From: Flavivirga jejuensis
Lineage (GTDB): Bacteria; Bacteroidota; Bacteroidia; Flavobacteriales; Flavobacteriaceae
Direction of reading: 5' to 3'
Length of the DNA: 64,000 nucleotides
NCBI RefSeq assembly: GCF_030540765.1
Contig: NZ_JAUOEL010000002.1
Location: 124,001-188,000 of the forward strand
Within the stretch, counting starts at the first letter, position 1, and each line of letters starts with the position of its first letter. Of the stretch, positions 1-64,000 are shown in pieces. The translations under genes were made by a program, and so were the position numbers. The notes beneath the pieces were generated by a model. It worked only from the letters and a program-made list of their open reading frames with translations, did not search any database and was not told where the DNA came from.

Positions 1-684
1 TACCTCAACATAACCTTTGCTTTTTTCTGTATCATAAGGTGGCGTCATTCGGTAAGTACGTGGCGTAATATCCTTTTTCTTTTTAGTATACAAAGTAGGG
101 GGATCTAACACACGATCGTTCTCTAAATAAGTTAATATCCCATAATTCATAGAAGCTGGAATTCCAAAAAAATAATCGAAGCCTTTTTCAATAGGACCAT
201 CGGTAAATGGTTTTGACCAATCGCGATTACCATTTTTTATATCGCCTGCAAACTCCATTTGAAGATGCCACTTACCAATCATAGCTGTATTATAGCCATT
301 ATCTCTAAGTAATGACGCAATGGTCATTCTATCTTTCTCAATCAAACATGGCCCATCTGCTTTTAAAACACCTTTTTTTAGAGATGTTCTCCAACTATAA
401 CGTCCCGTTAACAAACTGTATCTTGAAGGCGTACAAACAGCATCACTACTGTGACCATCTGTAAAAGTAAGTCCTTCGTTAACCAATCTATCTATATTAG
501 GGGTTTTAAATTTGGCTTCTGGATTAAGCGCACTTACATCTCCAGCCCCTTGATCGTCGGTATAAATAATAACAATATTGGGTTTGTTTTGTTTTACAGA
601 ACATCCTGTTATCCCATAAAAAGCAAGAAAAAAAAGGCTGATAATATTCGTTAGTCGCAACACTAATTTTAATTTAATCTTCAT
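1..684 (-). CDS. S1 family sulfatase, partial (N-terminal 228 codons)
   Basis: Reading the minus strand from an ATG at 684, an open frame runs to the window edge, so the C-terminal part is missing. The protein starts with a lipoprotein-like signal ending in Gly-Cys at residue 28. It then has PNIVIIYTDDQG, with the metal-binding Asp pair at 43-44, and CTPSR at 84-88, the site where Cys is converted to formylglycine in S1 sulfatases. The GKWHL block also follows. The ATG overlaps the stop of the upstream sulfatase gene in an ATGA, which suggests translational coupling and one transcript. It probably removes sulfate from a fucose-containing glycan outside the cytoplasm. Family assignment is firm. 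Substrate and subfamily cannot be read from the fragment. Confidence 0.9.
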   Translation of the reverse strand, partial: MKIKLKLVLRLTNIISLFFLAFYGITGCSVKQNKPNIVIIYTDDQGAGDVSALNPEAKFKTPNIDRLVNEGLTFTDGHSSDAVCTPSRYSLLTGRYSWRTSLKKGVLKADGPCLIEKDRMTIASLLRDNGYNTAMIGKWHLQMEFAGDIKNGNRDWSKPFTDGPIEKGFDYFFGIPASMNYGILTYLENDRVLDPPTLYTKKKKDITPRTYRMTPPYDTEKSKGYVEV

Positions 685-2495
685 ACTTTTTCTATATATA
701 CATAATATGCTGGATGCACCCGATCCAATTCGTCTATTAATTGAGCTTCCATATCATACTTCCCAGCTGGAATGTTTCCTTTAAATGTTACTTCATCTTG
801 CCCTTCTTTTATCTTGAATGTTTTAGAAATATTAGCGACATATAAAAAGGCTTCTTTAAAATCGGTCTTAGTACTTGCTGGCGATGTTTTATCGTACTCA
901 ATAGCTTCTTTTTGAGCAGGAAAGGTGGCATTTATAGCTAAACCGCTTTCTCGAGGAAACCTGCGAAGGCTTATACTATATTCGCCATCTTCAACAAATT
1001 CAATTTTCCATTTTCCACCAGCTTGTACACCAATAGTTGCACCATTTTGATGCCAGGAATGACTGTATTTACCAACAATCATATCGTGCGCTGAAATTCG
1101 ACTAGGGTTTTCCTTTGGCGACCCAACTTTAATGTATGCATATCTTTCATTAACCTCTTCATCTACAAACGATTTCCACCACGTCTCATAGCCAACGGCT
1201 AAACGTGCTGCAACTTCTTGATGCGCTTCTATAACATTGTTTTCTTGACCTAAATCGTTGTTTATGTTGTAAAGTTCTTTACCATCAACTAAACGCCAAT
1301 TAGCATCCATAACCGTGTACTTCTTATACTTAATCAGATTTTGCTCTCTTTGAGTATCCATGTATAAAATCCTGTTTTCCCAAGCGGCATTTTTATCGTA
1401 TAACAGTGGCTTAAGGCTTTTTCCATCAAGCGGTTTAACAGGGCTAAAATCTAAACCTAATAAATCGACAAATGTTGGTAATAAATCGTAGTGTGCAACG
1501 AGGTGGTCTATATCTTTTCCTCCTGTAAGTTTTCCATCTGGCCATCTAATATAAAGTGGTACACGATGTCCGCCTTCATATTGGCTTCCTTTTCCGCCTT
1601 TTAATCCTGCATTGTAAGTGCTACGTCCTGCTGCAGTGCCATTATCTGTTGTAAAAATGACTATGGTATTATCAGAAATACCTAAATCCTTCAATTTATC
1701 TTCCAACTTTTTAAAATTATCATCTATGTTGGTTATCATGCCATAAAACCGTCTCAACCTGGGGTTTAATGCCTCAAATTTTTCCCCTTGATACATATTA
1801 TAATATGCTTCGGGAAGGTTGTATGGCGAATGCGGTGCGTTGGTAGAAATATAACAGAAAAATGGTTTATCCTTATTCGCTTCAATAAAATTTAAAGCCC
1901 CATCAAAAAAGACATCTGTACAATACCCTTCATATTTTTCCATTGTTCCATTATGCCAGTAAGTATCATCAAAATAATCATTCCCCCAATAATCGGGTCC
2001 TTGACCTATACCGCCACCGCCATGGCGAATAACTTCATGAAAGTCTCTATCTTTTGGACGATACGGATAGTTATCACCTAAATGCCATTTTCCAAACATG
2101 GCGTTGGTATAGCCATTTTTAGCAAATATTTGAGGCAAAGTAACCTCGTCTTCAAAAAGTATGGAGCGTCCGTTTATAGTATGAAATACATTAACACGAT
2201 TGCTGTGTCTCCCAGACATTATAGAACCTCGGGTTGGCGCACAAGTAGTTGATACATGATAATTTGTAAAACGTACTGCTTCATTATAAAGCTTATCGAT
2301 ATTTGGTGTTTTAATATACGGATTACCTTCACAAGACAAATCCCCTTTACCTTGATCATCTGTAATGACAATAATGACATTTGGTTTTTGTTTGAACCTG
2401 GATTTGGATTTGAGATTAACTTGTGCCAGCAAGGAAGTAACTAGCAATAGTAGTGAGATTGAAACGAGGACTAAAAATGACTTTTTTTTCTTCAT
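681..2495 (-). CDS. Secreted S1 family sulfatase (604 aa)
   Basis: An N-terminal signal peptide (hydrophobic to about residue 25, ending LLAQ) is followed by an S1 sulfatase domain. NVIIVITDDQG carries the metal-binding Asp pair, and CAPTR at 85-89 carries the Cys expected to become formylglycine. GKWHLGDNYPYRP and TTDNGTAAG are further alkaline-phosphatase-fold motifs. The last 150 or so residues form an extra beta-rich region after the catalytic domain. The protein is closely similar along its length to the next upstream sulfatase (2554-4377), so the two look like tandem paralogues, perhaps with different sulfate-position preference. The genes are 58 bp apart and co-directional. An aerobic FGE or anaerobic maturase is required in this family but none is in the window. 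Confidence 0.93.
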   Translation of the reverse strand: MKKKKSFLVLVSISLLLLVTSLLAQVNLKSKSRFKQKPNVIIVITDDQGKGDLSCEGNPYIKTPNIDKLYNEAVRFTNYHVSTTCAPTRGSIMSGRHSNRVNVFHTINGRSILFEDEVTLPQIFAKNGYTNAMFGKWHLGDNYPYRPKDRDFHEVIRHGGGGIGQGPDYWGNDYFDDTYWHNGTMEKYEGYCTDVFFDGALNFIEANKDKPFFCYISTNAPHSPYNLPEAYYNMYQGEKFEALNPRLRRFYGMITNIDDNFKKLEDKLKDLGISDNTIVIFTTDNGTAAGRSTYNAGLKGGKGSQYEGGHRVPLYIRWPDGKLTGGKDIDHLVAHYDLLPTFVDLLGLDFSPVKPLDGKSLKPLLYDKNAAWENRILYMDTQREQNLIKYKKYTVMDANWRLVDGKELYNINNDLGQENNVIEAHQEVAARLAVGYETWWKSFVDEEVNERYAYIKVGSPKENPSRISAHDMIVGKYSHSWHQNGATIGVQAGGKWKIEFVEDGEYSISLRRFPRESGLAINATFPAQKEAIEYDKTSPASTKTDFKEAFLYVANISKTFKIKEGQDEVTFKGNIPAGKYDMEAQLIDELDRVHPAYYVYIEKV

Positions 2496-2553
2496 CTTGA
2501 TGGATATTGCAATGTTAATGATTATTAATAAAAAACCGTTCTTAAATTTTAAT

Positions 2554-4377
2554 TTATAGTTTCTCTACCGATACAAAATAAGCGCCTAATTGTTCTTTCG
2601 TATCTAAAGTAAACCACGTTTGTAGATGCGCTACTCCTGGTTCCAGGTTTACAGTAAATTCTACAAACTCTGCTTTTAGATCTACAGCACTCGATTGCTC
2701 GATATCTTGAATACTTATTTTAGCATCTTGGATATTTAAAGATTTACCTAACTTACTTGCTTTAACTGTTGTTCCTGGTATTTTTGGACTAATTGCGGCT
2801 TCTGCTCCTAATGCCAAATGCGTTTCTTCTGGCCAACGACGTAATTTTAATTTGTATTTACCGCTTTCTTCTATTTTTAATAACCAATAACCGTTATCAA
2901 TATATCCTCCTCTAATGTGTCTTTGTGACCACGGACTTATACGCTCGGTATGCCAATCGTGACAATATAATTTTACTGGATTTTCTGATTTATGCCCCAA
3001 AACGATATAAGGTTGATCTTTATAACCAGGCGAGATTTCTTCCCACCATGCATTATATGCTGTTTTCAACTCAGCCATTTTTTCAGGATGTTTTTCTGCA
3101 ATATTTATACGTTGTTCAGGGTCGGTTTTTAAATCATACAGTTCTACGCCATCAATTAAACGCCAGTTTGCCTGCATTAAAGCTGTTCTTTTCCAAGGTT
3201 CTGGATGTTCTGTACGTTGTGAATTTGTAATGACTATTCTATCTTCAAACCCTTTGGTATCATTTTCTATTAATGGCACTAAACTTTGACCATCAAATTT
3301 TAAATCTTCTTTTACATTTAAATTACAAAGTTCTACTAAGGTTGGAAAAACATCGTAATGTGCTGTTAATTGGTTTATATCTTTACCTATAGTAATATTA
3401 CCATTTTTCCAGTGAATAAATAATGGCACCCTATGGCCACCTTCATACTTACTGGCTTTAATACCTCGCATTCCTGCGTTATTACCACTTGCTATAAAAC
3501 CATCTAATCGATCGCCTCCTTTTTCTATTTTTGCTCCTGCTGCAGTACCATTATCGGTAGTAAAAATAATGATGGTATTATCTAGTTGGTTACTTGTTTT
3601 TAAATAATCTATTAGCTTTCCTATATTTTCATCAACATTGGTTAGCATACCGTAAAAAGCAGGATTTGGAATGTTTTTATTATTCTCGTAAGGTTTTGAA
3701 TATTTTTCATCAACAAAATAAGGGGCATGTGCTGCATTGGTTGATAGGTAGCAAAAAAAAGGTTTGTCTTTACTTGACTCTATATAATTGATGGCATTTG
3801 AAAACCAAACATCGGTACAGTAGCCTTTATATTTTTTTAATTTTCCATTATGTACATAGGTATCATCAAAATAATCATTATCAAAATAATCCATAGTTTG
3901 TCCAATACCACCACCATTGTGCACCAGTACTTCTTCAAAACCTTTATCTTCTGGACGAAACGGGTAATTATCCCCTAAATGCCATTTTCCAAAAATAGAG
4001 GTGCTATAACCATTCTCTTTAAATACTTGTGCCATAGTAATTTCTCTATCCAGAATTAAAGAGCGTCCATTTACGGTGTGCCAAACCCCTGTTCTGTTAG
4101 AATGGTGTCCTGTAAGCATAGCTGCCCTTGTTGGTGCGCAAGTTGGACTAACGTGGTAGTCGGTGAATCGGGCACTAATATCGTGTAAAGCGTCAATATT
4201 GGGGGTTTTAATATATTTATTTCCTAAACTTGCTATATCTCCATATCCTTGATCATCTACCATTATTATTACAACATTAGGTTTCTTAGTTTCTTTTATC
4301 TTTTCTTCAGATTTACAAGACAGACTAAAAAACAATACGCCTAATATTATTACAATACCCCCTTTTCTTTTTTTCAT
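2554..4377 (-). CDS. S1 family sulfatase, lipoprotein type (607 aa)
   Basis: The start gives a lipoprotein signal (LFFSLSCKSEE, Cys at 21), so the enzyme is probably membrane-anchored. The S1 sulfatase domain shows PNVVIIMVDDQGYGD, CAPTR at 80-84 with the formylglycine Cys, GKWHLGDNYPFRP and TTDNGTAAG. A C-terminal extension of about 150 residues matches that of the downstream paralogue. It is the first gene of the three-sulfatase unit at the left end. A 21-bp-spaced direct repeat of the kind proposed here as the HTCS operator lies 106 bp upstream. The function is sulfate removal from an extracellular or periplasmic oligosaccharide. The position and sugar are unknown. Confidence 0.93.
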   Translation of the reverse strand: MKKRKGGIVIILGVLFFSLSCKSEEKIKETKKPNVVIIMVDDQGYGDIASLGNKYIKTPNIDALHDISARFTDYHVSPTCAPTRAAMLTGHHSNRTGVWHTVNGRSLILDREITMAQVFKENGYSTSIFGKWHLGDNYPFRPEDKGFEEVLVHNGGGIGQTMDYFDNDYFDDTYVHNGKLKKYKGYCTDVWFSNAINYIESSKDKPFFCYLSTNAAHAPYFVDEKYSKPYENNKNIPNPAFYGMLTNVDENIGKLIDYLKTSNQLDNTIIIFTTDNGTAAGAKIEKGGDRLDGFIASGNNAGMRGIKASKYEGGHRVPLFIHWKNGNITIGKDINQLTAHYDVFPTLVELCNLNVKEDLKFDGQSLVPLIENDTKGFEDRIVITNSQRTEHPEPWKRTALMQANWRLIDGVELYDLKTDPEQRINIAEKHPEKMAELKTAYNAWWEEISPGYKDQPYIVLGHKSENPVKLYCHDWHTERISPWSQRHIRGGYIDNGYWLLKIEESGKYKLKLRRWPEETHLALGAEAAISPKIPGTTVKASKLGKSLNIQDAKISIQDIEQSSAVDLKAEFVEFTVNLEPGVAHLQTWFTLDTKEQLGAYFVSVEKL

Positions 4378-4482
4378 AAAATTTAATTTTAACCTAAAAA
4401 CTGTTTAACCAATCTTTCTGGTTTCTCTTTTTTTTTAAATAGACTTTTAAAATATAAAAATATTTTATCAATAGGTATATTG

Positions 4483-4516
4483 ATATAAATTATAGTTCAA
4501 ATAATATAAAATTATA
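4483..4516. promoter_or_regulatory. Candidate HTCS operator, site 4 (21-bp direct repeat)
   Basis: Two half-sites, ATATAAATTATAG (4483) and ATATAAAATTATA (4504), start exactly 21 bp apart, about 106 bp upstream of the sulfatase start at 4377. Similarly spaced pairs occur upstream of the genes starting at 12718, 17684, 34964 and 36727. A two-turn spacing fits an AraC-type dimer. A short TAAAAACTGTTTAA at 4395-4408, resembling an end of repeat R2, lies between the site and the gene. The motif is AT-rich, so this copy alone would be weak. Confidence 0.4.
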
Positions 4517-4582
4517 TGCTTAAATAAAGAATTTACCAAAACCAAGAATCCTTTTCTTACAGTATATCTAAACTTATTAAAT

Positions 4583-4784
4583 AAAAAAATTCTTGAAACT
4601 GACTATCCCCGAGGCAAGCCATAGGGGTATTTCGCCAGTTTCATTTTGCCTTTATAGAGGCAAAAATCGAATTTTGTTATTTTTGCCTCACCCAGAACTG
4701 CCTTTTTTTGCAGTTCTGACCTCTCCAAAGGAGAGGTTAATTGGAAACCCCGACCCAAGGATCGGAGAATTTTTAGATTAAAGA
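4583..4784. repeat. Structured repeat R1, copy A (about 200 bp)
   Basis: First of four near-complete copies (others near 13034, 31912 and 45444). The ends pair with each other (AAAAATTCT at 4585 with AGAATTTTT at 4766). Inside lie GAAACTG/CAGTTTC, CCCC/GGGG, TTTTGCCT/AGGCAAAA, CAGAACTGC/GCAGTTCTG, ACCTCTCC/GGAGAGGT and CCGACCC/GGATCGG (one mismatch here). It occupies the gap between the beta-helix gene (ending 4864) and the sulfatase gene at 4377. The open frame inside it is a by-product of the repeat and also appears in copy D. It could be a non-autonomous mobile element, a folded RNA or a terminator. Confidence 0.85.
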
Positions 4785-4863
4785 AGGGGTATCTTTTTTT
4801 ATGACGCGTTTAGTCTTTGGTTGTTTTACTATTATACCATGCATAACTGTGTCGTATTATAAT

Positions 4864-6321
4864 TTATTTTTTTGCTGAAATTGATTTATAAATCACATGG
4901 TTTTTAGTTCCTAAATCGGTTACCTCCCCTTTAGATTCTCCTACAATATTTGAACTCTTTAATGATAGATACAGGGGATAATTGGTAAGATTATCTAACT
5001 GAAAATTCGATGCTTTAAAATCATTTTGGTGTGGAAAGTTCCCATTTAAATGACGTATACTATTTTTATCGCCTCCAACTTTAATTGTTAATCCCTTATT
5101 AACAACTTCATCTGTACTGCGTAAAGTAATTTTATGACTATGTCCTCCAATATAAGCAACACTTCCAGAACCATTATAATATGGGGAGCTTGCTGGTATA
5201 ATAGTAATATCGGCGTTATAATTTTTATCCTTTTCGTAGGTCGTTGAATATACAGGACCGTAGGCACAATCTGCACTGCAATTCACCACATCGCCCGACC
5301 CCAAAGAATAGCCATTTTCACAACCTATGACAGTACAACCCTCTACATATTTTTTTCCAGTGGCATGTGCTAAGGTTACCCCTGTTCTCATATACTTAAT
5401 AGTACAATTTAGTACTGTTGGGTTTGAAGTGCCTCGTTTATAAGATTTCCCATCAATAATAGTTTCTCCTTTATTGTACGCACGAATACCAGCTTCTCCA
5501 GTACTTAACATATAACCTGCTGGAAGCTTATATCCCCAAACAGTCATAAATTCAACATCATAAGCAGGCCCTGAGGTTTCCGCAAGCATATCGTCTGTTT
5601 TACGCACCTCGCCCTCTACATTACAACCTTCTATAAGTGGATTATTAGCTGCTTGCATAAAAATACAATGCCCATAGGTTCTATGAATAAACGTTGTATT
5701 TTTTAGATGATTGGATTCTCCACGGATTAAACAGGCGCTGTGTTTTTTATGACGAATAACGGCTTTGCCTCCTTTACCAAAAGCATCTCCATATCCATAA
5801 GGATAAGACCCTTTGCTAGTTACATGAAACCCTTCTATCCTATTGTGCTTTCCATCCATACAAATATTTAATGCGCCTACTTTTGGACGATCATATACTG
5901 AACCAACATCTATTAAGGTTAAGTTTTTAAGGACATTATTATTCCCAATGACTTGAATCTCGTTAACTCGAAATTTTCCGTAGGACTGAAATACGGCTGT
6001 TTCAACATTAATGGTTACACCAGTAAAATCGTAGGTACTATGGTTGCCTTCAAAAAGGAATAACACTTTGCATGTTCTTCCAACATGAGATTCCTTTGGA
6101 TATAATCCATTTGCTACATCGGAAGCCGTTATAGAATATACGCCTGGGGCTAACTTAACCTCAACGTGATCATCGTCCAAATATGGGAGCAATTCGCTTA
6201 AGGAATTTACCGTTATTTGAGCGTATGATTTTAAACTCATTGAAATGAAAATTCCAACGACTAGTAAACAGGATTTATAACTTAAATTCTTTAGATTTTT
6301 AGCTCTTAATTTTGTGTTCAT
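4864..6321 (-). CDS. Secreted right-handed beta-helix protein, candidate polysaccharide lyase
   Basis: The frame opens at 6351, but an internal ATG at 6321 starts directly before a good signal peptide (ending LKSYAQ), so I use 6321, giving 485 residues. After the signal come TVNSLSELLPYLDDD and LAPGVYSI, typical openings of pectate-lyase or chondroitinase-B-like right-handed parallel beta-helices. The rest is a ladder of short strand repeats (NVLKNLTLID, NRIEGFHVTS, NHLKNTTFIH, PLIEGCNVEG, PTVLNCTIKYM). No family-specific catalytic set could be assigned. The gene lies between a GH95 gene and a sulfatase gene in the enzyme cluster. A lyase acting on uronic acid linkages, or a fucosidase-like hydrolase on the same fold, are both possible. 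Confidence 0.85.
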   Translation of the reverse strand: MNTKLRAKNLKNLSYKSCLLVVGIFISMSLKSYAQITVNSLSELLPYLDDDHVEVKLAPGVYSITASDVANGLYPKESHVGRTCKVLFLFEGNHSTYDFTGVTINVETAVFQSYGKFRVNEIQVIGNNNVLKNLTLIDVGSVYDRPKVGALNICMDGKHNRIEGFHVTSKGSYPYGYGDAFGKGGKAVIRHKKHSACLIRGESNHLKNTTFIHRTYGHCIFMQAANNPLIEGCNVEGEVRKTDDMLAETSGPAYDVEFMTVWGYKLPAGYMLSTGEAGIRAYNKGETIIDGKSYKRGTSNPTVLNCTIKYMRTGVTLAHATGKKYVEGCTVIGCENGYSLGSGDVVNCSADCAYGPVYSTTYEKDKNYNADITIIPASSPYYNGSGSVAYIGGHSHKITLRSTDEVVNKGLTIKVGGDKNSIRHLNGNFPHQNDFKASNFQLDNLTNYPLYLSLKSSNIVGESKGEVTDLGTKNHVIYKSISAKK

Positions 6322-6459
6322 TTTATTATAATATAGATAAGGTGACATCATTAATTTTAATTCATTGATACTTTCTACTCTAAAATAGCTATGGGCTATT
6401 AATTGCCCCCTTAAGCCAATAAATTTACGTGCTCTAACTTCAAACTCTTTTTCATATCC

Positions 6460-8961
6460 TTAATTTTTAATTAGAACAATTTCTTGTCCAGGTTTTGTTG
6501 GAATATCATACAGATACGTTGGTTTTAATACCATGTTATTTAATGTAGCCGATTTAGAAATTAGCGGCTTCTTAATTTTAGGGGTTTGATAAAATGGATT
6601 TTCATTTACCCCCGAAGCTAAAGTAATATTAGTTTTATCGGCATATACTAATTCATTATAGGCACGCACACGACAATTGCCTCCTAACGTGGATTTTATA
6701 ACTACTTTTACAATTGCTCCATGCTCCCACTCCATAGCTGTAACTTCAAACCCTCCTCTTGCTCTTAAACCTGTTACATTACCATCTTTCCAAACATCTG
6801 GAAGTGCTGGGATTAAATGAATAGCAGCATCATGACTTTGCATTAACATTTCGGTTAACCCCGAAGTAAACCCGAAATTCCCATCAATTTGAAATGGTGG
6901 ATGTGCATCTAGCATATTTGCATAAGTCCCTCCTCCTTTTGGGGAATCTGGTCTGCCTACTAATTTGATTTGATCTCCCATAAGTTTGTATGCATGATTT
7001 CCATCAAGTAAACGCGCCCAAAGATTAATTTTCCAATTCATAGACCAGCCCGTTGATGGATCACCTCTTTGAATTAATGTATTTTTAGCTCCTTGAAATA
7101 ACTCAGGATGTCTGTAAGGTGATATTAGGTTTGAAGGGTATAACCCGTATAAATGGGATACATGACGGTGCTTGTCTTCGGGATCGTCCCAATCTTCTAT
7201 CCATTCCTGAACTTGATTGTATCGCCCAATTTGCATGGGTGGAAGTTTAGATAATGTGTGTGTTATTTTTTGAATCCATTTAGAATCTACATGTAATAAT
7301 TTAGCTGCTTGAATTGTTTTGGTTAACATATCAAATACTAACTGATTATCCATAGTAGTACCAGCCGCTATATTGACATTTTTCGGATGTCCTTTTGGAC
7401 CATGTTCAGGAGATATTGATGGCGAAATAATTAACCAACCAGTTTCTGGATCTTCAGTTAAAAAACTTAAACAAAACTCCGCAGCCCCTTTCATAGCTGG
7501 GTATACAGATTTTAAATAATCCAAATCACCATTAAACATGAATTTTTCCCATAAGTGTTGACTTAACCATGTGCCTCCTGTTGGCCACATTCCCCATGTA
7601 GCTCCATCTACGGGACCACAAATTCTCCAAAGGTCTGTATTGTGATGTGTTACCCAACCATCGGCACCATACATAACCTTTGCCGTTTCTTTACCAGCAA
7701 CCGAAAGGTCTTTTACCATTTGAATAAGTGGTTCGTGCATTTCGGATAAATTGGTTACCTCGGCCGGCCAATAATTCATTTGTGTATTAATATTTACGGT
7801 ATAAGCACTTTTCCATGGTGGTGTTAATTGATTACACCATAACCCTTGCAAATTAGCTGGTTGTCCTCCTGGCTGAGATGAAGAAATTAGCAAATATCTA
7901 CCAAACTGAAAATACAGAGCCGCCAAAGAAGGATCGTATCCTTGGCTAAACTCTTTTATTCTAATATCTGTTGTTTTTTTAACGGCATCTGTTTTACCTA
8001 AATTAAGTGTCACTCTTTTAAAGTATTTTTGATATAAGGCTGAATGATTACTCAGTAGTTGTTTATAATTTTTCTTTTCTGCCTTCGTAATATAATCAGC
8101 AGCCCTTTTGTGAGGATCGGCACTAACATCTTTGTAATTCACAAAATTAGTAGCTATAGCTATATAAAGAATAACACTGTTTGCTTTAGAAACAACTAGC
8201 TGGTTATTCTCTGAAGTTAATGTTCCGCCTTTTGGTACAATCTTTAATCTTGATTCGAACTTAACCTGCCCTTTTGTTGGAGGGTTATTTCCAGAAACCC
8301 TTTTACCTTTTCTATCGCTACTAAGACCTATCATTTTTAAAATAGTCTCGTTTTCTACAGAAACAGTAACCTTAGAAGGAGCTGGACGATCCATACTTGC
8401 AGAAAAACTAATAACTCCTTTTTTATTAGCTGTTAATTTTATGACTATAACCTCATCTGAAAAAGAAGTGAAAACTTCTCGTTTATACGCTACGCCGTCA
8501 ACAGTATACATCGTTCTATTCACGGCGTTTTCAAGATCCAATTCACGATGATAATTTGAGAAATTTTCATGCCCCACAAAATTCAATCTTAAATTCCCCA
8601 CAGTTTCATAAGGCATGCCATGAGATTTTTTTGAAATAAATGCATCTCCTGCCAAACGGTGCGCTTCACTATACTTCTTATCAAATATTAGGGTTCTAAT
8701 TTCTGATAAGGCATCCTTAGCCATGGGATTATCATTTCTATGTGGCCCACCCGCCCAAAGTGTATTTTCATTTAACTGAATATTTTCATCTGCTGGGTTT
8801 CCAAAAACCATGGCACCTAAGCGACCATTCCCTAGAGGAAGTGCTTCATTCCAATTTGCTGCAGGAGCATGATACCAAAGTTTTAAATCTGTTTCGTGCT
8901 TTTGTCCAAAAGCATTACATACAGTAAAAAAAACGGTTATAAGAGCAACTATTTTATTCAT
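6460..8961 (-). CDS. GH95 family alpha-L-fucosidase (833 aa)
   Basis: A signal peptide (ending CNAFGQ) precedes a classical GH95 architecture. The N-terminal beta-sandwich begins with LWYHAPAANWNEALPLGNGRLGAMV and QLNENTLWAGGP, both hallmarks of the family. The central (alpha/alpha)6 barrel carries QGLWCNQLTPPW and NINTQMNYWPAE at about residues 385-405; the Asn residues in that block help activate water in characterised members. MDNQLVFDM, GDPSTGWSMNWKINLWARL and HPPFQIDGNFG follow. GH95 enzymes invert the anomeric configuration and usually cut alpha-1,2-linked L-fucose, with some acting on L-galactose. Fucose released here would feed the pathway at 42-53 kb. The gene is co-directional with the GH67-like gene 106 bp upstream. 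Confidence 0.95.
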   Translation of the reverse strand: MNKIVALITVFFTVCNAFGQKHETDLKLWYHAPAANWNEALPLGNGRLGAMVFGNPADENIQLNENTLWAGGPHRNDNPMAKDALSEIRTLIFDKKYSEAHRLAGDAFISKKSHGMPYETVGNLRLNFVGHENFSNYHRELDLENAVNRTMYTVDGVAYKREVFTSFSDEVIVIKLTANKKGVISFSASMDRPAPSKVTVSVENETILKMIGLSSDRKGKRVSGNNPPTKGQVKFESRLKIVPKGGTLTSENNQLVVSKANSVILYIAIATNFVNYKDVSADPHKRAADYITKAEKKNYKQLLSNHSALYQKYFKRVTLNLGKTDAVKKTTDIRIKEFSQGYDPSLAALYFQFGRYLLISSSQPGGQPANLQGLWCNQLTPPWKSAYTVNINTQMNYWPAEVTNLSEMHEPLIQMVKDLSVAGKETAKVMYGADGWVTHHNTDLWRICGPVDGATWGMWPTGGTWLSQHLWEKFMFNGDLDYLKSVYPAMKGAAEFCLSFLTEDPETGWLIISPSISPEHGPKGHPKNVNIAAGTTMDNQLVFDMLTKTIQAAKLLHVDSKWIQKITHTLSKLPPMQIGRYNQVQEWIEDWDDPEDKHRHVSHLYGLYPSNLISPYRHPELFQGAKNTLIQRGDPSTGWSMNWKINLWARLLDGNHAYKLMGDQIKLVGRPDSPKGGGTYANMLDAHPPFQIDGNFGFTSGLTEMLMQSHDAAIHLIPALPDVWKDGNVTGLRARGGFEVTAMEWEHGAIVKVVIKSTLGGNCRVRAYNELVYADKTNITLASGVNENPFYQTPKIKKPLISKSATLNNMVLKPTYLYDIPTKPGQEIVLIKN

Positions 8962-9067
8962 TATTATTAAAATATAAGAGTGTATCTAATTTTGTCGTTC
9001 CTTCATACCCCAATGATAAAGTGAACCATGTTGTAAAAAGACATATAAACAGATCTTTATTTTCCAT

Positions 9068-10735
9068 CTAATTATATTTTGTTCTTAATTCGTTTACTTT
9101 ACGGTCTGCATTGTTTGTAATGTGGCGATTGTAATTTTGTGTGTATAATGTTGCAACTGTATTATATTGCTCTGGGAGCTTTTTATAATCTATCCAAGCT
9201 TTATCATAAGCTTTAATCCACTTTTGAATACGTTTTTTATCACCTTTAAACTCAGCATCAGACATGTAAATAAGTGCACGGTAAATTTTATATAGTCTTA
9301 AACCATATTCTGCGGAACCTATAGCATGACTTTCGGCCTTTTTATTTTCCCAATGAATTGATTTTGCTAGTTTAACAATCTCTCCCCATTTGGCTACTGA
9401 TTCGTCTTTTTGTTTTAAGTTTCGATTTTGTCCGATAGAATCTTTTGCTGGTTTTGGCCACCCAATCCCTTGATCACGAGTCCACCATACATCCATATCG
9501 TAGTGCGTTGAGTTTCTACCTCTCACAACTGCTTCTGCTGAAAGCAAACAAAGTTTTCTAAATTTAGCAACATCATCTCCTTTTAGATGTAAACGTTCAG
9601 TCGCATATCTATTAAAAATAAATGCTTCTTTTTGCTTGGTATCTTTAGCCCATTGTGCCATCACCCAAGCGTTTAAATCGCACCACATTTCACTTTGTAT
9701 GTAAGGCCCTTCCCAGCCTCCACCACGAGACCAAGTCCAGATACCACCGTATAAGTCTGGCTTTTTTTCAACAAACTCACGAATGCTATTAATTTTTTCT
9801 TCGGGCATTTTATCATGCTCTTCAAAACCTTCAATAACACCATTTGCAATATAGTTTGGGTACGCGCCTTTTCCTTCGTACTCTCGTGCTGCTTGTACTT
9901 CTATAATTTGAGGATGACGCCCTTGACCTATAACTTTACTAAAAGGACGCGCTCTATGAAAATCTCCTTCGCAATGCTTGATACTAATTATTAAATTCTG
10001 ATGCGGTTCTACAGCATTACTCACTTTCATATAAGCTCCCATATTTCTATCAAATGCATTCCATGTACGGAAAATAAGTTGCTTATTACGCTTTACACAA
10101 ATCTCTTCTCTTAATATTTGCATTAAAGGAATAATCGTTTTTTCTGGATTTGTTTTGTTTTTAATAGCTCCTTGATGATAAGGTGCATCATGCAAATAGG
10201 TTTCTCCTATTCTTACAACCAATCCATCAAGGCTAGGAAACTGATCGAACATTTCGTTAATTTGAGCACGAACAAACTTTTCTGTTAATGCGTTATTAGG
10301 ATCTCCAAAGGTATCTTCTATATTGTATTTTTCTATTAATCGCTTAGGAAACAATACCAAATCGGACATGGCATAAATAGCCATATTTTGTTCTTTACAC
10401 GCTGCATGCATTTTTTTAATTTGCTTTGCTTTGGCATCTACCCACTTACGCTCTTTAGATTCTTTAGGTAAAATATCTGAACCCACTGATTCCCAGTTGA
10501 TTGCCAATGCTGGAGATTCAAAAAGAAAATAGACCTTACCATTATAGCCCATCTCTTTTATAACAGCTGGATTATTATAGGCAGATTTATAAGGTGTTTC
10601 GCCTGGGTTATGATGAACCATATCTAAAATTAAAGGATTAGAAAAATGATTCTGCGCTATCAATTCGGCACCTAAACAACTAAAAAACAATGATATAAAT
10701 AATATCAGTTTTTTTTGAAAATTAAATTTACTCAT
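9068..10735 (-). CDS. Secreted TIM-barrel protein related to GH67 alpha-glucuronidases
   Basis: I do not recognise an exact family. The 555-residue protein has a signal peptide (to about residue 27), then a barrel-like region. LDGLVVRIGETY puts a Glu at 178 at a strand end. LIFRTWNAFDR follows, then IEVQAAREYEGKG near 277-287, which resembles the QITQEYLGQ block of GH67 alpha-glucuronidases. GGIWTWSRGGGWEGP lies near 329-343. The conserved acidic and aromatic residues at strand ends suggest a glycoside hydrolase. The gene is 36 bp downstream of a heparinase-like lyase gene and upstream of GH95, so it shares their transcript. A GH67-type activity on glucuronic acid would fit the uronic-acid theme but is inference. 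Confidence 0.7.
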   Translation of the reverse strand: MSKFNFQKKLILFISLFFSCLGAELIAQNHFSNPLILDMVHHNPGETPYKSAYNNPAVIKEMGYNGKVYFLFESPALAINWESVGSDILPKESKERKWVDAKAKQIKKMHAACKEQNMAIYAMSDLVLFPKRLIEKYNIEDTFGDPNNALTEKFVRAQINEMFDQFPSLDGLVVRIGETYLHDAPYHQGAIKNKTNPEKTIIPLMQILREEICVKRNKQLIFRTWNAFDRNMGAYMKVSNAVEPHQNLIISIKHCEGDFHRARPFSKVIGQGRHPQIIEVQAAREYEGKGAYPNYIANGVIEGFEEHDKMPEEKINSIREFVEKKPDLYGGIWTWSRGGGWEGPYIQSEMWCDLNAWVMAQWAKDTKQKEAFIFNRYATERLHLKGDDVAKFRKLCLLSAEAVVRGRNSTHYDMDVWWTRDQGIGWPKPAKDSIGQNRNLKQKDESVAKWGEIVKLAKSIHWENKKAESHAIGSAEYGLRLYKIYRALIYMSDAEFKGDKKRIQKWIKAYDKAWIDYKKLPEQYNTVATLYTQNYNRHITNNADRKVNELRTKYN

Positions 10736-10771
10736 TTATTACTTTTTACTATTAAATTAAGACTATACTAT

Positions 10772-12718
10772 TTAGTTTACAGGTGTATATTTTATAGTAA
10801 TACCTCCTTCGTTTATTGGTTCTTTAAAATCAATTCCAATTCTAACAGCATCTTTCCCTTCTCTTAAATGCTTTACTGGTACAGGCTCTGCATGAATATT
10901 TATGTCTCCCCCAGTACTTTTTATTTCTACTTTTATTTTTTGATGTTTGCCTGTAAGAATTAAAGAATTAGCATCTAATATTTCATATTTTGAATAAGTC
11001 ATAATTGCTGTACCAAATGAAACAGGCTCTGATGCTACAAAATGGTCTTTAATCATTATTATTCCTGTTCCAGACTTATTATTTACCATGGTTCTAGTTA
11101 ACGAATTTAGCATTGGTAATTCGTAAGCTTGTTTAATATCCATTACTACTTTATCTGAGTTTTTTTTAAATGTAGTTTCTATAATGTCACCTTTAAACTC
11201 ACGTCCATTAGATTGTAATGTATTATTAATTCTAGGAACTGGATGTCCCCAGGAGCTTCTGGCCTTATTGTGTGGAGAAAATGCTCCTGCTCTATATGAC
11301 GGTGCTCCTATATCTCCTGACAGTAATTCATCGTCTAAAACTAAAATATAGGTTCCTACATCACTGTGATTATGATTTTCGGCATTATGTCCTGCTTTTA
11401 TAGCTATTGAAAATGGCACTTTTTGTTTTCCACGGGAAATCACCATTCCTAAATCATCAAAAAAAGTATAGTCATTTAATTCTGAATGTTGCTTAATAAT
11501 CGCATTATTTACTTTAAACAATTCGGGATGATCCCAAGCTATTATTTGCTCTACGGCTTCTTCAAATCTGGTTTCTAAAGGTCTTTTTGCATCGTAATAT
11601 TTTGAAGATAATACTTCTGCAAAATTACTTCCTTTACCTGCTGTATGTGACACGCCATCTGCAAAAGGAGCACAAGTGCCTTTCTGGATTTCAAAATGTT
11701 CAGGAAAGTTTCCTACCTTTCTTAATTTTTTAGGGTCATCGCTTTCAAATAAATTGATATTCCCTTTTGTATAATCTGATAGCATTTGCGCTAAATACAA
11801 ATAATGATTGAAACCATAACCCCAGTAGCCCAGCCCTTCTGAACAATAGCCATCGGCTCCAAAACCACTTAGGTAATATGCCATACTATTTATTGCCGAT
11901 CCTACAGCTGCCAAACGTTCTTCTGGACTCTTTGAATTAGTTATTGTTACTAACACAGTACCACTTGTACACACAGAATTCCAGTTACTGGTACTTTTAA
12001 TCCACTTATTATTCTTATCTGATATTTTACAACTTTTTAAATATGAATCGGTTATTCGCCATTGTAATTGTTTCTTTATTTTGTTTCTCATAGCTTCGGA
12101 AATAGAATCACCTAAAAGTGATTCAGCCAATGCTAAAACACCTCCAAATTTTCGTGCTCCCAAATCGATTGTTACTCGCCTACCTTCAAGAGTGCCATTT
12201 TTATTATCGTCATGGTTTGGATGCAACCACGACTTCATATCCATTATGGCTTGCAAATAGGTGTTTATTTGAAGCACAAACTGTCCTTTATTTTCTAAAC
12301 ATTCAGCCAAAATAAAATGTTCTAAACGTTTCATAGTTCGGTAATATCTGGGTTTATAAATCCCTCTATTTCCCTCTTTATTGGCTCTTCTATATATCTC
12401 ATCTGAAATAGGAACTTCTGGCTTTTCATTAATCATAGACAGCGCTTCTTTTAAGTACGCTTTGCCAGATGGCGTTATTGCAATAGCATGCCAATACGTT
12501 CTATCACTTATTTTTGGTGCGGGTTGATATGCTTCTTGTGGCATAACCTTTTTAAGCATTTTAATTTGTTTTGCCGACGGATAAATCGTTTTGCTATCAG
12601 CATGTTTTAGATATTCGCCAATATCTAATGGTTCTTTTTTTTGGTTATTAGCACTAAAAGTTAGGGTAAAACATAACAAAAAACCTAAACAGATTAATGC
12701 TTTTATCTTTCTTTTCAT
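10772..12718 (-). CDS. Heparinase II/III-like polysaccharide lyase (648 aa)
   Basis: After a signal peptide (ending LTFSA) the N-terminal half is an alpha-helical toroid containing ATSNWNSVCTSG-like and EGLGYWGYGFNHYLYL stretches. In these families Asn, Tyr and His residues in such blocks help beta-elimination. The C-terminal half is the beta-sheet Heparinase_II_III domain with NAENHNHSDVGTY at about 443-455, its hallmark His-rich motif. The length is typical. It differs from the three larger lyase paralogues in this window and belongs to another subfamily. It begins a unit with the GH67-like gene. A 21-bp direct repeat lies 60 bp upstream of the ATG. Probably periplasmic; the uronic acid cleaved is unknown. 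Confidence 0.9.
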   Translation of the reverse strand: MKRKIKALICLGFLLCFTLTFSANNQKKEPLDIGEYLKHADSKTIYPSAKQIKMLKKVMPQEAYQPAPKISDRTYWHAIAITPSGKAYLKEALSMINEKPEVPISDEIYRRANKEGNRGIYKPRYYRTMKRLEHFILAECLENKGQFVLQINTYLQAIMDMKSWLHPNHDDNKNGTLEGRRVTIDLGARKFGGVLALAESLLGDSISEAMRNKIKKQLQWRITDSYLKSCKISDKNNKWIKSTSNWNSVCTSGTVLVTITNSKSPEERLAAVGSAINSMAYYLSGFGADGYCSEGLGYWGYGFNHYLYLAQMLSDYTKGNINLFESDDPKKLRKVGNFPEHFEIQKGTCAPFADGVSHTAGKGSNFAEVLSSKYYDAKRPLETRFEEAVEQIIAWDHPELFKVNNAIIKQHSELNDYTFFDDLGMVISRGKQKVPFSIAIKAGHNAENHNHSDVGTYILVLDDELLSGDIGAPSYRAGAFSPHNKARSSWGHPVPRINNTLQSNGREFKGDIIETTFKKNSDKVVMDIKQAYELPMLNSLTRTMVNNKSGTGIIMIKDHFVASEPVSFGTAIMTYSKYEILDANSLILTGKHQKIKVEIKSTGGDINIHAEPVPVKHLREGKDAVRIGIDFKEPINEGGITIKYTPVN

Positions 12719-12777
12719 CTTACTATTTATAAGTATTAATTATATCTGGCAATTTTATTTATTTTAAGTATGATTAT

Positions 12778-12811
12778 GTATAAATCATGACTCACGGTTT
12801 ATAAACTATAG
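12778..12811. promoter_or_regulatory. Candidate HTCS operator, site 1 (21-bp direct repeat)
   Basis: Half-sites GTATAAATCATGA (12778) and TTATAAACTATAG (12799) start 21 bp apart, 60 bp upstream of the heparinase-like gene that starts at 12718. This copy and the one at 35031 are the most alike: first halves differ by one base, second halves by two. Confidence 0.5.
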
Positions 12812-12860
12812 CCTATTTTATAACATTTAATATCTATATTATTTACTTTTAATTTAAACA

Positions 12861-12895
12861 AAAAAATATTAAAACTGATAATCCCCGACAAGCCA
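12861..12895. repeat. R1 fragment (left end only)
   Basis: The left end of R1 (ATTAAAACTGATAATCCCCG, then ACAAGCC) is present without the rest of the element. At 12895/12896 it passes directly into a fragment of a sulfatase gene. The piece is degraded compared with copies A, C and D. Confidence 0.6.
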
Positions 12896-13031
12896 ACGGC
12901 ACCATTCTTAGTCTCCATGCAACGTGCCTCATCAAAACAGTTTCAAAACAGTTCCTTCTTGAGCCAGTTTAGAGCTATTTGGTGTTTCTAAATTGAAATC
13001 GTAAGTTTTTAAATCGAATGGTGGCTGGTCG
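12896..13031 (-). pseudogene. Fragment of an S1 sulfatase gene
   Basis: About 135 bp closely match positions 14569-14700 inside the intact sulfatase gene at 13355-14824. Shared stretches include ACGGCACC, CGTGCCTCATCAAAA, CCTTCTTGAGC, TTTGGTGTTTCTAA and TTTTTAAATCGAATGG. It corresponds to the part of the protein from the DDQ metal-binding motif to just before the formylglycine Cys. It carries a small internal duplication (CAGTTTCAAAACAGTT) and deletions, so it does not encode a protein. It sits between an R1 end fragment and full R1 copy B. It is either a recombination scar or the last piece of a lost tandem sulfatase gene. Confidence 0.75.
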
Positions 13032-13033
13032 TG

Positions 13034-13260
13034 AAATAAAGAATTTCTTGAAACTAACTACCCTCGGCAGAGCCATAGAGGTATTTCGCTGGTTTCACAC
13101 CAAATCAAGTTGCCCACAAGGTTTTGACCTAAAAAGGTCAAAAACCAAAATTCTGTATTTTTCCTCTCCCAGAACTGCCTTTTTTGGCAGTTCTGACCTC
13201 TCCAAAGGAGAAGTGACATCGGAAACCCCGACACAGAGTGTCGAGAAATTCTTTAGATTA
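13034..13260. repeat. Structured repeat R1, copy B (divergent)
   Basis: This is the most diverged of the four copies, and its changes keep base pairing. The end stem is AAAGAATTTCT with AGAAATTCTTT instead of AAAAATTCT/AGAATTTTT. The second hairpin is TTTTGACCT/AGGTCAAAA instead of TTTTGCCT/AGGCAAAA. The last is CGACAC/GTGTCG instead of CGACCC/GGGTCG. The CAGAACTGCC/GGCAGTTCTG hairpin is retained. It fills the gap between the sulfatase stop at 13355 and the sulfatase fragment. A 96-residue open frame crossing it is spurious. Confidence 0.8.
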
Positions 13261-13354
13261 ACACAACTAAGCCATTCCTATAGACAGGAAATCCATAGGC
13301 AGTGTTAAGTAATGGTTATAGTTATGGTTTATCTTTAATACTTTCCTATGATCA

Positions 13355-14824
13355 TTATTCTGTTTGATTCCATAAACGATATGGATCGTCGTTAGCAACC
13401 ATTTGCTCAAGTAACAATGCTTCCATTTCTGCTAATTTATCTGCATATTTAGGGTTTTCTGCTAAGTCTGTTTCCATTTCGCCTGATTTATCATGTTCAG
13501 GCAGATATTCATTAGGGTTTTCAGCTAGATTAAAAAGTTGAGTTTCTCTAACTGCACCATCCATAACATCGTACTTTATTAATTTCCAATCCCCTTTTTT
13601 TACAGTACGCATCCCTGGTTTTGTGCCTCCAGCGTAAACCCCATACATCACATCTCTTACAACATCTTTTTCTCCTTTTAAAACTGGAGCAAAACTTTTA
13701 CCTTCAACAGTTTCTGGAGTATTTATTCCTGCTAAATCGCATAAGGTTGGTAGTACATCTAAAAGATAGATGTTCCCTTTTACACGTTTGCCTGCATCTA
13801 TTCCTGGCCCTTTAACAATAAAAGGTACGCGCCAAGTATGCTCATATAAATTTTGTTTTCCCATTAATCCATGTCTTCCAATAGACATACCATGGTCTGA
13901 GGTATAGATAATATATGTATTATCCAACTCGCCCATAGCTTCTAATTTATCAAGAACTTTGCCTAATTGTATATCTATATTTTCTGAACATGCATATTCT
14001 CGACCTAATTCATTACGAACCGTTTGTTCGTCTCTGTTTTTCCAAACGCCGCTTACACGTTCTTCATCTCTAAGCTTTGGGTGACCATGATGGAATGGGT
14101 GCGCTAATAGATAATTGTCTTGAAGTGAAGGTTGTTTGTCGTTAGCTGGAGGAAGACTAAGCGTGTCCTTATGGTTTACAGCACCGTATTTCTCTAACAA
14201 TTCTGGCGTACCATCACGCGTATCGTGAGGGTGTGAAAAACCAAAATAAATAAAAAATGGATCTTTTTCTTGATTAACTTCTCTGTCTCCTAAATAATCC
14301 AACACCTGTTTCCCATGCCATGCACTCCCACTTTCTTCTGTACCTCCTCGTTTTGTAGCGTCTTTTACTACTGTAAATTGCGTATTCGCGCCTTTGTAAG
14401 AGTTGCCGTTTTTGCAAGTACGCATCGTTTTGTAACCTGCTCTGTTAAAAATAGCTCCTATACTTTGGTTCGCTAAACTATCAATACCATTATCTTTATT
14501 CATAGCACTAGGTGGCAAATGCCATAAAGTGCGTCCAGTCATAATCATATGTCTTGATGGTGTACATACGGCACCGTTCATAGATCCCATGTGTCGTGCC
14601 TCATCAAAAACAGTCCCTTCTTGAGCTAGCTTAGAGATATTTGGTGTTTCTAATATTGAATTGGAATCGTAGGTTTTTAAATCGAATGGGGATTGATCAT
14701 CCACTAATACAAACAAAAAATTTGGACGTTTTACCTCTTTTGGTTGACTCTCTTTTTTTTTACAACTTGTAAAAAATATCGTGATAGTTAATACAGATAA
14801 TACTAGTTTGCAAATTTCTTTCAT
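13355..14824 (-). CDS. S1 family sulfatase, lipoprotein type (489 aa)
   Basis: The lipoprotein signal ends FFTSCKKKES (Cys at 21). The S1 domain shows PNFLFVLVDDQSPFD, the formylglycine site CTPSR at 87-91, a GYKTMRTCKNGN stretch where many sulfatases have GKWH, YFGFSHPHDTRD, and YTSDHGMSIGRHGLMGKQNLYEHTWRVP near the C-terminal part of the active site. This set differs from the paralogous pair at the left end, so it is a separate subfamily and likely a different sulfate position. The gene follows the heparinase-like gene at 14952-17684 by 127 bp, so both probably lie on one transcript. Part of its N-terminal coding sequence is duplicated as a fragment at 12896-13031. Confidence 0.93.
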   Translation of the reverse strand: MKEICKLVLSVLTITIFFTSCKKKESQPKEVKRPNFLFVLVDDQSPFDLKTYDSNSILETPNISKLAQEGTVFDEARHMGSMNGAVCTPSRHMIMTGRTLWHLPPSAMNKDNGIDSLANQSIGAIFNRAGYKTMRTCKNGNSYKGANTQFTVVKDATKRGGTEESGSAWHGKQVLDYLGDREVNQEKDPFFIYFGFSHPHDTRDGTPELLEKYGAVNHKDTLSLPPANDKQPSLQDNYLLAHPFHHGHPKLRDEERVSGVWKNRDEQTVRNELGREYACSENIDIQLGKVLDKLEAMGELDNTYIIYTSDHGMSIGRHGLMGKQNLYEHTWRVPFIVKGPGIDAGKRVKGNIYLLDVLPTLCDLAGINTPETVEGKSFAPVLKGEKDVVRDVMYGVYAGGTKPGMRTVKKGDWKLIKYDVMDGAVRETQLFNLAENPNEYLPEHDKSGEMETDLAENPKYADKLAEMEALLLEQMVANDDPYRLWNQTE

Positions 14825-14951
14825 ACGTATTTAATTATTATTAATCATTTAGATTTACCCTAAAATTGATATATTATATTGATATAATTTGTTTTTTCGA
14901 TTTGGTTGCTAACTTTTCAAAAGTATTAATTCTAAACATTATTCATAGTTT

Positions 14952-17684
14952 TTATTTTTCCAAGTTAATTAATCTTAACGCTCCAGCCTTAAAACTATTT
15001 TTTTTACCCTTGAAAGAAATGGTAACAGGCACTTCGTTATGCAAGTAGAATTCATCACCCTTTTTCTCTACAACCACATTCCCTTTTTCGTTAGCTAAAA
15101 TCGTAAATCCGTTTGCCTTAAGCTTGCTTCCATTACCCATAAACAATACTAAATCATCTTTCTTATCATTTCCAACTAAAGCGTAAGAGGCATTGGTAGA
15201 CATGTTGTTATAACTTGCCATTTTACCTCCATACGAGGAGAACACATAATCTTCACGTCCAGATTTATTAGTGATATGCAAACCAGCAAAATCCTTATTC
15301 CCATTTTCATCATCGAATCCAACTATGGCTGAAATACTTTTTCCTTCTTTCGAGGTATAAGGTTCGTATACAGAAATAAAAGGATGCTCCCAGGCTTCTC
15401 CATGTTGCCTCGCTGCAAGGGTTAAATAGGGTGCTTTGTTAACATCATAAGGAAAACTATTTCCTTTACGGAATGCCTTGTTAGGTGGTGATTTTATGGT
15501 GAACACTTCGCGCCCTTCTGTTCCTTTCATCCACAGGTTCATAAACACATCATCTTCGCCATCTGGCATATCGATTTTCCATTCGGCTTGGTAAGCTTCG
15601 TTAGTTCGAACCGATTTTTTATCCCACATATAATCAAAGGCATATAAATGTCCTCCTGCAAACCCCATTTCTTCACTTGGTGTTAGTTCTAGTGGGGTGC
15701 CTTTAGTATCGTTCACCTGCATACTTTGACCAAGATTATGATAAAAATAATCATGAAATTTATCGCCTTTACGCTGTTTTTTCGAACGGAAAACATCAAT
15801 ATAATAGCCTGTGGCTTCACCCGTTTTTATGATGCTAACCAGACGGCTTTGATCGCTGCGGGTTTCTGGTTCTAAAAAGTAAACATCAGAATAGGTAATG
15901 TGTTCGTAAAATCCTTGTTTTTGTTCCGATTTTGGATATTGCCCCATTAAATCAAACGCATGGTAACTCAACATTTCGGTATACGAAGAAACCCCATCAA
16001 CCATAACGGTATTATGCGCTGGAAACTGTGAATAAAACTCCAGATATTTTGGCTGAAGATAACTAGCTCCTTTGCCTGGATCGGCGCCTTGTATAAATCC
16101 TTTTCCGTACAATTCCATATTGATACCATTGGCATGCATGTGGTTACCGAGTGATCCGTTTAATGAAACCATCATACCATCCTTACCTGTTCCCATACGT
16201 TGTACATGCCAACTCACATTAGGGGCATAAAAGGTTTGGGTAATGTAATCTTTTAAATTGCCAATTTTATACTTTGGATTCAGTTCCAAAGGTTTGCTTT
16301 CAAAAAAAGAAGATATATTGGATTTTGGTTTTCTTCTATGCCCAGATCCCTTTGGGCTTCGAGTAAATAACCGATACATGCCTGTAAATTCTTCTTCTAA
16401 TTTTTTGTTATTATTTTTCTGGGCAATACGAATCATATCACTCATGGCTTCTGTATTAATAGGCCCATAATAGGAATCTCCAAATGCAACCGTTTGCCCA
16501 TTGGGAAACAAATATTGTGGCAGCATTTTTACGGCCTCTGGAATAACAGGTGTATAAGGCAAAATATTATGGTTGAATGTATTATCGAAGTCTCTAATAA
16601 AATTAGTAAGGTCTTTGGTAACACCTTGTGAATAGCCCGGACATTCTGCCCAAACACCGTTATTTTCGTCATAGCCATAATCGATAAACTTAGTAAGTGA
16701 CCATTGTCTGGCTGAAGTCACATTCAAAATATAATTGATGTAGTATTCTCTCCCTTTTTTATCTTTATAGTTTTTGTCATCCTGCAAAACCATCGCTGCT
16801 TTCAAAATAACCTTTGCCTGGTGCAAATTCCAATTGTTTTGTGGTACCCCATTTTTAATAACCTGATCTGCCCATCTCTTAATGGTAGTATCGTACATTT
16901 CGATTTTATCTGGATGATTTGTCTCAATATATTGATGCAAAAAATCGTAAAGTTCTGCTATGCTAATAAGAACGCCCTCATGTATTACCTGAAAGTTAGT
17001 AAAACCAACAAGCGTTTGAATATGACCATTAAGCAAATCTATGGGTTCACTTCGATAAGACATGCCTTCCATATATGTATGAAACACATCAAAAGAAAAT
17101 TTCGCAAAACGCTCATCATTTTCTAGCCAGTAAATAAAGGATGCATCTTTAGCCAGCCCTATAATTTCCTCATTAATGGAATAAATGACTCTTCCTGTTT
17201 TAGATTGTGCTGCCCACTCAAAAGGTTTTCCTTCCTTATTCTTGTTAGGTAAATACAAACCTCGGGGGTCATCCATATACGGCAAAACGTCCTCTAATTT
17301 TGGTTTCCCATAAGGGGTAGTATAATCACGTGAACCTATAAAACGAACGGTTGGCACTGGAGCTTCACCATCTGCGTGAGAATAATTTATGCCGTTTATG
17401 TAAACATTGGTGGCTTTTGTTTTCCAATACATCTGTAAACGTGATACCATCCATTCTTTATCATCCACATGGCGTTCAACATGTGCATCTATTTTGTTAT
17501 GAATGCTTTTAAGTACTTCTTGTGCCCAAGTTTCCTGTTTTATTGTTTTTTGAAGGTCTTTTTTACCCTTTTGGGTAATATAAATACGAGGATATCCTTG
17601 TTCTAAATTATTAGGAAGTGGAATCTGTGCAGGCAACCGTGTTCCTATAAAAATCAATACAATTAATGTTAGCGTCTTTTTCAT
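14952..17684 (-). CDS. Large heparinase II/III-like polysaccharide lyase (910 aa)
   Basis: A signal peptide (ending RLPAQ) precedes an alpha/alpha-toroid region with WMVSRLQMYWKTKATNVYINGINYSHADG and PVPTVRFIGSRDY. NNWNLHQAK and WAECPGYSQG follow, and then the C-terminal beta-sheet Heparinase_II_III domain with GNHMHANGINMELYGKG at about 505-521. The same blocks recur in the proteins at 23319-26123 and 26137-28815, so this is one of three paralogues. It is the first gene of a unit with the sulfatase at 13355-14824. A 21-bp direct repeat lies 54 bp upstream. Expected activity is beta-elimination at a uronic acid in a sulfated glycan; the exact lyase family is not assigned. Confidence 0.88.
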   Translation of the reverse strand: MKKTLTLIVLIFIGTRLPAQIPLPNNLEQGYPRIYITQKGKKDLQKTIKQETWAQEVLKSIHNKIDAHVERHVDDKEWMVSRLQMYWKTKATNVYINGINYSHADGEAPVPTVRFIGSRDYTTPYGKPKLEDVLPYMDDPRGLYLPNKNKEGKPFEWAAQSKTGRVIYSINEEIIGLAKDASFIYWLENDERFAKFSFDVFHTYMEGMSYRSEPIDLLNGHIQTLVGFTNFQVIHEGVLISIAELYDFLHQYIETNHPDKIEMYDTTIKRWADQVIKNGVPQNNWNLHQAKVILKAAMVLQDDKNYKDKKGREYYINYILNVTSARQWSLTKFIDYGYDENNGVWAECPGYSQGVTKDLTNFIRDFDNTFNHNILPYTPVIPEAVKMLPQYLFPNGQTVAFGDSYYGPINTEAMSDMIRIAQKNNNKKLEEEFTGMYRLFTRSPKGSGHRRKPKSNISSFFESKPLELNPKYKIGNLKDYITQTFYAPNVSWHVQRMGTGKDGMMVSLNGSLGNHMHANGINMELYGKGFIQGADPGKGASYLQPKYLEFYSQFPAHNTVMVDGVSSYTEMLSYHAFDLMGQYPKSEQKQGFYEHITYSDVYFLEPETRSDQSRLVSIIKTGEATGYYIDVFRSKKQRKGDKFHDYFYHNLGQSMQVNDTKGTPLELTPSEEMGFAGGHLYAFDYMWDKKSVRTNEAYQAEWKIDMPDGEDDVFMNLWMKGTEGREVFTIKSPPNKAFRKGNSFPYDVNKAPYLTLAARQHGEAWEHPFISVYEPYTSKEGKSISAIVGFDDENGNKDFAGLHITNKSGREDYVFSSYGGKMASYNNMSTNASYALVGNDKKDDLVLFMGNGSKLKANGFTILANEKGNVVVEKKGDEFYLHNEVPVTISFKGKKNSFKAGALRLINLEK

Positions 17685-17737
17685 CTTTATATAATCTAAA
17701 AATTCTATTCAATATTACCCATTCATTTGATAAATGA

Positions 17738-17771
17738 ATATAACCCATAATTCATTGTATATAAATTATGA
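17738..17771. promoter_or_regulatory. Candidate HTCS operator, site 3 (21-bp direct repeat)
   Basis: Half-sites ATATAACCCATAA (17738) and ATATAAATTATGA (17759) start 21 bp apart, 54 bp upstream of the ATG at 17684. The rest of the 365-bp gap (17685-18048) holds only a hairpin at 17974-18023 and a dispersed stretch (TTTTAACTGTATTTGAAACC) resembling one near 47763. Confidence 0.4.
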
Positions 17772-17973
17772 TTTTTATCTATTGATTTTTGCTGAATTTA
17801 TTGAAATTAGACAATCTAAACAACACTTCTATGAACTATCATGGCCAAAACTAAATTCCTTTGAATTCGTGAAACCTGCCAGCTCTTCAATATCATTTAA
17901 TGAAGGATTTTAGAAAGCGAAAGTAGAATGTAGAATGCTTCAAAACACATCGTTTTAACTGTATTTGAAACCA

Positions 17974-18023
17974 ATAAAAGCCAATATTCACTAAAAATAA
18001 TTTTAATGAATATTAGCTTTTAT
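17974..18023 (-). terminator. Predicted terminator after the GH29-SGNH gene
   Basis: Arms ATAAAAGCCAATATTCA (17974-17990) and TGAATATTAGCTTTTAT (18007-18023) pair over 17 bp with one mismatch around a 16-nt loop. The hairpin lies 26 bp beyond the stop of the minus-strand GH29-SGNH gene. The 3' arm in that direction ends in CTTTTATT. It would close the long operon that starts near 30363. Confidence 0.6.
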
Positions 18024-18048
18024 ACTGAAATGGTTTAAATGATGATTT

Positions 18049-20046
18049 TTATTTTTTCTTTAAAGCTATTTTAATGGCTTCTTTAGCTAATGGTCCCATA
18101 ATTTCGTAACCTTTTACATTTGGGTGAACGGTATCTCTACCTAATTCTTTTTTCAGACCTTTAGTCTCATTTACCATAGATGTATAGTAATCTAAATACA
18201 CCAAATCATTAGCTTTTGCATAGGCTTTAATTTGTTTGTTTATTGCAATAATAGCATCAGCAGGTTTAATAGATGGACTCCAAGAATAGCTACTTGCAGG
18301 CAATATAGAAGCCAACACAGTTTTTATATTATTAGCTTTTGCCAATTCGGCCATTGAACAAATATTTTTAACAATATCGTCTGCACTAATTGGTCCACCG
18401 TTTCCTGCAAGATCATTTGTTCCTGCACAAATAACGACCACTTTTGGTTTTAAATCGATAACATCTTGACGGAATCTTAACAACATTTGTGATGTTGTTT
18501 GTCCGCTAATTCCTCTATTGATATACGATGGGTTCTTTTTGAAGAAAACACCGTGTTCTCTTGTCCAATTTTGAGTAATTGAATTCCCCATGAACACAAC
18601 TCTATTTTCTTTTTTAGCAGGTGCTTTTAATTTGGCATTTGCTTTTTTAAAGCGTTTTAAATTCGCCCAATCATCATTAGAAAGTAATTTTATTTTTATT
18701 ACTGAAACATTTGCATCTGGTGCTTGTTTTGGCAAATTGATAACCAATTGCCCATTGACTAATGTTGTTTTAAGTTTCGATTTCGGATCCATTAATAAAG
18801 ACGCTTTTTTAATTTTAATATCGCTATTAATCACCAATTTACCATCGGTTGGCCAATCGAAAACATGTGCATAAACAACCCCCTCTTTTTTAGTGTATCG
18901 TCCCCAGTCTGGTCTGGCATACGGACTTGCTTTTGTTCCGTAAACCGATTCTCCATTAACTCTAGTCCATGTTCCCATAGCTTCAAGGCGCTCAATACTT
19001 TCTGGTGGAAATTGCCCTAAACCATCAGGACCTATATTTAATAAAAAGTTACCTCCTTTAGATACTATATCTACTAAATTCTGAATTAATTTTTTGCTAC
19101 TTTTCCAATTATGATCCGATGGTTTATACCCCCAAGAACCATTCATCGTCATACACGATTCCCAATCAGAATCTATTCCTGTTGCAGGTATTTCTTGTTC
19201 TGGTGTACCAAAATCTCCGGCAAAATTGCCTTCGGTATCCATACCATCCATGCCTTTACGGCCTTTATCTACTCTATTATTTACAATGGTATTAGGTTGT
19301 ATTTCACGAATAAAATCATAAAACTCTTTACCCATTTCGGTGGTATAATCTCCAATCCACTCGCCATCAAACCAAACAACCCCTATATCTCCATAATTAG
19401 TTAATAATTCTTTAACCTGTGGTTTAAGGTAATTTTTATAGTACTTCGGAAATTCAGGATTAACAACGGTTTGATCTTTTTGCCCCGCATTATAATTTGG
19501 GAACAAATTCCCTTGAGCTTGCGGATGATGCCAATCTGTAATAGAATGATAAAAACAAAATATAATACCTTGCTTTTTACAAGCCTCCGATAATTCTTTT
19601 ATTATATCTCGTTTAAATGGTGATGAATCCATAATATCATAATCTGACACTTTAGAATCCCATAAACCAAAACCATCATGATGTTTCGAGGTGATTACAA
19701 TGTATTTCATACCTGCATTTTTGGCCATAGAAACCCACTCATCTGCATTAAACTTTACAGGGTTAAACATGGCTGGAAATTTTTCATATTCCTCAATGGT
19801 ATAATCCAATTTATCCATAATCCATTCGGCACCACCACCACAAATTTTTCCATCTCGTTCGCCACCAGGAATAGAATAAACACCCCAGTGAATAAACATT
19901 CCGAATTTAGAATCACGCCACCAAGCCATTCTATCATCGTCTGATAACTTTTTAACCTTAGTATCGGTTTGAGCATAACCTATATTGGCGCTTAGTAATA
20001 CAGCCAACAGGAGTAAACATAATTTCTGCAAAGCTTTTATTTTCAT
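18049..20046 (-). CDS. GH29 alpha-L-fucosidase fused to an SGNH/GDSL esterase domain (665 aa)
   Basis: After a signal peptide (ending NIGYAQ), residues 35-450 form a GH29 module. FGMFIHWGVYS, YIVITSKHHDGF and VVWFDGEW are its motifs; Asp227 matches the catalytic nucleophile of retaining GH29 enzymes. SKGGNFLLNIGPDG also belongs to it. From about 480 a second enzyme begins: VVFMGNSITQNW (Ser489), GTND (544-545 region) and DTVHPN (Asp638, His641), which are the blocks I, III and V of SGNH hydrolases. The fusion suggests a fucosidase and a deacylase acting on the same acylated fucose side chain. It is the last gene of an operon with the beta-helix-PDZ and esterase genes (10-bp gap upstream). A predicted terminator follows. 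Confidence 0.93.
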   Translation of the reverse strand: MKIKALQKLCLLLLAVLLSANIGYAQTDTKVKKLSDDDRMAWWRDSKFGMFIHWGVYSIPGGERDGKICGGGAEWIMDKLDYTIEEYEKFPAMFNPVKFNADEWVSMAKNAGMKYIVITSKHHDGFGLWDSKVSDYDIMDSSPFKRDIIKELSEACKKQGIIFCFYHSITDWHHPQAQGNLFPNYNAGQKDQTVVNPEFPKYYKNYLKPQVKELLTNYGDIGVVWFDGEWIGDYTTEMGKEFYDFIREIQPNTIVNNRVDKGRKGMDGMDTEGNFAGDFGTPEQEIPATGIDSDWESCMTMNGSWGYKPSDHNWKSSKKLIQNLVDIVSKGGNFLLNIGPDGLGQFPPESIERLEAMGTWTRVNGESVYGTKASPYARPDWGRYTKKEGVVYAHVFDWPTDGKLVINSDIKIKKASLLMDPKSKLKTTLVNGQLVINLPKQAPDANVSVIKIKLLSNDDWANLKRFKKANAKLKAPAKKENRVVFMGNSITQNWTREHGVFFKKNPSYINRGISGQTTSQMLLRFRQDVIDLKPKVVVICAGTNDLAGNGGPISADDIVKNICSMAELAKANNIKTVLASILPASSYSWSPSIKPADAIIAINKQIKAYAKANDLVYLDYYTSMVNETKGLKKELGRDTVHPNVKGYEIMGPLAKEAIKIALKKK

Positions 20047-20056
20047 TTATTTTAAT

Positions 20057-22417
20057 TTATTTAGTATTAATAGTGATTTTCTTTTCTGATTGATTACGCA
20101 TGATAATTAAATCTAATTTTCCTGATTTATTTTCCATATTAATTTTGAAAAAGTCCTGAACATTTACAACCTTTTTACCTGCTGCTTGTAAAATAACATC
20201 TCCTTTTTTGATGCCTTCGTTTTTTACTGCTGGACTCTGTTTCCATGTACGTAAAATAACAATACCTTCTGGGCTGTTTAATCCGTAAGCAGACTGCTCT
20301 TGCTCTGAATCGACACTTTTTATCTCATTACGTAACCAAGCTACAACAGGACTGCTTTTCTTTTCTGATACATCTTTTATCTCAGGAATTTCTGGTGTTT
20401 TGGCTATTTTTTTAAAACTTTCTTTTTGAACTCCAAACTGATCCATTGGGAAATTTTTAAATCCTATTTTTAATGCAGGAGAATCTTCATGAACGGAAAA
20501 ATCTAAATTTGCTGGGTCTTTAAACATCGGATCTCCATAAGCACTGTGTATATCTCTATCGTAAACCTGCGATTTCATTAAAGAGACTTCGTTTGAGAAA
20601 AAATTATAATCTAATTCTTTTCCCCAACCTAACAAACGAACATCATGATACCCATTTGCTACAATATTATGCTTAAACACATCCTCACTGTTTACAAACC
20701 AAACATGTGGATGTAATGAGTTGTTCACCATGATGTTATTTTCGGCAACACGATTAAATCCTTCACGTAATTTAAGCCCGTTATTTAATAGTAAATTATT
20801 ATAAATGTGATAATTTGATGACCCATCATCTAAATCGATATCCCAACCGTGATCACATCTAAAACGGTTATTTCTAATTATGGTTGTTTTAATAGCATCC
20901 CAAGTATACATATCTGGATTTGCTATGGTTAAACTATCCATAACTCGACGTTTTGGATGCCAAAAACGATCTCTACCCCATGAGTTAAACGACCCATGAT
21001 CACTCGTTTCCAATACGGTGTTAAATACATCATTAAACTCTAAAATATGACCACCCCAAGTACCCTCACCAATATTTATTCCTGCTCTTGGCACATCATA
21101 AATACTATTATAGCGCACCGTAATATCCATAGCCATTGAAATTTGCACACCTGCAGTTTGCTTTTCAATGCGACCAATTCTGTAAATTAAATTATCTTCC
21201 ACCAAACATGCGCGCGGATATAATTCATTTTTAGGACCAGAAATCGTATCCATTTCTGAAACAGGTACAAATTGTCCGTAATTAAATGATGGCGAACGTA
21301 CAGCTGAAGCATCTCCAACAAAGGAAATAGCACTAGCTCCGTTATCGTAAATATGATTGCCTATTACCTGCAACCCTTTATTATATTTGCTAACCATAAT
21401 AACGTTCCCGCCTAAATTGGTAAATTCATTATCTTTTAAGATACAGTTTTCTGTACCTTCAAAAAATAGCGCACCTCCTCTGTAAATAGACCAATCACTT
21501 CTTAATAAAGGTTCATATTCCTCCATAAGTGTGCGTTTGGTATTTTCAAACTTAATACCGCTTATGTTTATGTCTTTTACTGGATTTTCTAGTGTTCCAA
21601 CCACTCGAATTAAATCTTTAAGGGCAGAAACTTCTATTTTAGAGTTGTTTAGAGTTACCCCTTTTACTGGCCAATAGTATAGTTTATCATTTTCTCTATC
21701 TAAAAACCACTCTCCTGGACTGTCTAATTCTTCAAAAACACGCTCTACCATTCGGTATTTTGCATGGGGTTTTGAGTTTCTATTGTTTTGATGTCCGCCT
21801 TCTAATATAGCTGTTCCATCTTCGTTTACTCCTGTGATTTTATAATGAAACCCTCCCCATTTTCCATTATGTAAAGCATGAAAATAAGTGCCTTCTGGTT
21901 TTTTCCATGAAGCGATACGTTCTTTTGATATGGCATCGGCAGCATAACCTTGCCAATATTGAGCCGCTTCATTATAATTAGGATAACGTGCTAAAATTTG
22001 TGGTTGCCCATTTATTACGAGCTGATCGAAATCTGAATTTTCAGCGACATGTGTTACATAGATAGTATCATTATATGGTTTCCATTGGCTATTTAATAAC
22101 ACAGAACCTTTTATAGTAACTTCTGAAGCACTGGTTCCTTTTATAGTCAGCCCACTTAATGATGCTGGTATCGTTATAGCCTTCGTTAAACGATATACAC
22201 CAGGTAAAACATGAATAACAATATGAGCTTGTGTATTAGTTGATTTTAATTCGGTTGCTTTATTAATTGCCGCTTCTATACTTGCAAAAGGCTTTTCTTT
22301 AGTACCATCTGAATTTTCAACGCCATGCTCCGACACATACATTTCTACCGTATTTGGCTTTGTTGCACATGAAACAAACACAGTTAATATCACTAATAAA
22401 ACACTTAATCTTCTCAT
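20057..22417 (-). CDS. GH141-like right-handed beta-helix protein with C-terminal PDZ domain (786 aa)
   Basis: A lipoprotein signal (FVSCATKP) is followed by YVSEHGVENSDGTKEKPFASIEAAI and VLPGVYRLTKAI, a standard beta-helix opening. A long parallel beta-helix contains EWFLDRENDKLYYWP, GGNVIMVS, and SDHGSFNSWGRDRFW at about 465-480, a stretch like that of GH141 enzymes, which include alpha-L-fucosidase and xylanase activities. Residues about 705-786 form a PDZ domain (EGIVILRTWKQSPAVKNEG, KKGDVILQAAGKKV). A PDZ on a carbohydrate enzyme is unusual; it may hold the enzyme to a partner's C-terminus. The gene starts 1 bp after the esterase stop, so the genes are co-transcribed. GH141 membership is inferred from motifs only. 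Confidence 0.82.
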   Translation of the reverse strand: MRRLSVLLVILTVFVSCATKPNTVEMYVSEHGVENSDGTKEKPFASIEAAINKATELKSTNTQAHIVIHVLPGVYRLTKAITIPASLSGLTIKGTSASEVTIKGSVLLNSQWKPYNDTIYVTHVAENSDFDQLVINGQPQILARYPNYNEAAQYWQGYAADAISKERIASWKKPEGTYFHALHNGKWGGFHYKITGVNEDGTAILEGGHQNNRNSKPHAKYRMVERVFEELDSPGEWFLDRENDKLYYWPVKGVTLNNSKIEVSALKDLIRVVGTLENPVKDINISGIKFENTKRTLMEEYEPLLRSDWSIYRGGALFFEGTENCILKDNEFTNLGGNVIMVSKYNKGLQVIGNHIYDNGASAISFVGDASAVRSPSFNYGQFVPVSEMDTISGPKNELYPRACLVEDNLIYRIGRIEKQTAGVQISMAMDITVRYNSIYDVPRAGINIGEGTWGGHILEFNDVFNTVLETSDHGSFNSWGRDRFWHPKRRVMDSLTIANPDMYTWDAIKTTIIRNNRFRCDHGWDIDLDDGSSNYHIYNNLLLNNGLKLREGFNRVAENNIMVNNSLHPHVWFVNSEDVFKHNIVANGYHDVRLLGWGKELDYNFFSNEVSLMKSQVYDRDIHSAYGDPMFKDPANLDFSVHEDSPALKIGFKNFPMDQFGVQKESFKKIAKTPEIPEIKDVSEKKSSPVVAWLRNEIKSVDSEQEQSAYGLNSPEGIVILRTWKQSPAVKNEGIKKGDVILQAAGKKVVNVQDFFKINMENKSGKLDLIIMRNQSEKKITINTK

Positions 22418-22418
22418 T

Positions 22419-23303
22419 TTATTTTTTGCTTTTTGTAATGGTTTCCTCTCCTTTTATATATCCTAATGATTGTAAAAACAAATCTGCTTCGAATACTGTT
22501 GCAATATAACATTTATCTGCTTCTTGCCTTCCTTTATTAAAGAATCCGTGAGGTTGTCCTTCATACAAACGAAGATCGCATCTACTACCAACAGCTTCCA
22601 TTTTGGATTTAAATTTTTCGACAATAGAAACGGGTATTATTTTATCTTTTGTACCTAGAAAAATAATAGTTGGTGGGGCTCCTTTTGTAATATTTTGCAT
22701 AGGAGAAATTTCTAAATAACGATCTCCAACCTTATCATTCGCAAAACCATCAGGACTCATATCAACCACTGGGTTAAACAATACCAAGGCATTGGCTTTT
22801 GTACTTACTGATACATCTTCGCCTGTTTCATTCAGCCCAGAAACTAATGATGATGCTGCAGCGATATGCCCACCAGCAGATCCACCAGATGCAATGATTT
22901 TATTTGGATGAATTCCAAATTCTTTAGCGTGATTTCTTAAATATCGAATGGCAGATTTAGCATCTTTTACCGATTCAAACGGTGTGGTTTGATGTCTAGA
23001 TTTTACTCTATAATCTGCTAATACTGTAATCATTCCTCGAGAGGCAAAATATATTGCCTGATCTTTAAACTGCGCGGTACTTCCTCCTGTCCATCCACCT
23101 CCAAAAAAGAAAATCATGGTTGGGTATTGCTTTCGTTTATTAAATTTATTAGGATAATAGAAACTAAGTTTTAATTTATTACCATCTACTTCCTTATACA
23201 CCACTTCTTTAAGAGGGTCTGTTTCTTTAGAGTCTTTATTCTGACTATTTACATGACCTGTAGTTAGTAAAACGACTAGTGTTGTTATTAAATACTTTAC
23301 CAT
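22419..23303 (-). CDS. Secreted alpha/beta-hydrolase esterase (294 aa)
   Basis: The protein has a signal peptide (ending GHVNS) and an alpha/beta-hydrolase fold of the hormone-sensitive-lipase/acetyl-esterase type. FFFGGGWTGGS stands in for the HGGG oxyanion-hole motif, with Phe where His usually is. The nucleophile elbow is GGSAGGH with Ser142, and Asp220 (GTKDKIIP) and His252 (GQPHGFF) complete the triad. It probably removes acetyl or other acyl groups from the polysaccharide. Its position between a lyase gene (15-bp gap) and the beta-helix-PDZ gene (1-bp gap) supports that. A second esterase domain is fused to the GH29 enzyme in the same operon. Confidence 0.88.
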   Translation of the reverse strand: MVKYLITTLVVLLTTGHVNSQNKDSKETDPLKEVVYKEVDGNKLKLSFYYPNKFNKRKQYPTMIFFFGGGWTGGSTAQFKDQAIYFASRGMITVLADYRVKSRHQTTPFESVKDAKSAIRYLRNHAKEFGIHPNKIIASGGSAGGHIAAASSLVSGLNETGEDVSVSTKANALVLFNPVVDMSPDGFANDKVGDRYLEISPMQNITKGAPPTIIFLGTKDKIIPVSIVEKFKSKMEAVGSRCDLRLYEGQPHGFFNKGRQEADKCYIATVFEADLFLQSLGYIKGEETITKSKK

Positions 23304-23318
23304 ATATAATATAAAATT

Positions 23319-26123
23319 TTAGTAAACAATTAATACTTTACTGTAGGCTTTGGATAGTCTAAACTCTAACTGTTCTGGGTTTGATCTATTAATTTGACCT
23401 TGTCTTGTTGCCACTAATTTATCATTCTCATAAACTCTTAATTCTGCCGATTTTTTTCCATCTAAAAAAGGGGCTCGTATCACCACAGCACGGTCATTTT
23501 CTATAGCAAATGTATTTTCTGAACGCTCAACAGAAAGTGTAACAGGCTCGCCAGTAGTAATGATTTCCCATCCATTTTGTGCGTACTTATTCATGCCTGA
23601 AACGAAAAAATAATCTAATTTTTTTGTTCCTTTTGTCTTTCTAGTAACCGATAAAAGTCCTTTTTGATATAAACCGTCCTTTTTAACTACGTCTTCTTCG
23701 GTGGTATTCAAAATAATGTAATCGGTTGTTTTATGATCATTCAATGCCACTTCTATAACTTGTGTGCTTGGGTTTTCTTTGATTGATGAAAATGTTACAT
23801 CGGCAATGGGGTTTTCTTCATCTTTAAAATAAGGATTGAAAACGAATGCAAATGGGGTATTCCATGCAGCTTCATTTCTTTTTACAATTAATGTTTGTAT
23901 AGAATCTCCTAAAATTTCTTCGGGAGCTGTTCCCTTTGTGAGTACTTTTGATTTTGGAGCTAAAGCTGTATATATTTCTTGGTGTTTACTTCCTTGTACC
24001 CAAACTTTCGTTAAATGATCTCGTTCTCCTTTATTTTTAAGTCTAAAAAGTGCCTGAACATCCTTTATAGTTTTAACTTTCTTTTTATTACTTAAATAAT
24101 CATAAGCTTTCAAATCGCCATATTTGCTTCCAAAATCTGTGGTGGTAGTTAAATTTAGTTCTTTAGAATCCTTTTCAAAAATTTTAAGCGATTGTCCTAA
24201 ATTATGATAAAAATAGTCGTGTCGCTGTGCGCCTTCCTGTTGTTTTTTAGATCTAAACACATCTACAATGTATCCTTTTGTGGTGTTTGATTTTATAATA
24301 GCTGTAAACCGTTGTTGATCTGCTTTTGCTTTAGGCTCAAAAAAGGATACTTTAGAAAATGTTAGTTTATCAAAACTCGGTATTTCTCCTGCTTGCGGAA
24401 AATAATTTTCTAGTTTAAACGGATGGTACCCTCGCATCGCATTATAATCTGATACACCATCTACAACAACTGTATTATGTGCAGGAAATCTAGAATAGTA
24501 TTCTCTATGATCTGAATGCCAATAACTAGAGCCTTTTCCCATATCTGGTCCTAATACATAGTTATTCGCAAATAGCTCTATAGAAATCCCATTTACATGC
24601 GAATGGTTTCCATAAGAGCCAGCCGTAGAGATCATCATTGCATCGTTTCCTTCTCCTAACCTTTGGTTAAACAGACTTACATTAGAAGCATAAAACGTTG
24701 GAGTTGTTAATGTCTTTAAACCATTTTGAATATGTTCTGTAGGCTTTAAACTATCTACATAGAAAAACAATTGAAACAAATCGTCTGCTTTTCGTTTGTA
24801 TTCACCTTTAGCAATCATTTGTTGTAACAATTTAGAAATAATCCCCTCTTTTTCCTCATTGTTATATTTATTATAATTTGAAATTAATAATTCAAAATTT
24901 TCTGGCGGAAGCGGTTTATGATTAGAATCGCCAAAACCAACCGTGTAACCACTAGGAAACAAGTATTGAAATGATGCCAATGCTGCTTTTTCTATAACAG
25001 GGAATTTAGAAAGCTCGTTGTTATTTGTTGCATTGTCTAATAATGTAAATATATTAAGCAAGGTTGTTATAACATGTACGGAATACGATGCACATTCTGG
25101 CCATATTCCTGTTTCTGGATCATAAACTAACAAAGATTCTTTAATAGATAATTGCCTTTCTGTAGATGTATTAAACGTATGGTCTAAAAAATATTCACGT
25201 CCTTTTCCGTTTTTATAAGTTTTGTTACTTTCTAAAGCTAAGGCTACGTAGGTTAAAAATCTGGCTTGGAAAAGATTCCAGTTGTTATCTGGTATTCCAT
25301 TATTTATAATTTGATCTCCCCATTTTTGAAATACGGCGGCACTATGGTCAAGATTGATTTTTTCATCTTCAAAATAGTCATACAAAAAGTCGTATGTTGT
25401 CAATAAGTGAATCAGTATTTGTTCATGAATGACTTCGAAAGTTGCCAATCCAGAGATACGTTGTTGATTCCCATTTTCTAAATCTATAGGTGCATCTCTA
25501 TAATACATGCCTTCTATGTAGGTTTCAAAAACTGGTTTTGCAAATTCAGCATATTTTTTATCCCCAGTTACCCAATATAAAAAGGCAGCATCTTTAACCA
25601 AACTCATGATTCTGCGATTAATACCTTCAATGGCATGTCCCATTTTTGAGGGATGTACCCATTCCTTTTTCTTGGTTTTCTTATGTGTTAAATAATAGCC
25701 TCGCGAATCATCAAAGTAAGGTGTTACGTCTTTTAATTTAGGTGTTGCATATTCTGTAGCCCAATCTCTGGTTCCTGAAAAACGAACCGTTGGCACTGGT
25801 GCGGTACCTTTAGAATGTGAAAAATCGCCTCCTTTAAGAAATACTTTATCGTGCTTGGTTTTCCAATTCATTTGTAATCTTGACACCAACCAAGTGGGGT
25901 CTTTTTTACAATACTTTAAATACTTTTCAAGGTTCGCTATTTTTTTGTCCACTAAGCTTTTCTTCCACGCAACGGTTTTTATACTTTCTAAAAAGTCATT
26001 TCTAGAGGCATTAGTAGCGTAAATTCTAGGGTGGGTTGTTTCTTGTGCTCTTGTCAACAAAGAAGAACAAAGTATCATGTAAAACATCGTACACAATAAT
26101 ATAGGCTTCACTTTTATTTTCAT
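23319..26123 (-). CDS. Large heparinase II/III-like polysaccharide lyase (934 aa)
   Basis: The open frame begins at 26192, inside the upstream gene, but the ATG at 26123 is 14 bp past that gene's stop and begins a proper signal peptide (ending LLTRAQ), so I start there. The family blocks are all present: WLVSRLQMNWKTK, GGDFSHSKGTAPVPTVRFSG, NNWNLFQAR, WPECASYSVH, and the C-terminal GNHSHVNGISIELF at about 500-513, with the His-x-His motif. It is a paralogue of the 910- and 892-residue proteins. Expected to cleave a uronic-acid-containing backbone in the periplasm or at the surface. Tight spacing on both sides places it inside the operon. Confidence 0.88.
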   Translation of the reverse strand: MKIKVKPILLCTMFYMILCSSLLTRAQETTHPRIYATNASRNDFLESIKTVAWKKSLVDKKIANLEKYLKYCKKDPTWLVSRLQMNWKTKHDKVFLKGGDFSHSKGTAPVPTVRFSGTRDWATEYATPKLKDVTPYFDDSRGYYLTHKKTKKKEWVHPSKMGHAIEGINRRIMSLVKDAAFLYWVTGDKKYAEFAKPVFETYIEGMYYRDAPIDLENGNQQRISGLATFEVIHEQILIHLLTTYDFLYDYFEDEKINLDHSAAVFQKWGDQIINNGIPDNNWNLFQARFLTYVALALESNKTYKNGKGREYFLDHTFNTSTERQLSIKESLLVYDPETGIWPECASYSVHVITTLLNIFTLLDNATNNNELSKFPVIEKAALASFQYLFPSGYTVGFGDSNHKPLPPENFELLISNYNKYNNEEKEGIISKLLQQMIAKGEYKRKADDLFQLFFYVDSLKPTEHIQNGLKTLTTPTFYASNVSLFNQRLGEGNDAMMISTAGSYGNHSHVNGISIELFANNYVLGPDMGKGSSYWHSDHREYYSRFPAHNTVVVDGVSDYNAMRGYHPFKLENYFPQAGEIPSFDKLTFSKVSFFEPKAKADQQRFTAIIKSNTTKGYIVDVFRSKKQQEGAQRHDYFYHNLGQSLKIFEKDSKELNLTTTTDFGSKYGDLKAYDYLSNKKKVKTIKDVQALFRLKNKGERDHLTKVWVQGSKHQEIYTALAPKSKVLTKGTAPEEILGDSIQTLIVKRNEAAWNTPFAFVFNPYFKDEENPIADVTFSSIKENPSTQVIEVALNDHKTTDYIILNTTEEDVVKKDGLYQKGLLSVTRKTKGTKKLDYFFVSGMNKYAQNGWEIITTGEPVTLSVERSENTFAIENDRAVVIRAPFLDGKKSAELRVYENDKLVATRQGQINRSNPEQLEFRLSKAYSKVLIVY

Positions 26124-26136
26124 TTCTATTTTTATA

Positions 26137-28815
26137 CTATTTAATTTTAATATGGTAACCAGCTGGATATTCTTTTGACTTTCCTTTTTCAAGTTGAATT
26201 AAAATAGGTTTATCTGAAGAATAGTAATAGGTACCCGCTTCATATTTTAATTCAGCTGTAACCGATTCATTAACTGCTTCAATTTTAAAAGGCCCTTTTT
26301 GCAATAATTTTCCTTTTCCTAAATACAAATATTGAAAATTATTATTTTCTTCTGAAGTAGTACCAAAAATTCCTTGAAATTTAAAATGCTTCATTGGCTT
26401 GTGTACTTTATTATCTATGGCATTACAGATGTATTGCGTGCTATTTTTAGAGTTTACTTTTATACTCACAAAATTATCGGAGGTATGGACTCTTGAAATT
26501 TCTTGAATCGATTTTTTACCTATTTCATAAGATTCAAAAACAGCCAAAAACGGATGTTTTTTTCCATTGATATTGTTCTGACGAACAATTAACGTTGGTG
26601 TTATTTCTGGGCTTTTATTTACCTGCCCTGGTGTTATGTCACTACGCAGTGTTGTTGGTGGAGCATCAACATGATACAGTGTTCTATTATCTTGTCCCAT
26701 CATCCACATATTTACGTTTAATGCGGGTGCGGGTGACTCTGCAGTTATAGTCCAAGTGGCATTAAAATCGTTTGAATAGTTTATTTTCCTTTGATTTTTA
26801 AAGAAAGCATAGTTTTTATCATACTTTACTCCCAAATCATTCACTGCTTTTAAGTTTAATGACGTATTTGACGTATTCTTAAGCAGCATTGAATGGCCTA
26901 AATTATGATGGATGTAATCGTTATCCGATTGGTCTGATCTAAAAATATCAACATAATATCCTGAAGTTTCAGAGGTGCGAACCATGGCTACCAAACGACG
27001 TTTTTCATCTGCTGAAACATCTGCAAAAGAGATGTTTTCTGAAGTTTCCGATGTATTGTAAAATCCTGTGGTTGTATCAACCATTGGATCCATAGCATTT
27101 ATGGTAATATCTCCCTCTCTATACCCTGGAACAATGGTGTTAGATCCCGTGATTTCTCTGTGGTAACCAGCATCTGGCGACCAATAGGATTCGTAAGCAG
27201 AAGCATCTGGTGCTAAAGCCCAACCTTTACCATAAAATTGCATAGCTAATCCATTTTTAGCCAAATGGGATTTATGTTTCCCTCCATATAAGGTAAACAT
27301 CAACCCGTTATTTTCATTATTTCCATTTCTCATAATAATATGTTTATGAAATGGAGAATAGGCTGCTTTATGAAATGGCAAATCACTTCCAGATTCTGGC
27401 AAAGGTTGATTAAAAATAATGCCTTGCCAATCTGAAGTATTTCTATCGTATTGACCTGATGCTATATTTTTACGAATAACAGTAGCCATTTTTTTAGCCG
27501 TTTCGGTATCTCCTTCCCAAGTGGAATAGGTTAATAAAGATTCAAAAGACGACATATTTGCAGGACCACCTCGCATATCGCCAAAAACTACCAAATTACC
27601 ACGAGCATCTAACCAACCTAAATTTGCCAAGGCAGCTTTGCTAATAATTGGGTTTCCTGCCAAGGTATTGATTCCTGCTTTATACAATTTAACTCCCATT
27701 TTTAAAACTAATGGAATCATCCCCGATGCATATCCTGGAGATTCTGGCCATAAACCTGTTGTTTTATTATAATAATCCATGATTCCTGGTAAAGCAGTGC
27801 AATAATCTGTCGATTTCTCTGTGTAAAAAGGCATGTAATAGTCGCGTCCTTTACCATCTTTATAAAAATCGTTAGATTCTAAAACAAGCATACTGCTTAA
27901 AATATTTTTATAACGATTAACGTTCCAATTGCCTCTTTTTCCACCTCTAATAAGCCCTATATCTATAAAACGTTTAAACACCACACCTGCAACTTCTGCT
28001 GGTGTCTTATTCATTTTTTTTAAATGTTCGTGAGGATGCTCATGTATATAATCATAAAGAAAATCATACGCTATAGATGTTGGGATTTGTCTATCATCAT
28101 GTATCACTTCGTAATCGTAATATCCCATAATACCGCCAGGTTTGTACCCTCCTGGTCCATTTGTAGATTGTTTTGGATCTAAAGGTGGTTCCATATAATA
28201 AGTTCCCAATAACCAAGTCCATAAAATATCTGATGAAAATTTAGCATATTTTTCATCTTGGGTGATATAAAAAGCAAATGCCGATTTTTCTGCCAACGTT
28301 AATATTTCCATATTGTTAGCTCGAACCATGTGTCCTGTTTTTTTATAAGGAATTAAAACAGGCGTTTTATCGGCGCTAGAACGACTAATACCTAGCAAAT
28401 CTCCAGATTCGTTATATGGAATTCTGTCCTCTAAAGGCACATTCACATAATCGTTCCAAGTTCGCATACCAGGTAAACGCACTGTTGGTACAGGCGCATT
28501 ACCCTCACCATAATCCCAATTTTGTCCTTTGATATAACATTGGGTAAAATGAGCGCCATCTTTCCAATACATCGCTAATCTGGAAACAATCCATTCTGGA
28601 TCTTCAACATGACGATTCACATAAGAACCTATATTTTCTAGCAGGTTATTCCAAGATACTTTTGCCCAATCTTCAGTTTCAATTTTAGCTAAAATTTCGG
28701 CACGGTCTTTAGTCTCTGCAAATACCCTTGGATGTTGCTCTGTAGTTTGAGCATGCATTTTTAGTACCATTATAATTAAGACTAAAAATGTAGGGACAGA
28801 TTTTATGAGGTTCAT
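26137..28815 (-). CDS. Large heparinase II/III-like polysaccharide lyase, divergent paralogue (892 aa)
   Basis: A signal peptide (ending LKMHAQ) is followed by WIVSRLAMYWKDG, GNAPVPTVRLPGMRTW, GNWNVNRYK and WPESPGYASG, aligning with the other two large lyases. The C-terminal motif has changed: where they have GNHxHxNGI, this one has GGKHKSHLAKNGLAMQFYGKG at about 510-530. The Asn before the first His is lost and extra residues separate the His pair. Specificity may therefore differ, or activity may be reduced. The gene is 21 bp downstream of a sulfatase gene and 13 bp upstream of its paralogue. Tandem duplication followed by divergence is the simplest origin. Confidence 0.85.
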   Translation of the reverse strand: MNLIKSVPTFLVLIIMVLKMHAQTTEQHPRVFAETKDRAEILAKIETEDWAKVSWNNLLENIGSYVNRHVEDPEWIVSRLAMYWKDGAHFTQCYIKGQNWDYGEGNAPVPTVRLPGMRTWNDYVNVPLEDRIPYNESGDLLGISRSSADKTPVLIPYKKTGHMVRANNMEILTLAEKSAFAFYITQDEKYAKFSSDILWTWLLGTYYMEPPLDPKQSTNGPGGYKPGGIMGYYDYEVIHDDRQIPTSIAYDFLYDYIHEHPHEHLKKMNKTPAEVAGVVFKRFIDIGLIRGGKRGNWNVNRYKNILSSMLVLESNDFYKDGKGRDYYMPFYTEKSTDYCTALPGIMDYYNKTTGLWPESPGYASGMIPLVLKMGVKLYKAGINTLAGNPIISKAALANLGWLDARGNLVVFGDMRGGPANMSSFESLLTYSTWEGDTETAKKMATVIRKNIASGQYDRNTSDWQGIIFNQPLPESGSDLPFHKAAYSPFHKHIIMRNGNNENNGLMFTLYGGKHKSHLAKNGLAMQFYGKGWALAPDASAYESYWSPDAGYHREITGSNTIVPGYREGDITINAMDPMVDTTTGFYNTSETSENISFADVSADEKRRLVAMVRTSETSGYYVDIFRSDQSDNDYIHHNLGHSMLLKNTSNTSLNLKAVNDLGVKYDKNYAFFKNQRKINYSNDFNATWTITAESPAPALNVNMWMMGQDNRTLYHVDAPPTTLRSDITPGQVNKSPEITPTLIVRQNNINGKKHPFLAVFESYEIGKKSIQEISRVHTSDNFVSIKVNSKNSTQYICNAIDNKVHKPMKHFKFQGIFGTTSEENNNFQYLYLGKGKLLQKGPFKIEAVNESVTAELKYEAGTYYYSSDKPILIQLEKGKSKEYPAGYHIKIK

Positions 28816-28836
28816 TTAAATAGTTAATTTGATACT

Positions 28837-30363
28837 TTAATATTGATTTGGATGTTCGTAATCACCAATACGATGAAAAACATTTCGTTTTAAAGGAATT
28901 TGCATCCCATCTGTATCTTCTAACCAATCGTATAAACTATTAGCAAACTCTTTAATCATAGGTTGAAACTCAGGTTTATCAATTAAATTAAATAATTCAT
29001 TCGGATCATTTTCAATATCATATAATTCATTGGTATCCCAAATACCATTATACCTTATGTATTTATATTTATCGGTTCTTACACCAAAAACAGTCGGCGT
29101 CATTGGGAAATCGTATTCAAAATAATACTCATAAAATATTTTTTCTCTCCATTTGGTTTCATCGCCTTGCAATAATTGTATAAACGATTTTCCTGGCATA
29201 TAATCAGGTTTCTCTAAACCAGCACAATCTAAAATGGTTGGAGCAATGTCTACATTTTGCACCATGCGTTCTACGGTTTTTCCACCTTCAAAAATTTCAG
29301 GACAACTTACTAACATAGGGACTTTTACAGATTCTTCGTAAAAGTGACGCTTATCAATAAGTCCATGTTCTCCCCAACTAAATCCGTTATCACCCATGTA
29401 AATCACCATGGTTGACTCATCCAATCCGTTTGCTTTTAACCAATCAAGTATCGTACCAACACTATCATCTACCCCCATTAAAGTTTCACAATAACGCTGT
29501 ACTAAATCATCGAAAGTACCATCGGCCGTACCGTGATACATATAATCGACACCATGCCAGCTATCTCGTTGGCGTTTTACCCAATCTGGCCAGTTTAGTT
29601 TTTTATACTCCGACCCTATAGTTTGTGTATAACTATCTGGTTTATCTATTTTTTTACCTGCATACATACCTTCATGGCGCTTAGCTGGAAAAAACATAGC
29701 ATGTACAGCTTTATGCGATAAATACATGAAGAAAGGCTTCTCTTTATTTCTATGATCCAACCAATCTACTGCATGATCTGTTAATAAATCGGTTACATAG
29801 GTATCTTTATCGTACTGAATGTTTTTACCATTTATATTCAAATTCGGGGCATAGTAATCTCCTTGTCCTGCAAAGCTTTCCCAATGGGTAAAACCTGGGC
29901 GGGGACTATCATTATGATCGCCCATATGCCATTTTCCAAAAAAGGCGGTTTGGTATCCTGCTTTTTGTAAATATTCTGGAAAAAATGTTAAGTCTCCTGG
30001 ATTTGGAGCTACATTATCTACAATAGTATGCACGTGCGAATATTGCCCTGTTAGAATGCTTGCTCTACTTGGTGAGCATAAGGATGTGGTAACAAAGGCG
30101 TTTTTCATATGGGCACCTTCGTTCGCCAAACGGTCTAAACTTGGTGTTTTTAACCAAGGTACTTTACCTGTAAAGCCCATAAAATCGTAACGGTGATCGT
30201 CAGTTAAAATAAAAATAACGTTACGTTTCTTTTTACCTTTCTGTTCTTTAAGTTTTAAATTGGTAACTTTTTTAGGTTGTTGTAAACTCAACATTTTAGT
30301 TGGCGTACATAATGTTAATACTAAAACAATTAGTACTACTTTATAATTCTTAAAAATTCTCAT
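28837..30363 (-). CDS. S1 family sulfatase (508 aa)
   Basis: An N-terminal hydrophobic segment is followed by a Lys-rich linker and the sulfatase domain. NVIFILTDDHRYDFMGF carries the metal-binding Asp pair, CSPSR at 96-100 the formylglycine site, and GKWHMGDHNDSPRPGF and YMGDNGFSWGEHGLIDKRHFYEESVKVP follow. The DDHR and EHG versions resemble N-acetylglucosamine-6-sulfatase/mucin-desulfating subfamilies more than the left-end pair. It is the first gene of the operon 30363 to 18049 (sulfatase, two lyases, esterase, beta-helix-PDZ, GH29-SGNH). The 143 bp upstream separate it from the transporter gene and show no clear promoter. Confidence 0.93.
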   Translation of the reverse strand: MRIFKNYKVVLIVLVLTLCTPTKMLSLQQPKKVTNLKLKEQKGKKKRNVIFILTDDHRYDFMGFTGKVPWLKTPSLDRLANEGAHMKNAFVTTSLCSPSRASILTGQYSHVHTIVDNVAPNPGDLTFFPEYLQKAGYQTAFFGKWHMGDHNDSPRPGFTHWESFAGQGDYYAPNLNINGKNIQYDKDTYVTDLLTDHAVDWLDHRNKEKPFFMYLSHKAVHAMFFPAKRHEGMYAGKKIDKPDSYTQTIGSEYKKLNWPDWVKRQRDSWHGVDYMYHGTADGTFDDLVQRYCETLMGVDDSVGTILDWLKANGLDESTMVIYMGDNGFSWGEHGLIDKRHFYEESVKVPMLVSCPEIFEGGKTVERMVQNVDIAPTILDCAGLEKPDYMPGKSFIQLLQGDETKWREKIFYEYYFEYDFPMTPTVFGVRTDKYKYIRYNGIWDTNELYDIENDPNELFNLIDKPEFQPMIKEFANSLYDWLEDTDGMQIPLKRNVFHRIGDYEHPNQY

Positions 30364-30506
30364 AATTTATTTAATTATTTTCTTCACACCATAAGTGTAT
30401 CGATTTTTGAAGTGTACGATGGCAGGATTTAGTAAAAAAACACTGATTAGAACTAATGTTTTTTTTCATCCTTTTAACTACCTAACCACTTGTAGTTATT
30501 AGATTT

Positions 30507-31835
30507 TTATTTCTTCTTTATCATTATATCTTCCAACTCTTCTAATGTTTTTCCTTTAGTTTCAGGCATCATAAATGCAACAAATAACAATTGAAGCACC
30601 ATCATTCCTGCAAAAAGCAAGAATACAACGCCTGCTCCAATCATTGGATGACTAAATAAGTAAGGGATAAACGACGGAATAATAGCAGCTAAAATCCAGT
30701 GGATTGAACTTCCAAAAGATTGTCCTGAGGCTCTTAAATGATTGGGGAAAATTTCGGATATAAAAACCCATATTACAGCGCCTTGCCCGATGGCATGAGC
30801 TGCAATAAATAAGAATAAGAAAATAGGAACAGCCATTCCAGTCCATCCAAAGAAAAAGGCTGCAGATACTAAACTCAACGATATGATATAACCTACAGAC
30901 CCTATATACATAAGTGTTTTTCTTCCTAGTTTATCTATCAAAAACACACCCAATAGTGTAAACACAAGGTTTGTAATACCAATACCTACACTACTTAACA
31001 AAGCTGTACTTTCTTTTAATCCTGCTTCTTCGAAAATACGTGGGGCATAATATAAAAAAGCATTAATACCAGATAATTGATTGAAATAGGCAATTAAAAA
31101 AGCCAAGATTAACGGAAATCTATACTTTTTTATAAAAATGGTTTCAGATTTATCATTTTTGTGTGAATGGCTTTCAAACTCTGCTATTTGTTCTTCAACA
31201 TTAGCATTTGCATCTATTAACTTCAATACTTCTCTCGCTTCTTGTTCTCTAGATTGCGACAATAACCATCTTGGGCTTTTAGGGAGTTTTAAAGCAAATA
31301 AAACGTATAATACCGCAGGAATTGCTTCAACACCTAGCATCCATCTCCAGGCATTTTCACCTATATCGCTTAATAGGAAATTGGATAAATAGGCGATTAA
31401 AATACCAAAAACAATATTAAATTGATACAACGCAACTAAGCGTCCTCTATTTTTGGCAGGGGCAATCTCAGAAATATAAGCAGGTGCTGCAATGGTTGAG
31501 GCACCTACTCCAATACCTCCAATAAAACGAGCAAAGGCAAATACATAAGCATCGTTTGAGAAAGCAGAACCTATAGCTGATACTGCAAATAATACACCAA
31601 TAACTATTAATGTGTTTTTACGTCCATATTTATTGGTTGGTATGCCTCCAAAAATAGCACCAATTACGGTACCCCAAAGTGCCATTCCCATAACAACCCA
31701 GCCATGAAATGAATCTGATGATTCCCATAAAGTTTGTAGTTTTTTATCTGCTCCAGAAATGACTACCACATCAAACCCGAATAAGAAACCTGCAAGTGCT
31801 GCAGTAATAGACCATATTATTATTTTTTTGTTCAT
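30507..31835 (-). CDS. Sugar porter family MFS transporter (442 aa)
   Basis: Twelve predicted membrane segments and sugar porter signatures are visible: GFDVVVISGA in TM1, YGRKNTLIVIG in the loop after TM2, RFIGGIGVGASTIAAPAYISEIAP, PKSPRWLL in the central loop, QLSGINAFLYYAPRIF in TM7, and PETKGKTLEEL at the C-terminus. This is the XylE/GLUT-like family, which imports monosaccharides across the inner membrane, often with protons. In this locus L-fucose or an unsaturated uronic acid is the likely cargo. That is of interest because the FucP-type gene in the fucose cluster is a remnant. Repeat R1 copy C separates this gene from the beta-propeller gene upstream. Confidence 0.92.
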   Translation of the reverse strand: MNKKIIIWSITAALAGFLFGFDVVVISGADKKLQTLWESSDSFHGWVVMGMALWGTVIGAIFGGIPTNKYGRKNTLIVIGVLFAVSAIGSAFSNDAYVFAFARFIGGIGVGASTIAAPAYISEIAPAKNRGRLVALYQFNIVFGILIAYLSNFLLSDIGENAWRWMLGVEAIPAVLYVLFALKLPKSPRWLLSQSREQEAREVLKLIDANANVEEQIAEFESHSHKNDKSETIFIKKYRFPLILAFLIAYFNQLSGINAFLYYAPRIFEEAGLKESTALLSSVGIGITNLVFTLLGVFLIDKLGRKTLMYIGSVGYIISLSLVSAAFFFGWTGMAVPIFLFLFIAAHAIGQGAVIWVFISEIFPNHLRASGQSFGSSIHWILAAIIPSFIPYLFSHPMIGAGVVFLLFAGMMVLQLLFVAFMMPETKGKTLEELEDIMIKKK

Positions 31836-31911
31836 GCTACTTTATGTTCTTGTTTATATTAAAATATATAGTTAGTTATAATACAGAATTTCTTGAAACC
31901 AATTCTTTCGA

Positions 31912-32097
31912 ATAAAAAATTCTTGAAACTGACTATCCCCGAGGCAAGCCATAGGGGTATTTCGCCAGTTTCATTTTGCCTTTATAGAGACAAAAATCGA
32001 ATTTTGTTATTTTGCCTCACCCAGAACTGCAAAAAAAGGCAGTTCTGACCTCTCCATTGGAAACCCCGACCCAAGGGTCGGAGAATTTTTAGATTAA
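31912..32097. repeat. Structured repeat R1, copy C (inverted hairpin loop)
   Basis: This copy is nearly identical to A and D except for two changes. The hairpin CAGAACTGC-CTTTTTTT-GCAGTTCTG appears as CAGAACTGC-AAAAAAAG-GCAGTTCTG, its exact reverse complement. In addition, 14 bp (half of the ACCTCTCC/GGAGAGGT hairpin) are deleted. A lone left-end-like GAATTTCTTGAAACC lies just outside at 31886-31900. Its right end supplies the stop codon of the beta-propeller gene (32094-32096), so the element may have trimmed that gene's end. It fills most of the gap between that gene and the sugar porter gene. Confidence 0.85.
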
Positions 32098-33179
32098 TTT
32101 TTTAAAGGAATAACCATATTCCATGTTTTTGAACCGTTGCTAAAACCTCCAGGACCGTCCATGGTTGCGAAAAAAATGTGCGTTGGTTTTCCTTTTTCAA
32201 CAAAAACAAAAGGGCGTTCTAATTGTCCTTGTTTGATTGTTTTCCCATGATCCCATTTTACGAGTTTTGTGTAAGCTTTTGGGTTTTCATCAATAACCCA
32301 ATCGATTCCATTTTTAGAATGTGCTACAAGTCCGTCGCCCTTTCCTCCCGTAATTAGTCCTCTTTGGTCTTTTGCTATCATGTGATACCCATCATTATCG
32401 CTCCATAAATGCGGGTCTTCAATTTCACCAAAGCGTTCCATCGAAAATAATGGATCATCGCCTATTACTGTATATTTCCCATCGTACGATGGTGCTGTAG
32501 CAACACCAATACTCATATCGCTATGCGTTACACCATCTTCCTTATAGCTTCTACCTTTAAAAAGCAACACCACGGTCCCATCTTCTTTAACTAAAGGAGA
32601 CGGGTTAGAGGTTAAAAAACTATAATATGAATTTGGTTTTACATCTAAAATAGGTGCATCCAATCGTTTCCATGGACCGTTAAGACTTTTTGATGTAGCA
32701 ATCCCGATACGTTTTTTCCATCTGGCTGCAATACACCATTTGCTAGACAAATCGAATGCACTCACATTTTCTTGAGTAACATCTTCAAAAGGATGTGTTG
32801 TCCCCATATAATAGAGGATATACGTTTCTTTATATTTTACAATTTTAGGATTATGGCAGGATTTCCCATCCCAGAATTGAGTGCCTCTATCACCTAAAGC
32901 TAAATCCTTAAATTCATAAGGACCTTCTGGTGTGCTTGATACTGCATGAACAATTTCTGAAGCAATCATCCAACCTGGATGGAATGGCAAAAATTTAGGC
33001 CAACGCGATGCATACATGTGATATTTACCTGCTTCGCCTTTAATAACTGAGCTTCCCCAAACCCAATAATCTTCCATTTGTAAACCACCGTTTACTGGTG
33101 CTTCTTTTAAATCGTCAAAAATAGAATTCTGTGCACTGCACGTAACAAATCCAATAAAAAAAAGAATGAAGTATTTCAT
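32094..33179 (-). CDS. Secreted five-bladed beta-propeller glycoside hydrolase-like protein (GH43/GH117 type)
   Basis: The 361-residue protein has a signal peptide (ending VTCSAQ) and repeated propeller blades. Recognisable pieces are DYWVWGSSVIKGEAGKYHMYASRWP, GPYEFKDLAL, HNPKIVKYKETYILYYMG, RIGIATSKSLNGPWKRLD, NPSPLVKEDGTVVLLFKG, and EIEDPHLWSDNDGYHMIAKD, with acidic residues placed as in GH43, GH32 or GH117 enzymes. The exact family and catalytic trio are not assigned. It lies 15 bp downstream of a GH29 fucosidase gene, so the two form a unit and may act in sequence on one oligosaccharide. The final stop codon lies within repeat R1 copy C; a small C-terminal loss is possible. Confidence 0.8.
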   Translation of the reverse strand: MKYFILFFIGFVTCSAQNSIFDDLKEAPVNGGLQMEDYWVWGSSVIKGEAGKYHMYASRWPKFLPFHPGWMIASEIVHAVSSTPEGPYEFKDLALGDRGTQFWDGKSCHNPKIVKYKETYILYYMGTTHPFEDVTQENVSAFDLSSKWCIAARWKKRIGIATSKSLNGPWKRLDAPILDVKPNSYYSFLTSNPSPLVKEDGTVVLLFKGRSYKEDGVTHSDMSIGVATAPSYDGKYTVIGDDPLFSMERFGEIEDPHLWSDNDGYHMIAKDQRGLITGGKGDGLVAHSKNGIDWVIDENPKAYTKLVKWDHGKTIKQGQLERPFVFVEKGKPTHIFFATMDGPGGFSNGSKTWNMVIPLKN

Positions 33180-33194
33180 TATTTTAAAAACTAT

Positions 33195-34964
33195 TTAGTT
33201 TTTGATTGGTTGCACATTCATTTCTTTTAAATTTATAGGCTTCCATTTACCCGCCACAGGCATTAAAGAAACTTCATATTTACCTGCTTTAGTAATGATA
33301 AAATTACCTAATTCCATTTTTTTAAACCTTTTAGGGTTTCCACTAGCAGGGATTTTTATCGTTTTAGTTTCTCCATTAAATGACACTGCAATTTCGGTAG
33401 CATCTTTACCAGAATATTCAGAAAGTAACTGAAAATTGCCAGGTTTATCAATATTGAATGTCCAATAAACTCTAGCTGTTTCACTATTCCAGTTACTTAT
33501 ACAATCCCATTTTTCTTTATATAAGGCTCCAGGGCCTTGCAAATTTTCGTATTGTGCTCTGTATGCAGATAAATTTACTATGCCAGTTTCATCTTGTCCT
33601 AAAGCTTTTCGTGGTAAAGCATTTGGCATTCCTTTCAACTTTAAAACAATTACAGAAGCAGTACTATCGGGCGCTTTTCCTGTTAATTTCACTTGAATAC
33701 CTTGATCGAAAGTTTCTGTTTTAAACGTTCTATTTTTATCGGTAAGTAAATAACACGCTTTTACTTTATTTTTTAATCGAATTGGAAGTGATGCGCCATC
33801 TTCCCAATTATAAACATGAAGATATAACAATACTTTCTTATCAACTGTTTTCATGGTAATTCGTCCCCATTTTGGTTCTGTATTGGTTGGACTTGCCTGG
33901 GTACCATAAATGGCTTCACTGTTTTTATCCATCCAGGCTCCTATAGCTTTCATGCGTTCTATTGCCTCTTGTTTTAATGTCCCTTCGTTTGTAGGGCTTA
34001 CATTTAGCAAATAATTTCCGCCTTTACTGCTTTGGTCTATTAAATTACGAATTAAGGTTGAAATAGATTTAAATTTAGTATCATCGCTACGGTAGCCCCA
34101 ACTTCCACTAATGGGTTGACACAGTTCCCAGTATTTTGCTTCGGGTTGGTATTTTGGTCCATTTCTTTCAAAGGTTTTATGGTCTCCAGGATAATCATCC
34201 CCTAAACGATCGTTTGTAATTATTCCTGGTTGGAGCGCTGTTGTAATGTGATGCAGACTATCTACTACAGATTTTGTCATTTCACGTGGTGTATCCCACC
34301 AAAAATTGGATATAGATCCGTATTCTGTTAGTAATTGTTTTACTTCGGGAAGTGCTTTTTCATACACATACGCATCGCTGCTTACACGCTTTAAACTATC
34401 ATCCCAGTTATTTCCCAAACCACCTGGATGGTGCCAATCTTGTGCTTGCGAGTAATAAAAACCAAATTTAAGACCTTGTTCCTGGCATGCTTTGGCTAAT
34501 TCTTTTAATATATCGCGTTTAAAAGGTGTGGCATCTACAATATTATAATCGGTTGCTTTAGAATCGAACATAGAAAAACCATCATGGTGTTTAGCTGTAA
34601 TAATCATATACTTCATTCCAGCTTGTTTAGCCAAGGTCACAAACGCTTCAGCATTAAATTTTGTTGGGTTAAACTGAGAAGCAAACATTTCATATTCAGC
34701 AATCGGGATTTTCCCTTTGTTCATAATCCATTCTGCACTGTTAGTTTGTGCTTTGCCTTTATAAAAACCAGCAGGCACTGTATAAATTCCCCAATGAATA
34801 AACATACCAAATCGGGCGTCTTGCCACCATGCCATACGTTCCTCGTCGGTAATTTGTTTTTGACTTTTTTTAGCTTCTAGTGGTTTCATTTTTTCGCTTC
34901 TTTGTCCATATGCTGAACCAAATATCATAACGAATAATAAAACCCATACACCAATTCTATTCAT
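33195..34964 (-). CDS. GH29 family alpha-L-fucosidase (589 aa)
   Basis: A signal peptide (ending GSAYGQ) is followed by the GH29 catalytic module: FGMFIHWGIYTVP, YMIITAKHHDGFSMFDS, DWHHPGG and FWWDTP, where Asp224 fits the nucleophile position. SSKGGNYLLNVSP ends the module. Residues from about 440 form a beta-sandwich tail rich in aromatic residues, likely carbohydrate-binding. It differs from the GH29-SGNH protein at 18049, so the two fucosidases probably differ in linkage or sulfate tolerance. A well-conserved 21-bp direct repeat lies 66 bp upstream. It begins a two-gene unit with the beta-propeller protein. Confidence 0.94.
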   Translation of the reverse strand: MNRIGVWVLLFVMIFGSAYGQRSEKMKPLEAKKSQKQITDEERMAWWQDARFGMFIHWGIYTVPAGFYKGKAQTNSAEWIMNKGKIPIAEYEMFASQFNPTKFNAEAFVTLAKQAGMKYMIITAKHHDGFSMFDSKATDYNIVDATPFKRDILKELAKACQEQGLKFGFYYSQAQDWHHPGGLGNNWDDSLKRVSSDAYVYEKALPEVKQLLTEYGSISNFWWDTPREMTKSVVDSLHHITTALQPGIITNDRLGDDYPGDHKTFERNGPKYQPEAKYWELCQPISGSWGYRSDDTKFKSISTLIRNLIDQSSKGGNYLLNVSPTNEGTLKQEAIERMKAIGAWMDKNSEAIYGTQASPTNTEPKWGRITMKTVDKKVLLYLHVYNWEDGASLPIRLKNKVKACYLLTDKNRTFKTETFDQGIQVKLTGKAPDSTASVIVLKLKGMPNALPRKALGQDETGIVNLSAYRAQYENLQGPGALYKEKWDCISNWNSETARVYWTFNIDKPGNFQLLSEYSGKDATEIAVSFNGETKTIKIPASGNPKRFKKMELGNFIITKAGKYEVSLMPVAGKWKPINLKEMNVQPIKN

Positions 34965-35030
34965 ACTTAAATTTTATTTTCTATTCTAAAAATATATAGA
35001 TACAATGATAAAAATTACAGGTATTATTGG

Positions 35031-35064
35031 ATATAAATCATGAATCTTTCCATATAAACTATAA
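35031..35064. promoter_or_regulatory. Candidate HTCS operator, site 2 (21-bp direct repeat)
   Basis: Half-sites ATATAAATCATGA (35031) and ATATAAACTATAA (35052) start 21 bp apart, 66 bp upstream of the GH29 start at 34964. Together with site 1 it gives the clearest form of the motif. The remaining part of the 550-bp gap (35065-35515) has no gene; the small open frames there look random. Confidence 0.5.
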
Positions 35065-35346
35065 CCCATTTCCCCGCTATACTAATGAAATCAAGCTATT
35101 ATACCCAATCAAGTTTTTAAAATGCGACTATCACATTGTTTTCACCTTTAAGTATATCTTTAGTTTCCTACATAAAGGCGTTGTCAAAACCGACGAATCC
35201 CAGGTGTAAGCCCTCATTTAATTTGGTTGGAAAATGGACTAAATCTGTAATTATGGCTTTATACCAAAGCGTTTTATCGCTCGAGAAAACAGTATGGTTT
35301 AATTGCAGGATATTTCTCGGTATACAAATATTTTGAGACTATTATA

Positions 35347-35411
35347 GCCCCATCCTTTTCTTGGGGTTGGGGTTGATGGGGCTTAACAGGAAAAAGCAAC
35401 AGTGCTTTTTC
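35347..35411. terminator. Two adjacent hairpins, predicted terminator of the GH88 gene
   Basis: GCCCCATC (35347) pairs with GATGGGGC (35375). Directly after it, GAAAAAGCA (35390) pairs with TGCTTTTTC (35403) around a 4-nt loop. They lie about 100-170 bp past the stop of the minus-strand GH88 gene. The T-rich arm would work best for transcription in the plus direction, so the assignment is moderate. Confidence 0.4.
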
Positions 35412-35515
35412 ATTTTGATTGGCTATTTTATAAATAAAATTAAAACAGCTATTTTAGTTTTCAAATATTTCAACACACAAAACTTGATTAACCTTTATTT
35501 TAATTCCAACAATAT

Positions 35516-36727
35516 TTATTTTTTCATCGCTAAATCACTTGTATTTACCGTTTCCAATTTTCTTAATCTGGATAAGGCTTCCATATAATAGTAATCGGCA
35601 TATATTATAGGCACGTCAATTTCAGTATTATTAGGATAGTGACCTAAAGAATGTAACAACAGAGCTTGATTGGTATCGCCACTAAAATAGTTTTCAGAAG
35701 ATAGTATCTTTATAAAATTTCTAGCTGCATCTTCATATTTAGCTTTCAATACTTTGTCTTTAACTAAACCTGACAATTCTAACATGCCGCATGCTGCAAC
35801 AGTTGCCGCCGACGCATCTTTTGGTGCATTTGGTATTTTTGGGTCGTCAAAATCCCAATACGGGATACCGTCTTCTGGTAAACGATTTAAAAAGTGATCT
35901 GCCAGTTTTATTGAGGTATTAAGAAATTCTTCTTTTCCTGTTTCTCTATATGCTATTGCAAATCCATACAATCCCCATGTTTGCCCTCTTGCCCACATAG
36001 ATTCATCTGCATAGCCTTGGTGCGTATGTCCTTTTATAAATTCGCCCGTTATATCGTTAAACTCTCCCAAATGATATACTGAGTTATCTGCTCTAACAAG
36101 GTATTTCATAGTTACTTCTGCATGACTCACAGCAATATCATACAGTTTTTTATCGCCTCCATTTTTAGATGCCCAAAAGAGTAGTTCCAAATTCATCATA
36201 TTGTCAATAATCGTATTATGTGCGTACTCATCTGTCTTCTCTGGCCAAGAAAGAATTGAGCCCACCGCAGGATTATAAAGGGTTGCCAAAGTGTCTGCTG
36301 CAGATAGTAATACATCCTTGTACTCTTGGTTTCCTGTTAGCCTATAGCCATTACCATAGCTACAATACACCATAAAACCTATATCATGGTTTTGAGCTGG
36401 ACTATAAGCAATGGGTTTAATTGGAAGCGTAAACTCCTCGGCTCCCTTTTTTATGCTCGCATCACCAGAGTACTCGTAGGCATGCCACAATACACCTGGC
36501 CAAAAGCCACTACACCAATCTTTCACCCCAACTAGCCCCCAATCTTGTTTATCTTTAGATATATTTCTTGGAAAACTATCTGTAATCTTCAAGCTTTTAA
36601 GTGTTTTTTTTGTTTTTAGAACACTTAAATCCAGCATTTCTGTGGGACTAAATGTTGGTTTTTGTTTTTTGGGTGAAGCACATGCAACCATTAAGAACAT
36701 GGTTAGAATAAAGAATAATCTTGTCAT
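35516..36727 (-). CDS. GH88-type unsaturated glucuronyl hydrolase, lipoprotein (403 aa)
   Basis: A lipoprotein signal (MVACASP, Cys at 16) precedes an (alpha/alpha)6 barrel. NHDIGFMVYCSYGNGY contains Asp115 and HNTIIDNMMNLELLFW contains Asp175. Their spacing matches the two catalytic Asp residues (88 and 149) of characterised Bacillus UGL. HTHQGYADESMWARGQTWGLYGFA is the conserved substrate-binding block. GH88 enzymes hydrate the double bond of the unsaturated uronic acid that lyases leave at oligosaccharide ends. The gene is therefore the functional partner of the four lyases and the best evidence that the substrate contains uronic acid. Candidate operator site 5 lies 146 bp upstream. Confidence 0.93.
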   Translation of the reverse strand: MTRLFFILTMFLMVACASPKKQKPTFSPTEMLDLSVLKTKKTLKSLKITDSFPRNISKDKQDWGLVGVKDWCSGFWPGVLWHAYEYSGDASIKKGAEEFTLPIKPIAYSPAQNHDIGFMVYCSYGNGYRLTGNQEYKDVLLSAADTLATLYNPAVGSILSWPEKTDEYAHNTIIDNMMNLELLFWASKNGGDKKLYDIAVSHAEVTMKYLVRADNSVYHLGEFNDITGEFIKGHTHQGYADESMWARGQTWGLYGFAIAYRETGKEEFLNTSIKLADHFLNRLPEDGIPYWDFDDPKIPNAPKDASAATVAACGMLELSGLVKDKVLKAKYEDAARNFIKILSSENYFSGDTNQALLLHSLGHYPNNTEIDVPIIYADYYYMEALSRLRKLETVNTSDLAMKK

Positions 36728-36872
36728 AATATTTGTTAAATAGATTTTTGTTAAATTTTTCGTTACGATCTGGTTTTAAATTCAAAGAAAAAAGTAAAAG
36801 AAACGACATATAATCTCTAAATTTTAAAGTAAATTAATTGTCGGGCAATTTAACAAGAATGAAAAATAGCGA

Positions 36873-36906
36873 TCATAAATTATCATTCAAAAACTATAAA
36901 ATATCA
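36873..36906. promoter_or_regulatory. Candidate HTCS operator, site 5 (21-bp direct repeat)
   Basis: TCATAAATTATCA (36873) and CTATAAAATATCA (36894) start 21 bp apart and both continue TTC or TTCTT. They lie 146 bp upstream of the GH88 start at 36727. This is a more diverged version of the motif, but the repeat within the site is itself strong. Confidence 0.4.
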
Positions 36907-37029
36907 TTCTTTTGCAGCGATTGTATCTTACATTTCACCAATTATACGCTACGTTTTAAACATATAGGTTCTATTTTAAATGAAAATCTGTTATTGATAT
37001 AGGAAGGAGGCTGAATTATATTTTATTAG

Positions 37030-37100
37030 TTTCATACCCAATCAAATTGCCCACAGGTTTTCACCTAAAAAAAAATCAAAAAACAAAATTCTGTATTTAG
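37030..37100. repeat. R1 fragment, related to copy B
   Basis: The stretch from TTTCATACCCAATCAAATTG through GCCCACAGGTTTTCACCTAA to AACAAAATTCTGTATTT matches 13093-13160 of copy B. The hairpin part has decayed. It lies in the 730-bp gap between the GH88 and HTCS genes. The 80-residue open frame across 37042-37284 is not a gene. Confidence 0.6.
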
Positions 37101-37331
37101 ATTCTTGTTCCTGCTGGCTCGGTACCAATGCCATTAAGCTAAGGTGATTTATGTCTGTTCGAACATTACTGAACAACAACATATATTTTGTTGTGAAAAC
37201 AGCAAGCATAGCTTGTCGAGAACTCATCATTCTAACAAATAAAGAGGTTTCGTAGCCTGTCTTGAGCGTAGTCGAAAGGCTCAACCAGCAGACAGTTGAG
37301 GAGGAAAAATCCTTAACTCACATGGCATTGG

Positions 37332-37449
37332 TCCTTATTCTGCAGCAAAATGCCTTTTAATAGCGATGCTATTCGCTTTTATTTTGCCTTGACTGAGAAC
37401 GTAATCCTTCTAAACTAATTCTAAAAACGAAACTTAAACTGTTTCTTAA
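37332..37449. repeat. Repeat R2, copy 1 (left-truncated)
   Basis: Contains the R2 core: TTATTCTGCAGCAAAATG, GATGCTATTCGC, TTTATTTTGCCTTGACTGAG, AACGTAATCC and the right end ACTTAAACTGTTTCTTAA. It lacks the left end present in copies at 41670 and 45737. It lies 11 bp from the stop codon of the HTCS gene. Confidence 0.75.
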
Positions 37450-37460
37450 TTTTCATCATC

Positions 37461-40400
37461 CTATTTAGAATCGGTACTCTGAACATTTTGTTCGATGAAT
37501 TCCGTTGGAGTTACATTAAATAATTCTTTAAATGTTTTACTAAAATATGCTGTAGAATTAAATCCAGACATATGTGTAACTTCTTTGATAGAATGCCTGT
37601 TTTGTTGCAATAAATCTGATGCATACCTTAACCTAATAGTTCGAATAAAGTAACTAGGGTTATGGCCTGTTAGGGAATTTATTTTTCTATATAATTGTGA
37701 TTTGCCTATCCCCAATTCTTTTAATAAATTTTCTTGTTTGAAATCAATATCACTAATATTTTTTATAATAATTTTAGTGGTCTTATCTAAAAACACCTCA
37801 TCAAGATTGTTAGTTGTTACATCACTTGAAGGAAATACGCCTCCTATTTCTGAAAATCTTTTTCGTAATCTATTTTTAGTTTCAAGTAAGTTTTTTATTC
37901 TAGCCTTTAAAACACTAGTAATAAAAGGTTTTGGCAAATAACCATCGGCTCCACTATCATAACCTTTTATACGATCAACTTCTAATGTTTTTGCTGTTAA
38001 TAATATAATAGGTATATGGCATGTTTCAAATTCTGTTTTTACTAATCTACACATTTCAAATCCATCCATAACTGGCATCATAACATCACTTATTATAATA
38101 TCTGGATAGTATTTTTTAGCCATTTTTAATCCTTCGTCACCATTTACAGCTTCTTTAACAATATAATTGTTTCTTAAATCATTTTTAAGGTGCAACCTTA
38201 ATTCTTTATTATCTTCCACTAATAGTAGGGTAGGCAATTTTCCTCTATCTTCTTCTACTTTTTTAGTTTGAAGAGCAAGCTCGTCGTTTGCAATAGACAT
38301 TTCATATTCAACAGAATTCATGGAGTTAATTAAAAACTCGTTTTTAACATTTTCAACTTTTTCTGCTGCTGCTTTGATATCTAAAGGGATTCTTACCACA
38401 AACTTACTTCCCTTTAAATATTCGCTTTCTACAAAAATTTCGCCACCATGTAATTCTACTAAAGCTTTTGTAAAATTAAGCCCAATTCCAGTTCCAGTTT
38501 TTGTAATATCCACATTATAAAAACGAGAGAAAACATTTTTTAATTGCTCTGCATTCAGACCAATTCCTGAATCCTTTACAATTATTTCTACATATTTTCC
38601 TAACCTTTCATTTTTAAAAAAAGAAAACCCAGGTTTTCTTTTTTTCACCTCTATTTTATTAATTGATACTGTAATTTCACCTCCGCTATTGGTGAATTTA
38701 ACGGCGTTTGAAATTAAATTTGTTATTATTTTCTCAATTTTATCAAAATCAAATAAGGATATTATTTTTTCAGAACTTGTTACAAAATTATAATTAATTT
38801 CTTTTTTTGTTGCCAACCCTTTAAAAAGTGAAAAGATATCTTCACAAAACTTAACAACATCTCCTTTTTCTAACTGTAATGGAGCCATCCCCACATCCAT
38901 TTTTCTATAATCCAATAATTGGTTTACCAAGTGCAACAAACGTCTTGAACTTCGTTGAATTGATCTGGCTGATTCTTTTATAACTTCTGGATCATTATTA
39001 AAGCTAGATAATATTTTATCTACAGGATTTAATATTAGCGTTAATGGTGTTCTAAATTCATGGGATACATTTACAAAAAATTGAAGTTTCATTTGATCTA
39101 ATTCATGTTCTTGAACTTCTTTTACTTTTAGGGTATAATATCGCATGATAAGAAAAAAGAGTAATACCCCTAATACAAAGTACAATATATATGCCCACCA
39201 AGTTTTCCATGGAGGTGACAGGATTGTAAGTTCTATTTTTGTTGTTTGTGCATCTTGCCATTGTCCATCTGTTGATGCTTTTACTTCAAACATATAGTCT
39301 CCAGGCAATAAATTTGAATAGTTAACATCTCTCCTGGATCCAACATTTACAAATTCTTCATCTAATCCATACATTTTATAAGCATATTGAACTTGCTCTG
39401 GGTTTTCAAAATAAAGTGCCAAAAACTCAAACGAGATATAATTCTCATTGTGCCTTAATGTTAAATTTTGAGTTTCATCTATTGTTTTATGTAACAACAC
39501 TCTTTTGTTAACGGTGTCTCCAACAACAATTTTTTTATTATTTAATTTAAAACTTGTTAGTTTAGGATAGATAACGTCTGGCGTTTTTAAAGAAATATCA
39601 TTGGGATTAAAAATGTTTAAACCATTAATGCCTCCTATTATGATTTGTCCATCTTTTGTTTTTTCAATTGATTTTCTCTGATATTCTGTTCCTTGTAAAC
39701 CATCATGGGCATTGAAATTTTTAAACTGATCTGTTTTTGAGTCTAGGAATGAGAGCCCACTTTTAGTAGTTATCCAAAAATTATGATTATTGTCTTCTTT
39801 GATCCCTACAACAAGATTGTTTGGAAGTCCATCTTGAGATGAGTACGACCTTACCAAATTTACATTTTCATCTAATTTATATATTCCACTATCTGCTCCT
39901 ACCCATATATTTCCTAAATGGTCTTCGGTTACATAATTAATTCCATTTCCTTCAATACCATTTCCTTTTACGCCAATAAAATCAATTTCTTTTGGAATAA
40001 ACGAATCTAATTTATTCAAATAAACAACATTCAATCCCAATGAGGTTCCAATAAATAAACGCTCTTTAGAATCAATAAATGTATAAATTACATCGTTACT
40101 TGCTAAACTATTTTCCTTTCCATAATGATTCTTGTAATTATAAAAATGCTTTGTTTTTTGATCGTATAAACTTAAACCTTCTGTTCTAAGCCCAAGCCAT
40201 AATCTATTTTTTGAATCTTCAACCCCAGCCCAAACAGAATTTTGACCTATTGAAGTCAAATCATTAGCCTTATGAAAAAATCTTTCAACTTTTTTTGTCT
40301 CTGGATTAAATTTATTTAGACCGCCATCTAATGTACAGACCCAAATATTTCCATCTTGCGTTTCAAAAGTATATAAAATCTTATTTGAACTTAAAGAATT

Positions 40401-41645
40401 GGGATTCTTAGGGTTGTGGCTAAAATGTTGAAATGAATTATTTTTTTTATCAAAAAGGTTTAACCCACCATTATAGGTTCCTACCCAAATTCTTTCTTTA
40501 GAATCTTCTAAAACAGATTGTACTATTTTTTCGCTCAATCCATTTGGATTGTCTGGTTGATAATAATAATGACCAAATGAATATTTTGAAGGATCTAATT
40601 TACTTACGCCTTTATCGTAGCTTCCTATCCAAAAAATACCATTTTCACCTTCAAAAACCTTTGTAGGCTTATTGTTAGGAATTGAGAAAGAATCAGAAAA
40701 ATTATTAACAATATGTCGTTGTATTTTATTTTCTTCTTTTTCAAAAATAAATATTCCATAGCCATCTGTAGAAACCCAAAATAATCCATTTTTATCTTGA
40801 TAAAAATCTCTTATTGGGACTTTATAATCAACTAAAGAAATATGACTAAAACGATCTTCTTTTTTATTCCATAAAACTAAATTGGAAAGATCATTTCCTA
40901 TCCAAAAATCATTATCGATATCTATTAAGATCTTTTTAGGAATATGGTCTAGTTCATAATGTTTTTTGTTTGTTATGTAAATGCGTTCGAAATTGTCATT
41001 TTTAAAATTATACTTATTAAGATTATTTCCATTTGTCCCCACCCATATCGTGTTTTCTTTATCTTTTAAAATAATATTAACACTATTATTATCAATAGAA
41101 TATAAATTTGATGGATTGTATTTATAGTATGAGAATTTTAATGTTGTGGCATCTTTATAAAATACATCTAATATAATTTTAATAACGCCATTATTGGTAG
41201 CTACCCAAAGTGTATTATTAATAGCATCGTATAACAAATCATTAATAATTGTTCTAGGGTTGGTTGATAGAGAAATTTGTTTGTAGAGGTTTATACGTAC
41301 AAAGCTATTTGTTTTTTTATTAAACAAATTCAAGCCATTATTAGTACCTATCCAAAGATATCCTTCGTTATCTTCTTCAATAGCATTAATCCTATTGTTA
41401 CTAATAGAGGTAGGATCATTTAAAACAGATCTATAAATTTCAAATTCATAGCCATTATATTTATTAAGCCCATCTATGGTTCCAAACCATAAAAAACCTT
41501 CTTTGTCTTGAAATACTTCTAAACAGGTACTACTGGATAAACCATCAACAGTATCTAAATTTTCAAATTTTAGGTTATTTAATTGTCCGAAAATGGGGTT
41601 AGACAAAAAACAACTAACAAAAATTATACAAATTTTAAAATTCAT
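37461..41645 (-). CDS. Hybrid two-component system regulator (HTCS, 1394 aa)
   Basis: This single-chain sensor and transcription factor typically controls polysaccharide loci in Bacteroidota. After a signal peptide (ending NPIFG), residues 25-700 are a two-blade set of sensor-propeller repeats of the Reg_prop type (FLWFGTIDGLNKYNGYEFE, LWIGTNNGLN, and many similar). A Y_Y_Y domain follows at about 720-795. One membrane segment (WWAYILYFVLGVLLFFLIM) lies near 815-835. The histidine kinase has His862 in NVSHEFRTPLTLIL, then an ATPase domain. The receiver domain has Asp1187 in IIISDVMMPVMDG. An AraC-type helix-turn-helix ends the protein. The propeller faces the periplasm and would bind an oligosaccharide of the target glycan. 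Copies of repeat R2 flank the gene on both sides. Confidence 0.97.
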   Translation of the reverse strand: MNFKICIIFVSCFLSNPIFGQLNNLKFENLDTVDGLSSSTCLEVFQDKEGFLWFGTIDGLNKYNGYEFEIYRSVLNDPTSISNNRINAIEEDNEGYLWIGTNNGLNLFNKKTNSFVRINLYKQISLSTNPRTIINDLLYDAINNTLWVATNNGVIKIILDVFYKDATTLKFSYYKYNPSNLYSIDNNSVNIILKDKENTIWVGTNGNNLNKYNFKNDNFERIYITNKKHYELDHIPKKILIDIDNDFWIGNDLSNLVLWNKKEDRFSHISLVDYKVPIRDFYQDKNGLFWVSTDGYGIFIFEKEENKIQRHIVNNFSDSFSIPNNKPTKVFEGENGIFWIGSYDKGVSKLDPSKYSFGHYYYQPDNPNGLSEKIVQSVLEDSKERIWVGTYNGGLNLFDKKNNSFQHFSHNPKNPNSLSSNKILYTFETQDGNIWVCTLDGGLNKFNPETKKVERFFHKANDLTSIGQNSVWAGVEDSKNRLWLGLRTEGLSLYDQKTKHFYNYKNHYGKENSLASNDVIYTFIDSKERLFIGTSLGLNVVYLNKLDSFIPKEIDFIGVKGNGIEGNGINYVTEDHLGNIWVGADSGIYKLDENVNLVRSYSSQDGLPNNLVVGIKEDNNHNFWITTKSGLSFLDSKTDQFKNFNAHDGLQGTEYQRKSIEKTKDGQIIIGGINGLNIFNPNDISLKTPDVIYPKLTSFKLNNKKIVVGDTVNKRVLLHKTIDETQNLTLRHNENYISFEFLALYFENPEQVQYAYKMYGLDEEFVNVGSRRDVNYSNLLPGDYMFEVKASTDGQWQDAQTTKIELTILSPPWKTWWAYILYFVLGVLLFFLIMRYYTLKVKEVQEHELDQMKLQFFVNVSHEFRTPLTLILNPVDKILSSFNNDPEVIKESARSIQRSSRRLLHLVNQLLDYRKMDVGMAPLQLEKGDVVKFCEDIFSLFKGLATKKEINYNFVTSSEKIISLFDFDKIEKIITNLISNAVKFTNSGGEITVSINKIEVKKRKPGFSFFKNERLGKYVEIIVKDSGIGLNAEQLKNVFSRFYNVDITKTGTGIGLNFTKALVELHGGEIFVESEYLKGSKFVVRIPLDIKAAAEKVENVKNEFLINSMNSVEYEMSIANDELALQTKKVEEDRGKLPTLLLVEDNKELRLHLKNDLRNNYIVKEAVNGDEGLKMAKKYYPDIIISDVMMPVMDGFEMCRLVKTEFETCHIPIILLTAKTLEVDRIKGYDSGADGYLPKPFITSVLKARIKNLLETKNRLRKRFSEIGGVFPSSDVTTNNLDEVFLDKTTKIIIKNISDIDFKQENLLKELGIGKSQLYRKINSLTGHNPSYFIRTIRLRYASDLLQQNRHSIKEVTHMSGFNSTAYFSKTFKELFNVTPTEFIEQNVQSTDSK

Positions 41646-41669
41646 TTTTAGAATATTTATGTGACTTAA

Positions 41670-41836
41670 AAACTGTTTAAATTTTATCCTTTAGTTTAGT
41701 TTATCGTCTTAAGCCCTCATTCTGCAGCAAAATGTCTTTAAATAACGATGCTCTATTCGCATTTATTTTGCCCTGACTGAGAACGTAATCCACCTAAACT
41801 AATTCCAAAAACAAAGCTTAAACAGTTTCTTAAATA
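41670..41836. repeat. Repeat R2, copy 2 (near-complete, MITE-like)
   Basis: Ends are inverted: AAACTGTTTAAATTTTAT at the left and, on the other strand, GAAACTGTTTAAGCTTTG at the right. The core matches copies 1 and 3 (CTGCAGCAAAATG, TATTCGCATTTATTTTGCC, CTGAGAACGTAATCC). At about 165 bp, with no coding sequence and inverted ends, it resembles a miniature inverted-repeat element. It sits between the HTCS start codon (41645) and the probable promoter region, so it may form part of the 5' leader. Confidence 0.75.
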
Positions 41837-41849
41837 GTCAAGTAATTTA

Positions 41850-41967
41850 AACTTTTTTCAATTGATTACAAAATGCTTTTTCATTGCTCCATAGCACAAT
41901 TATGAATCGCAAAAAAATGCTTTAATTGATCATAAAACAGCTGTTTTTCGCTGTAATCAAAAAAGTT
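41850..41967. promoter_or_regulatory. Dyad-rich region upstream of the HTCS gene
   Basis: AACTTTTTT and GATTACA at 41850-41870 are mirrored by TGTAATCAAAAAAGTT at 41952-41967. Between them is a perfect 14-bp palindrome AAAACAGCTGTTTT (41934-41947). The region lies 205-320 bp upstream of the HTCS ATG and about 160 bp from the stop of lutC. It is a likely place for HTCS promoter or operator elements. No TAnnTTTG box was found on the right strand, so the role is open. Confidence 0.35.
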
Positions 41968-42130
41968 AAAACCACTTCATTGTATATATATCCTTTTTAG
42001 TACATATCCTCGCCTTAACAATTTAAAGGAGCACATTAAATAGGCATAAATTTTGAAGTTATCGAAGTCTTAATAACTGTTCTAACAGAAAACTATTATG
42101 AAATCAGAACTTTTTCTATATAATAATACA

Positions 42131-42718
42131 TTACATTAAAAATACAGACAAGCTAAGTGCTCCATGAGCACCAATCACTAAAGATTGTTCTATATCTGCT
42201 GTTTTTGAAGGTCCAGATATAAATACTCCAAAATCTGTTCCTTCTGAAGCCAATTTTTGATACCCCTGATGCATAAAAGTAACAATAGCCTCTTTTTTTA
42301 AAGCAATCACTAAGTGTTTTGCTATAAAGGGCAAAACACGCATTGGCATATTATTATCGGGCAACCAAACGGCGCCATTTTCGGCAACTCCTAAGTTGCT
42401 TTCTAAAATTAATATATCTAAATCTTCGAAATCCTGGGGTGCTTTATTAGCGTCAACACTTAATGTATTAAAAGATTCTGTTCCCTTAAGTGTTGAAAAA
42501 TTAATTTTAGCCTCTGGAAACATCGTTATTACTTGACTAATTAAATCTTCATTTGAAACAACTTCAAATAGATTTCCTCCTGCAATTTCTACTTTCTTAG
42601 TAAATTCATCTATGATATTCTTACCATCAATAAACACATCTGGATTTACTTTTGGTAATTCTAATAAATCTGGCTTATTTGCAGCTATTCTTGATAGGAT
42701 ATTTTCTCTACTATTCAT
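42131..42718 (-). CDS. lutC: LutC, L-lactate utilization protein (LUD/DUF162 domain)
   Basis: The frame opens at 42748, but the ATG at 42718 (MNSRENILSRIA) gives the usual LutC N-terminus and leaves an 8-bp overlap with lutB, so I start there (195 residues). The LUD fold shows EDLDILILESNLGVAENGAVWLP, HLVIALKKEAIV and DFGVFISGPSKTADIEQSLVIGAHGALSLSVFL, the typical C-terminal block. With LutA and LutB it forms the cytoplasmic iron-sulfur L-lactate oxidase. Here it would convert the L-lactate produced from L-lactaldehyde during fucose breakdown to pyruvate. Confidence 0.93.
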   Translation of the reverse strand: MNSRENILSRIAANKPDLLELPKVNPDVFIDGKNIIDEFTKKVEIAGGNLFEVVSNEDLISQVITMFPEAKINFSTLKGTESFNTLSVDANKAPQDFEDLDILILESNLGVAENGAVWLPDNNMPMRVLPFIAKHLVIALKKEAIVTFMHQGYQKLASEGTDFGVFISGPSKTADIEQSLVIGAHGALSLSVFLM

Positions 42719-44078
42719 CCTTTTTTCTGTTTTTATACCACGTATCAAAACTCTCTTTTGGTCCTATTGGTAAATCTCTTCCTTTTCCCCAAACATTTGG
42801 CTTTGAATTTATCACGCCTTTTGGCAAGTTTCTTAAAGACCAACGTGCTATGCCTCCAACCTTATTAAATTGCATTGGTTTAGAAAATATGTTCCCCATC
42901 ATTTTCATTGACGTCTTTTTAACAAAAGGTTGTGGCGTTTCTTTGGTTATTATTTGTCGCCATTTGTACAATTGGGCGTGTATATCAATTTTTACAGGAC
43001 ACACATCAGAGCATGAACCGCATAGGGTTGATGCGAATGGCAAACTACTATGTTTTTTTAAATCTTTTCCTGGTGATAAAATAGAGCCTATTGGTCCTGG
43101 AATGGTAGCATCGTAACTATGGCCGCCACTACGTCTGTAAATAGGACAGGTATTCATACAAGCGCCACAACGAATGCAATGTAAAGAAGCCCTAAAATCG
43201 GGTCTGCTAAGTTGTTCTGTTCTGCCATTATCGACAATTACGATATGCATTTTAGCACCTTCTCTAGGTTTTTTAAAATGTGATGAGTAGGTCGTAATGT
43301 GTTGCCCCGTAGCACTTCTGGCTAATAATCTTAAAAAAACACCTAAATGTTCTTGTTTAGGTATTAATTTTTCAACTCCCATACAAGCAATGTGTACTGG
43401 AGCTATATGCGCTCCCATATCTGCATTTCCTTCATTGGTACAAACAACAATGCCTCCAGTATCTGCTATGGCGAAGTTAACACCTGTGATAGCAGCATCT
43501 GCCTGGATGAATTTTTCTCTTAAGTGTTTTCGAGCTTCACCTGTTAAATATTGAGGATCTCCATCGCATGGTTTTGTACCTAAATGTTCTTGAAATAATT
43601 CATCAACTTCTTCTTTTGTTTTATGAATAGCTGGCAGAACAATATGACTTGGTGGCTCTTTTGCCAACTGTACTATGCGTTCTCCTAAATCGGTATCAAT
43701 AACTTCAATACCATCTGCCTCCAAAAACGGATTTAAATGACATTCTTCGGTTAGCATAGATTTACTTTTCACCACTTTTTTAGCATGATGCTCTTTAAGT
43801 ATGCTATGTACAATTCTATTATGCTCATCTCCATCTGCAGCCCAATGTACCTGAATGCCATTTTTCAAGGCATTTTCTTCAAATTGAATTAGATAAGTAT
43901 CTAAATTTGACAAAGTATGGGCTTTTATCCCATGACCTAAATTACGGAGTTCCTCCCACCCTGCTACTGTATGGGTAGATTTATCTCGTTTATGGCGCAC
44001 AAACCAAAGTGCTTTGTCGTGCCAATTAACTTTCTTTTCGTCTTTATTAAAAATGCTTGCCGCTTTCGAATGACTCAT
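42711..44078 (-). CDS. lutB: LutB, L-lactate utilization iron-sulfur protein (455 aa)
   Basis: An N-terminal LUD region (ADGIEVIDTDLGERIVQLAKEPPSHIV, GVNFAIADTGGIVVCTNEGN) is followed by two 4Fe-4S cluster motifs, CIRCGACMNTCPIYR and CGSCSDVCPVKIDI. The C-terminal segment carries GRDLPIGPKESF. Length and order match LutB/YkgF. It is the central electron-transfer subunit of the lactate oxidase complex and acts in the cytoplasm. It lies 15 bp after lutA and overlaps lutC, giving the order lutA-lutB-lutC downstream of the mutarotase gene. Confidence 0.95.
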   Translation of the reverse strand: MSHSKAASIFNKDEKKVNWHDKALWFVRHKRDKSTHTVAGWEELRNLGHGIKAHTLSNLDTYLIQFEENALKNGIQVHWAADGDEHNRIVHSILKEHHAKKVVKSKSMLTEECHLNPFLEADGIEVIDTDLGERIVQLAKEPPSHIVLPAIHKTKEEVDELFQEHLGTKPCDGDPQYLTGEARKHLREKFIQADAAITGVNFAIADTGGIVVCTNEGNADMGAHIAPVHIACMGVEKLIPKQEHLGVFLRLLARSATGQHITTYSSHFKKPREGAKMHIVIVDNGRTEQLSRPDFRASLHCIRCGACMNTCPIYRRSGGHSYDATIPGPIGSILSPGKDLKKHSSLPFASTLCGSCSDVCPVKIDIHAQLYKWRQIITKETPQPFVKKTSMKMMGNIFSKPMQFNKVGGIARWSLRNLPKGVINSKPNVWGKGRDLPIGPKESFDTWYKNRKKDE

Positions 44079-44093
44079 TTTTTTGTTTTTTAA

Positions 44094-44831
44094 TCACTCA
44101 ATACTGTTCAAAATCTCAGCGATATGACGTATTTTTAATGGTTGTTTATTTCTTGTAACTAAACCTTCTAAGTGCATTAAGCAAGAGGTATCTGTAGCTG
44201 TAATTACTTCTGCGCCATTATCTAAATGATCTTGAACTCTATCTTTTCCCATTTTAACAGAAATGGCTTCTTCTGTAACAGCAAACGTACCTCCAAATCC
44301 ACAACACTCATCTGGTCTTGTTAATTCAATTATTTCGACATCAGTAACTTCATTAAGTAATTCACCTATATAAGAATACGTTTCTGTAACCTTTTCTGAA
44401 CAAGATCCCAGTCGTAATCCTCGTAAACCATGACAACTTTTATGAATTCCCACTTTATAAGGAAAACGAGCGCCAACGTTTTTAACTTTGAGCACATTTA
44501 CTAAAAAATCGCATAATTCGTAAATATTATTTCGCACTTTAGTTACTTCTTCCGATTCTGGAAGAATATCATAATGTTTTTTTACATGGTACGCACAACT
44601 CCCAGATGGCGTAACGATATAATCAAACTCCTTAAATTTTTCAACAAAATTAGTACACGTTCCTAACGATTCATATTCATATCCAGAATTAGCCATAGGC
44701 TGACCGCAACAGGTTTGCCCCGAAGGATATACTACTTCTACATTAAGTTTTTCTAAAAGCTCTAATGTTGCTTTTCCTACCTGTGGATACAATTGATTGA
44801 TGTAACAAGGAATAAATAATCCTACTAGCAT
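44094..44831 (-). CDS. lutA: LutA, L-lactate utilization protein (CCG domains, 245 aa)
   Basis: Two cysteine-rich CCG domains are evident: QTCCGQPMANSGY and SGSCAYHVKKHY in the first half, and HKSCHGLRGLRLG and DECCGFGGTFAV in the second. These bind an iron-sulfur cluster in LutA/YkgE and related heterodisulfide reductase-like proteins. It is the first of the three lut genes, 9 bp after the mutarotase gene. In this setting it handles the three-carbon end product of fucose catabolism. Confidence 0.94.
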   Translation of the reverse strand: MLVGLFIPCYINQLYPQVGKATLELLEKLNVEVVYPSGQTCCGQPMANSGYEYESLGTCTNFVEKFKEFDYIVTPSGSCAYHVKKHYDILPESEEVTKVRNNIYELCDFLVNVLKVKNVGARFPYKVGIHKSCHGLRGLRLGSCSEKVTETYSYIGELLNEVTDVEIIELTRPDECCGFGGTFAVTEEAISVKMGKDRVQDHLDNGAEVITATDTSCLMHLEGLVTRNKQPLKIRHIAEILNSIE

Positions 44832-44840
44832 AATCCTTTT

Positions 44841-45170
44841 TTATAATTCATATATTTTTTCCATTAGCATCCATTTTTCACCTGGTTTTGCCGTTGGAAG
44901 TGATTTTTGATATGTCCACATGAGTGTTTCCCATTCTTGAACTTTTAGATTCTCTTTATCTTTTTTTGCTTTGTCTTCAAAAGAAAAAGAATCATTTACC
45001 TCCATAATCATAAACAATCTATTTTCAATCAAATATATTTCTAAGTTTATAATGCCTGAGTCTTTTATACTTTCAACAATTTCTGGCCAAACTTTTGTGT
45101 GATATTCTTTGTATTCAGTAATTAATTTTTCCTCTTCTTTTAAGTCTAGTGAGAAACAATGCCTTTTCAT
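44841..45170 (-). CDS. L-rhamnose mutarotase family protein, probable L-fucose mutarotase (109 aa)
   Basis: This small protein of the RhaM/DUF718 alpha-beta ferredoxin-like fold has RHCFSLDLKEEEKLITEYKEYH, with the family's catalytic-type His and Tyr residues, then IYLIENRLFMIMEV and WEKLM-like WETLMWTYQKSLP. RhaM interconverts alpha and beta anomers of L-rhamnose. In a cluster built around FucI it more likely serves L-fucose, whose usual mutarotase, FucU, is not seen here. Its ATG overlaps the stop of the fucP remnant (TAATG), so translation was once coupled to that gene. It leads into lutABC. Confidence 0.88.
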   Translation of the reverse strand: MKRHCFSLDLKEEEKLITEYKEYHTKVWPEIVESIKDSGIINLEIYLIENRLFMIMEVNDSFSFEDKAKKDKENLKVQEWETLMWTYQKSLPTAKPGEKWMLMEKIYEL

Positions 45171-45445
45171 TAGTTTATTTTCTTTGTTAAAAACGAGTTC
45201 AATTGTGAGTTTTTAAAGTTCTGTAACCATAAATAGCTATAAAACAAAAGCATATAAAAGGTAACAAAAATGATATATTCACTACTGAAAATGTTCCTAT
45301 TGTTTTCTTGCCTATTAATTAGACCTTGCAAAATAGGTATTAATTCGCCACCTACAATGACCATTCCCAAACCAGCTGCACCTAATATTGAATCTTCTTC
45401 TGTTAAACCGCTAAAGGACAATACCATAATACAGTTGAAAACAAT
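45170..45445 (-). pseudogene. C-terminal remnant of a FucP-like MFS sugar transporter
   Basis: An 85-codon ORF (MVLSFSGLTEED...) is open in frame for six more codons (IVFNCI) before meeting repeat R1 copy D at about 45444. The remnant resembles the end of FucP-type L-fucose:proton symporters: FNCIMVLSFSGL recalls FNSIMFPTIFSLAIKGL, GLGMVIVGGELIPILQGLI matches the glycine-rich second-last helix region, and a last hydrophobic segment follows. The first roughly 340 residues are missing. The position between aldA and the mutarotase gene is natural for fucP. It is almost certainly non-functional as a transporter, though the ORF may still be translated and couple to the mutarotase gene. Confidence 0.72.
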
Positions 45446-45649
45446 AAAAAAATTCTTAAAACTGACTATCCCCGAGGCAAGCCATAGGGGTATTTCGCCA
45501 GTTTCATTTTGCCTTTATAGAGGCAAAAATCGAATTTTGTTATTTTGCCTCACCCAGAACTGCCTTTTTTTGCAGTTCTGACCTCTCCTCCAAAGGAGAG
45601 GTTAATTGGAAACCCCGACCCAAGGGTCGGAGAATTTTTAGATTAAAGA
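45444..45649. repeat. Structured repeat R1, copy D
   Basis: Near-identical to copy A, with the perfect CCGACCC/GGGTCGG hairpin and a slightly longer ACCTCTCC loop. It directly abuts the truncated 5' side of the fucP remnant. An open frame on the plus strand (45270-45581) repeats the same peptide as in copy A and is only a shadow of the element. Confidence 0.85.
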
Positions 45650-45736
45650 CGTTTTAAAAGTGATTTAAACTTTTTCAATGAAGTAAAAAGAGCATTTTGT
45701 AGCCCATCGAAAAAAATTTAAATCACTTCTTTAACT

Positions 45737-45904
45737 AAGAAATTGTTCAAATTTTATCTTTTAGTTTATTTTGTCGTCTTAAGCCCTTATTCTCTGCAGC
45801 AAAATTTCTTTAAATAATAATGCTATTCGCATTTATTTTGCCTTGACTGAGAACGTAATCCAACCAAACTAACTCCAAAAACAAAACTTAAACAGTTTCT
45901 AAAA
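45737..45904. repeat. Repeat R2, copy 3
   Basis: Begins AAGAAATTGTTCAAATTTTA and ends AAACTTAAACAGTTTCT, mirroring each other. The core matches copies at 37332 and 41670. It stops at the last base before the aldA stop codon region (45905), so R1 copy D and this R2 copy together occupy the whole gap where most of fucP would be expected. Confidence 0.75.
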
Positions 45905-47344
45905 CTATCTATATTGAGCGTAGATCACTTTAGTTTGCAAGTATTCTTCCATACCATGTTTTCCATCGGCACCACCTAATCCAGATTTTTTCCATCCTGC
46001 ATGGAAACCTTGAATAGCTTCAAAATGCTCTCTATTCACATAAGTTTCCCCAAATTCTAATTGATCGCATGCATGCATTACTTTATTGAAATTCTCAGAA
46101 AATATAGAAGATGTTAATCCATATTCACAATCATTTGCTAGTGCTATTGCTTCATCTAAATCTCCAAACTTCAATACAGGTAAAACAGGTCCGAAAACTT
46201 CTTCCTGAACAATTTGCATATTTTGTGTTACATTAGTTAAAAGTGTTGGTTGGTAATAATATCCGCGGTCAAAGTTAGTTGAATGACCACCACCTACTAC
46301 AACTTCAGCGCCTTCTTTTTTAGCGTACTCAACCATTTCAGAAACTTTATCTAGTTGGTCTTTAGACACCATACTACTCATATCTGGATTGTTATCTGAA
46401 AAAACATCTTCTACTTTTACTTCAGACATTTTTTTAGACACTTTTTCCATAAACTCGTCATAGACAGAATCCTCTACATAAACACGTTCCGCACAATTAC
46501 AAACTTGTCCGCTATAAATAACTCTTGAAGAAACAACTGCATTTACTGCTAAATCCATATCGGCATCTGCACAAACAATTGCTGGTGCTTTACCACCTAA
46601 CTCTAAGGATACTTTTGTAATGTTTTCGGCAGCAGCTTCCATTATTTTTTGACCTGCAAATACGCTACCCGTTAAACTTACTATACCAGTAATTGGGCTT
46701 TTTGTTAATGCATTACCAATAATAGTTCCTTTTCCTAAAACAAAATTTAAAACACCAGCTGGAAGGCCAATATTCTCAATTAACTTAGCAAATTCCATAA
46801 TAGTATTTGGAGCCACACAACTTGGTTTAAGAACACATGTATTACCTGTAACCAACGATGGTGCTATTTTACGAGCTGCTACAAAAAACGGAAAGTTCCA
46901 AGGACAGATTCCAACAGCTACTCCAATAGGTGCTTTGTGTAAAAAAATATGTTCTTTTTTACGATCACTTTGAATAATTTCTCCTTCAATTCTTCTTGCC
47001 CATCCTGCATTATAGTCATAGTAATCTGCAGTAACATCAATTTCAACTTGAGCCAAACCAATTACCTTTGCTTGTTCTTTAGCTAAAGTTTCGGCTAAAA
47101 ACACTCTGTTTTCTCGAATAACGTCAGCCATTTTATGTAAATAGCTAGCTCTTTCTATCGCAGTAAGAGCGTTCCATCCATGTTGTGATGCTTGGGCAGC
47201 CTCTAGAGCATTATTTGCATCTGTTACCGATCCCTTAGGAATAAGAGACAAAACCTCTTCTGTACAAGGGTTTAAAACTTCTGACATTTCAGAAGAGGTT
47301 GATTTTACAAACCTCCCATTAATGTATTGATTAAATTCTTTCAT
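45905..47344 (-). CDS. aldA: Lactaldehyde dehydrogenase, AldA type (479 aa)
   Basis: The protein has the length of E. coli AldA (479) and matches it in long blocks: ADYYDYNAGWARRIEGEIIQSDR, WNFPFFVAARKIAPSLVTGNT, VSLELGGKAPAIV (general-base Glu), SGQVCNCAERVYV with the catalytic Cys at 282, and FHAGWKKSGLGGADGKHG near the end. It oxidises the L-lactaldehyde released by the aldolase to L-lactate in the cytoplasm with NAD. A perfect inverted repeat and a 17-bp element shared with the araC/aldolase promoter lie 175-200 bp upstream. A TAACTTTG box on its strand at 47479-47472 could be its -7 element. Confidence 0.96.
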   Translation of the reverse strand: MKEFNQYINGRFVKSTSSEMSEVLNPCTEEVLSLIPKGSVTDANNALEAAQASQHGWNALTAIERASYLHKMADVIRENRVFLAETLAKEQAKVIGLAQVEIDVTADYYDYNAGWARRIEGEIIQSDRKKEHIFLHKAPIGVAVGICPWNFPFFVAARKIAPSLVTGNTCVLKPSCVAPNTIMEFAKLIENIGLPAGVLNFVLGKGTIIGNALTKSPITGIVSLTGSVFAGQKIMEAAAENITKVSLELGGKAPAIVCADADMDLAVNAVVSSRVIYSGQVCNCAERVYVEDSVYDEFMEKVSKKMSEVKVEDVFSDNNPDMSSMVSKDQLDKVSEMVEYAKKEGAEVVVGGGHSTNFDRGYYYQPTLLTNVTQNMQIVQEEVFGPVLPVLKFGDLDEAIALANDCEYGLTSSIFSENFNKVMHACDQLEFGETYVNREHFEAIQGFHAGWKKSGLGGADGKHGMEEYLQTKVIYAQYR

Positions 47345-47519
47345 AATTAGTATTTTAATTTTAGTTTATACAATAACAAAAGGGCTTTACTTATTTAATA
47401 TTTACTACAAACAAGCATTTAAATTAAAAAATCTAAATTTTCGCCTTTTGAAAAAGTTAATAGTCGAATCACAAAGTTATTAAATTAAAAAAGCAAAATA
47501 TTTATCCATAACAATCTAC

Positions 47520-47542
47520 TTTATGTATAATTTAAACATAAA
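47520..47542. promoter_or_regulatory. Candidate operator of the fucose AraC regulator, aldA side
   Basis: The 17-bp TGTATAATTTAAACATA (47524-47540) occurs again, exactly and on the other strand, at 48742-48758 in front of the aldolase gene. Relative to each target gene the orientation is the same. Here it also lies in an inverted repeat, TTTATGT-N9-ACATAAA (47520-47542). The rest of the 490-bp gap between aldA and araC (47345-47833) contains no gene, only a dispersed stretch near 47763 similar to one near 17953. Confidence 0.6.
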
Positions 47543-47833
47543 TTGGTTTATGTGGGTATTCAATTAATTAATGAGTATTAAGCATAAGACTATAATAAGC
47601 TACTACAGATTGGGAGTCCATAGATTTGCTTTGGCAGACTAAAAGCCTACTTCGTAACATATCGAAATGTAGAATAATAAACATGGTAAAACTGAATTCG
47701 TATGAATTCGCTTCAAAAGTTTTTATAAGCTTGAAAACGAAATACACTAAAGCACTTAGTTTTAACTACATTTGAGACCAATACACATTCGCTACGCAAT
47801 ACAAGCCTTATTAAAGTCTAGTAGAAAATACTC

Positions 47834-48733
47834 CTATGTATATTTACCCGATTTATAAAGGGCAGGTGAAATTCCAGTTATAGCTTTAAAAACCCTCGAA
47901 AAATGATACCTATCTGAAAAACCTAGTCTAAAGGAAATACCTTCTATGGTTTCATTGGTATGCTCAAAAACTTCACATGCTTTAGCTATTTTTCTATTTT
48001 GAATAAAATTGTGCAAAGTAATACTCATTTCTTCCTTAAATAACCTTGCAAACGAATTTGGCGCCATGTTTACTATGGCGGCTAATTCTGAGTTACTAAG
48101 CTTTTTATTAATATTGGCTTCAATAAAACGGTGCACGGTTAGTACGCGATCGTCAATATTGATTGTTTTCCATAACTCTGAACCTATATTGGAAATGACT
48201 TCTTTAACAAAAGACTGCAACTTCAAATTAAAAGTGAGCTTAAAGTCATGGTTTTCAATTTTTAAACGCTCTGTTAAATAAACCAATCGCCCTTTTAGAT
48301 GCTCGGTGAGTTCAATTTTAAAAATCCCAGGAAACACATTATCAAACGGTGTTCCAAGCTTAAAATGTGTAAAAAAATGTATTAGAGATTTGTTTTCAAA
48401 ATAAGCCCCATCATGCCTTTCTGATAAATGCTTCCCTGAAACATGAATACCAGACTTGTAGTTATGGTTTTTTAAATAACGAGTAGAAAATGAAGTAAAA
48501 GGAGAAATGATATATAAATAATTTGGATCCATTTTATAAACAGTGTCCTGAAGTGTTAACTCTCCGCCTTCATTTTTATTCCAATAAATTCTCCAAAAGG
48601 GAAATACCATGTCATGACAATCCCATAAATCTAAGGACCAATACCTACAACACAACATCTTTAATTTAACATCTATAAAATTTTGTTTTTTTGACGAAGG
48701 ATCCCCCAACTCAATCTTATTTACAAATTTCAT
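47834..48733 (-). CDS. AraC family transcriptional regulator, probable fucose regulator (299 aa)
   Basis: The ORF can start with TTG at 48739, but the ATG at 48733 (MKFVNKIELGD) is the better start. The N-terminal 190 residues are a ligand-binding region, Trp/Tyr rich (CCRYWSLDLWDCHDMVFPFWRIYW). The last 100 residues form two helix-turn-helix motifs: LSNSELAAIVNMAPNSFARLFKEEM and IEGISFRLGFSDRYHFSRVFKAITGISPALYK. It is divergent from the aldolase-fucI-kinase operon and upstream of aldA, so it most likely activates both in response to L-fucose or a catabolite. Its own -7 box overlaps the proposed operator region, which suggests autoregulation. Confidence 0.93.
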   Translation of the reverse strand: MKFVNKIELGDPSSKKQNFIDVKLKMLCCRYWSLDLWDCHDMVFPFWRIYWNKNEGGELTLQDTVYKMDPNYLYIISPFTSFSTRYLKNHNYKSGIHVSGKHLSERHDGAYFENKSLIHFFTHFKLGTPFDNVFPGIFKIELTEHLKGRLVYLTERLKIENHDFKLTFNLKLQSFVKEVISNIGSELWKTINIDDRVLTVHRFIEANINKKLSNSELAAIVNMAPNSFARLFKEEMSITLHNFIQNRKIAKACEVFEHTNETIEGISFRLGFSDRYHFSRVFKAITGISPALYKSGKYT

Positions 48734-48741
48734 TAACAAGC

Positions 48742-48766
48742 TATGTTTAAATTATACACAAATATA
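48742..48766. promoter_or_regulatory. Divergent araC/aldolase control region: 17-bp operator and araC -7 box
   Basis: TATGTTTAAATTATACA (48742-48758) is the reverse complement of the element upstream of aldA. Immediately next to it, CAAATATA at 48759-48766 reads TATATTTG on the minus strand, a perfect Bacteroidota -7 box, 26 bp upstream of the araC ATG. No clear -33 TTTG was found at normal distance. The aldolase gene starts 82 bp beyond the operator. Confidence 0.6.
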
Positions 48767-48839
48767 CAAATTTTGAATATCTATTTATTTTACAACATAT
48801 ACTAAATTTACACTTCAAGAATAATTAAAATTATCTTTC

Positions 48840-49643
48840 ATGAGTGATATAAAACTTCCCGTTGAAGTAGAAAAAGAACTAAAAAAAATCTCTAAAATTG
48901 CTGGTTATTTATGGCAAAGAGAATGGGCAGAAAGAAATGCAGGAAACATTTCTATGAACCTGACTTCCTTTTTTAAAAAAGAGGACATTATTAAAAAAAC
49001 TAAAAATCAAACATTTACTCCTTTCGATTTTCCAAAAGGCACTGGAGGGTATGTTTTATTTATTACTGGCACAGGCTGCTACTTAAGAAGTTTAATAGAC
49101 GACATTGAAGAAGCTGCTTGTATTTTATATATTAATGAAGAAGCCACAGGCTATACTATTATTTGGGGAGGAAAAAGAGAGGCTTTTGGTCCTACTTGTG
49201 AATTAATTTCGCATTCTAGCATTCACCTGTTCAATACAGAAAACAACCCAACACATTTAGCTATTGTACACACACATCCGCCAGAATTAATTGTTATGAG
49301 TCACCATCCTTTATTTAGTGACGAAGAAGAATTAAACAGACAAATATGGATGATGTGCCCAGAGGTACGTGTATTTGTACCAAAAGGAATTCATTGTACT
49401 CCTTATGCACTGTCTAGTACCCCTGCATTGGCTAAAGTTACTATTGAAGCTTTTAAAAACAGAAACATTTCACTTTGGGAAAAACATGGCGCTACAACCA
49501 CAGGTGAAGATGTAGAAAAAGCATGGGATTATTTAGATGTAGCCAATAAAGGAGCTAAACTATTATTAATGAGTTGGGCAGCAGGGTTTAAACCAGCAGG
49601 TCTCTCCAATGAACAATTAAAGGAATTGGAACAATTCACATAA
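48840..49643 (+). CDS. Class II sugar-phosphate aldolase (RhaD-like), probable L-fuculose-1-phosphate aldolase
   Basis: The 267-residue protein resembles rhamnulose-1-phosphate aldolase RhaD (274 residues in E. coli) more than FucA (215). [15 protein letters not shown] begins the fold, and [12 protein letters not shown] binds phosphate. His144 and His146 in VHTHPPELI and His216 in EKHGATTTG fit the three zinc ligands. It cleaves a ketose 1-phosphate to dihydroxyacetone phosphate and L-lactaldehyde. Because fucI follows 19 bp downstream, the natural substrate is probably L-fuculose 1-phosphate, though this fold also accepts L-rhamnulose 1-phosphate. First gene of the plus-strand operon. Confidence 0.9.
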
Positions 49644-49662
49644 ACCACTAAATAAAAACATA

Positions 49663-51450
49663 ATGAATAGATTAATAGGAAGACTACCTAAAATAGGAAT
49701 TCGTCCAGTAATTGATGGACGTGAACTTGGAGTAAGAGAATCTTTAGAAGTACAATGTATGGACATGGCGAAAGCTGCGGCCAAATTAATTGAGACCAAC
49801 TTACGATTTCCAAGTGGTGAAAAAGTAGAATGTGTTATCGCTGATACTACTATTGGTGGTGTTGCAGATGCTGCCGCTTGTGCTGATAAATTTAAAAAAG
49901 AAGGTGTTGAAGTATCATTAACAGTTACTCCTTGCTGGTGTTACGGTACCGAAGTTATGGATACCGACCCATTATTACCTAAAGCTGTTTGGGGTTTTAA
50001 CGGTACTGAAAGACCTGGAGCTGTGTATTTAGCAGCTGCATTGGCAGGATATTCTCAAAAAGGATTGCCTGCTTTCGGTATTTACGGACGAGAAGTTCAA
50101 GATGCTGGCGATATGAGCATCCCTAAAGATGTGGAAGAAAAATTATTGCGTTTTGCCAAAGCAGGATTAGCAGTGGCACAAATGAAAGGTAAATCATATT
50201 TATCAATAGGTTACAGTTCTATGGGAATTGCTGGTTCTATGGTAGATGTTAACTTTTTACAAGACTATTTTGGTGTTCGAGCAGAATTTGTAGAGTCTGT
50301 TGAGTTATTACGTAGAATGGACGAAGGGATTTACGATAAAGAAGAATACAAAAAAGCATTAGCCTGGACCAAAGCAAACTGTAAAGAAGGTAAGGATTAC
50401 AACAGTCCTGAAGCTCAAAAATCGGCTGAAGTAAAAGATAAAGAATGGGAAAAGGTTATTAAAATGACGCTTATTTGTCGTGATTTAATGGTTGGAAACC
50501 CGAAATTAAAAGCATTAGGTTTTGGCGAAGAATCTAAAGGAAGAAATGCCATTATGGGTGGTTTCCAAGGACAACGCCAATGGACAGATTACCAACCAAA
50601 TGCCGATTTTACTGAATCGATATTGAACTCATCTTTCGATTGGAATGGTATCCGTCAAGCCTTTGTTTTTGCTACAGAAAATGATTGTTTAAATGCTGTT
50701 TCTATGTTATTTGGTCATTTATTAACCAATACAGCTCAAATATTCTCGGATGTAAGAACGTATTGGAGCCCAGAGTCTGTTGAACGGGTTACAGGAAAAA
50801 AATTAACTGGCATCGCAAAAGATGGGATCATTCATTTAATCAACTCTGGTTCTACAACACTAGATGCTACGGCTCAACAGTCGGATGCAGAAGGCAATCC
50901 TACAATGAAACCTTATTGGGATATTACTGAGGAAGAAGCCCAAAAATGTTTAGATAATACAAAATGGCCTGCTGCCATTGCTGAGTACTTTAGAGGAGGT
51001 GGTTTTTCTTCTCAATTTAAAACCAAAGGTACCATGCCATTAACCATGTGTAGAATCAATCTTGTAAAAGGCATCGGACCTGTATTACAGATTGTTGAAG
51101 GATGGAGTGTAGAGTTACCTGAAGACATTCATACAGTATTAGACGAAAGAACAAACCCTACATGGCCTACCACTTGGTTTGTACCAAGAGTTACTGGAAA
51201 AGGTTTCTTTAAAGATGTTTATTCTGTAATGGCTAAATGGGGCGCAAATCATGGTGCTATTTCTCATGGTCATATTGGTGCTGATTTAATTTCATTAGCA
51301 TCTTTATTAAGAATTCCTGTTAATATGCACAACGTTTCTGATGATGATGTTTTCCGTCCAAGCGCATGGTCTGCTTATGGAGAAAACTTAGAATCTGCAG
51401 ATTATAAAGCCTGTGCTACTTATGGCCCTCTATATGGGTTTAAATCATAA
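49663..51450 (+). CDS. fucI: L-fucose isomerase (595 aa)
   Basis: The protein aligns along its length with E. coli FucI (591 residues). [20 protein letters not shown] opens it, then [31 protein letters not shown] and [20 protein letters not shown] carries Glu339, [17 protein letters not shown] carries Asp363, and [16 protein letters not shown] carries His530. These three correspond to the manganese ligands Glu337, Asp361 and His528 of the E. coli enzyme. It converts L-fucose to L-fuculose in the cytoplasm; some homologues also act on D-arabinose. The gene sits between aldolase and kinase genes. A 16-bp stem hairpin separates it from the kinase. Confidence 0.98.
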
Positions 51451-51536
51451 ACAGCACCTATCTTAAATAGGAATTTATAAATTATTTTAAGTTAGTCTTT
51501 TTATAAGTTTTTAAATTCCCCCCTACAATCACCCAA

Positions 51537-51578
51537 ATAAACTGTCTCTTAGGTTATTTAAACTAAGGGACAGTTTAT
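51537..51578 (+). terminator. Long hairpin between fucI and the kinase gene
   Basis: Arms ATAAACTGTCTCTTAG (51537-51552) and CTAAGGGACAGTTTAT (51563-51578) pair over 16 bp with one T-G pair and a 10-nt loop. The tail TTTATCC is only weakly U-rich. It lies 86 bp after the fucI stop and 21 bp before the kinase ATG, so it could be a partial terminator, an mRNA-stabilising stem or a control on kinase expression. Confidence 0.65.
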
Positions 51579-51598
51579 CCTATCTAAATTTTAAATAC

Positions 51599-52918
51599 AT
51601 GAAAAAGGTTATAGCGGTTTTCGATATTGGTAAAACCAATAAAAAAATATTCTTATTCGATGAGAATTTTGATGTAGTTTACAAAAATTCTATACGTTTT
51701 GAAGAAGTTGAAGATGATGACAATTATCCATGTGATGATATAGAATCTATTGAAAATTGGATTCAAAATGAAATTAAAGCCATTCAGGATAAAAAGGAAT
51801 TTACCGTAAAGGCCATCAATTTCTCAACACATGGAGCCACTTTAGTTTATTTAGATAAAGATGGTAATAGAATAACGCCTCTTTATAACTATTTAAAGCC
51901 GTTAGAAATTGATTTTACTCCGTTTTATGACACTAATGGTGGTGTTGAAGAGTTTTCCAGAAAAACGGCCTCACCAGCTTATGGGATGTTAAACTCTGGC
52001 TTACAAATGTATTGGCTAAAACATAGCAAACCTCATTTTTGGAATAAAGTTGATGCCATTTTACACTATCCCCAATATTTAAGTTATTTATTTTCTAATA
52101 AACTAACAGCAGATTTCACATCAGTTGGAGCGCATACTGCCACCTGGAACTATGATGCCATGCAATATCACGATTGGTTAGTTGATGAAAACATTAGTTT
52201 ACCAGATCCTAAACCTGGAAAAAGCGCTGCTTTATCGTTAGTTAATGGTCAAGAAATATTTATTGGTAAAGGGTTACATGATAGTTCTTCATCTATCATA
52301 CCTTTATTAGAGAGTCAAGAAAATTCTGATGACGAATTTATTTTGCTTTCTACTGGTACTTGGATTATTTGTATGAATCCATTTAGTAAAGAAACATTAA
52401 CTGCTGATCAATTAAAAAATGATTGCTTGTGTTTTTTGACTCCCGATAAAAAACAAATTAAATCTTCGATGCAATTTTTAGGGCGCGTACATGAAGTGAA
52501 TGCTATAGCTTTAAGTGATTATTTTGAAGTTGATAAAAACCATTATTTAGAGTTAAAGCTGAATAAAGAACTTTGTTCAGATATTTTATCTAGACGTGAG
52601 TCTACATTTTTTTCTAATACTATTGCTGATGATTTTAAAGGTAATTTAGAGCAACTTAACAATTTTAAAAGTTATGAACTTGCTTATTATCAGCTTATTT
52701 TCGAAATCACAGATCGAGTTCATAAGGGTTTACACCGTATTTTAGATTCTAAAAATAATCTTAAGAATGTTTACATATCTGGTGGTTTTAATAAAAATGA
52801 CATTTTTGTTGAATATCTTAATCAAATGATGCCAAATCAAAGTATCCAATTTCCAAAAGGTAAAAATGCCAGTGCTCTAGGAGCCGCAATACTGATGAAA
52901 GATTATTTAAACAAATAA
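51599..52918 (+). CDS. FGGY family sugar kinase, probable L-fuculokinase (439 aa)
   Basis: The N-terminal AVFDIGKTNKKIFLFDENF is the phosphate-binding strand-turn of the FGGY/actin-like fold. INFSTHGATLVYLDKDG, the ADFTSVGAHTATWNYD region and LSTGTWIICMNPF follow in the order seen in rhamnulokinases and fuculokinases. NVYISGGFNKNDIFVEYL and ASALGAAIL form the C-terminal adenine-site motifs. It would phosphorylate L-fuculose to L-fuculose 1-phosphate for the aldolase encoded at the head of the operon. Substrate is inferred from fucI, because FGGY kinases of this branch also include rhamnulokinase-type enzymes. A possible terminator follows 50 bp downstream. Confidence 0.9.
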   Translation: MKKVIAVFDIGKTNKKIFLFDENFDVVYKNSIRFEEVEDDDNYPCDDIESIENWIQNEIKAIQDKKEFTVKAINFSTHGATLVYLDKDGNRITPLYNYLKPLEIDFTPFYDTNGGVEEFSRKTASPAYGMLNSGLQMYWLKHSKPHFWNKVDAILHYPQYLSYLFSNKLTADFTSVGAHTATWNYDAMQYHDWLVDENISLPDPKPGKSAALSLVNGQEIFIGKGLHDSSSSIIPLLESQENSDDEFILLSTGTWIICMNPFSKETLTADQLKNDCLCFLTPDKKQIKSSMQFLGRVHEVNAIALSDYFEVDKNHYLELKLNKELCSDILSRRESTFFSNTIADDFKGNLEQLNNFKSYELAYYQLIFEITDRVHKGLHRILDSKNNLKNVYISGGFNKNDIFVEYLNQMMPNQSIQFPKGKNASALGAAILMKDYLNK

Positions 52919-52948
52919 CATTGTCAAGCGCAACAAACAATTTATTAT

Positions 52949-53012
52949 AAAAAATCTTAAAACTAACAATCCCCAAGACTTGCCCAATGCCATCAAGTTG
53001 AGGGGATTTTTT
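52949..53012 (+). terminator. R1 left-end fragment acting as a possible terminator after the kinase gene
   Basis: AAAATCTTAAAACTAACAAT then CCCC resembles the left end of R1. AATCCCC (52968-52974) pairs with GGGGATT (53002-53008), which runs into six T, the form of an intrinsic terminator for the plus-strand operon. The truncated M16 protease gene reads out into the same sequence from the other side. Confidence 0.5.
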
Positions 53013-54759
53013 CTGCACTGCTTCCAACAATATTACCAGCATATCTTGCCGACACATATAAAGAATCTGGAGCCACAGAGCTTCCTCCCAGTCTAAAACC
53101 AGACATATTAATTAAATCATTTTGAAATGGTGTTGGCTTTGCTATTACTGTGATGCCATTTGCTAATGTCCAAGTGGTAACATCTATCTTTTTATTATAT
53201 TCCGTTTTTTTAATTTTTCCAGGTTTTGGCTTTACATACATTAGCTTTACATCACCAAGCATGTCTTTATAAGGTGCTATCTCTTTTAATGCTGTATTTT
53301 GCACTATTTCGAGAACTTTAGTTTTAGTGGTCAATACCAAAGCTTCTTTTTCTATCGCTTTTATTACTACAGCGGTATTGTCTTTTCTTATCCATTCTGG
53401 AGCCATGTTATTAACATCTTCAACTTGAATACTTGGTAAGATAGCCTTATAAAATTCGTATATAAATGTGTCGCTAGGAATTGGAGTCTTATCTGTAAAA
53501 TGATCGATATACTTATCTATGTAATATGCTTTTGAAGACAATTTTCCAGTCTCTTTTCTACGTATATCGGCATTATTTAGTAAAAGTTCTTTATAACGCT
53601 CTAATTCAGTAGTTGTAAAACCATATTGTTTTGCGCGCTCACTTTCTGTAAGTAAGGCATCAATACCATCTTCAACCCGGTCTTCTTTAAGTGTAGCTCT
53701 TAAATAATAACAATCCATGTTGCTTAAAAAATTACCAATCCCTACACTGGCTGATAGAAATGGGGCCTCTGGCATTAATTGTACTTCAGAGAGTCTTTGG
53801 CGTAACATGCCTGTATATAGCTTTTTTAGAAGTTCCTGTTTGTAATCGTTTAAAGTAACCAGCTCTTTTTCTTCTTTCTTTATATATATAGAAACGCTAA
53901 CACCCTTTGCTTCTTTATCTGAAATTATAGATATTTTAGGCTCTTGATTTTCTGGAATTTTATAGTAAATTCTTTCTTTTGGATGGGTTACTGGTTTAAT
54001 GCTTTCAAACACCTTTTTTATTTTGGTTTCAACTTCAGCTACATCAAAATCACCCACTAACATCAATGCCATTAAATCTGGTCGGTACCAATCTCTATAA
54101 TAGCGTTTCAATGCATCGTACTTAGCATGCATTAAAACATCTAAAGTTCCTATGGGTGCTCTTTCTGCATATCTAGAATTATTAGTAAGCTCGGGTATAG
54201 ATTGATAATACATACGCATGCCTGCGCCACTTCTAGCCCTTAGTTCTTCGGCTACAATACCTCTTTCGTTATCTATTTCTTCATCAGAAAATGTAATACC
54301 ATCTGCCCAATCGCGTAATACTTGTAAACTGGTGTTAAACGTGGCTTCGTCTGTAGGCACCGATAATTTATATACGGTTTCATCAAAACTGGTATGGGCA
54401 TTTAAATCGGCTCCAAACTCAATACCAAGACTTTGTAAATAATCGATAAGCTCATTTTTAGGGAAGTTTTTGGTGCCATTAAACGCCATGTGTTCTATAA
54501 AATGTGCTAATCCTAATTGGTCCTCGTCCTCTAAAATAGAACCTGCCTTTAAAACAAGTCGCAACTCTGCTTTATTTTTTGGTTTTTCATTATGCTTTAA
54601 ATAGTACGTAAGCCCATTGCTTAGCTTGCCCATTTTTACAGATGGGTCTATAGGGATTTCTTTTTCAAGATTTGTAAAGTCTAATAGTTTTGACTGTGCT
54701 GAGAGGCTGCACATACTTAGAAAAAAGAATGCTACTAACACTGTATTGAGATATTTCAT
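52993..54759 (-). pseudogene. M16 zinc protease gene, C-terminally truncated (588 codons left)
   Basis: A signal peptide (ending LSAQ) is followed by an M16 peptidase N-terminal domain: LGLAHFIEHMAFNGTKNFP with the inverted zinc motif HxxEH at 86-90 and ERGIVAEELRAR downstream. The inactive-type second domain follows (YYRDWYRPDLMALMLVGDFD). PqqL-like family members run to about 930 residues, so about 340 are missing. The frame leaves the homologous sequence after AGNIVGSSA and ends a few codons later inside an R1-like fragment. The zinc site is intact, so a partial protein could still be made, but loss of the second half normally abolishes M16 activity. Confidence 0.75.
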
Positions 54760-54810
54760 TGTTGATGCTTTTATAGTTGTTATTTATTAATTCTTTCTAT
54801 TTATATTTAA

Positions 54811-57240
54811 TTAAAATCGAGAGCCATCTACTGCACTTGACTTTTTAGCTTTTTTATTTACCTTTTTACCTGATGAGAAGTTGTATGAAGCCCTAAAACT
54901 AATCCTAGGGTTTTGTATTAAAACCCTACTTGAATAACTGGTATTATCTATAATGTAGCTACTTTCATTTTTATTAGTCGCTCCAAAAATATCTGATATA
55001 CCAATTCGTGTAGAAAGCTTATTACTAAAAAAGCGTTTGGATAGTGATATGCTTGTAGAAACTCTTAAAAAACTATTAGGAGTATCTAAACCACTTGAAT
55101 CACCATTAGAAAAATAGGTGCTTAGATTTATTATATAATTATTAGGTAAAGTAAATGTATTAGTTGTAGGAGTCACCCATGTAAAAATACTATTATCTAC
55201 ACTCATACTTTTTAAAACACTATAGTTAAACATGGAATTTACATTTAATCGCCACCAAGCATATAGATTAAGTGTTGTACTAAAACTTGCTTTATATAAA
55301 GATCTTTTTCCTAAATTTTGATAGGATATAACAGTTATGTCATCTTCCAATATTTGAGTAGTTTGAAATAGATTGGTATAAAAATTGGCATTTAATGTGA
55401 AAAAATATTTATTATTTATGGTATGACTCAACCTTAATAGGTGATATATGTTCTGAGTAAGTTCTGGATTACCTCTTTTTATAGTATTAGAATTCACAAA
55501 GGTCTCAAAGGGGTTTAATTGTATATAAGGAGGAAGGTTATACCCTTTTCTATATGATAGACTAATGTTGCTCGTTTGCTTTTCATTAGTCATATATTTT
55601 AATGAGATGACTGGTAAAATATTACTAAATGTATTATTGAATGTTTGGTTAGTTGTTTCTGAAAAACTTTGTGTTTCAACATGTTCTAACCTTAATCCTA
55701 AAGAGTATTTTAGTTTTTTATGGCTAGAATCAAAACTGGCGTAACTCGTGTAGACTTGCTCATTATATTCAAAGGAATTTGTAAAATCAGTGTCTATGTT
55801 ATACACATTAGTATCGGTATTGAAACTTTCAAATATATTAGCATCGGTAATAGATAAATCATCATACTTAATCCCCGATTCAAATTTTCCTTTTTTGTCT
55901 TTTAATGATAATACATAATCTAAACGACTGCTAAATTGTTTGTTTTTTTGATTCTGACCATCCCTGTTGTTTTCATAAACGGTTGTATCATCACTAACAT
56001 CAATCAGTTCGTTTTCATTTAAAAGGTCACTGTCTAATGTGTTTTCACCATAACTACTAGCAAAATCTAAACGTGCTCCTTGTTCTCCTATATCATAGCG
56101 GTATCCAAAATCAAGTGTATAACCATCATTATGGGTTTTATTAGCATTAGTGGTAAATTGTTGATTGGTTAACGCCTCAAAAGCAAACTGATTGGTTATA
56201 TAATCTATACCTGATTCATTGTTGCCATTATCTAAACTTATGCCAACCGATACTGAATGCTTTTTATTAATGGTATAATCAACCCCAAATTCATTAAAAC
56301 TATTAGTGGATTTTCTTAAATTTTCTTGTTCATCATCAAAGGATAAACTATTATCTAGTAATTGCCTGTTTGTAAAGAAAGATGTTGTTCTTTTAGAATA
56401 AAAATAGGGCATTGATGAAACTGTAAAAACAAACTTGCCTGTTTTATAATTAATTGAAATAAGAGGCATAATTGAAAAATCTGCATTGTTAACTCTTGTT
56501 GACACAGAGCCTACTATACCATCTTCTCGTTGTTTTTTTAAATTGATGTCTATCACTTTTTTAATCCTTCCGCTATATTTAGCAGAAGGTGTATTAATGA
56601 GTTCTACGCTTTTTAGTCCATCGCCTTGAATACTTTCTAAAAGCATCATAAGGATATCGGATGACATGCGTTGTCGTTTACCATTCATCAAAAAAGTTAC
56701 TGGTTCACCTTCCAGAGTAACACTACCTTCTTGATCAATTTGTACGCCAGGAAGTAGGGGTAATATATCTGCTGCCGATATTTTTTTATACAAAGTGTCA
56801 TTTTGTATGTTAATCGTCATACTAGTAGCACTATGTTTTATGTTTTTTGAGATATCTCCTTTTATTATGACTTCATCCAGCTGCTCATTTTGCTCTTGAA
56901 GTACGATATCCTTTAATACAGTATCTTTAAAAAAATGATAGTTTTTTGTGTATTTTGAATAGCCTAAAACACTGATTTGTACGATGTATTCTCCTGGGAT
57001 TAATTCAATGGAGAAAACCCCATCATCTTCATTACTAATAACACCTGCCTTATCTTCAGTTTTTAAGTTTATAAAAACAATATTTGCATATGGTATGTAA
57101 GCGTTTTTGGTATCAAGTATTTTGCTTCTAACTATTATTATATTTTTGTTTGATTCAAAAGAATCTGGATTTATTTGTGTATGTGCTTGTTGGATTAATA
57201 ACAAACTAATTATAAAGAATCCTTTATAGGTTATACTCAT
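54811..57240 (-). CDS. TonB-dependent outer-membrane receptor family protein (809 aa)
   Basis: A signal peptide (ending QQAHTQ) is followed by a CarboxypepD_reg-like beta-sandwich (IPYANIVFINLKTEDKAGVISNEDDGVFSIELIPGEY). A plug domain comes next (ILPLLPGVQIDQEGSVTLEGEPVTFLMNGKR), then a large outer-membrane beta-barrel of the OMP_b-brl_3 type. It is not a SusC protein: it is shorter, lacks the SusC signature, and no SusD gene is adjacent. It probably imports or binds an unidentified ligand. It follows the EF-hand gene, separated by a predicted terminator, and precedes the truncated protease gene. Confidence 0.9.
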   Translation of the reverse strand: MSITYKGFFIISLLLIQQAHTQINPDSFESNKNIIIVRSKILDTKNAYIPYANIVFINLKTEDKAGVISNEDDGVFSIELIPGEYIVQISVLGYSKYTKNYHFFKDTVLKDIVLQEQNEQLDEVIIKGDISKNIKHSATSMTINIQNDTLYKKISAADILPLLPGVQIDQEGSVTLEGEPVTFLMNGKRQRMSSDILMMLLESIQGDGLKSVELINTPSAKYSGRIKKVIDINLKKQREDGIVGSVSTRVNNADFSIMPLISINYKTGKFVFTVSSMPYFYSKRTTSFFTNRQLLDNSLSFDDEQENLRKSTNSFNEFGVDYTINKKHSVSVGISLDNGNNESGIDYITNQFAFEALTNQQFTTNANKTHNDGYTLDFGYRYDIGEQGARLDFASSYGENTLDSDLLNENELIDVSDDTTVYENNRDGQNQKNKQFSSRLDYVLSLKDKKGKFESGIKYDDLSITDANIFESFNTDTNVYNIDTDFTNSFEYNEQVYTSYASFDSSHKKLKYSLGLRLEHVETQSFSETTNQTFNNTFSNILPVISLKYMTNEKQTSNISLSYRKGYNLPPYIQLNPFETFVNSNTIKRGNPELTQNIYHLLRLSHTINNKYFFTLNANFYTNLFQTTQILEDDITVISYQNLGKRSLYKASFSTTLNLYAWWRLNVNSMFNYSVLKSMSVDNSIFTWVTPTTNTFTLPNNYIINLSTYFSNGDSSGLDTPNSFLRVSTSISLSKRFFSNKLSTRIGISDIFGATNKNESSYIIDNTSYSSRVLIQNPRISFRASYNFSSGKKVNKKAKKSSAVDGSRF

Positions 57241-57255
57241 AAAATATTAAAAATT

Positions 57256-57299
57256 AACCAACATAGAATTGTTCTTTTTTAGTAAACTCTATATTGGTT
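57256..57299 (-). terminator. Predicted terminator after the EF-hand gene
   Basis: AACCAACATAGA (57256-57267) pairs with TCTATATTGGTT (57288-57299), 12 bp with one mismatch. On the minus strand it is followed by AATTTTTAATATTTT. It lies 10 bp past the EF-hand gene's stop and before the receptor gene's start at 57240. Confidence 0.6.
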
Positions 57300-57308
57300 A
57301 TTAACAAA

Positions 57309-57590
57309 TCAACATCCATAAAACAATCCTGCTTTACAGGCCACATCAACTTCATCTTGGTCAAGTAAACCATCTCCATTAGTGTCTGCAGCATTAAATA
57401 AAAGTACAGGGAACGTAGGACACACTGTTAGAATTTCAGCATATGACAAAAGGCCATCACCATTTATGTCAGCTCCTTCTAAGCTTATACAATCCGATAC
57501 AGAAACTGAGGAGGAGAGCTTTGGTGAAGGCATTGCAAAAACTGAGAAAATGATAAATAACATTGCACTAAAAACTATTATTTTTTTCAT
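57309..57590 (-). CDS. Small secreted EF-hand protein (93 aa)
   Basis: A signal peptide (MKKIIVFSAMLFIIFSVFA) is followed by about 65 residues with two calcium-binding EF-hand loops, DINGDGLLSYAE and DTNGDGLLDQDE. Four Cys residues may form disulfide bridges outside the cytoplasm. The paired loops are also reminiscent of dockerin modules, but the spacing and the absence of any cohesin in the window argue for a plain calcium-binding protein. The function is unknown. A terminator separates it from the receptor gene, so it is probably expressed alone. The 250-bp region upstream (57591-57843) shows no other gene. Confidence 0.8.
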   Translation of the reverse strand: MKKIIVFSAMLFIIFSVFAMPSPKLSSSVSVSDCISLEGADINGDGLLSYAEILTVCPTFPVLLFNAADTNGDGLLDQDEVDVACKAGLFYGC

Positions 57591-57843
57591 GATTTTAAAA
57601 TTTAAATTATTAAAAATATGTTATTGTAAAATCGACGAGGTATATTACTTTTGCAACACAATCCTCTGGTATATTTGTTATATACTTTATCTCATTAGCA
57701 GGTAAATTTTAAGGTTAGACATGTCGAACTGTTTAGATCTAATTAGCTCTTAATCAGAGGTTTTTTCATTACCTTAAAACTAAATATTAGTTGTGCAGAA
57801 ATAAAGCACTACGAAATAAAACATATATTTTTTCTTATAATCA

Positions 57844-58086
57844 CTAAGATTTGACTTCAAATGCAAGATTAGAAATCTTACCTTTTTTAGTATATATATA
57901 ACTACGTTTACTTCTACTATAGGCTATGGGACATTTAAAATCTGTTTTTAGTTCATCAATTAAAACGTATAAACTTCGTTTAGAAATATTTAGCTTTTTC
58001 GCACATTCTTCTGGGGTTCCAGTAGATTCTAATCTAATTAGTTGATCTAATTGTTCCACTCTATTGATGTACTTTCTCAATGCCAT
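57844..58086 (-). CDS. Small HTH domain protein (80 aa)
   Basis: The sequence RVEQLDQLIRLESTGTPEECAKKLNISKRSLYVLIDELKTDF is a winged-helix DNA-binding domain of the HTH_11 type seen at the N-terminus of WYL regulators. The remaining part (CPIAYSRSKRSYIY) is a short wing, and there is no ligand domain. Such stand-alone small HTH proteins are common in Flavobacteriia. The target is unknown. The decayed IS1595 element ends 57 bp upstream of its ATG, so its original promoter may have been displaced. Confidence 0.75.
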   Translation of the reverse strand: MALRKYINRVEQLDQLIRLESTGTPEECAKKLNISKRSLYVLIDELKTDFKCPIAYSRSKRSYIYTKKGKISNLAFEVKS

Positions 58087-58142
58087 AATTGTTAAGATTT
58101 GGGACGGCCTAAATATTTCACTAAAAAAATAGAGTTCTAAAT

Positions 58143-59224
58143 GGCTCTAGTTTAAAACTGCGTTGAAATTAATTTTTCATATTTCAATCCAATATTTTGA
58201 TATTTTTGATATGCCTTAATATCTTCAGATACTTTATTAATGAAAGCGTTTAGCTTATCATTTCTATGTTTTAGTTTTTCTTTGATACGATACCAATTTA
58301 AATATTGCTGGAGATATTTGGTTGACACTCCCAAAAACGTATTATCAATCCATTTCTTAAGCCTATTGTGAGTAGAGTTGACGTGCTGAATATGATATAC
58401 CCTGTTTTTGACACGTTGTTTTATAATTGCCTTGAGTGCAGATGTTCAATGTCATTATCTATTGCAAACCCCTTATAACTTACATGAGCATCGCTGCAGA
58501 GAATAGTTTGATTTGGTTTTATTCTGCCACCAATAGCATTTTCAATATCTATTTTCTTTAATCTGCCCATAGTAGCAACTGTGAGATCTAAAATTGATTT
58601 CCTGTCCTGTGTTACTATACGGCGACTTGGTCGTTACTTATGCCTCTTGTTTTAGAGCTGCCTCCTCGCTTTCTTGGTTCACGATGTGTCACTGACCTTC
58701 CCTTTTCTGAGTTTAGAAAGAAGGTTTCGTCACTTTCTGTAATGCCAGTAAAATCATCTTTATCGTTTTCTGATAAGGATGCTAATATCTTATGGCGCCA
58801 GTCAAAAGCTGTTTTCTTATTTATTGAAAGGGCTTCCTTTATATTATCTAAACTTTTCTCTTGCAACATCAAAGCAAGGTAGTCATCAATTTTATCTTTC
58901 CTTTGTAATCCTGCCATCCAAGTACCTGTGTACTCCGTAAAGCTTCGATTACATGATTTACATTTATAACGCTGTGAACCTTTATCTATTCCGAATTTTA
59001 CATATTTCGGGTGAGAACAATGCGCGCAACAACCCAACTTATTGTCTAACAAAAAGCGTCTTGAATCCTGACTCTTTGGAGCGGTAACAGAATGAACCGA
59101 TAACTGTTCCAATTCCTTTAGTAATTCCAGCCTTTCTGCTTCTGAAAGACTAGATAAACCTTGCTTCATTTTTAGTAAATCCATAACATAAATATACAAA
59201 TAATAGCTCAATTAAACTAGAGCC
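58143..59224 (-). mobile_element. IS1595-type insertion sequence, decayed (about 1.08 kb)
   Basis: The 13-bp GGCTCTAGTTTAA at 58143-58155 is mirrored perfectly by TTAAACTAGAGCC at 59212-59224, enclosing a single broken transposase gene. The size and inverted ends fit the IS1595 family. Flanking bases do not give a convincing 8-bp target duplication, which points to an old insertion or a later rearrangement. No other copy was seen in the window. Confidence 0.85.
58152..59184 (-). pseudogene. IS1595-family transposase with two frameshifts
   Basis: The ATG at 59184 begins MDLLKMKQGLSSLSEAERL. A zinc ribbon (CAHCSHPKYVKFG, RYKCKSCNRSF) and the first catalytic Asp (GITESDETFF) follow. Frame one stops at 58615. 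Translation continues in a second frame (VTQDRKSILDLTVATMGRL, then CSDAHVSYKGFAIDNDIEH with the second Asp) to a stop near 58425. A third frame carries HVNSTHNRLKKWIDNTF and GVSTKYLQQYLNWYRIK to 58152. All parts of the DDE transposase are present but in three frames, so no active enzyme is made unless by unusual frameshifting, for which I see no slippery-site evidence. Confidence 0.88.
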
Positions 59225-59292
59225 TAACAAACAAGTAACTATCTCTCTTTCAAAACACTAAAAATTCACTTAAAAAAACCTGGAATTTGTTT

Positions 59293-59358
59293 TTTGTTTA
59301 GAATCATTCTTAATAAATTTGCAGCAAATATATACTATTTTTATTTATTCTAAATAAA
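59293..59358 (+). promoter_or_regulatory. Promoter with possible Fur box for the iron-uptake operon
   Basis: TTTG (59293-59296), 17 bp, then TAAATTTG (59314-59321) is a good Bacteroidota promoter. The spacer contains TTTAGAAT-C-ATTCTTAA, a near-perfect dyad of the kind expected for an iron-responsive repressor. Downstream, TTTATTTA-N3-TAAATAAA (59340-59358) is a perfect inverted repeat. The first gene starts at 59399. Confidence 0.6.
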
Positions 59359-59398
59359 GACAGGTGTTTTTAACCCAAATTGATATTGAAAACATAAA

Positions 59399-59728
59399 AT
59401 GATAACAAGCAGTCTATTATTCACTTTCTTAGGAAGTTTTTTTCTATATAATACTTCAAAAAAAGTGGTGTTAAGCCAAAACCTGATTATTGAAAAGTGG
59501 ATTCAAACTAATACTCTGGTAACAAAGGCCATAGGTGTTATATTTTATATTACAGCATTAGTAATGGCTATCATTTCTTTTGGAAAAATGTCAGGTACTC
59601 TTTTTTGGTTGAATTCGTTAATGCTTCTATTAGGGTTAATGGTTATTTTTTCCCCTTTAAAAAGAGGACTTTACAAACTCGTTTCTATCATATTATTAAC
59701 CTTATTCACAATAGAATTATTTTTTTAA
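59399..59728 (+). CDS. Small membrane protein, DUF3325-like (109 aa)
   Basis: Three or four hydrophobic helices are visible (LLFTFLGSFFLYNTS, AIGVIFYITALVMAIISFG, LFWLNSLMLLLGLMVIF, LVSIILLTLFTIELFF). Small proteins of this sort (DUF3325) accompany PepSY and DUF3649 proteins beside siderophore receptors. A contribution to iron uptake at the inner membrane is inferred. It is first in a three-gene operon with 3-bp and 0-bp gaps. Confidence 0.75.
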   Translation: MITSSLLFTFLGSFFLYNTSKKVVLSQNLIIEKWIQTNTLVTKAIGVIFYITALVMAIISFGKMSGTLFWLNSLMLLLGLMVIFSPLKRGLYKLVSIILLTLFTIELFF

Positions 59729-59731
59729 ACG

Positions 59732-60034
59732 ATGCCTGCAAATCTTAAATACTTAAACAAATCTCCATGGCAACAATTTGCTAAAATTTCGGCAGGCTTG
59801 CTTGGCGGATATATTATTACCGCTTTTTTTCACATGGTATTAGCACTTTGGTTACCCTATCCAAAAAACGTTTTAATTAGTTTCATATTTACTTTTTTTA
59901 TCGTTTGGTCTACACTTCTCATCGTTCCCTTTTTATTTAAAAATGGTTGGTACGTATGGTTCTTATACCTTTTAATAATGCTAGTGTTATTCGGAATGTA
60001 TTATTTAGGAAATCAAAATAATCCCTTCATATAA
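59732..60034 (+). CDS. Small membrane protein, DUF3649-like iron-uptake protein (100 aa)
   Basis: Three predicted membrane segments are visible: LLGGYIITAFFHMVLALWLP, LISFIFTFFIVWSTLLIVPFLF and WYVWFLYLLIMLVLFGMYYL. The pattern and the setting match DUF3649 proteins, encoded next to PepSY-type reductases and TonB-dependent siderophore receptors. The exact role is not established. It starts 3 bp after the previous gene and its stop codon abuts the ATG of the PepSY gene. Confidence 0.75.
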   Translation: MPANLKYLNKSPWQQFAKISAGLLGGYIITAFFHMVLALWLPYPKNVLISFIFTFFIVWSTLLIVPFLFKNGWYVWFLYLLIMLVLFGMYYLGNQNNPFI

Positions 60035-61654
60035 ATGAGTAAAAGAAATTACAACGTTTTTTTTAATACACATACTGTTAGTGGGATTGTAATTAGTGTA
60101 GCCCTTTATATTATATTTTTTGCAGGAGCCTTTGCTTTATTAAAAGATGAAATAACCGTTTGGGAAGATGGCGCACCTATACACCATATTGAAAGAAAGG
60201 ATATTAATTTTGATCATATTCTAAAAATATTAGATAATAATCATGAATTAGCAGGCAGGGATTTACAATTTAATTTGGGAGAAGACAGTGATAAAATTAG
60301 CGTTTCTATGAGCGCCAGTAAAGATTCTCTAGCTTCTGAAAAAGGTAAACAGAGGCATTTTTTATATGTAGATATAAATTCTGTCGACACAAAAACCTAT
60401 CCCCAACACTATAGTTTGGGAGAGTTTCTATATCGATTACATTTTTTCGCACAATTGCCTAAATTAGGTATATACCTTTCAGGTTTTGTAGCATTCTTTT
60501 TCTTATTTGCTATAGTTACAGGTGTTATTGTACATTGGAGAAAAATTATTCCTAATTTTTATGCCTTTAATCCTCGAGTCGCTTTAAAGCGGGTTTGGAC
60601 AGATGCTCATACGTCTCTTGGGATTATTGGATTGCCTTTTCAACTTATCTTTGCAGTTACTGGTGCTTACTTTTGTCTAGGTATTTTAGTATTAATTCCA
60701 GCTAATGCCTTATATAATAACGATCAAGCCAAATTAATGGAAGATTTGCGACCAGATCGAAAAAATTACGAATGGGTTGCCAAAGCAAATAAAGATATTC
60801 CTAATTTTAATGATTTTGTAAAAAAGTCTGCTACCCATTGGGATCATTTTGATTTAACATATGGTTATATTAAAAATTACGGTGGCATCAATATGAAATA
60901 TATTTTAGCGGGTAAACTTGAAGATAGCGAACGTTTTTTAAGTAAAGGTCGTATTGTTTTTGATGCGTATACTGGAAAAATAGAAAAGGAAAAAAGCCCG
61001 TATAATAACATTTATGCAGAAGATGCTCAACGTGTTATTGGACGTCTCCACTTTGCCGATTTTGGAGGCATTTCTTTAAGAATTATCTATTTTGCTTTAG
61101 CTCTTATTACTTGTTTTGTAATTATTACTGGTGTTTTAATTTGGATGGAGTCTCGTAATAAAAAAAGTATGACTCTAAAACAACGTTTATACACTGCTAA
61201 AATTGGTCATATTTACTTGGCTATTTGTTTGTCGATGCTTCCTGTTACTGCTTTGGCATTTTTATTTGTAAAATTTGCTAATGGCTATTTTCAAGATAAA
61301 CAGACGGCTATTTATACTTTTTATTTTATAACATGGTTAGTTGCTATTTTATTTTTTAGATTTAAAAGGGATAATTATTTTACTAATAGACTTTGTTTAC
61401 TATTAGGAGCTATTTTAGGGTTTATCATACCTATAGTTAACGGGATTGTGTCTGGAAATTGGTTTTGGCTTACTTATAAACAAAAGCAATTTGACATTTT
61501 AACCGTCGATTTATTATGGATCGCCATTGCTTCTATAGCTTGTGTCTTTTATTTTAAAATGCAACCTAAATCAAACTTGCAAAGTGCCTTTAATAAAAAC
61601 CCTATAGATTACTCTAATATCTCAACTTTAAAAGCTGAAAGCAAAATGCACTAA
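60035..61654 (+). CDS. PepSY-associated membrane protein, probable siderophore-iron reductase (539 aa)
   Basis: This is a PepSY_TM protein. The first membrane helix follows NTHTVSGIVISVALYIIFFAGAFALLKDE, and a periplasmic PepSY-type region (RQRHFLYVDINS-like KQRHFLYVDINSVD) follows. Further helices (LSGFVAFFFLFAIVTGVIVHWRKI, AHTSLGIIGLPFQLIFAVTGAYFCLGILV) carry conserved His residues in the right places for haem. A second soluble section ends with RLHFADFGGI. The C-terminal third has at least four more helices. Relatives (FoxB/PiuB-like) are thought to reduce iron released from siderophores. The genes for a siderophore-type receptor and a DUF4198 protein lie just downstream on the other strand. 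Confidence 0.88.
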   Translation: MSKRNYNVFFNTHTVSGIVISVALYIIFFAGAFALLKDEITVWEDGAPIHHIERKDINFDHILKILDNNHELAGRDLQFNLGEDSDKISVSMSASKDSLASEKGKQRHFLYVDINSVDTKTYPQHYSLGEFLYRLHFFAQLPKLGIYLSGFVAFFFLFAIVTGVIVHWRKIIPNFYAFNPRVALKRVWTDAHTSLGIIGLPFQLIFAVTGAYFCLGILVLIPANALYNNDQAKLMEDLRPDRKNYEWVAKANKDIPNFNDFVKKSATHWDHFDLTYGYIKNYGGINMKYILAGKLEDSERFLSKGRIVFDAYTGKIEKEKSPYNNIYAEDAQRVIGRLHFADFGGISLRIIYFALALITCFVIITGVLIWMESRNKKSMTLKQRLYTAKIGHIYLAICLSMLPVTALAFLFVKFANGYFQDKQTAIYTFYFITWLVAILFFRFKRDNYFTNRLCLLLGAILGFIIPIVNGIVSGNWFWLTYKQKQFDILTVDLLWIAIASIACVFYFKMQPKSNLQSAFNKNPIDYSNISTLKAESKMH

Positions 61655-61699
61655 GATCCTTAGTTTAAATGTTTTTTTGAGACCAACTAAGGATTTCTT

Positions 61700-62064
61700 G
61701 AAATAACGCGAAGAATCTTTATAATTAATTTCTATAGATTCTTCAGTCGTACCTCCTTACCATTGACGTGTTTTATAAACAACTAACTTTCAACCACTTA
61801 TCATTCAGAGCGCAGCGAAGAATCTTTATAATTAATCTCTAAAGATTCTTCAGTCGTAAGCTTCGCTTATATCTTCAAACAAAATATATTTTGTTTTCGA
61901 TAGCCTACCATTGACGTGCTTTATAAACAACTAACTTTCAACTACTTGTCATTCAGAGCGCAGCGAAGAATCTTTATAATTAATCTCTAAAGATTCTTCA
62001 GTCGTAAGCTTCGCTTATATCTTCGAACAAAATATATTTTGTTTTCGATAGCCTTCTGAATGAC
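61700..62064. repeat. Tandem repeat R3 (148-bp period) with hairpins
   Basis: Units start CCATTGACGTG at 61760 and 61908, exactly 148 bp apart, with a partial unit before them. Each holds GAAGAATCTTTA pairing with TAAAGATTCTTC and the palindrome ACAAAATATATTTTGT. The last unit is enclosed by GTCATTCAGA (61949) and TCTGAATGAC (62055), inverted. GAGCGCAGCGAAGAATC is a sequence often seen in dispersed flavobacterial repeats. It fills much of the 738-bp gap between the PepSY gene and the DUF4198 gene. From 62065 to 62325 I see nothing coding. Confidence 0.8.
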
Positions 62065-62325
62065 ACCCGTATTACGTCATTTTATACGTTAGTTAAAATT
62101 TTTAACACAGGTCTCAGACTGACATTTAGCCTTAACTTAATGGCATTAACCGACAGGCAGACTTGTTACTTTTCTTTGGACGAGCAAAGAAATCGAAGAT
62201 TCATGAATTCCTATTTATCAAATAAGATTTGTGAACTAAAAGTAAATAATAAATATAAATAAAATGTGGGAACACCATAGTTGTAGGCAGGAGAAAAAAT
62301 GTCCCCTTTAAATATTATAAAAAGT

Positions 62326-62356
62326 AACAGCCCTGAATTTTGTATTCAGGGCTGTT
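62326..62356 (-). terminator. Strong intrinsic terminator after the DUF4198 gene
   Basis: AACAGCCCTGAAT (62326-62338) and ATTCAGGGCTGTT (62344-62356) form a perfect 13-bp stem with a 5-nt loop. On the minus strand it is followed by ACTTTTTATAAT. It lies 36 bp beyond the stop of the minus-strand gene ending at 62392. Confidence 0.85.
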
Positions 62357-62391
62357 TTGTACAATTACAGAGAATTTTTAGACAACTAACT

Positions 62392-63108
62392 CTATAAAAT
62401 ACAATACGTTGCGCAATGCCAAATAAATTGATATGCTTTTCCTTTATATGCGCCTGGCTCTTCTTCCTTAGTGGTTGTTTCTATAATGTATTTTGTTTTC
62501 CAAGGGCGTTTAAATGATACCAATCCATTTTCGTCGGTTTCTAAAGTTTTAGACCATAGATCCTCAACAAAAACTTTTACTTCATTTTTTGCAAGCGGTT
62601 TATCTTTGTATAGCACTTGAAGCTGTACTTCTTTTTCATTTTTAGAAACATCTTTAATAGTAATGCCTTGGCTGTTTAAGGCTTTTGTTTGTCCTTCAAT
62701 ATGACCAACAGCTACCTTTGCAATAGCGTGATAATGGGTTTTAAAAATGCCAAAATCGTATTTTGTATAATCGATAACGTCAATTTTATCATTATCTAAA
62801 ATTACCGTGTATGTTCCATTTGTAGATGGTGTAAAAGTTCCTAGATAATAATTCTCTTTTGGAGTTACTTCTATTTGTGTTTTATTCCCTTTAGCATCAA
62901 CGAGCCAGAGTTTAAAATCTTTAACTTTTGGAAAGGCTTCTCCTTTTATTTCTTCGATAACACCATACGTATATTCGCCAAAATAAACTTTTACCTCTTG
63001 TTCTTTACCTATATTCCCATTTGGGTTGGTCTCAACCCATAAATAATGTGCAAAACTCTGGGTTATTACAAATAATAATAGGGCGCATGTTAAAATTGAT
63101 TTTTTCAT
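62392..63108 (-). CDS. DUF4198-like periplasmic protein (238 aa)
   Basis: The ORF could begin at 63129, but the ATG at 63108 starts a clean signal peptide (ending TQSFA), directly followed by HYLWVETNP, the typical mature start of DUF4198 proteins. Beta-rich domains follow (EVKVYFGEYTYGV, YYLGTFTPSTNGTYTVILD, VQLQVLYKDKPLAKNEVKVFV). Proteins of this family occur beside metal-uptake receptors and are thought to act in the periplasm in metal transport. The last residues include two Cys (WHCATYCIL). It lies 100 bp downstream of the receptor gene and is probably co-transcribed with it. A strong terminator follows. Confidence 0.8.
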   Translation of the reverse strand: MKKSILTCALLLFVITQSFAHYLWVETNPNGNIGKEQEVKVYFGEYTYGVIEEIKGEAFPKVKDFKLWLVDAKGNKTQIEVTPKENYYLGTFTPSTNGTYTVILDNDKIDVIDYTKYDFGIFKTHYHAIAKVAVGHIEGQTKALNSQGITIKDVSKNEKEVQLQVLYKDKPLAKNEVKVFVEDLWSKTLETDENGLVSFKRPWKTKYIIETTTKEEEPGAYKGKAYQFIWHCATYCIL

Positions 63109-63228
63109 TTTTCTTTTTTTTAATTGCAAAACAGCCTCCTTTATAAGAAGGCTGCATATGCTTTAATTAAACTAAACTAACTAAACTAACTAACTTGAAA
63201 TAATTCAAATATAAAATATTGACGTGCT

Positions 63229-64000
63229 TTAAAATTTATAGGTCAACGTTATTCTACCATTAATTCCTGGTTCAGACTGCCAGTATAAATAATTACCATA
63301 ATTGGCTCCAGAGTACAGATAGTCATTTAAAATATTATTAACGTTTGCTTGTATTCTAAATTTGCTATTTTGCCATGATAAAGCACCATCCATTCTAAAG
63401 TAATCTGGTAAATCACTTTGATTATCGGCATTCCATGTCCACGTAGAGCGATCTACTTGATATTGATACCCTAATGAAACGCCAATACCTTTTAATTTTG
63501 AACTTGTAGGAACGTTGTAATTTAACCATCCATTGGTTACATGTTTACTGTGTCCTGATACTTTTGTACCTATATTATTTGGATTGGCATCTTTGGTTAT
63601 TTCAACATTAGTATTAGCATAATTTAAAACAATATTAATGTCTTTTGTAATTTCCCCTTGAAGATCAAATTCGATACCTTTTGATTGTATTTCACCTAAT
63701 TGAATAGAAAAATTAGTGTTTTCGGGATCTGCAACCAACACATTTTCTTTCGTGATTTGAAAAGCTCCAAGCGATGCTTTTAATTTTCCGTTGAAGAATG
63801 TTTTTTTAATACCTCCTTCAATATCGTTAGCTTCTTCAGGGTCGAATGTTTCCCCGACTGCGCTTACTCCAAAATTTGCCAAAAATGATTGATCGTATAA
63901 AGCATATGCCTTTAAAGTTGGAGTCACATCAACACTTAAACCTATTCTTGGTGTAAATTTAGTGTCCTTTTCATCTTTATTAACTGTAGATAAATTAGTA
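63229..64000 (-). CDS. TonB-dependent siderophore-type receptor, C-terminal part
   Basis: The frame is open from the window edge to a stop at 63229, so the N-terminal plug and much of the barrel are missing. The visible 256 residues are barrel strands of a FhuA/FpvA-type receptor: DTKFTPRIGLSVDVTPTLKAYALYDQSF, GETFDPEEANDIEGGIKKTFFNGKL, and the last strands with NVNNILNDYLYS and GINGRITLTYKF ending in the aromatic C-terminus needed for barrel assembly. Likely imports an iron-siderophore complex. The PepSY operon and the DUF4198 gene nearby support an iron function. Confidence 0.92.
   Translation of the reverse strand, partial: TNLSTVNKDEKDTKFTPRIGLSVDVTPTLKAYALYDQSFLANFGVSAVGETFDPEEANDIEGGIKKTFFNGKLKASLGAFQITKENVLVADPENTNFSIQLGEIQSKGIEFDLQGEITKDINIVLNYANTNVEITKDANPNNIGTKVSGHSKHVTNGWLNYNVPTSSKLKGIGVSLGYQYQVDRSTWTWNADNQSDLPDYFRMDGALSWQNSKFRIQANVNNILNDYLYSGANYGNYLYWQSEPGINGRITLTYKF

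Follow-up and report, generated by a model that had tools for sequence, protein, structure and literature searches.

A hairpin-rich dispersed repeat of Flavivirga jejuensis, probably a satellite of an IS200-group element

Copies, anatomy and neighborhood of the repeat

The window (the whole stretch of 64,000 nucleotides that was analysed) is part of contig C12 of a 6.02-Mb draft genome of Flavivirga jejuensis, and it contains four copies of a structured repeat, here called R1, at 4580-4781, 13035-13261, 31911-32097 and 45443-45646, all in + orientation and scoring 183-231 bits against a covariance model built from 24 elements. These copies start 1-3 bases off the positions given in the original prediction, and the model spans include a 3′ ATTAA which, according to the empty sites described below, is host target; the boundaries of the elements proper and of their parts are collected in Table 1. 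The predicted number of four copies is correct for the window, but not for the genome, in which BLAST with copy A returned 57 rows. We used the 40 strongest as places, the other rows being short self-complementary or end fragments, and the genome-wide covariance-model search that had been proposed together with the prediction found at least 88 matches in the same genome (E<=0.001; 150 of 2982 candidates scored).

Table 1. Parts and copies of R1 in the window. Strand - is the presumed active (tnpA-sense) strand; the sense of the original prediction is +. LE and RE, left and right end in tnpA orientation.
Feature	Position	Strand	Basis or remark
R1 copy A, element proper	4580..4776	-	model span 4580-4781; boundaries as in the empty-site comparisons for other copies
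Host target TTTAAT (minus strand) adjoining copy A	4777..4782	-	sequence; empty-site rule and right flanks
Copy A LE hairpin, CCCCGACCCAAGGATCGG on +	4748..4765	-	sequence, hand-given structure and end patterns of TnpA loci
Copy A RE hairpin, CCCCGAGGCAAGCCATAGGGG on +	4607..4627	-	sequence and structure
GAAACTG/CAGTTTC stem around copy A RE hairpin	4595-4601 with 4636-4642	-	sequence and structure
Copy A internal hairpin TTTTGCC..GGCAAAA	4644..4665	-	sequence and structure
Copy A two middle hairpins (4693-4718, 4719-4737), whalefall-1-like	4684..4739	-	24.2 bits; gathering score 37
R1 copy B, of another subfamily, with a stretch of 24 additional nt; middle whalefall-1-like, 26.3 bits	13035..13256	-	covariance model, Rfam
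R1 copy C	31911..32092	-	CAGAACTG..CAGTTCTG hairpin in the opposite orientation to copies A and D; deletion of the CCTCTCC hairpin
R1 copy D	45443..45641	-	sequence, covariance model
Possible decayed fifth R1 copy just before copy B	12856..13017	-	weak: 15.8 bits, E 0.56

Covariance-model matches to R1 are present in 11 of 12 genomes of the genus Flavivirga. A pattern scan of species genomes found at least 98 stretches, and among the 80 listed nearly all are from Flavobacteriaceae or Bacteroidetes; the genera among the matches listed are Flavivirga, Bizionia, Maribacter, Arenibacter, Lutibacter, Snuella, Algibacter, Aquimarina, Flaviramulus, Gramella and Moheibacter, together with metagenome-assembled genomes (MAGs), and a match in a Simkaniaceae MAG looks like chance. 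Plasmid and phage collections searched with one R1 element (L147) gave no match.

Read along the plus strand, R1 begins with AATAAARAAWTTCTTGAAACNNACTAT, hairpin CCCCGAGGC..GCCATAGGGG, TATTTCGCNNGTTTCA and hairpin TTTTGRCC..GGYCAAAA, and continues through a middle module to GGAAACCCCGA..TCGGAGAATTTTTAG and then host ATTAAA; an end stem, the imperfect inverted repeat AAAGAATTTC/GAATTCTTT, is set in from the ends by a few bases. The middle module comes in exchangeable versions: type 1 elements, including the window copies, carry CACCCAGAACTGC..GCAGTTCTGACCTCTCC..GGAGAGGT, and type 2 elements carry GATTCCCGTTTTCACGGGAATGACA at the corresponding position. Half-matches in relatives do not flank a transposase; they belong to subfamilies whose middle hairpin is different. 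Among 111 elements that a pattern picked out of the loci retrieved, 23 are short forms that lack the middle module and measure 50-91 nt with five target bases counted in; a few of these 23 may be chance pairings of ends. Hairpin loops can contain additional palindromes, and the tips of the hairpins look like preferred sites at which other palindromes are exchanged in. The palindrome TCCCGATAGCTATCGGGA stands in place of the RE hairpin loop in three loci of Flavivirga aquimarina (L117, L113 and L174).

Directly beside copy C, a minus-strand ORF (32094-33179) terminates within the ATTAA target (window 32093-32097), so the insertion may have altered the end of this gene. The window also contains a 148-bp tandem duplication with 97% identity (61758-62053) and a 111-nt repeat in three copies (37339, 41723 and 45793), and on contigs C6 and C1 of the same genome a second dispersed repeat with inverted ends (GAGACTGTCTAAAAAGTGATGAACTTTG...) adjoins the R1 copies L007 and L013.

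Covariation of the hairpins and the match to whalefall-1

The three paired arm differences that had singled out copy B are present when read in the sequence (AAAGAATTTCT/AGAAATTCTTT, TTTTGACCT/AGGTCAAAA and CGACAC/GTGTCG); since relatives with the same arms exist in the same genome (e.g. L050 and L045), they are differences between subfamilies and not three fresh events. Covariation of the hairpins is nonetheless real and family-wide. Among 24 sequences, 19 of 43 pairs have changed on both sides compared to 10.6 on average after shuffling (0 of 500 shuffles reaching 19), and 90.5% of cells are paired compared to 33-51% with slid partners; these figures are a test of a chosen structure, because the structure was given by hand, RNAalifold having missed several helices. 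Among 95 distinct sequences, in an alignment fitted to the structure, 33 of 43 pairs have changed on both sides compared to 17.1 when shuffled, and 271 cells compared to 84. Folded as single-stranded DNA, copies A and B have z-scores of -7.0 and -5.7, with 0 of 200 shuffles as good.

Rfam at the gathering threshold found no match in the window, and whalefall-1 (RF01762) appeared when the threshold was relaxed; what matches is the two middle hairpins of R1 and the flanking GTGAGG. With the threshold lowered, RF01762 hit this pair of hairpins in 4 of 5 loci of one set (24.2-36.2 bits) and in 6 of 8 loci of another (30.5-36.6 bits), with no match in L085, L102 and L183; the gathering score was reached in 2 of 20 loci (L157 at 42.0 bits and L122 at 37.4 bits), L126 having been included in both the 5-locus relaxed search and the 20-locus gathering search. 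All 12 hits in the roughly 200 kb searched lie within R1 elements and on the tnpA strand, 10 of the 12 scoring 24.2-36.6 bits, below gathering, and the two window copies tested (A and B) being among these 10. Outside Flavivirga, the named isolates with matches are Arenibacter sp. P308M17 and Gramella sp. AN32, both below gathering. The statement that no named family fits is thus not upheld, as the middle hairpins match whalefall-1 and the ends are those of an IS200-type group of Flavobacteriaceae (see below). In R1 the whalefall-1 hairpins are an internal module of a larger mobile element, and the window copies remain below the gathering score.

Weinberg 2010 describes whalefall-1 as "certainly" RNA and reports it from whale-fall sequence only (PMC2864571). 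R1 could then bear a functional structured RNA (the whalefall-1 middle or the whole) that was spread by transposition and whose fold is kept by selection on the transcript, as the authors' rating, the strong covariation across genera, the confinement of whalefall-1 matches to one strand (12 of 12) and the wide retention of internal hairpins that are absent from TnpA-carrying elements would all suggest. Selection on one RNA strand should leave a trace, G-U being expected to be better tolerated than A-C. We nevertheless consider an RNA of this kind unlikely, because i) G·T and A·C mismatches are equally frequent in R1 overall (46:45 in a smaller alignment and 124:131 in 80 non-redundant elements), but 13:0 in a control of 11 tRNAs from the same loci; ii) loops are found inverted, the hairpin CAGAACTGCCTTTTTTTGCAGTTCTG occurring in both orientations in the F. 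jejuensis genome (10 T-loops and 12 A-loops, one copy listed twice), and the near-identical L001 and L008, which have opposite loop orientation, differing in 10 columns of which 8 are in the loop; and iii) the middle module is exchanged between types 1 and 2 and dispensed with in the short forms. Mismatches within the whalefall-1 module do lean to the whalefall-1 strand (49:36, p 0.19; 21:10 in the small alignment), as would be expected of an RNA, and this lean may mean that there is some selection there, whether as DNA or as RNA; but the ratio in the module differs from that of the tRNAs (p 0.0018), and the mismatch counts speak against selection acting strongly on one strand of the module.

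Template switching at inverted repeats leads to homogenisation of the arms and inversion of the spacer, as described in PMC8604942 and PMC8794818. The pairing in R1 is probably kept largely by DNA hairpin conversion. Where the original prediction left the choice between selection and the copying mechanism, the inverted loops and the equal mismatches favor copying over RNA selection, and selection for folding may have a share.

Target, ends and replication strand

Comparison with orthologous sites in 11 sister species reveals the state before insertion for four copies: R1 is absent from 11 of 11 sites at L022, from 11 of 11 at L028 (one of which carries another 121-nt sequence), from 11 of 11 at L021 (two of which align poorly), and from 10 of 11 at L023, where R1 is present in G009. 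The empty sites read N(A)ATTAA or nearly so, and the occupied site retains one ATTAA on the 3′ side; insertion of all four copies was precise, without target duplication. On the minus strand the insertion reads TTTAAT^element, and an A follows TTAA in 86 of 109 R1 right flanks. Elements of the IS200/IS605 type insert 3′ of a short fixed target, and it is just such a fixed, short and non-duplicated target that the four empty-site comparisons place 5′ of the R1 LE.

Y1 domains are present in 12 of 12 genomes of the genus, and one locus of Flavivirga aquimarina (L315) contains an intact IS200-group TnpA (NCBIfam NF033573, 129 bits vs a cut-off of 55) which also matches Pfam Y1_Tnp and solved TnpA chains including that of ISHp608, and whose gene is bracketed by R1-like ends, both LE and RE. 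A family-wide search at E<=1e-20 found TnpAs of this type in 17 of 299 genomes. The F. jejuensis genome gave no match at that threshold, and contains two truncated TnpA relics of 84 aa, each preceded by LE-like sequence. A profile of the R1 right end, which is the LE in tnpA orientation, gives a hit immediately 5′ of tnpA in 10 of the 29 loci scanned (E<0.01), and a profile of the R1 RE matches weakly in 3 of 29 TnpA loci (E 0.0025-0.015). By pattern, both ends could be found in 15 of 17 TnpA loci (2 of 17 being without an RE); all 15 start with TTTAAT, 14 end with TTCATT, the 15th end is a mis-hit, and 14 of the 15 elements are 534-584 nt long.

In tnpA orientation these IS200 elements read TTTAAT^CTAAAGAATTCC-hairpin ... 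GATACC-hairpin-GGTAGTTCATT^ or close variants thereof, and R1 reads TTTAAT^CTAAAGAATTCC-hairpin ... AAATACC-hairpin-GGATAGTNNGTTTCAAGAAATTCTTTATT^. The TnpA-only IS200-group elements (L315, L318, L319, L343-L346 and others) therefore share with R1 the target, the LE with its hairpin, and the core of a similar RE hairpin; R1 lacks tnpA and differs from them further by three additional hairpins, by its end stem and by an RE tip of TTTATT instead of TTCATT. The R1 RE tip (GTTTCAAGAAATTCTTTATT) was not found at any Y1 locus scanned, lines with 4-5 mismatches being taken as chance, so the exact TnpA partner of R1 may be another one. The original prediction named identity to a known IS end as an outcome that would tell against it, and this identity holds in part, for LE and target but not for the RE tip. 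R1 is present in 9 of 17 genomes with TnpA vs 21 of 282 without (p 4e-6, phylogeny ignored), leaving 8 genomes with TnpA only and 261 with neither.

Six genomes of the genus (G004, G005, G006, G007, G009 and G011) also contain ORFs of about 495-535 aa with a Y1_Tnp domain. At L335:379-1866 (-), Y1_Tnp is in frame with coproporphyrinogen III oxidase (HemF), which scores 446 bits vs 25.5 for Y1, and L341 is alike.

GC skew is linked to replication strand. In the F. jejuensis genome, R1 with the sense of the original prediction on the contig plus strand lies in regions of negative GC skew, a rule followed by 33 of 40 places (p 4e-5); these counts are not independent, as places share 20-kb regions, and by region the figure is 30 of 37. 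Gene strand as the cause of orientation found no comparable support among the same number of places (25 of 40, p 0.15). In G003 the orientation of R1 switches in blocks with GC skew, and 21 of 23 C1 places are opposed to it (these 23 being the C1 places listed among 48 matches in G003, with six listed places on C2 and C4 left out of the count); in G001, 9 of 11 places among the listed model matches and BLAST places oppose the skew, which is not significant by itself (p 0.065). From orientation and skew, it is the G-rich strand that is the tnpA strand of R1. We take this strand to be the lagging-strand template, for which the orientation bias is as expected. A preference of this kind is known in IS608 and ISDra2 (PMC6006769).

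Other enzymes would account for these observations less well. It is improbable, and distinctly more so than an RNA function, that R1 is a REP/REPIN-like repeat moved by a RAYT instead of an IS200 TnpA. REP/RAYT systems (TnpA-REP subclass 2.6, Bacteroidetes) are proposed to follow the same principle, a Y1 enzyme acting in trans on hairpins scattered over the genome, and for RAYTs of this subclass atypical hairpins are reported next to the gene, with further copies at other places of the genome (PMC6006769). RAYT-like genes are also present in F. jejuensis; but each of its three intact RAYT genes is part of a 743-bp unit whose palindromes are different, R1 is the longer repeat with the LE and target of an IS200-type element, and no R1 profile match lies beside the Y1 loci scanned in F. 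jejuensis and the genus except at L315, where the gene is an IS200 TnpA, and at L053, where the match is to an ordinary copy of R1. We rejected RAYT as the mobiliser of R1 because the palindromes at RAYT genes differ from R1. The three RAYT units themselves (C28:216.3k, 217.8k and C30:317k; L053 and L054) are about 99% identical and have CGCTAGCG palindromes at their ends.

We give next to no credence to the idea that R1 serves TnpB or IscB as a guide in trans, be it as an omega-RNA (OMEGA) or as an element of the HEARO type. Its relation to IS200/IS605 and its structured module, which is confined to one strand and has a fitting size, speak for the idea, but PF07282 (TnpB) was found in 0 of 12 genus genomes (a control was positive in 6 of 14), for which reason TnpB/omega RNA was rejected for Flavivirga, and the Rfam searches made gave no match to HEARO or a similar family. 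A classical MITE moved by a DDE transposase, which the imperfect inverted repeat formed by the ends might bring to mind, is equally implausible given the lack of target duplication in four empty-site comparisons, the replication-strand bias and the IS200-type ends.

R1 as a probable satellite of an IS200-group element

We conclude, with a probability of roughly 0.88, that R1 is a non-autonomous, PATE-like satellite of a Flavobacteriaceae IS200-group (IS200/IS605) element and is presumably mobilised in trans; the reading is based on precise insertion at TTTAAT without duplication, on ends homologous to those of intact TnpA elements, and on orientation by replication strand. The early guess of a miniature mobile element served by a foreign transposase is thereby strengthened, and to judge from sequence the transposase would be a Y1 (HUH) TnpA of the IS200/IS605 type acting on ssDNA. 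The PATEs of Haloquadratum, as described in PMC3119063, resemble R1 in having near-terminal palindromes related to an IS200/IS605 element and no target duplication, in being too short for a transposase, and in giving rise to terminal-only forms of about 50 bp by loss of the core; R1 differs from them in its inverted end stem (PATEs being defined in that description as without terminal inverted repeats), in its conserved and covarying internal hairpins, and in belonging to another phylum.

The satellite might work as follows. TnpA supplied in trans would bind both subterminal hairpins on ssDNA and cut after TTTAAT on the left and after TTTATT on the right; R1 would be released as a single-stranded circle and then inserted 3′ of another TTTAAT; and the enzyme of the F. 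jejuensis genome itself may have decayed or been supplied earlier. The extra stems (the end stem, the GAAAC/GTTTC stem and three internal hairpins, among which the middle hairpins presumably share this role) would make the single strand more compact and draw its two ends towards each other. Paired changes could come largely from template-switch conversion of hairpin arms, together with loop inversion, perhaps aided by selection for foldability, and not mainly from RNA selection.

On the simplest reading whalefall-1 is a module of the R1 mobile element, and it may be mobile DNA rather than an RNA gene. We wish to separate this from a bolder proposal, for and against which we see the odds as even: that whalefall-1, for all its support by covariation, is no RNA gene but the core of a widespread ssDNA mobile element of Flavobacteriaceae, in which replication-coupled hairpin conversion produces RNA-like covariation without RNA function, and that the family is new, a multi-branched IS200 satellite whose hairpin modules are swapped and inverted and which can be reduced to terminal-only forms about 45 nt long. 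In the open-licence literature we found no paper describing R1 or linking whalefall-1 to a mobile element. If the bolder proposal is true, covariation alone can mislead RNA discovery in the case of IS200-type satellites.

For R1, as a family of probable IS200 satellites, the target, the ends and the rule of strand are now described, and an orphan Rfam motif can be given a probable identity and placed in named members of the Flavobacteriaceae. It also provides a natural case of compensatory changes that can be explained by DNA hairpin conversion, and as such a caution for the discovery of RNAs by covariation.
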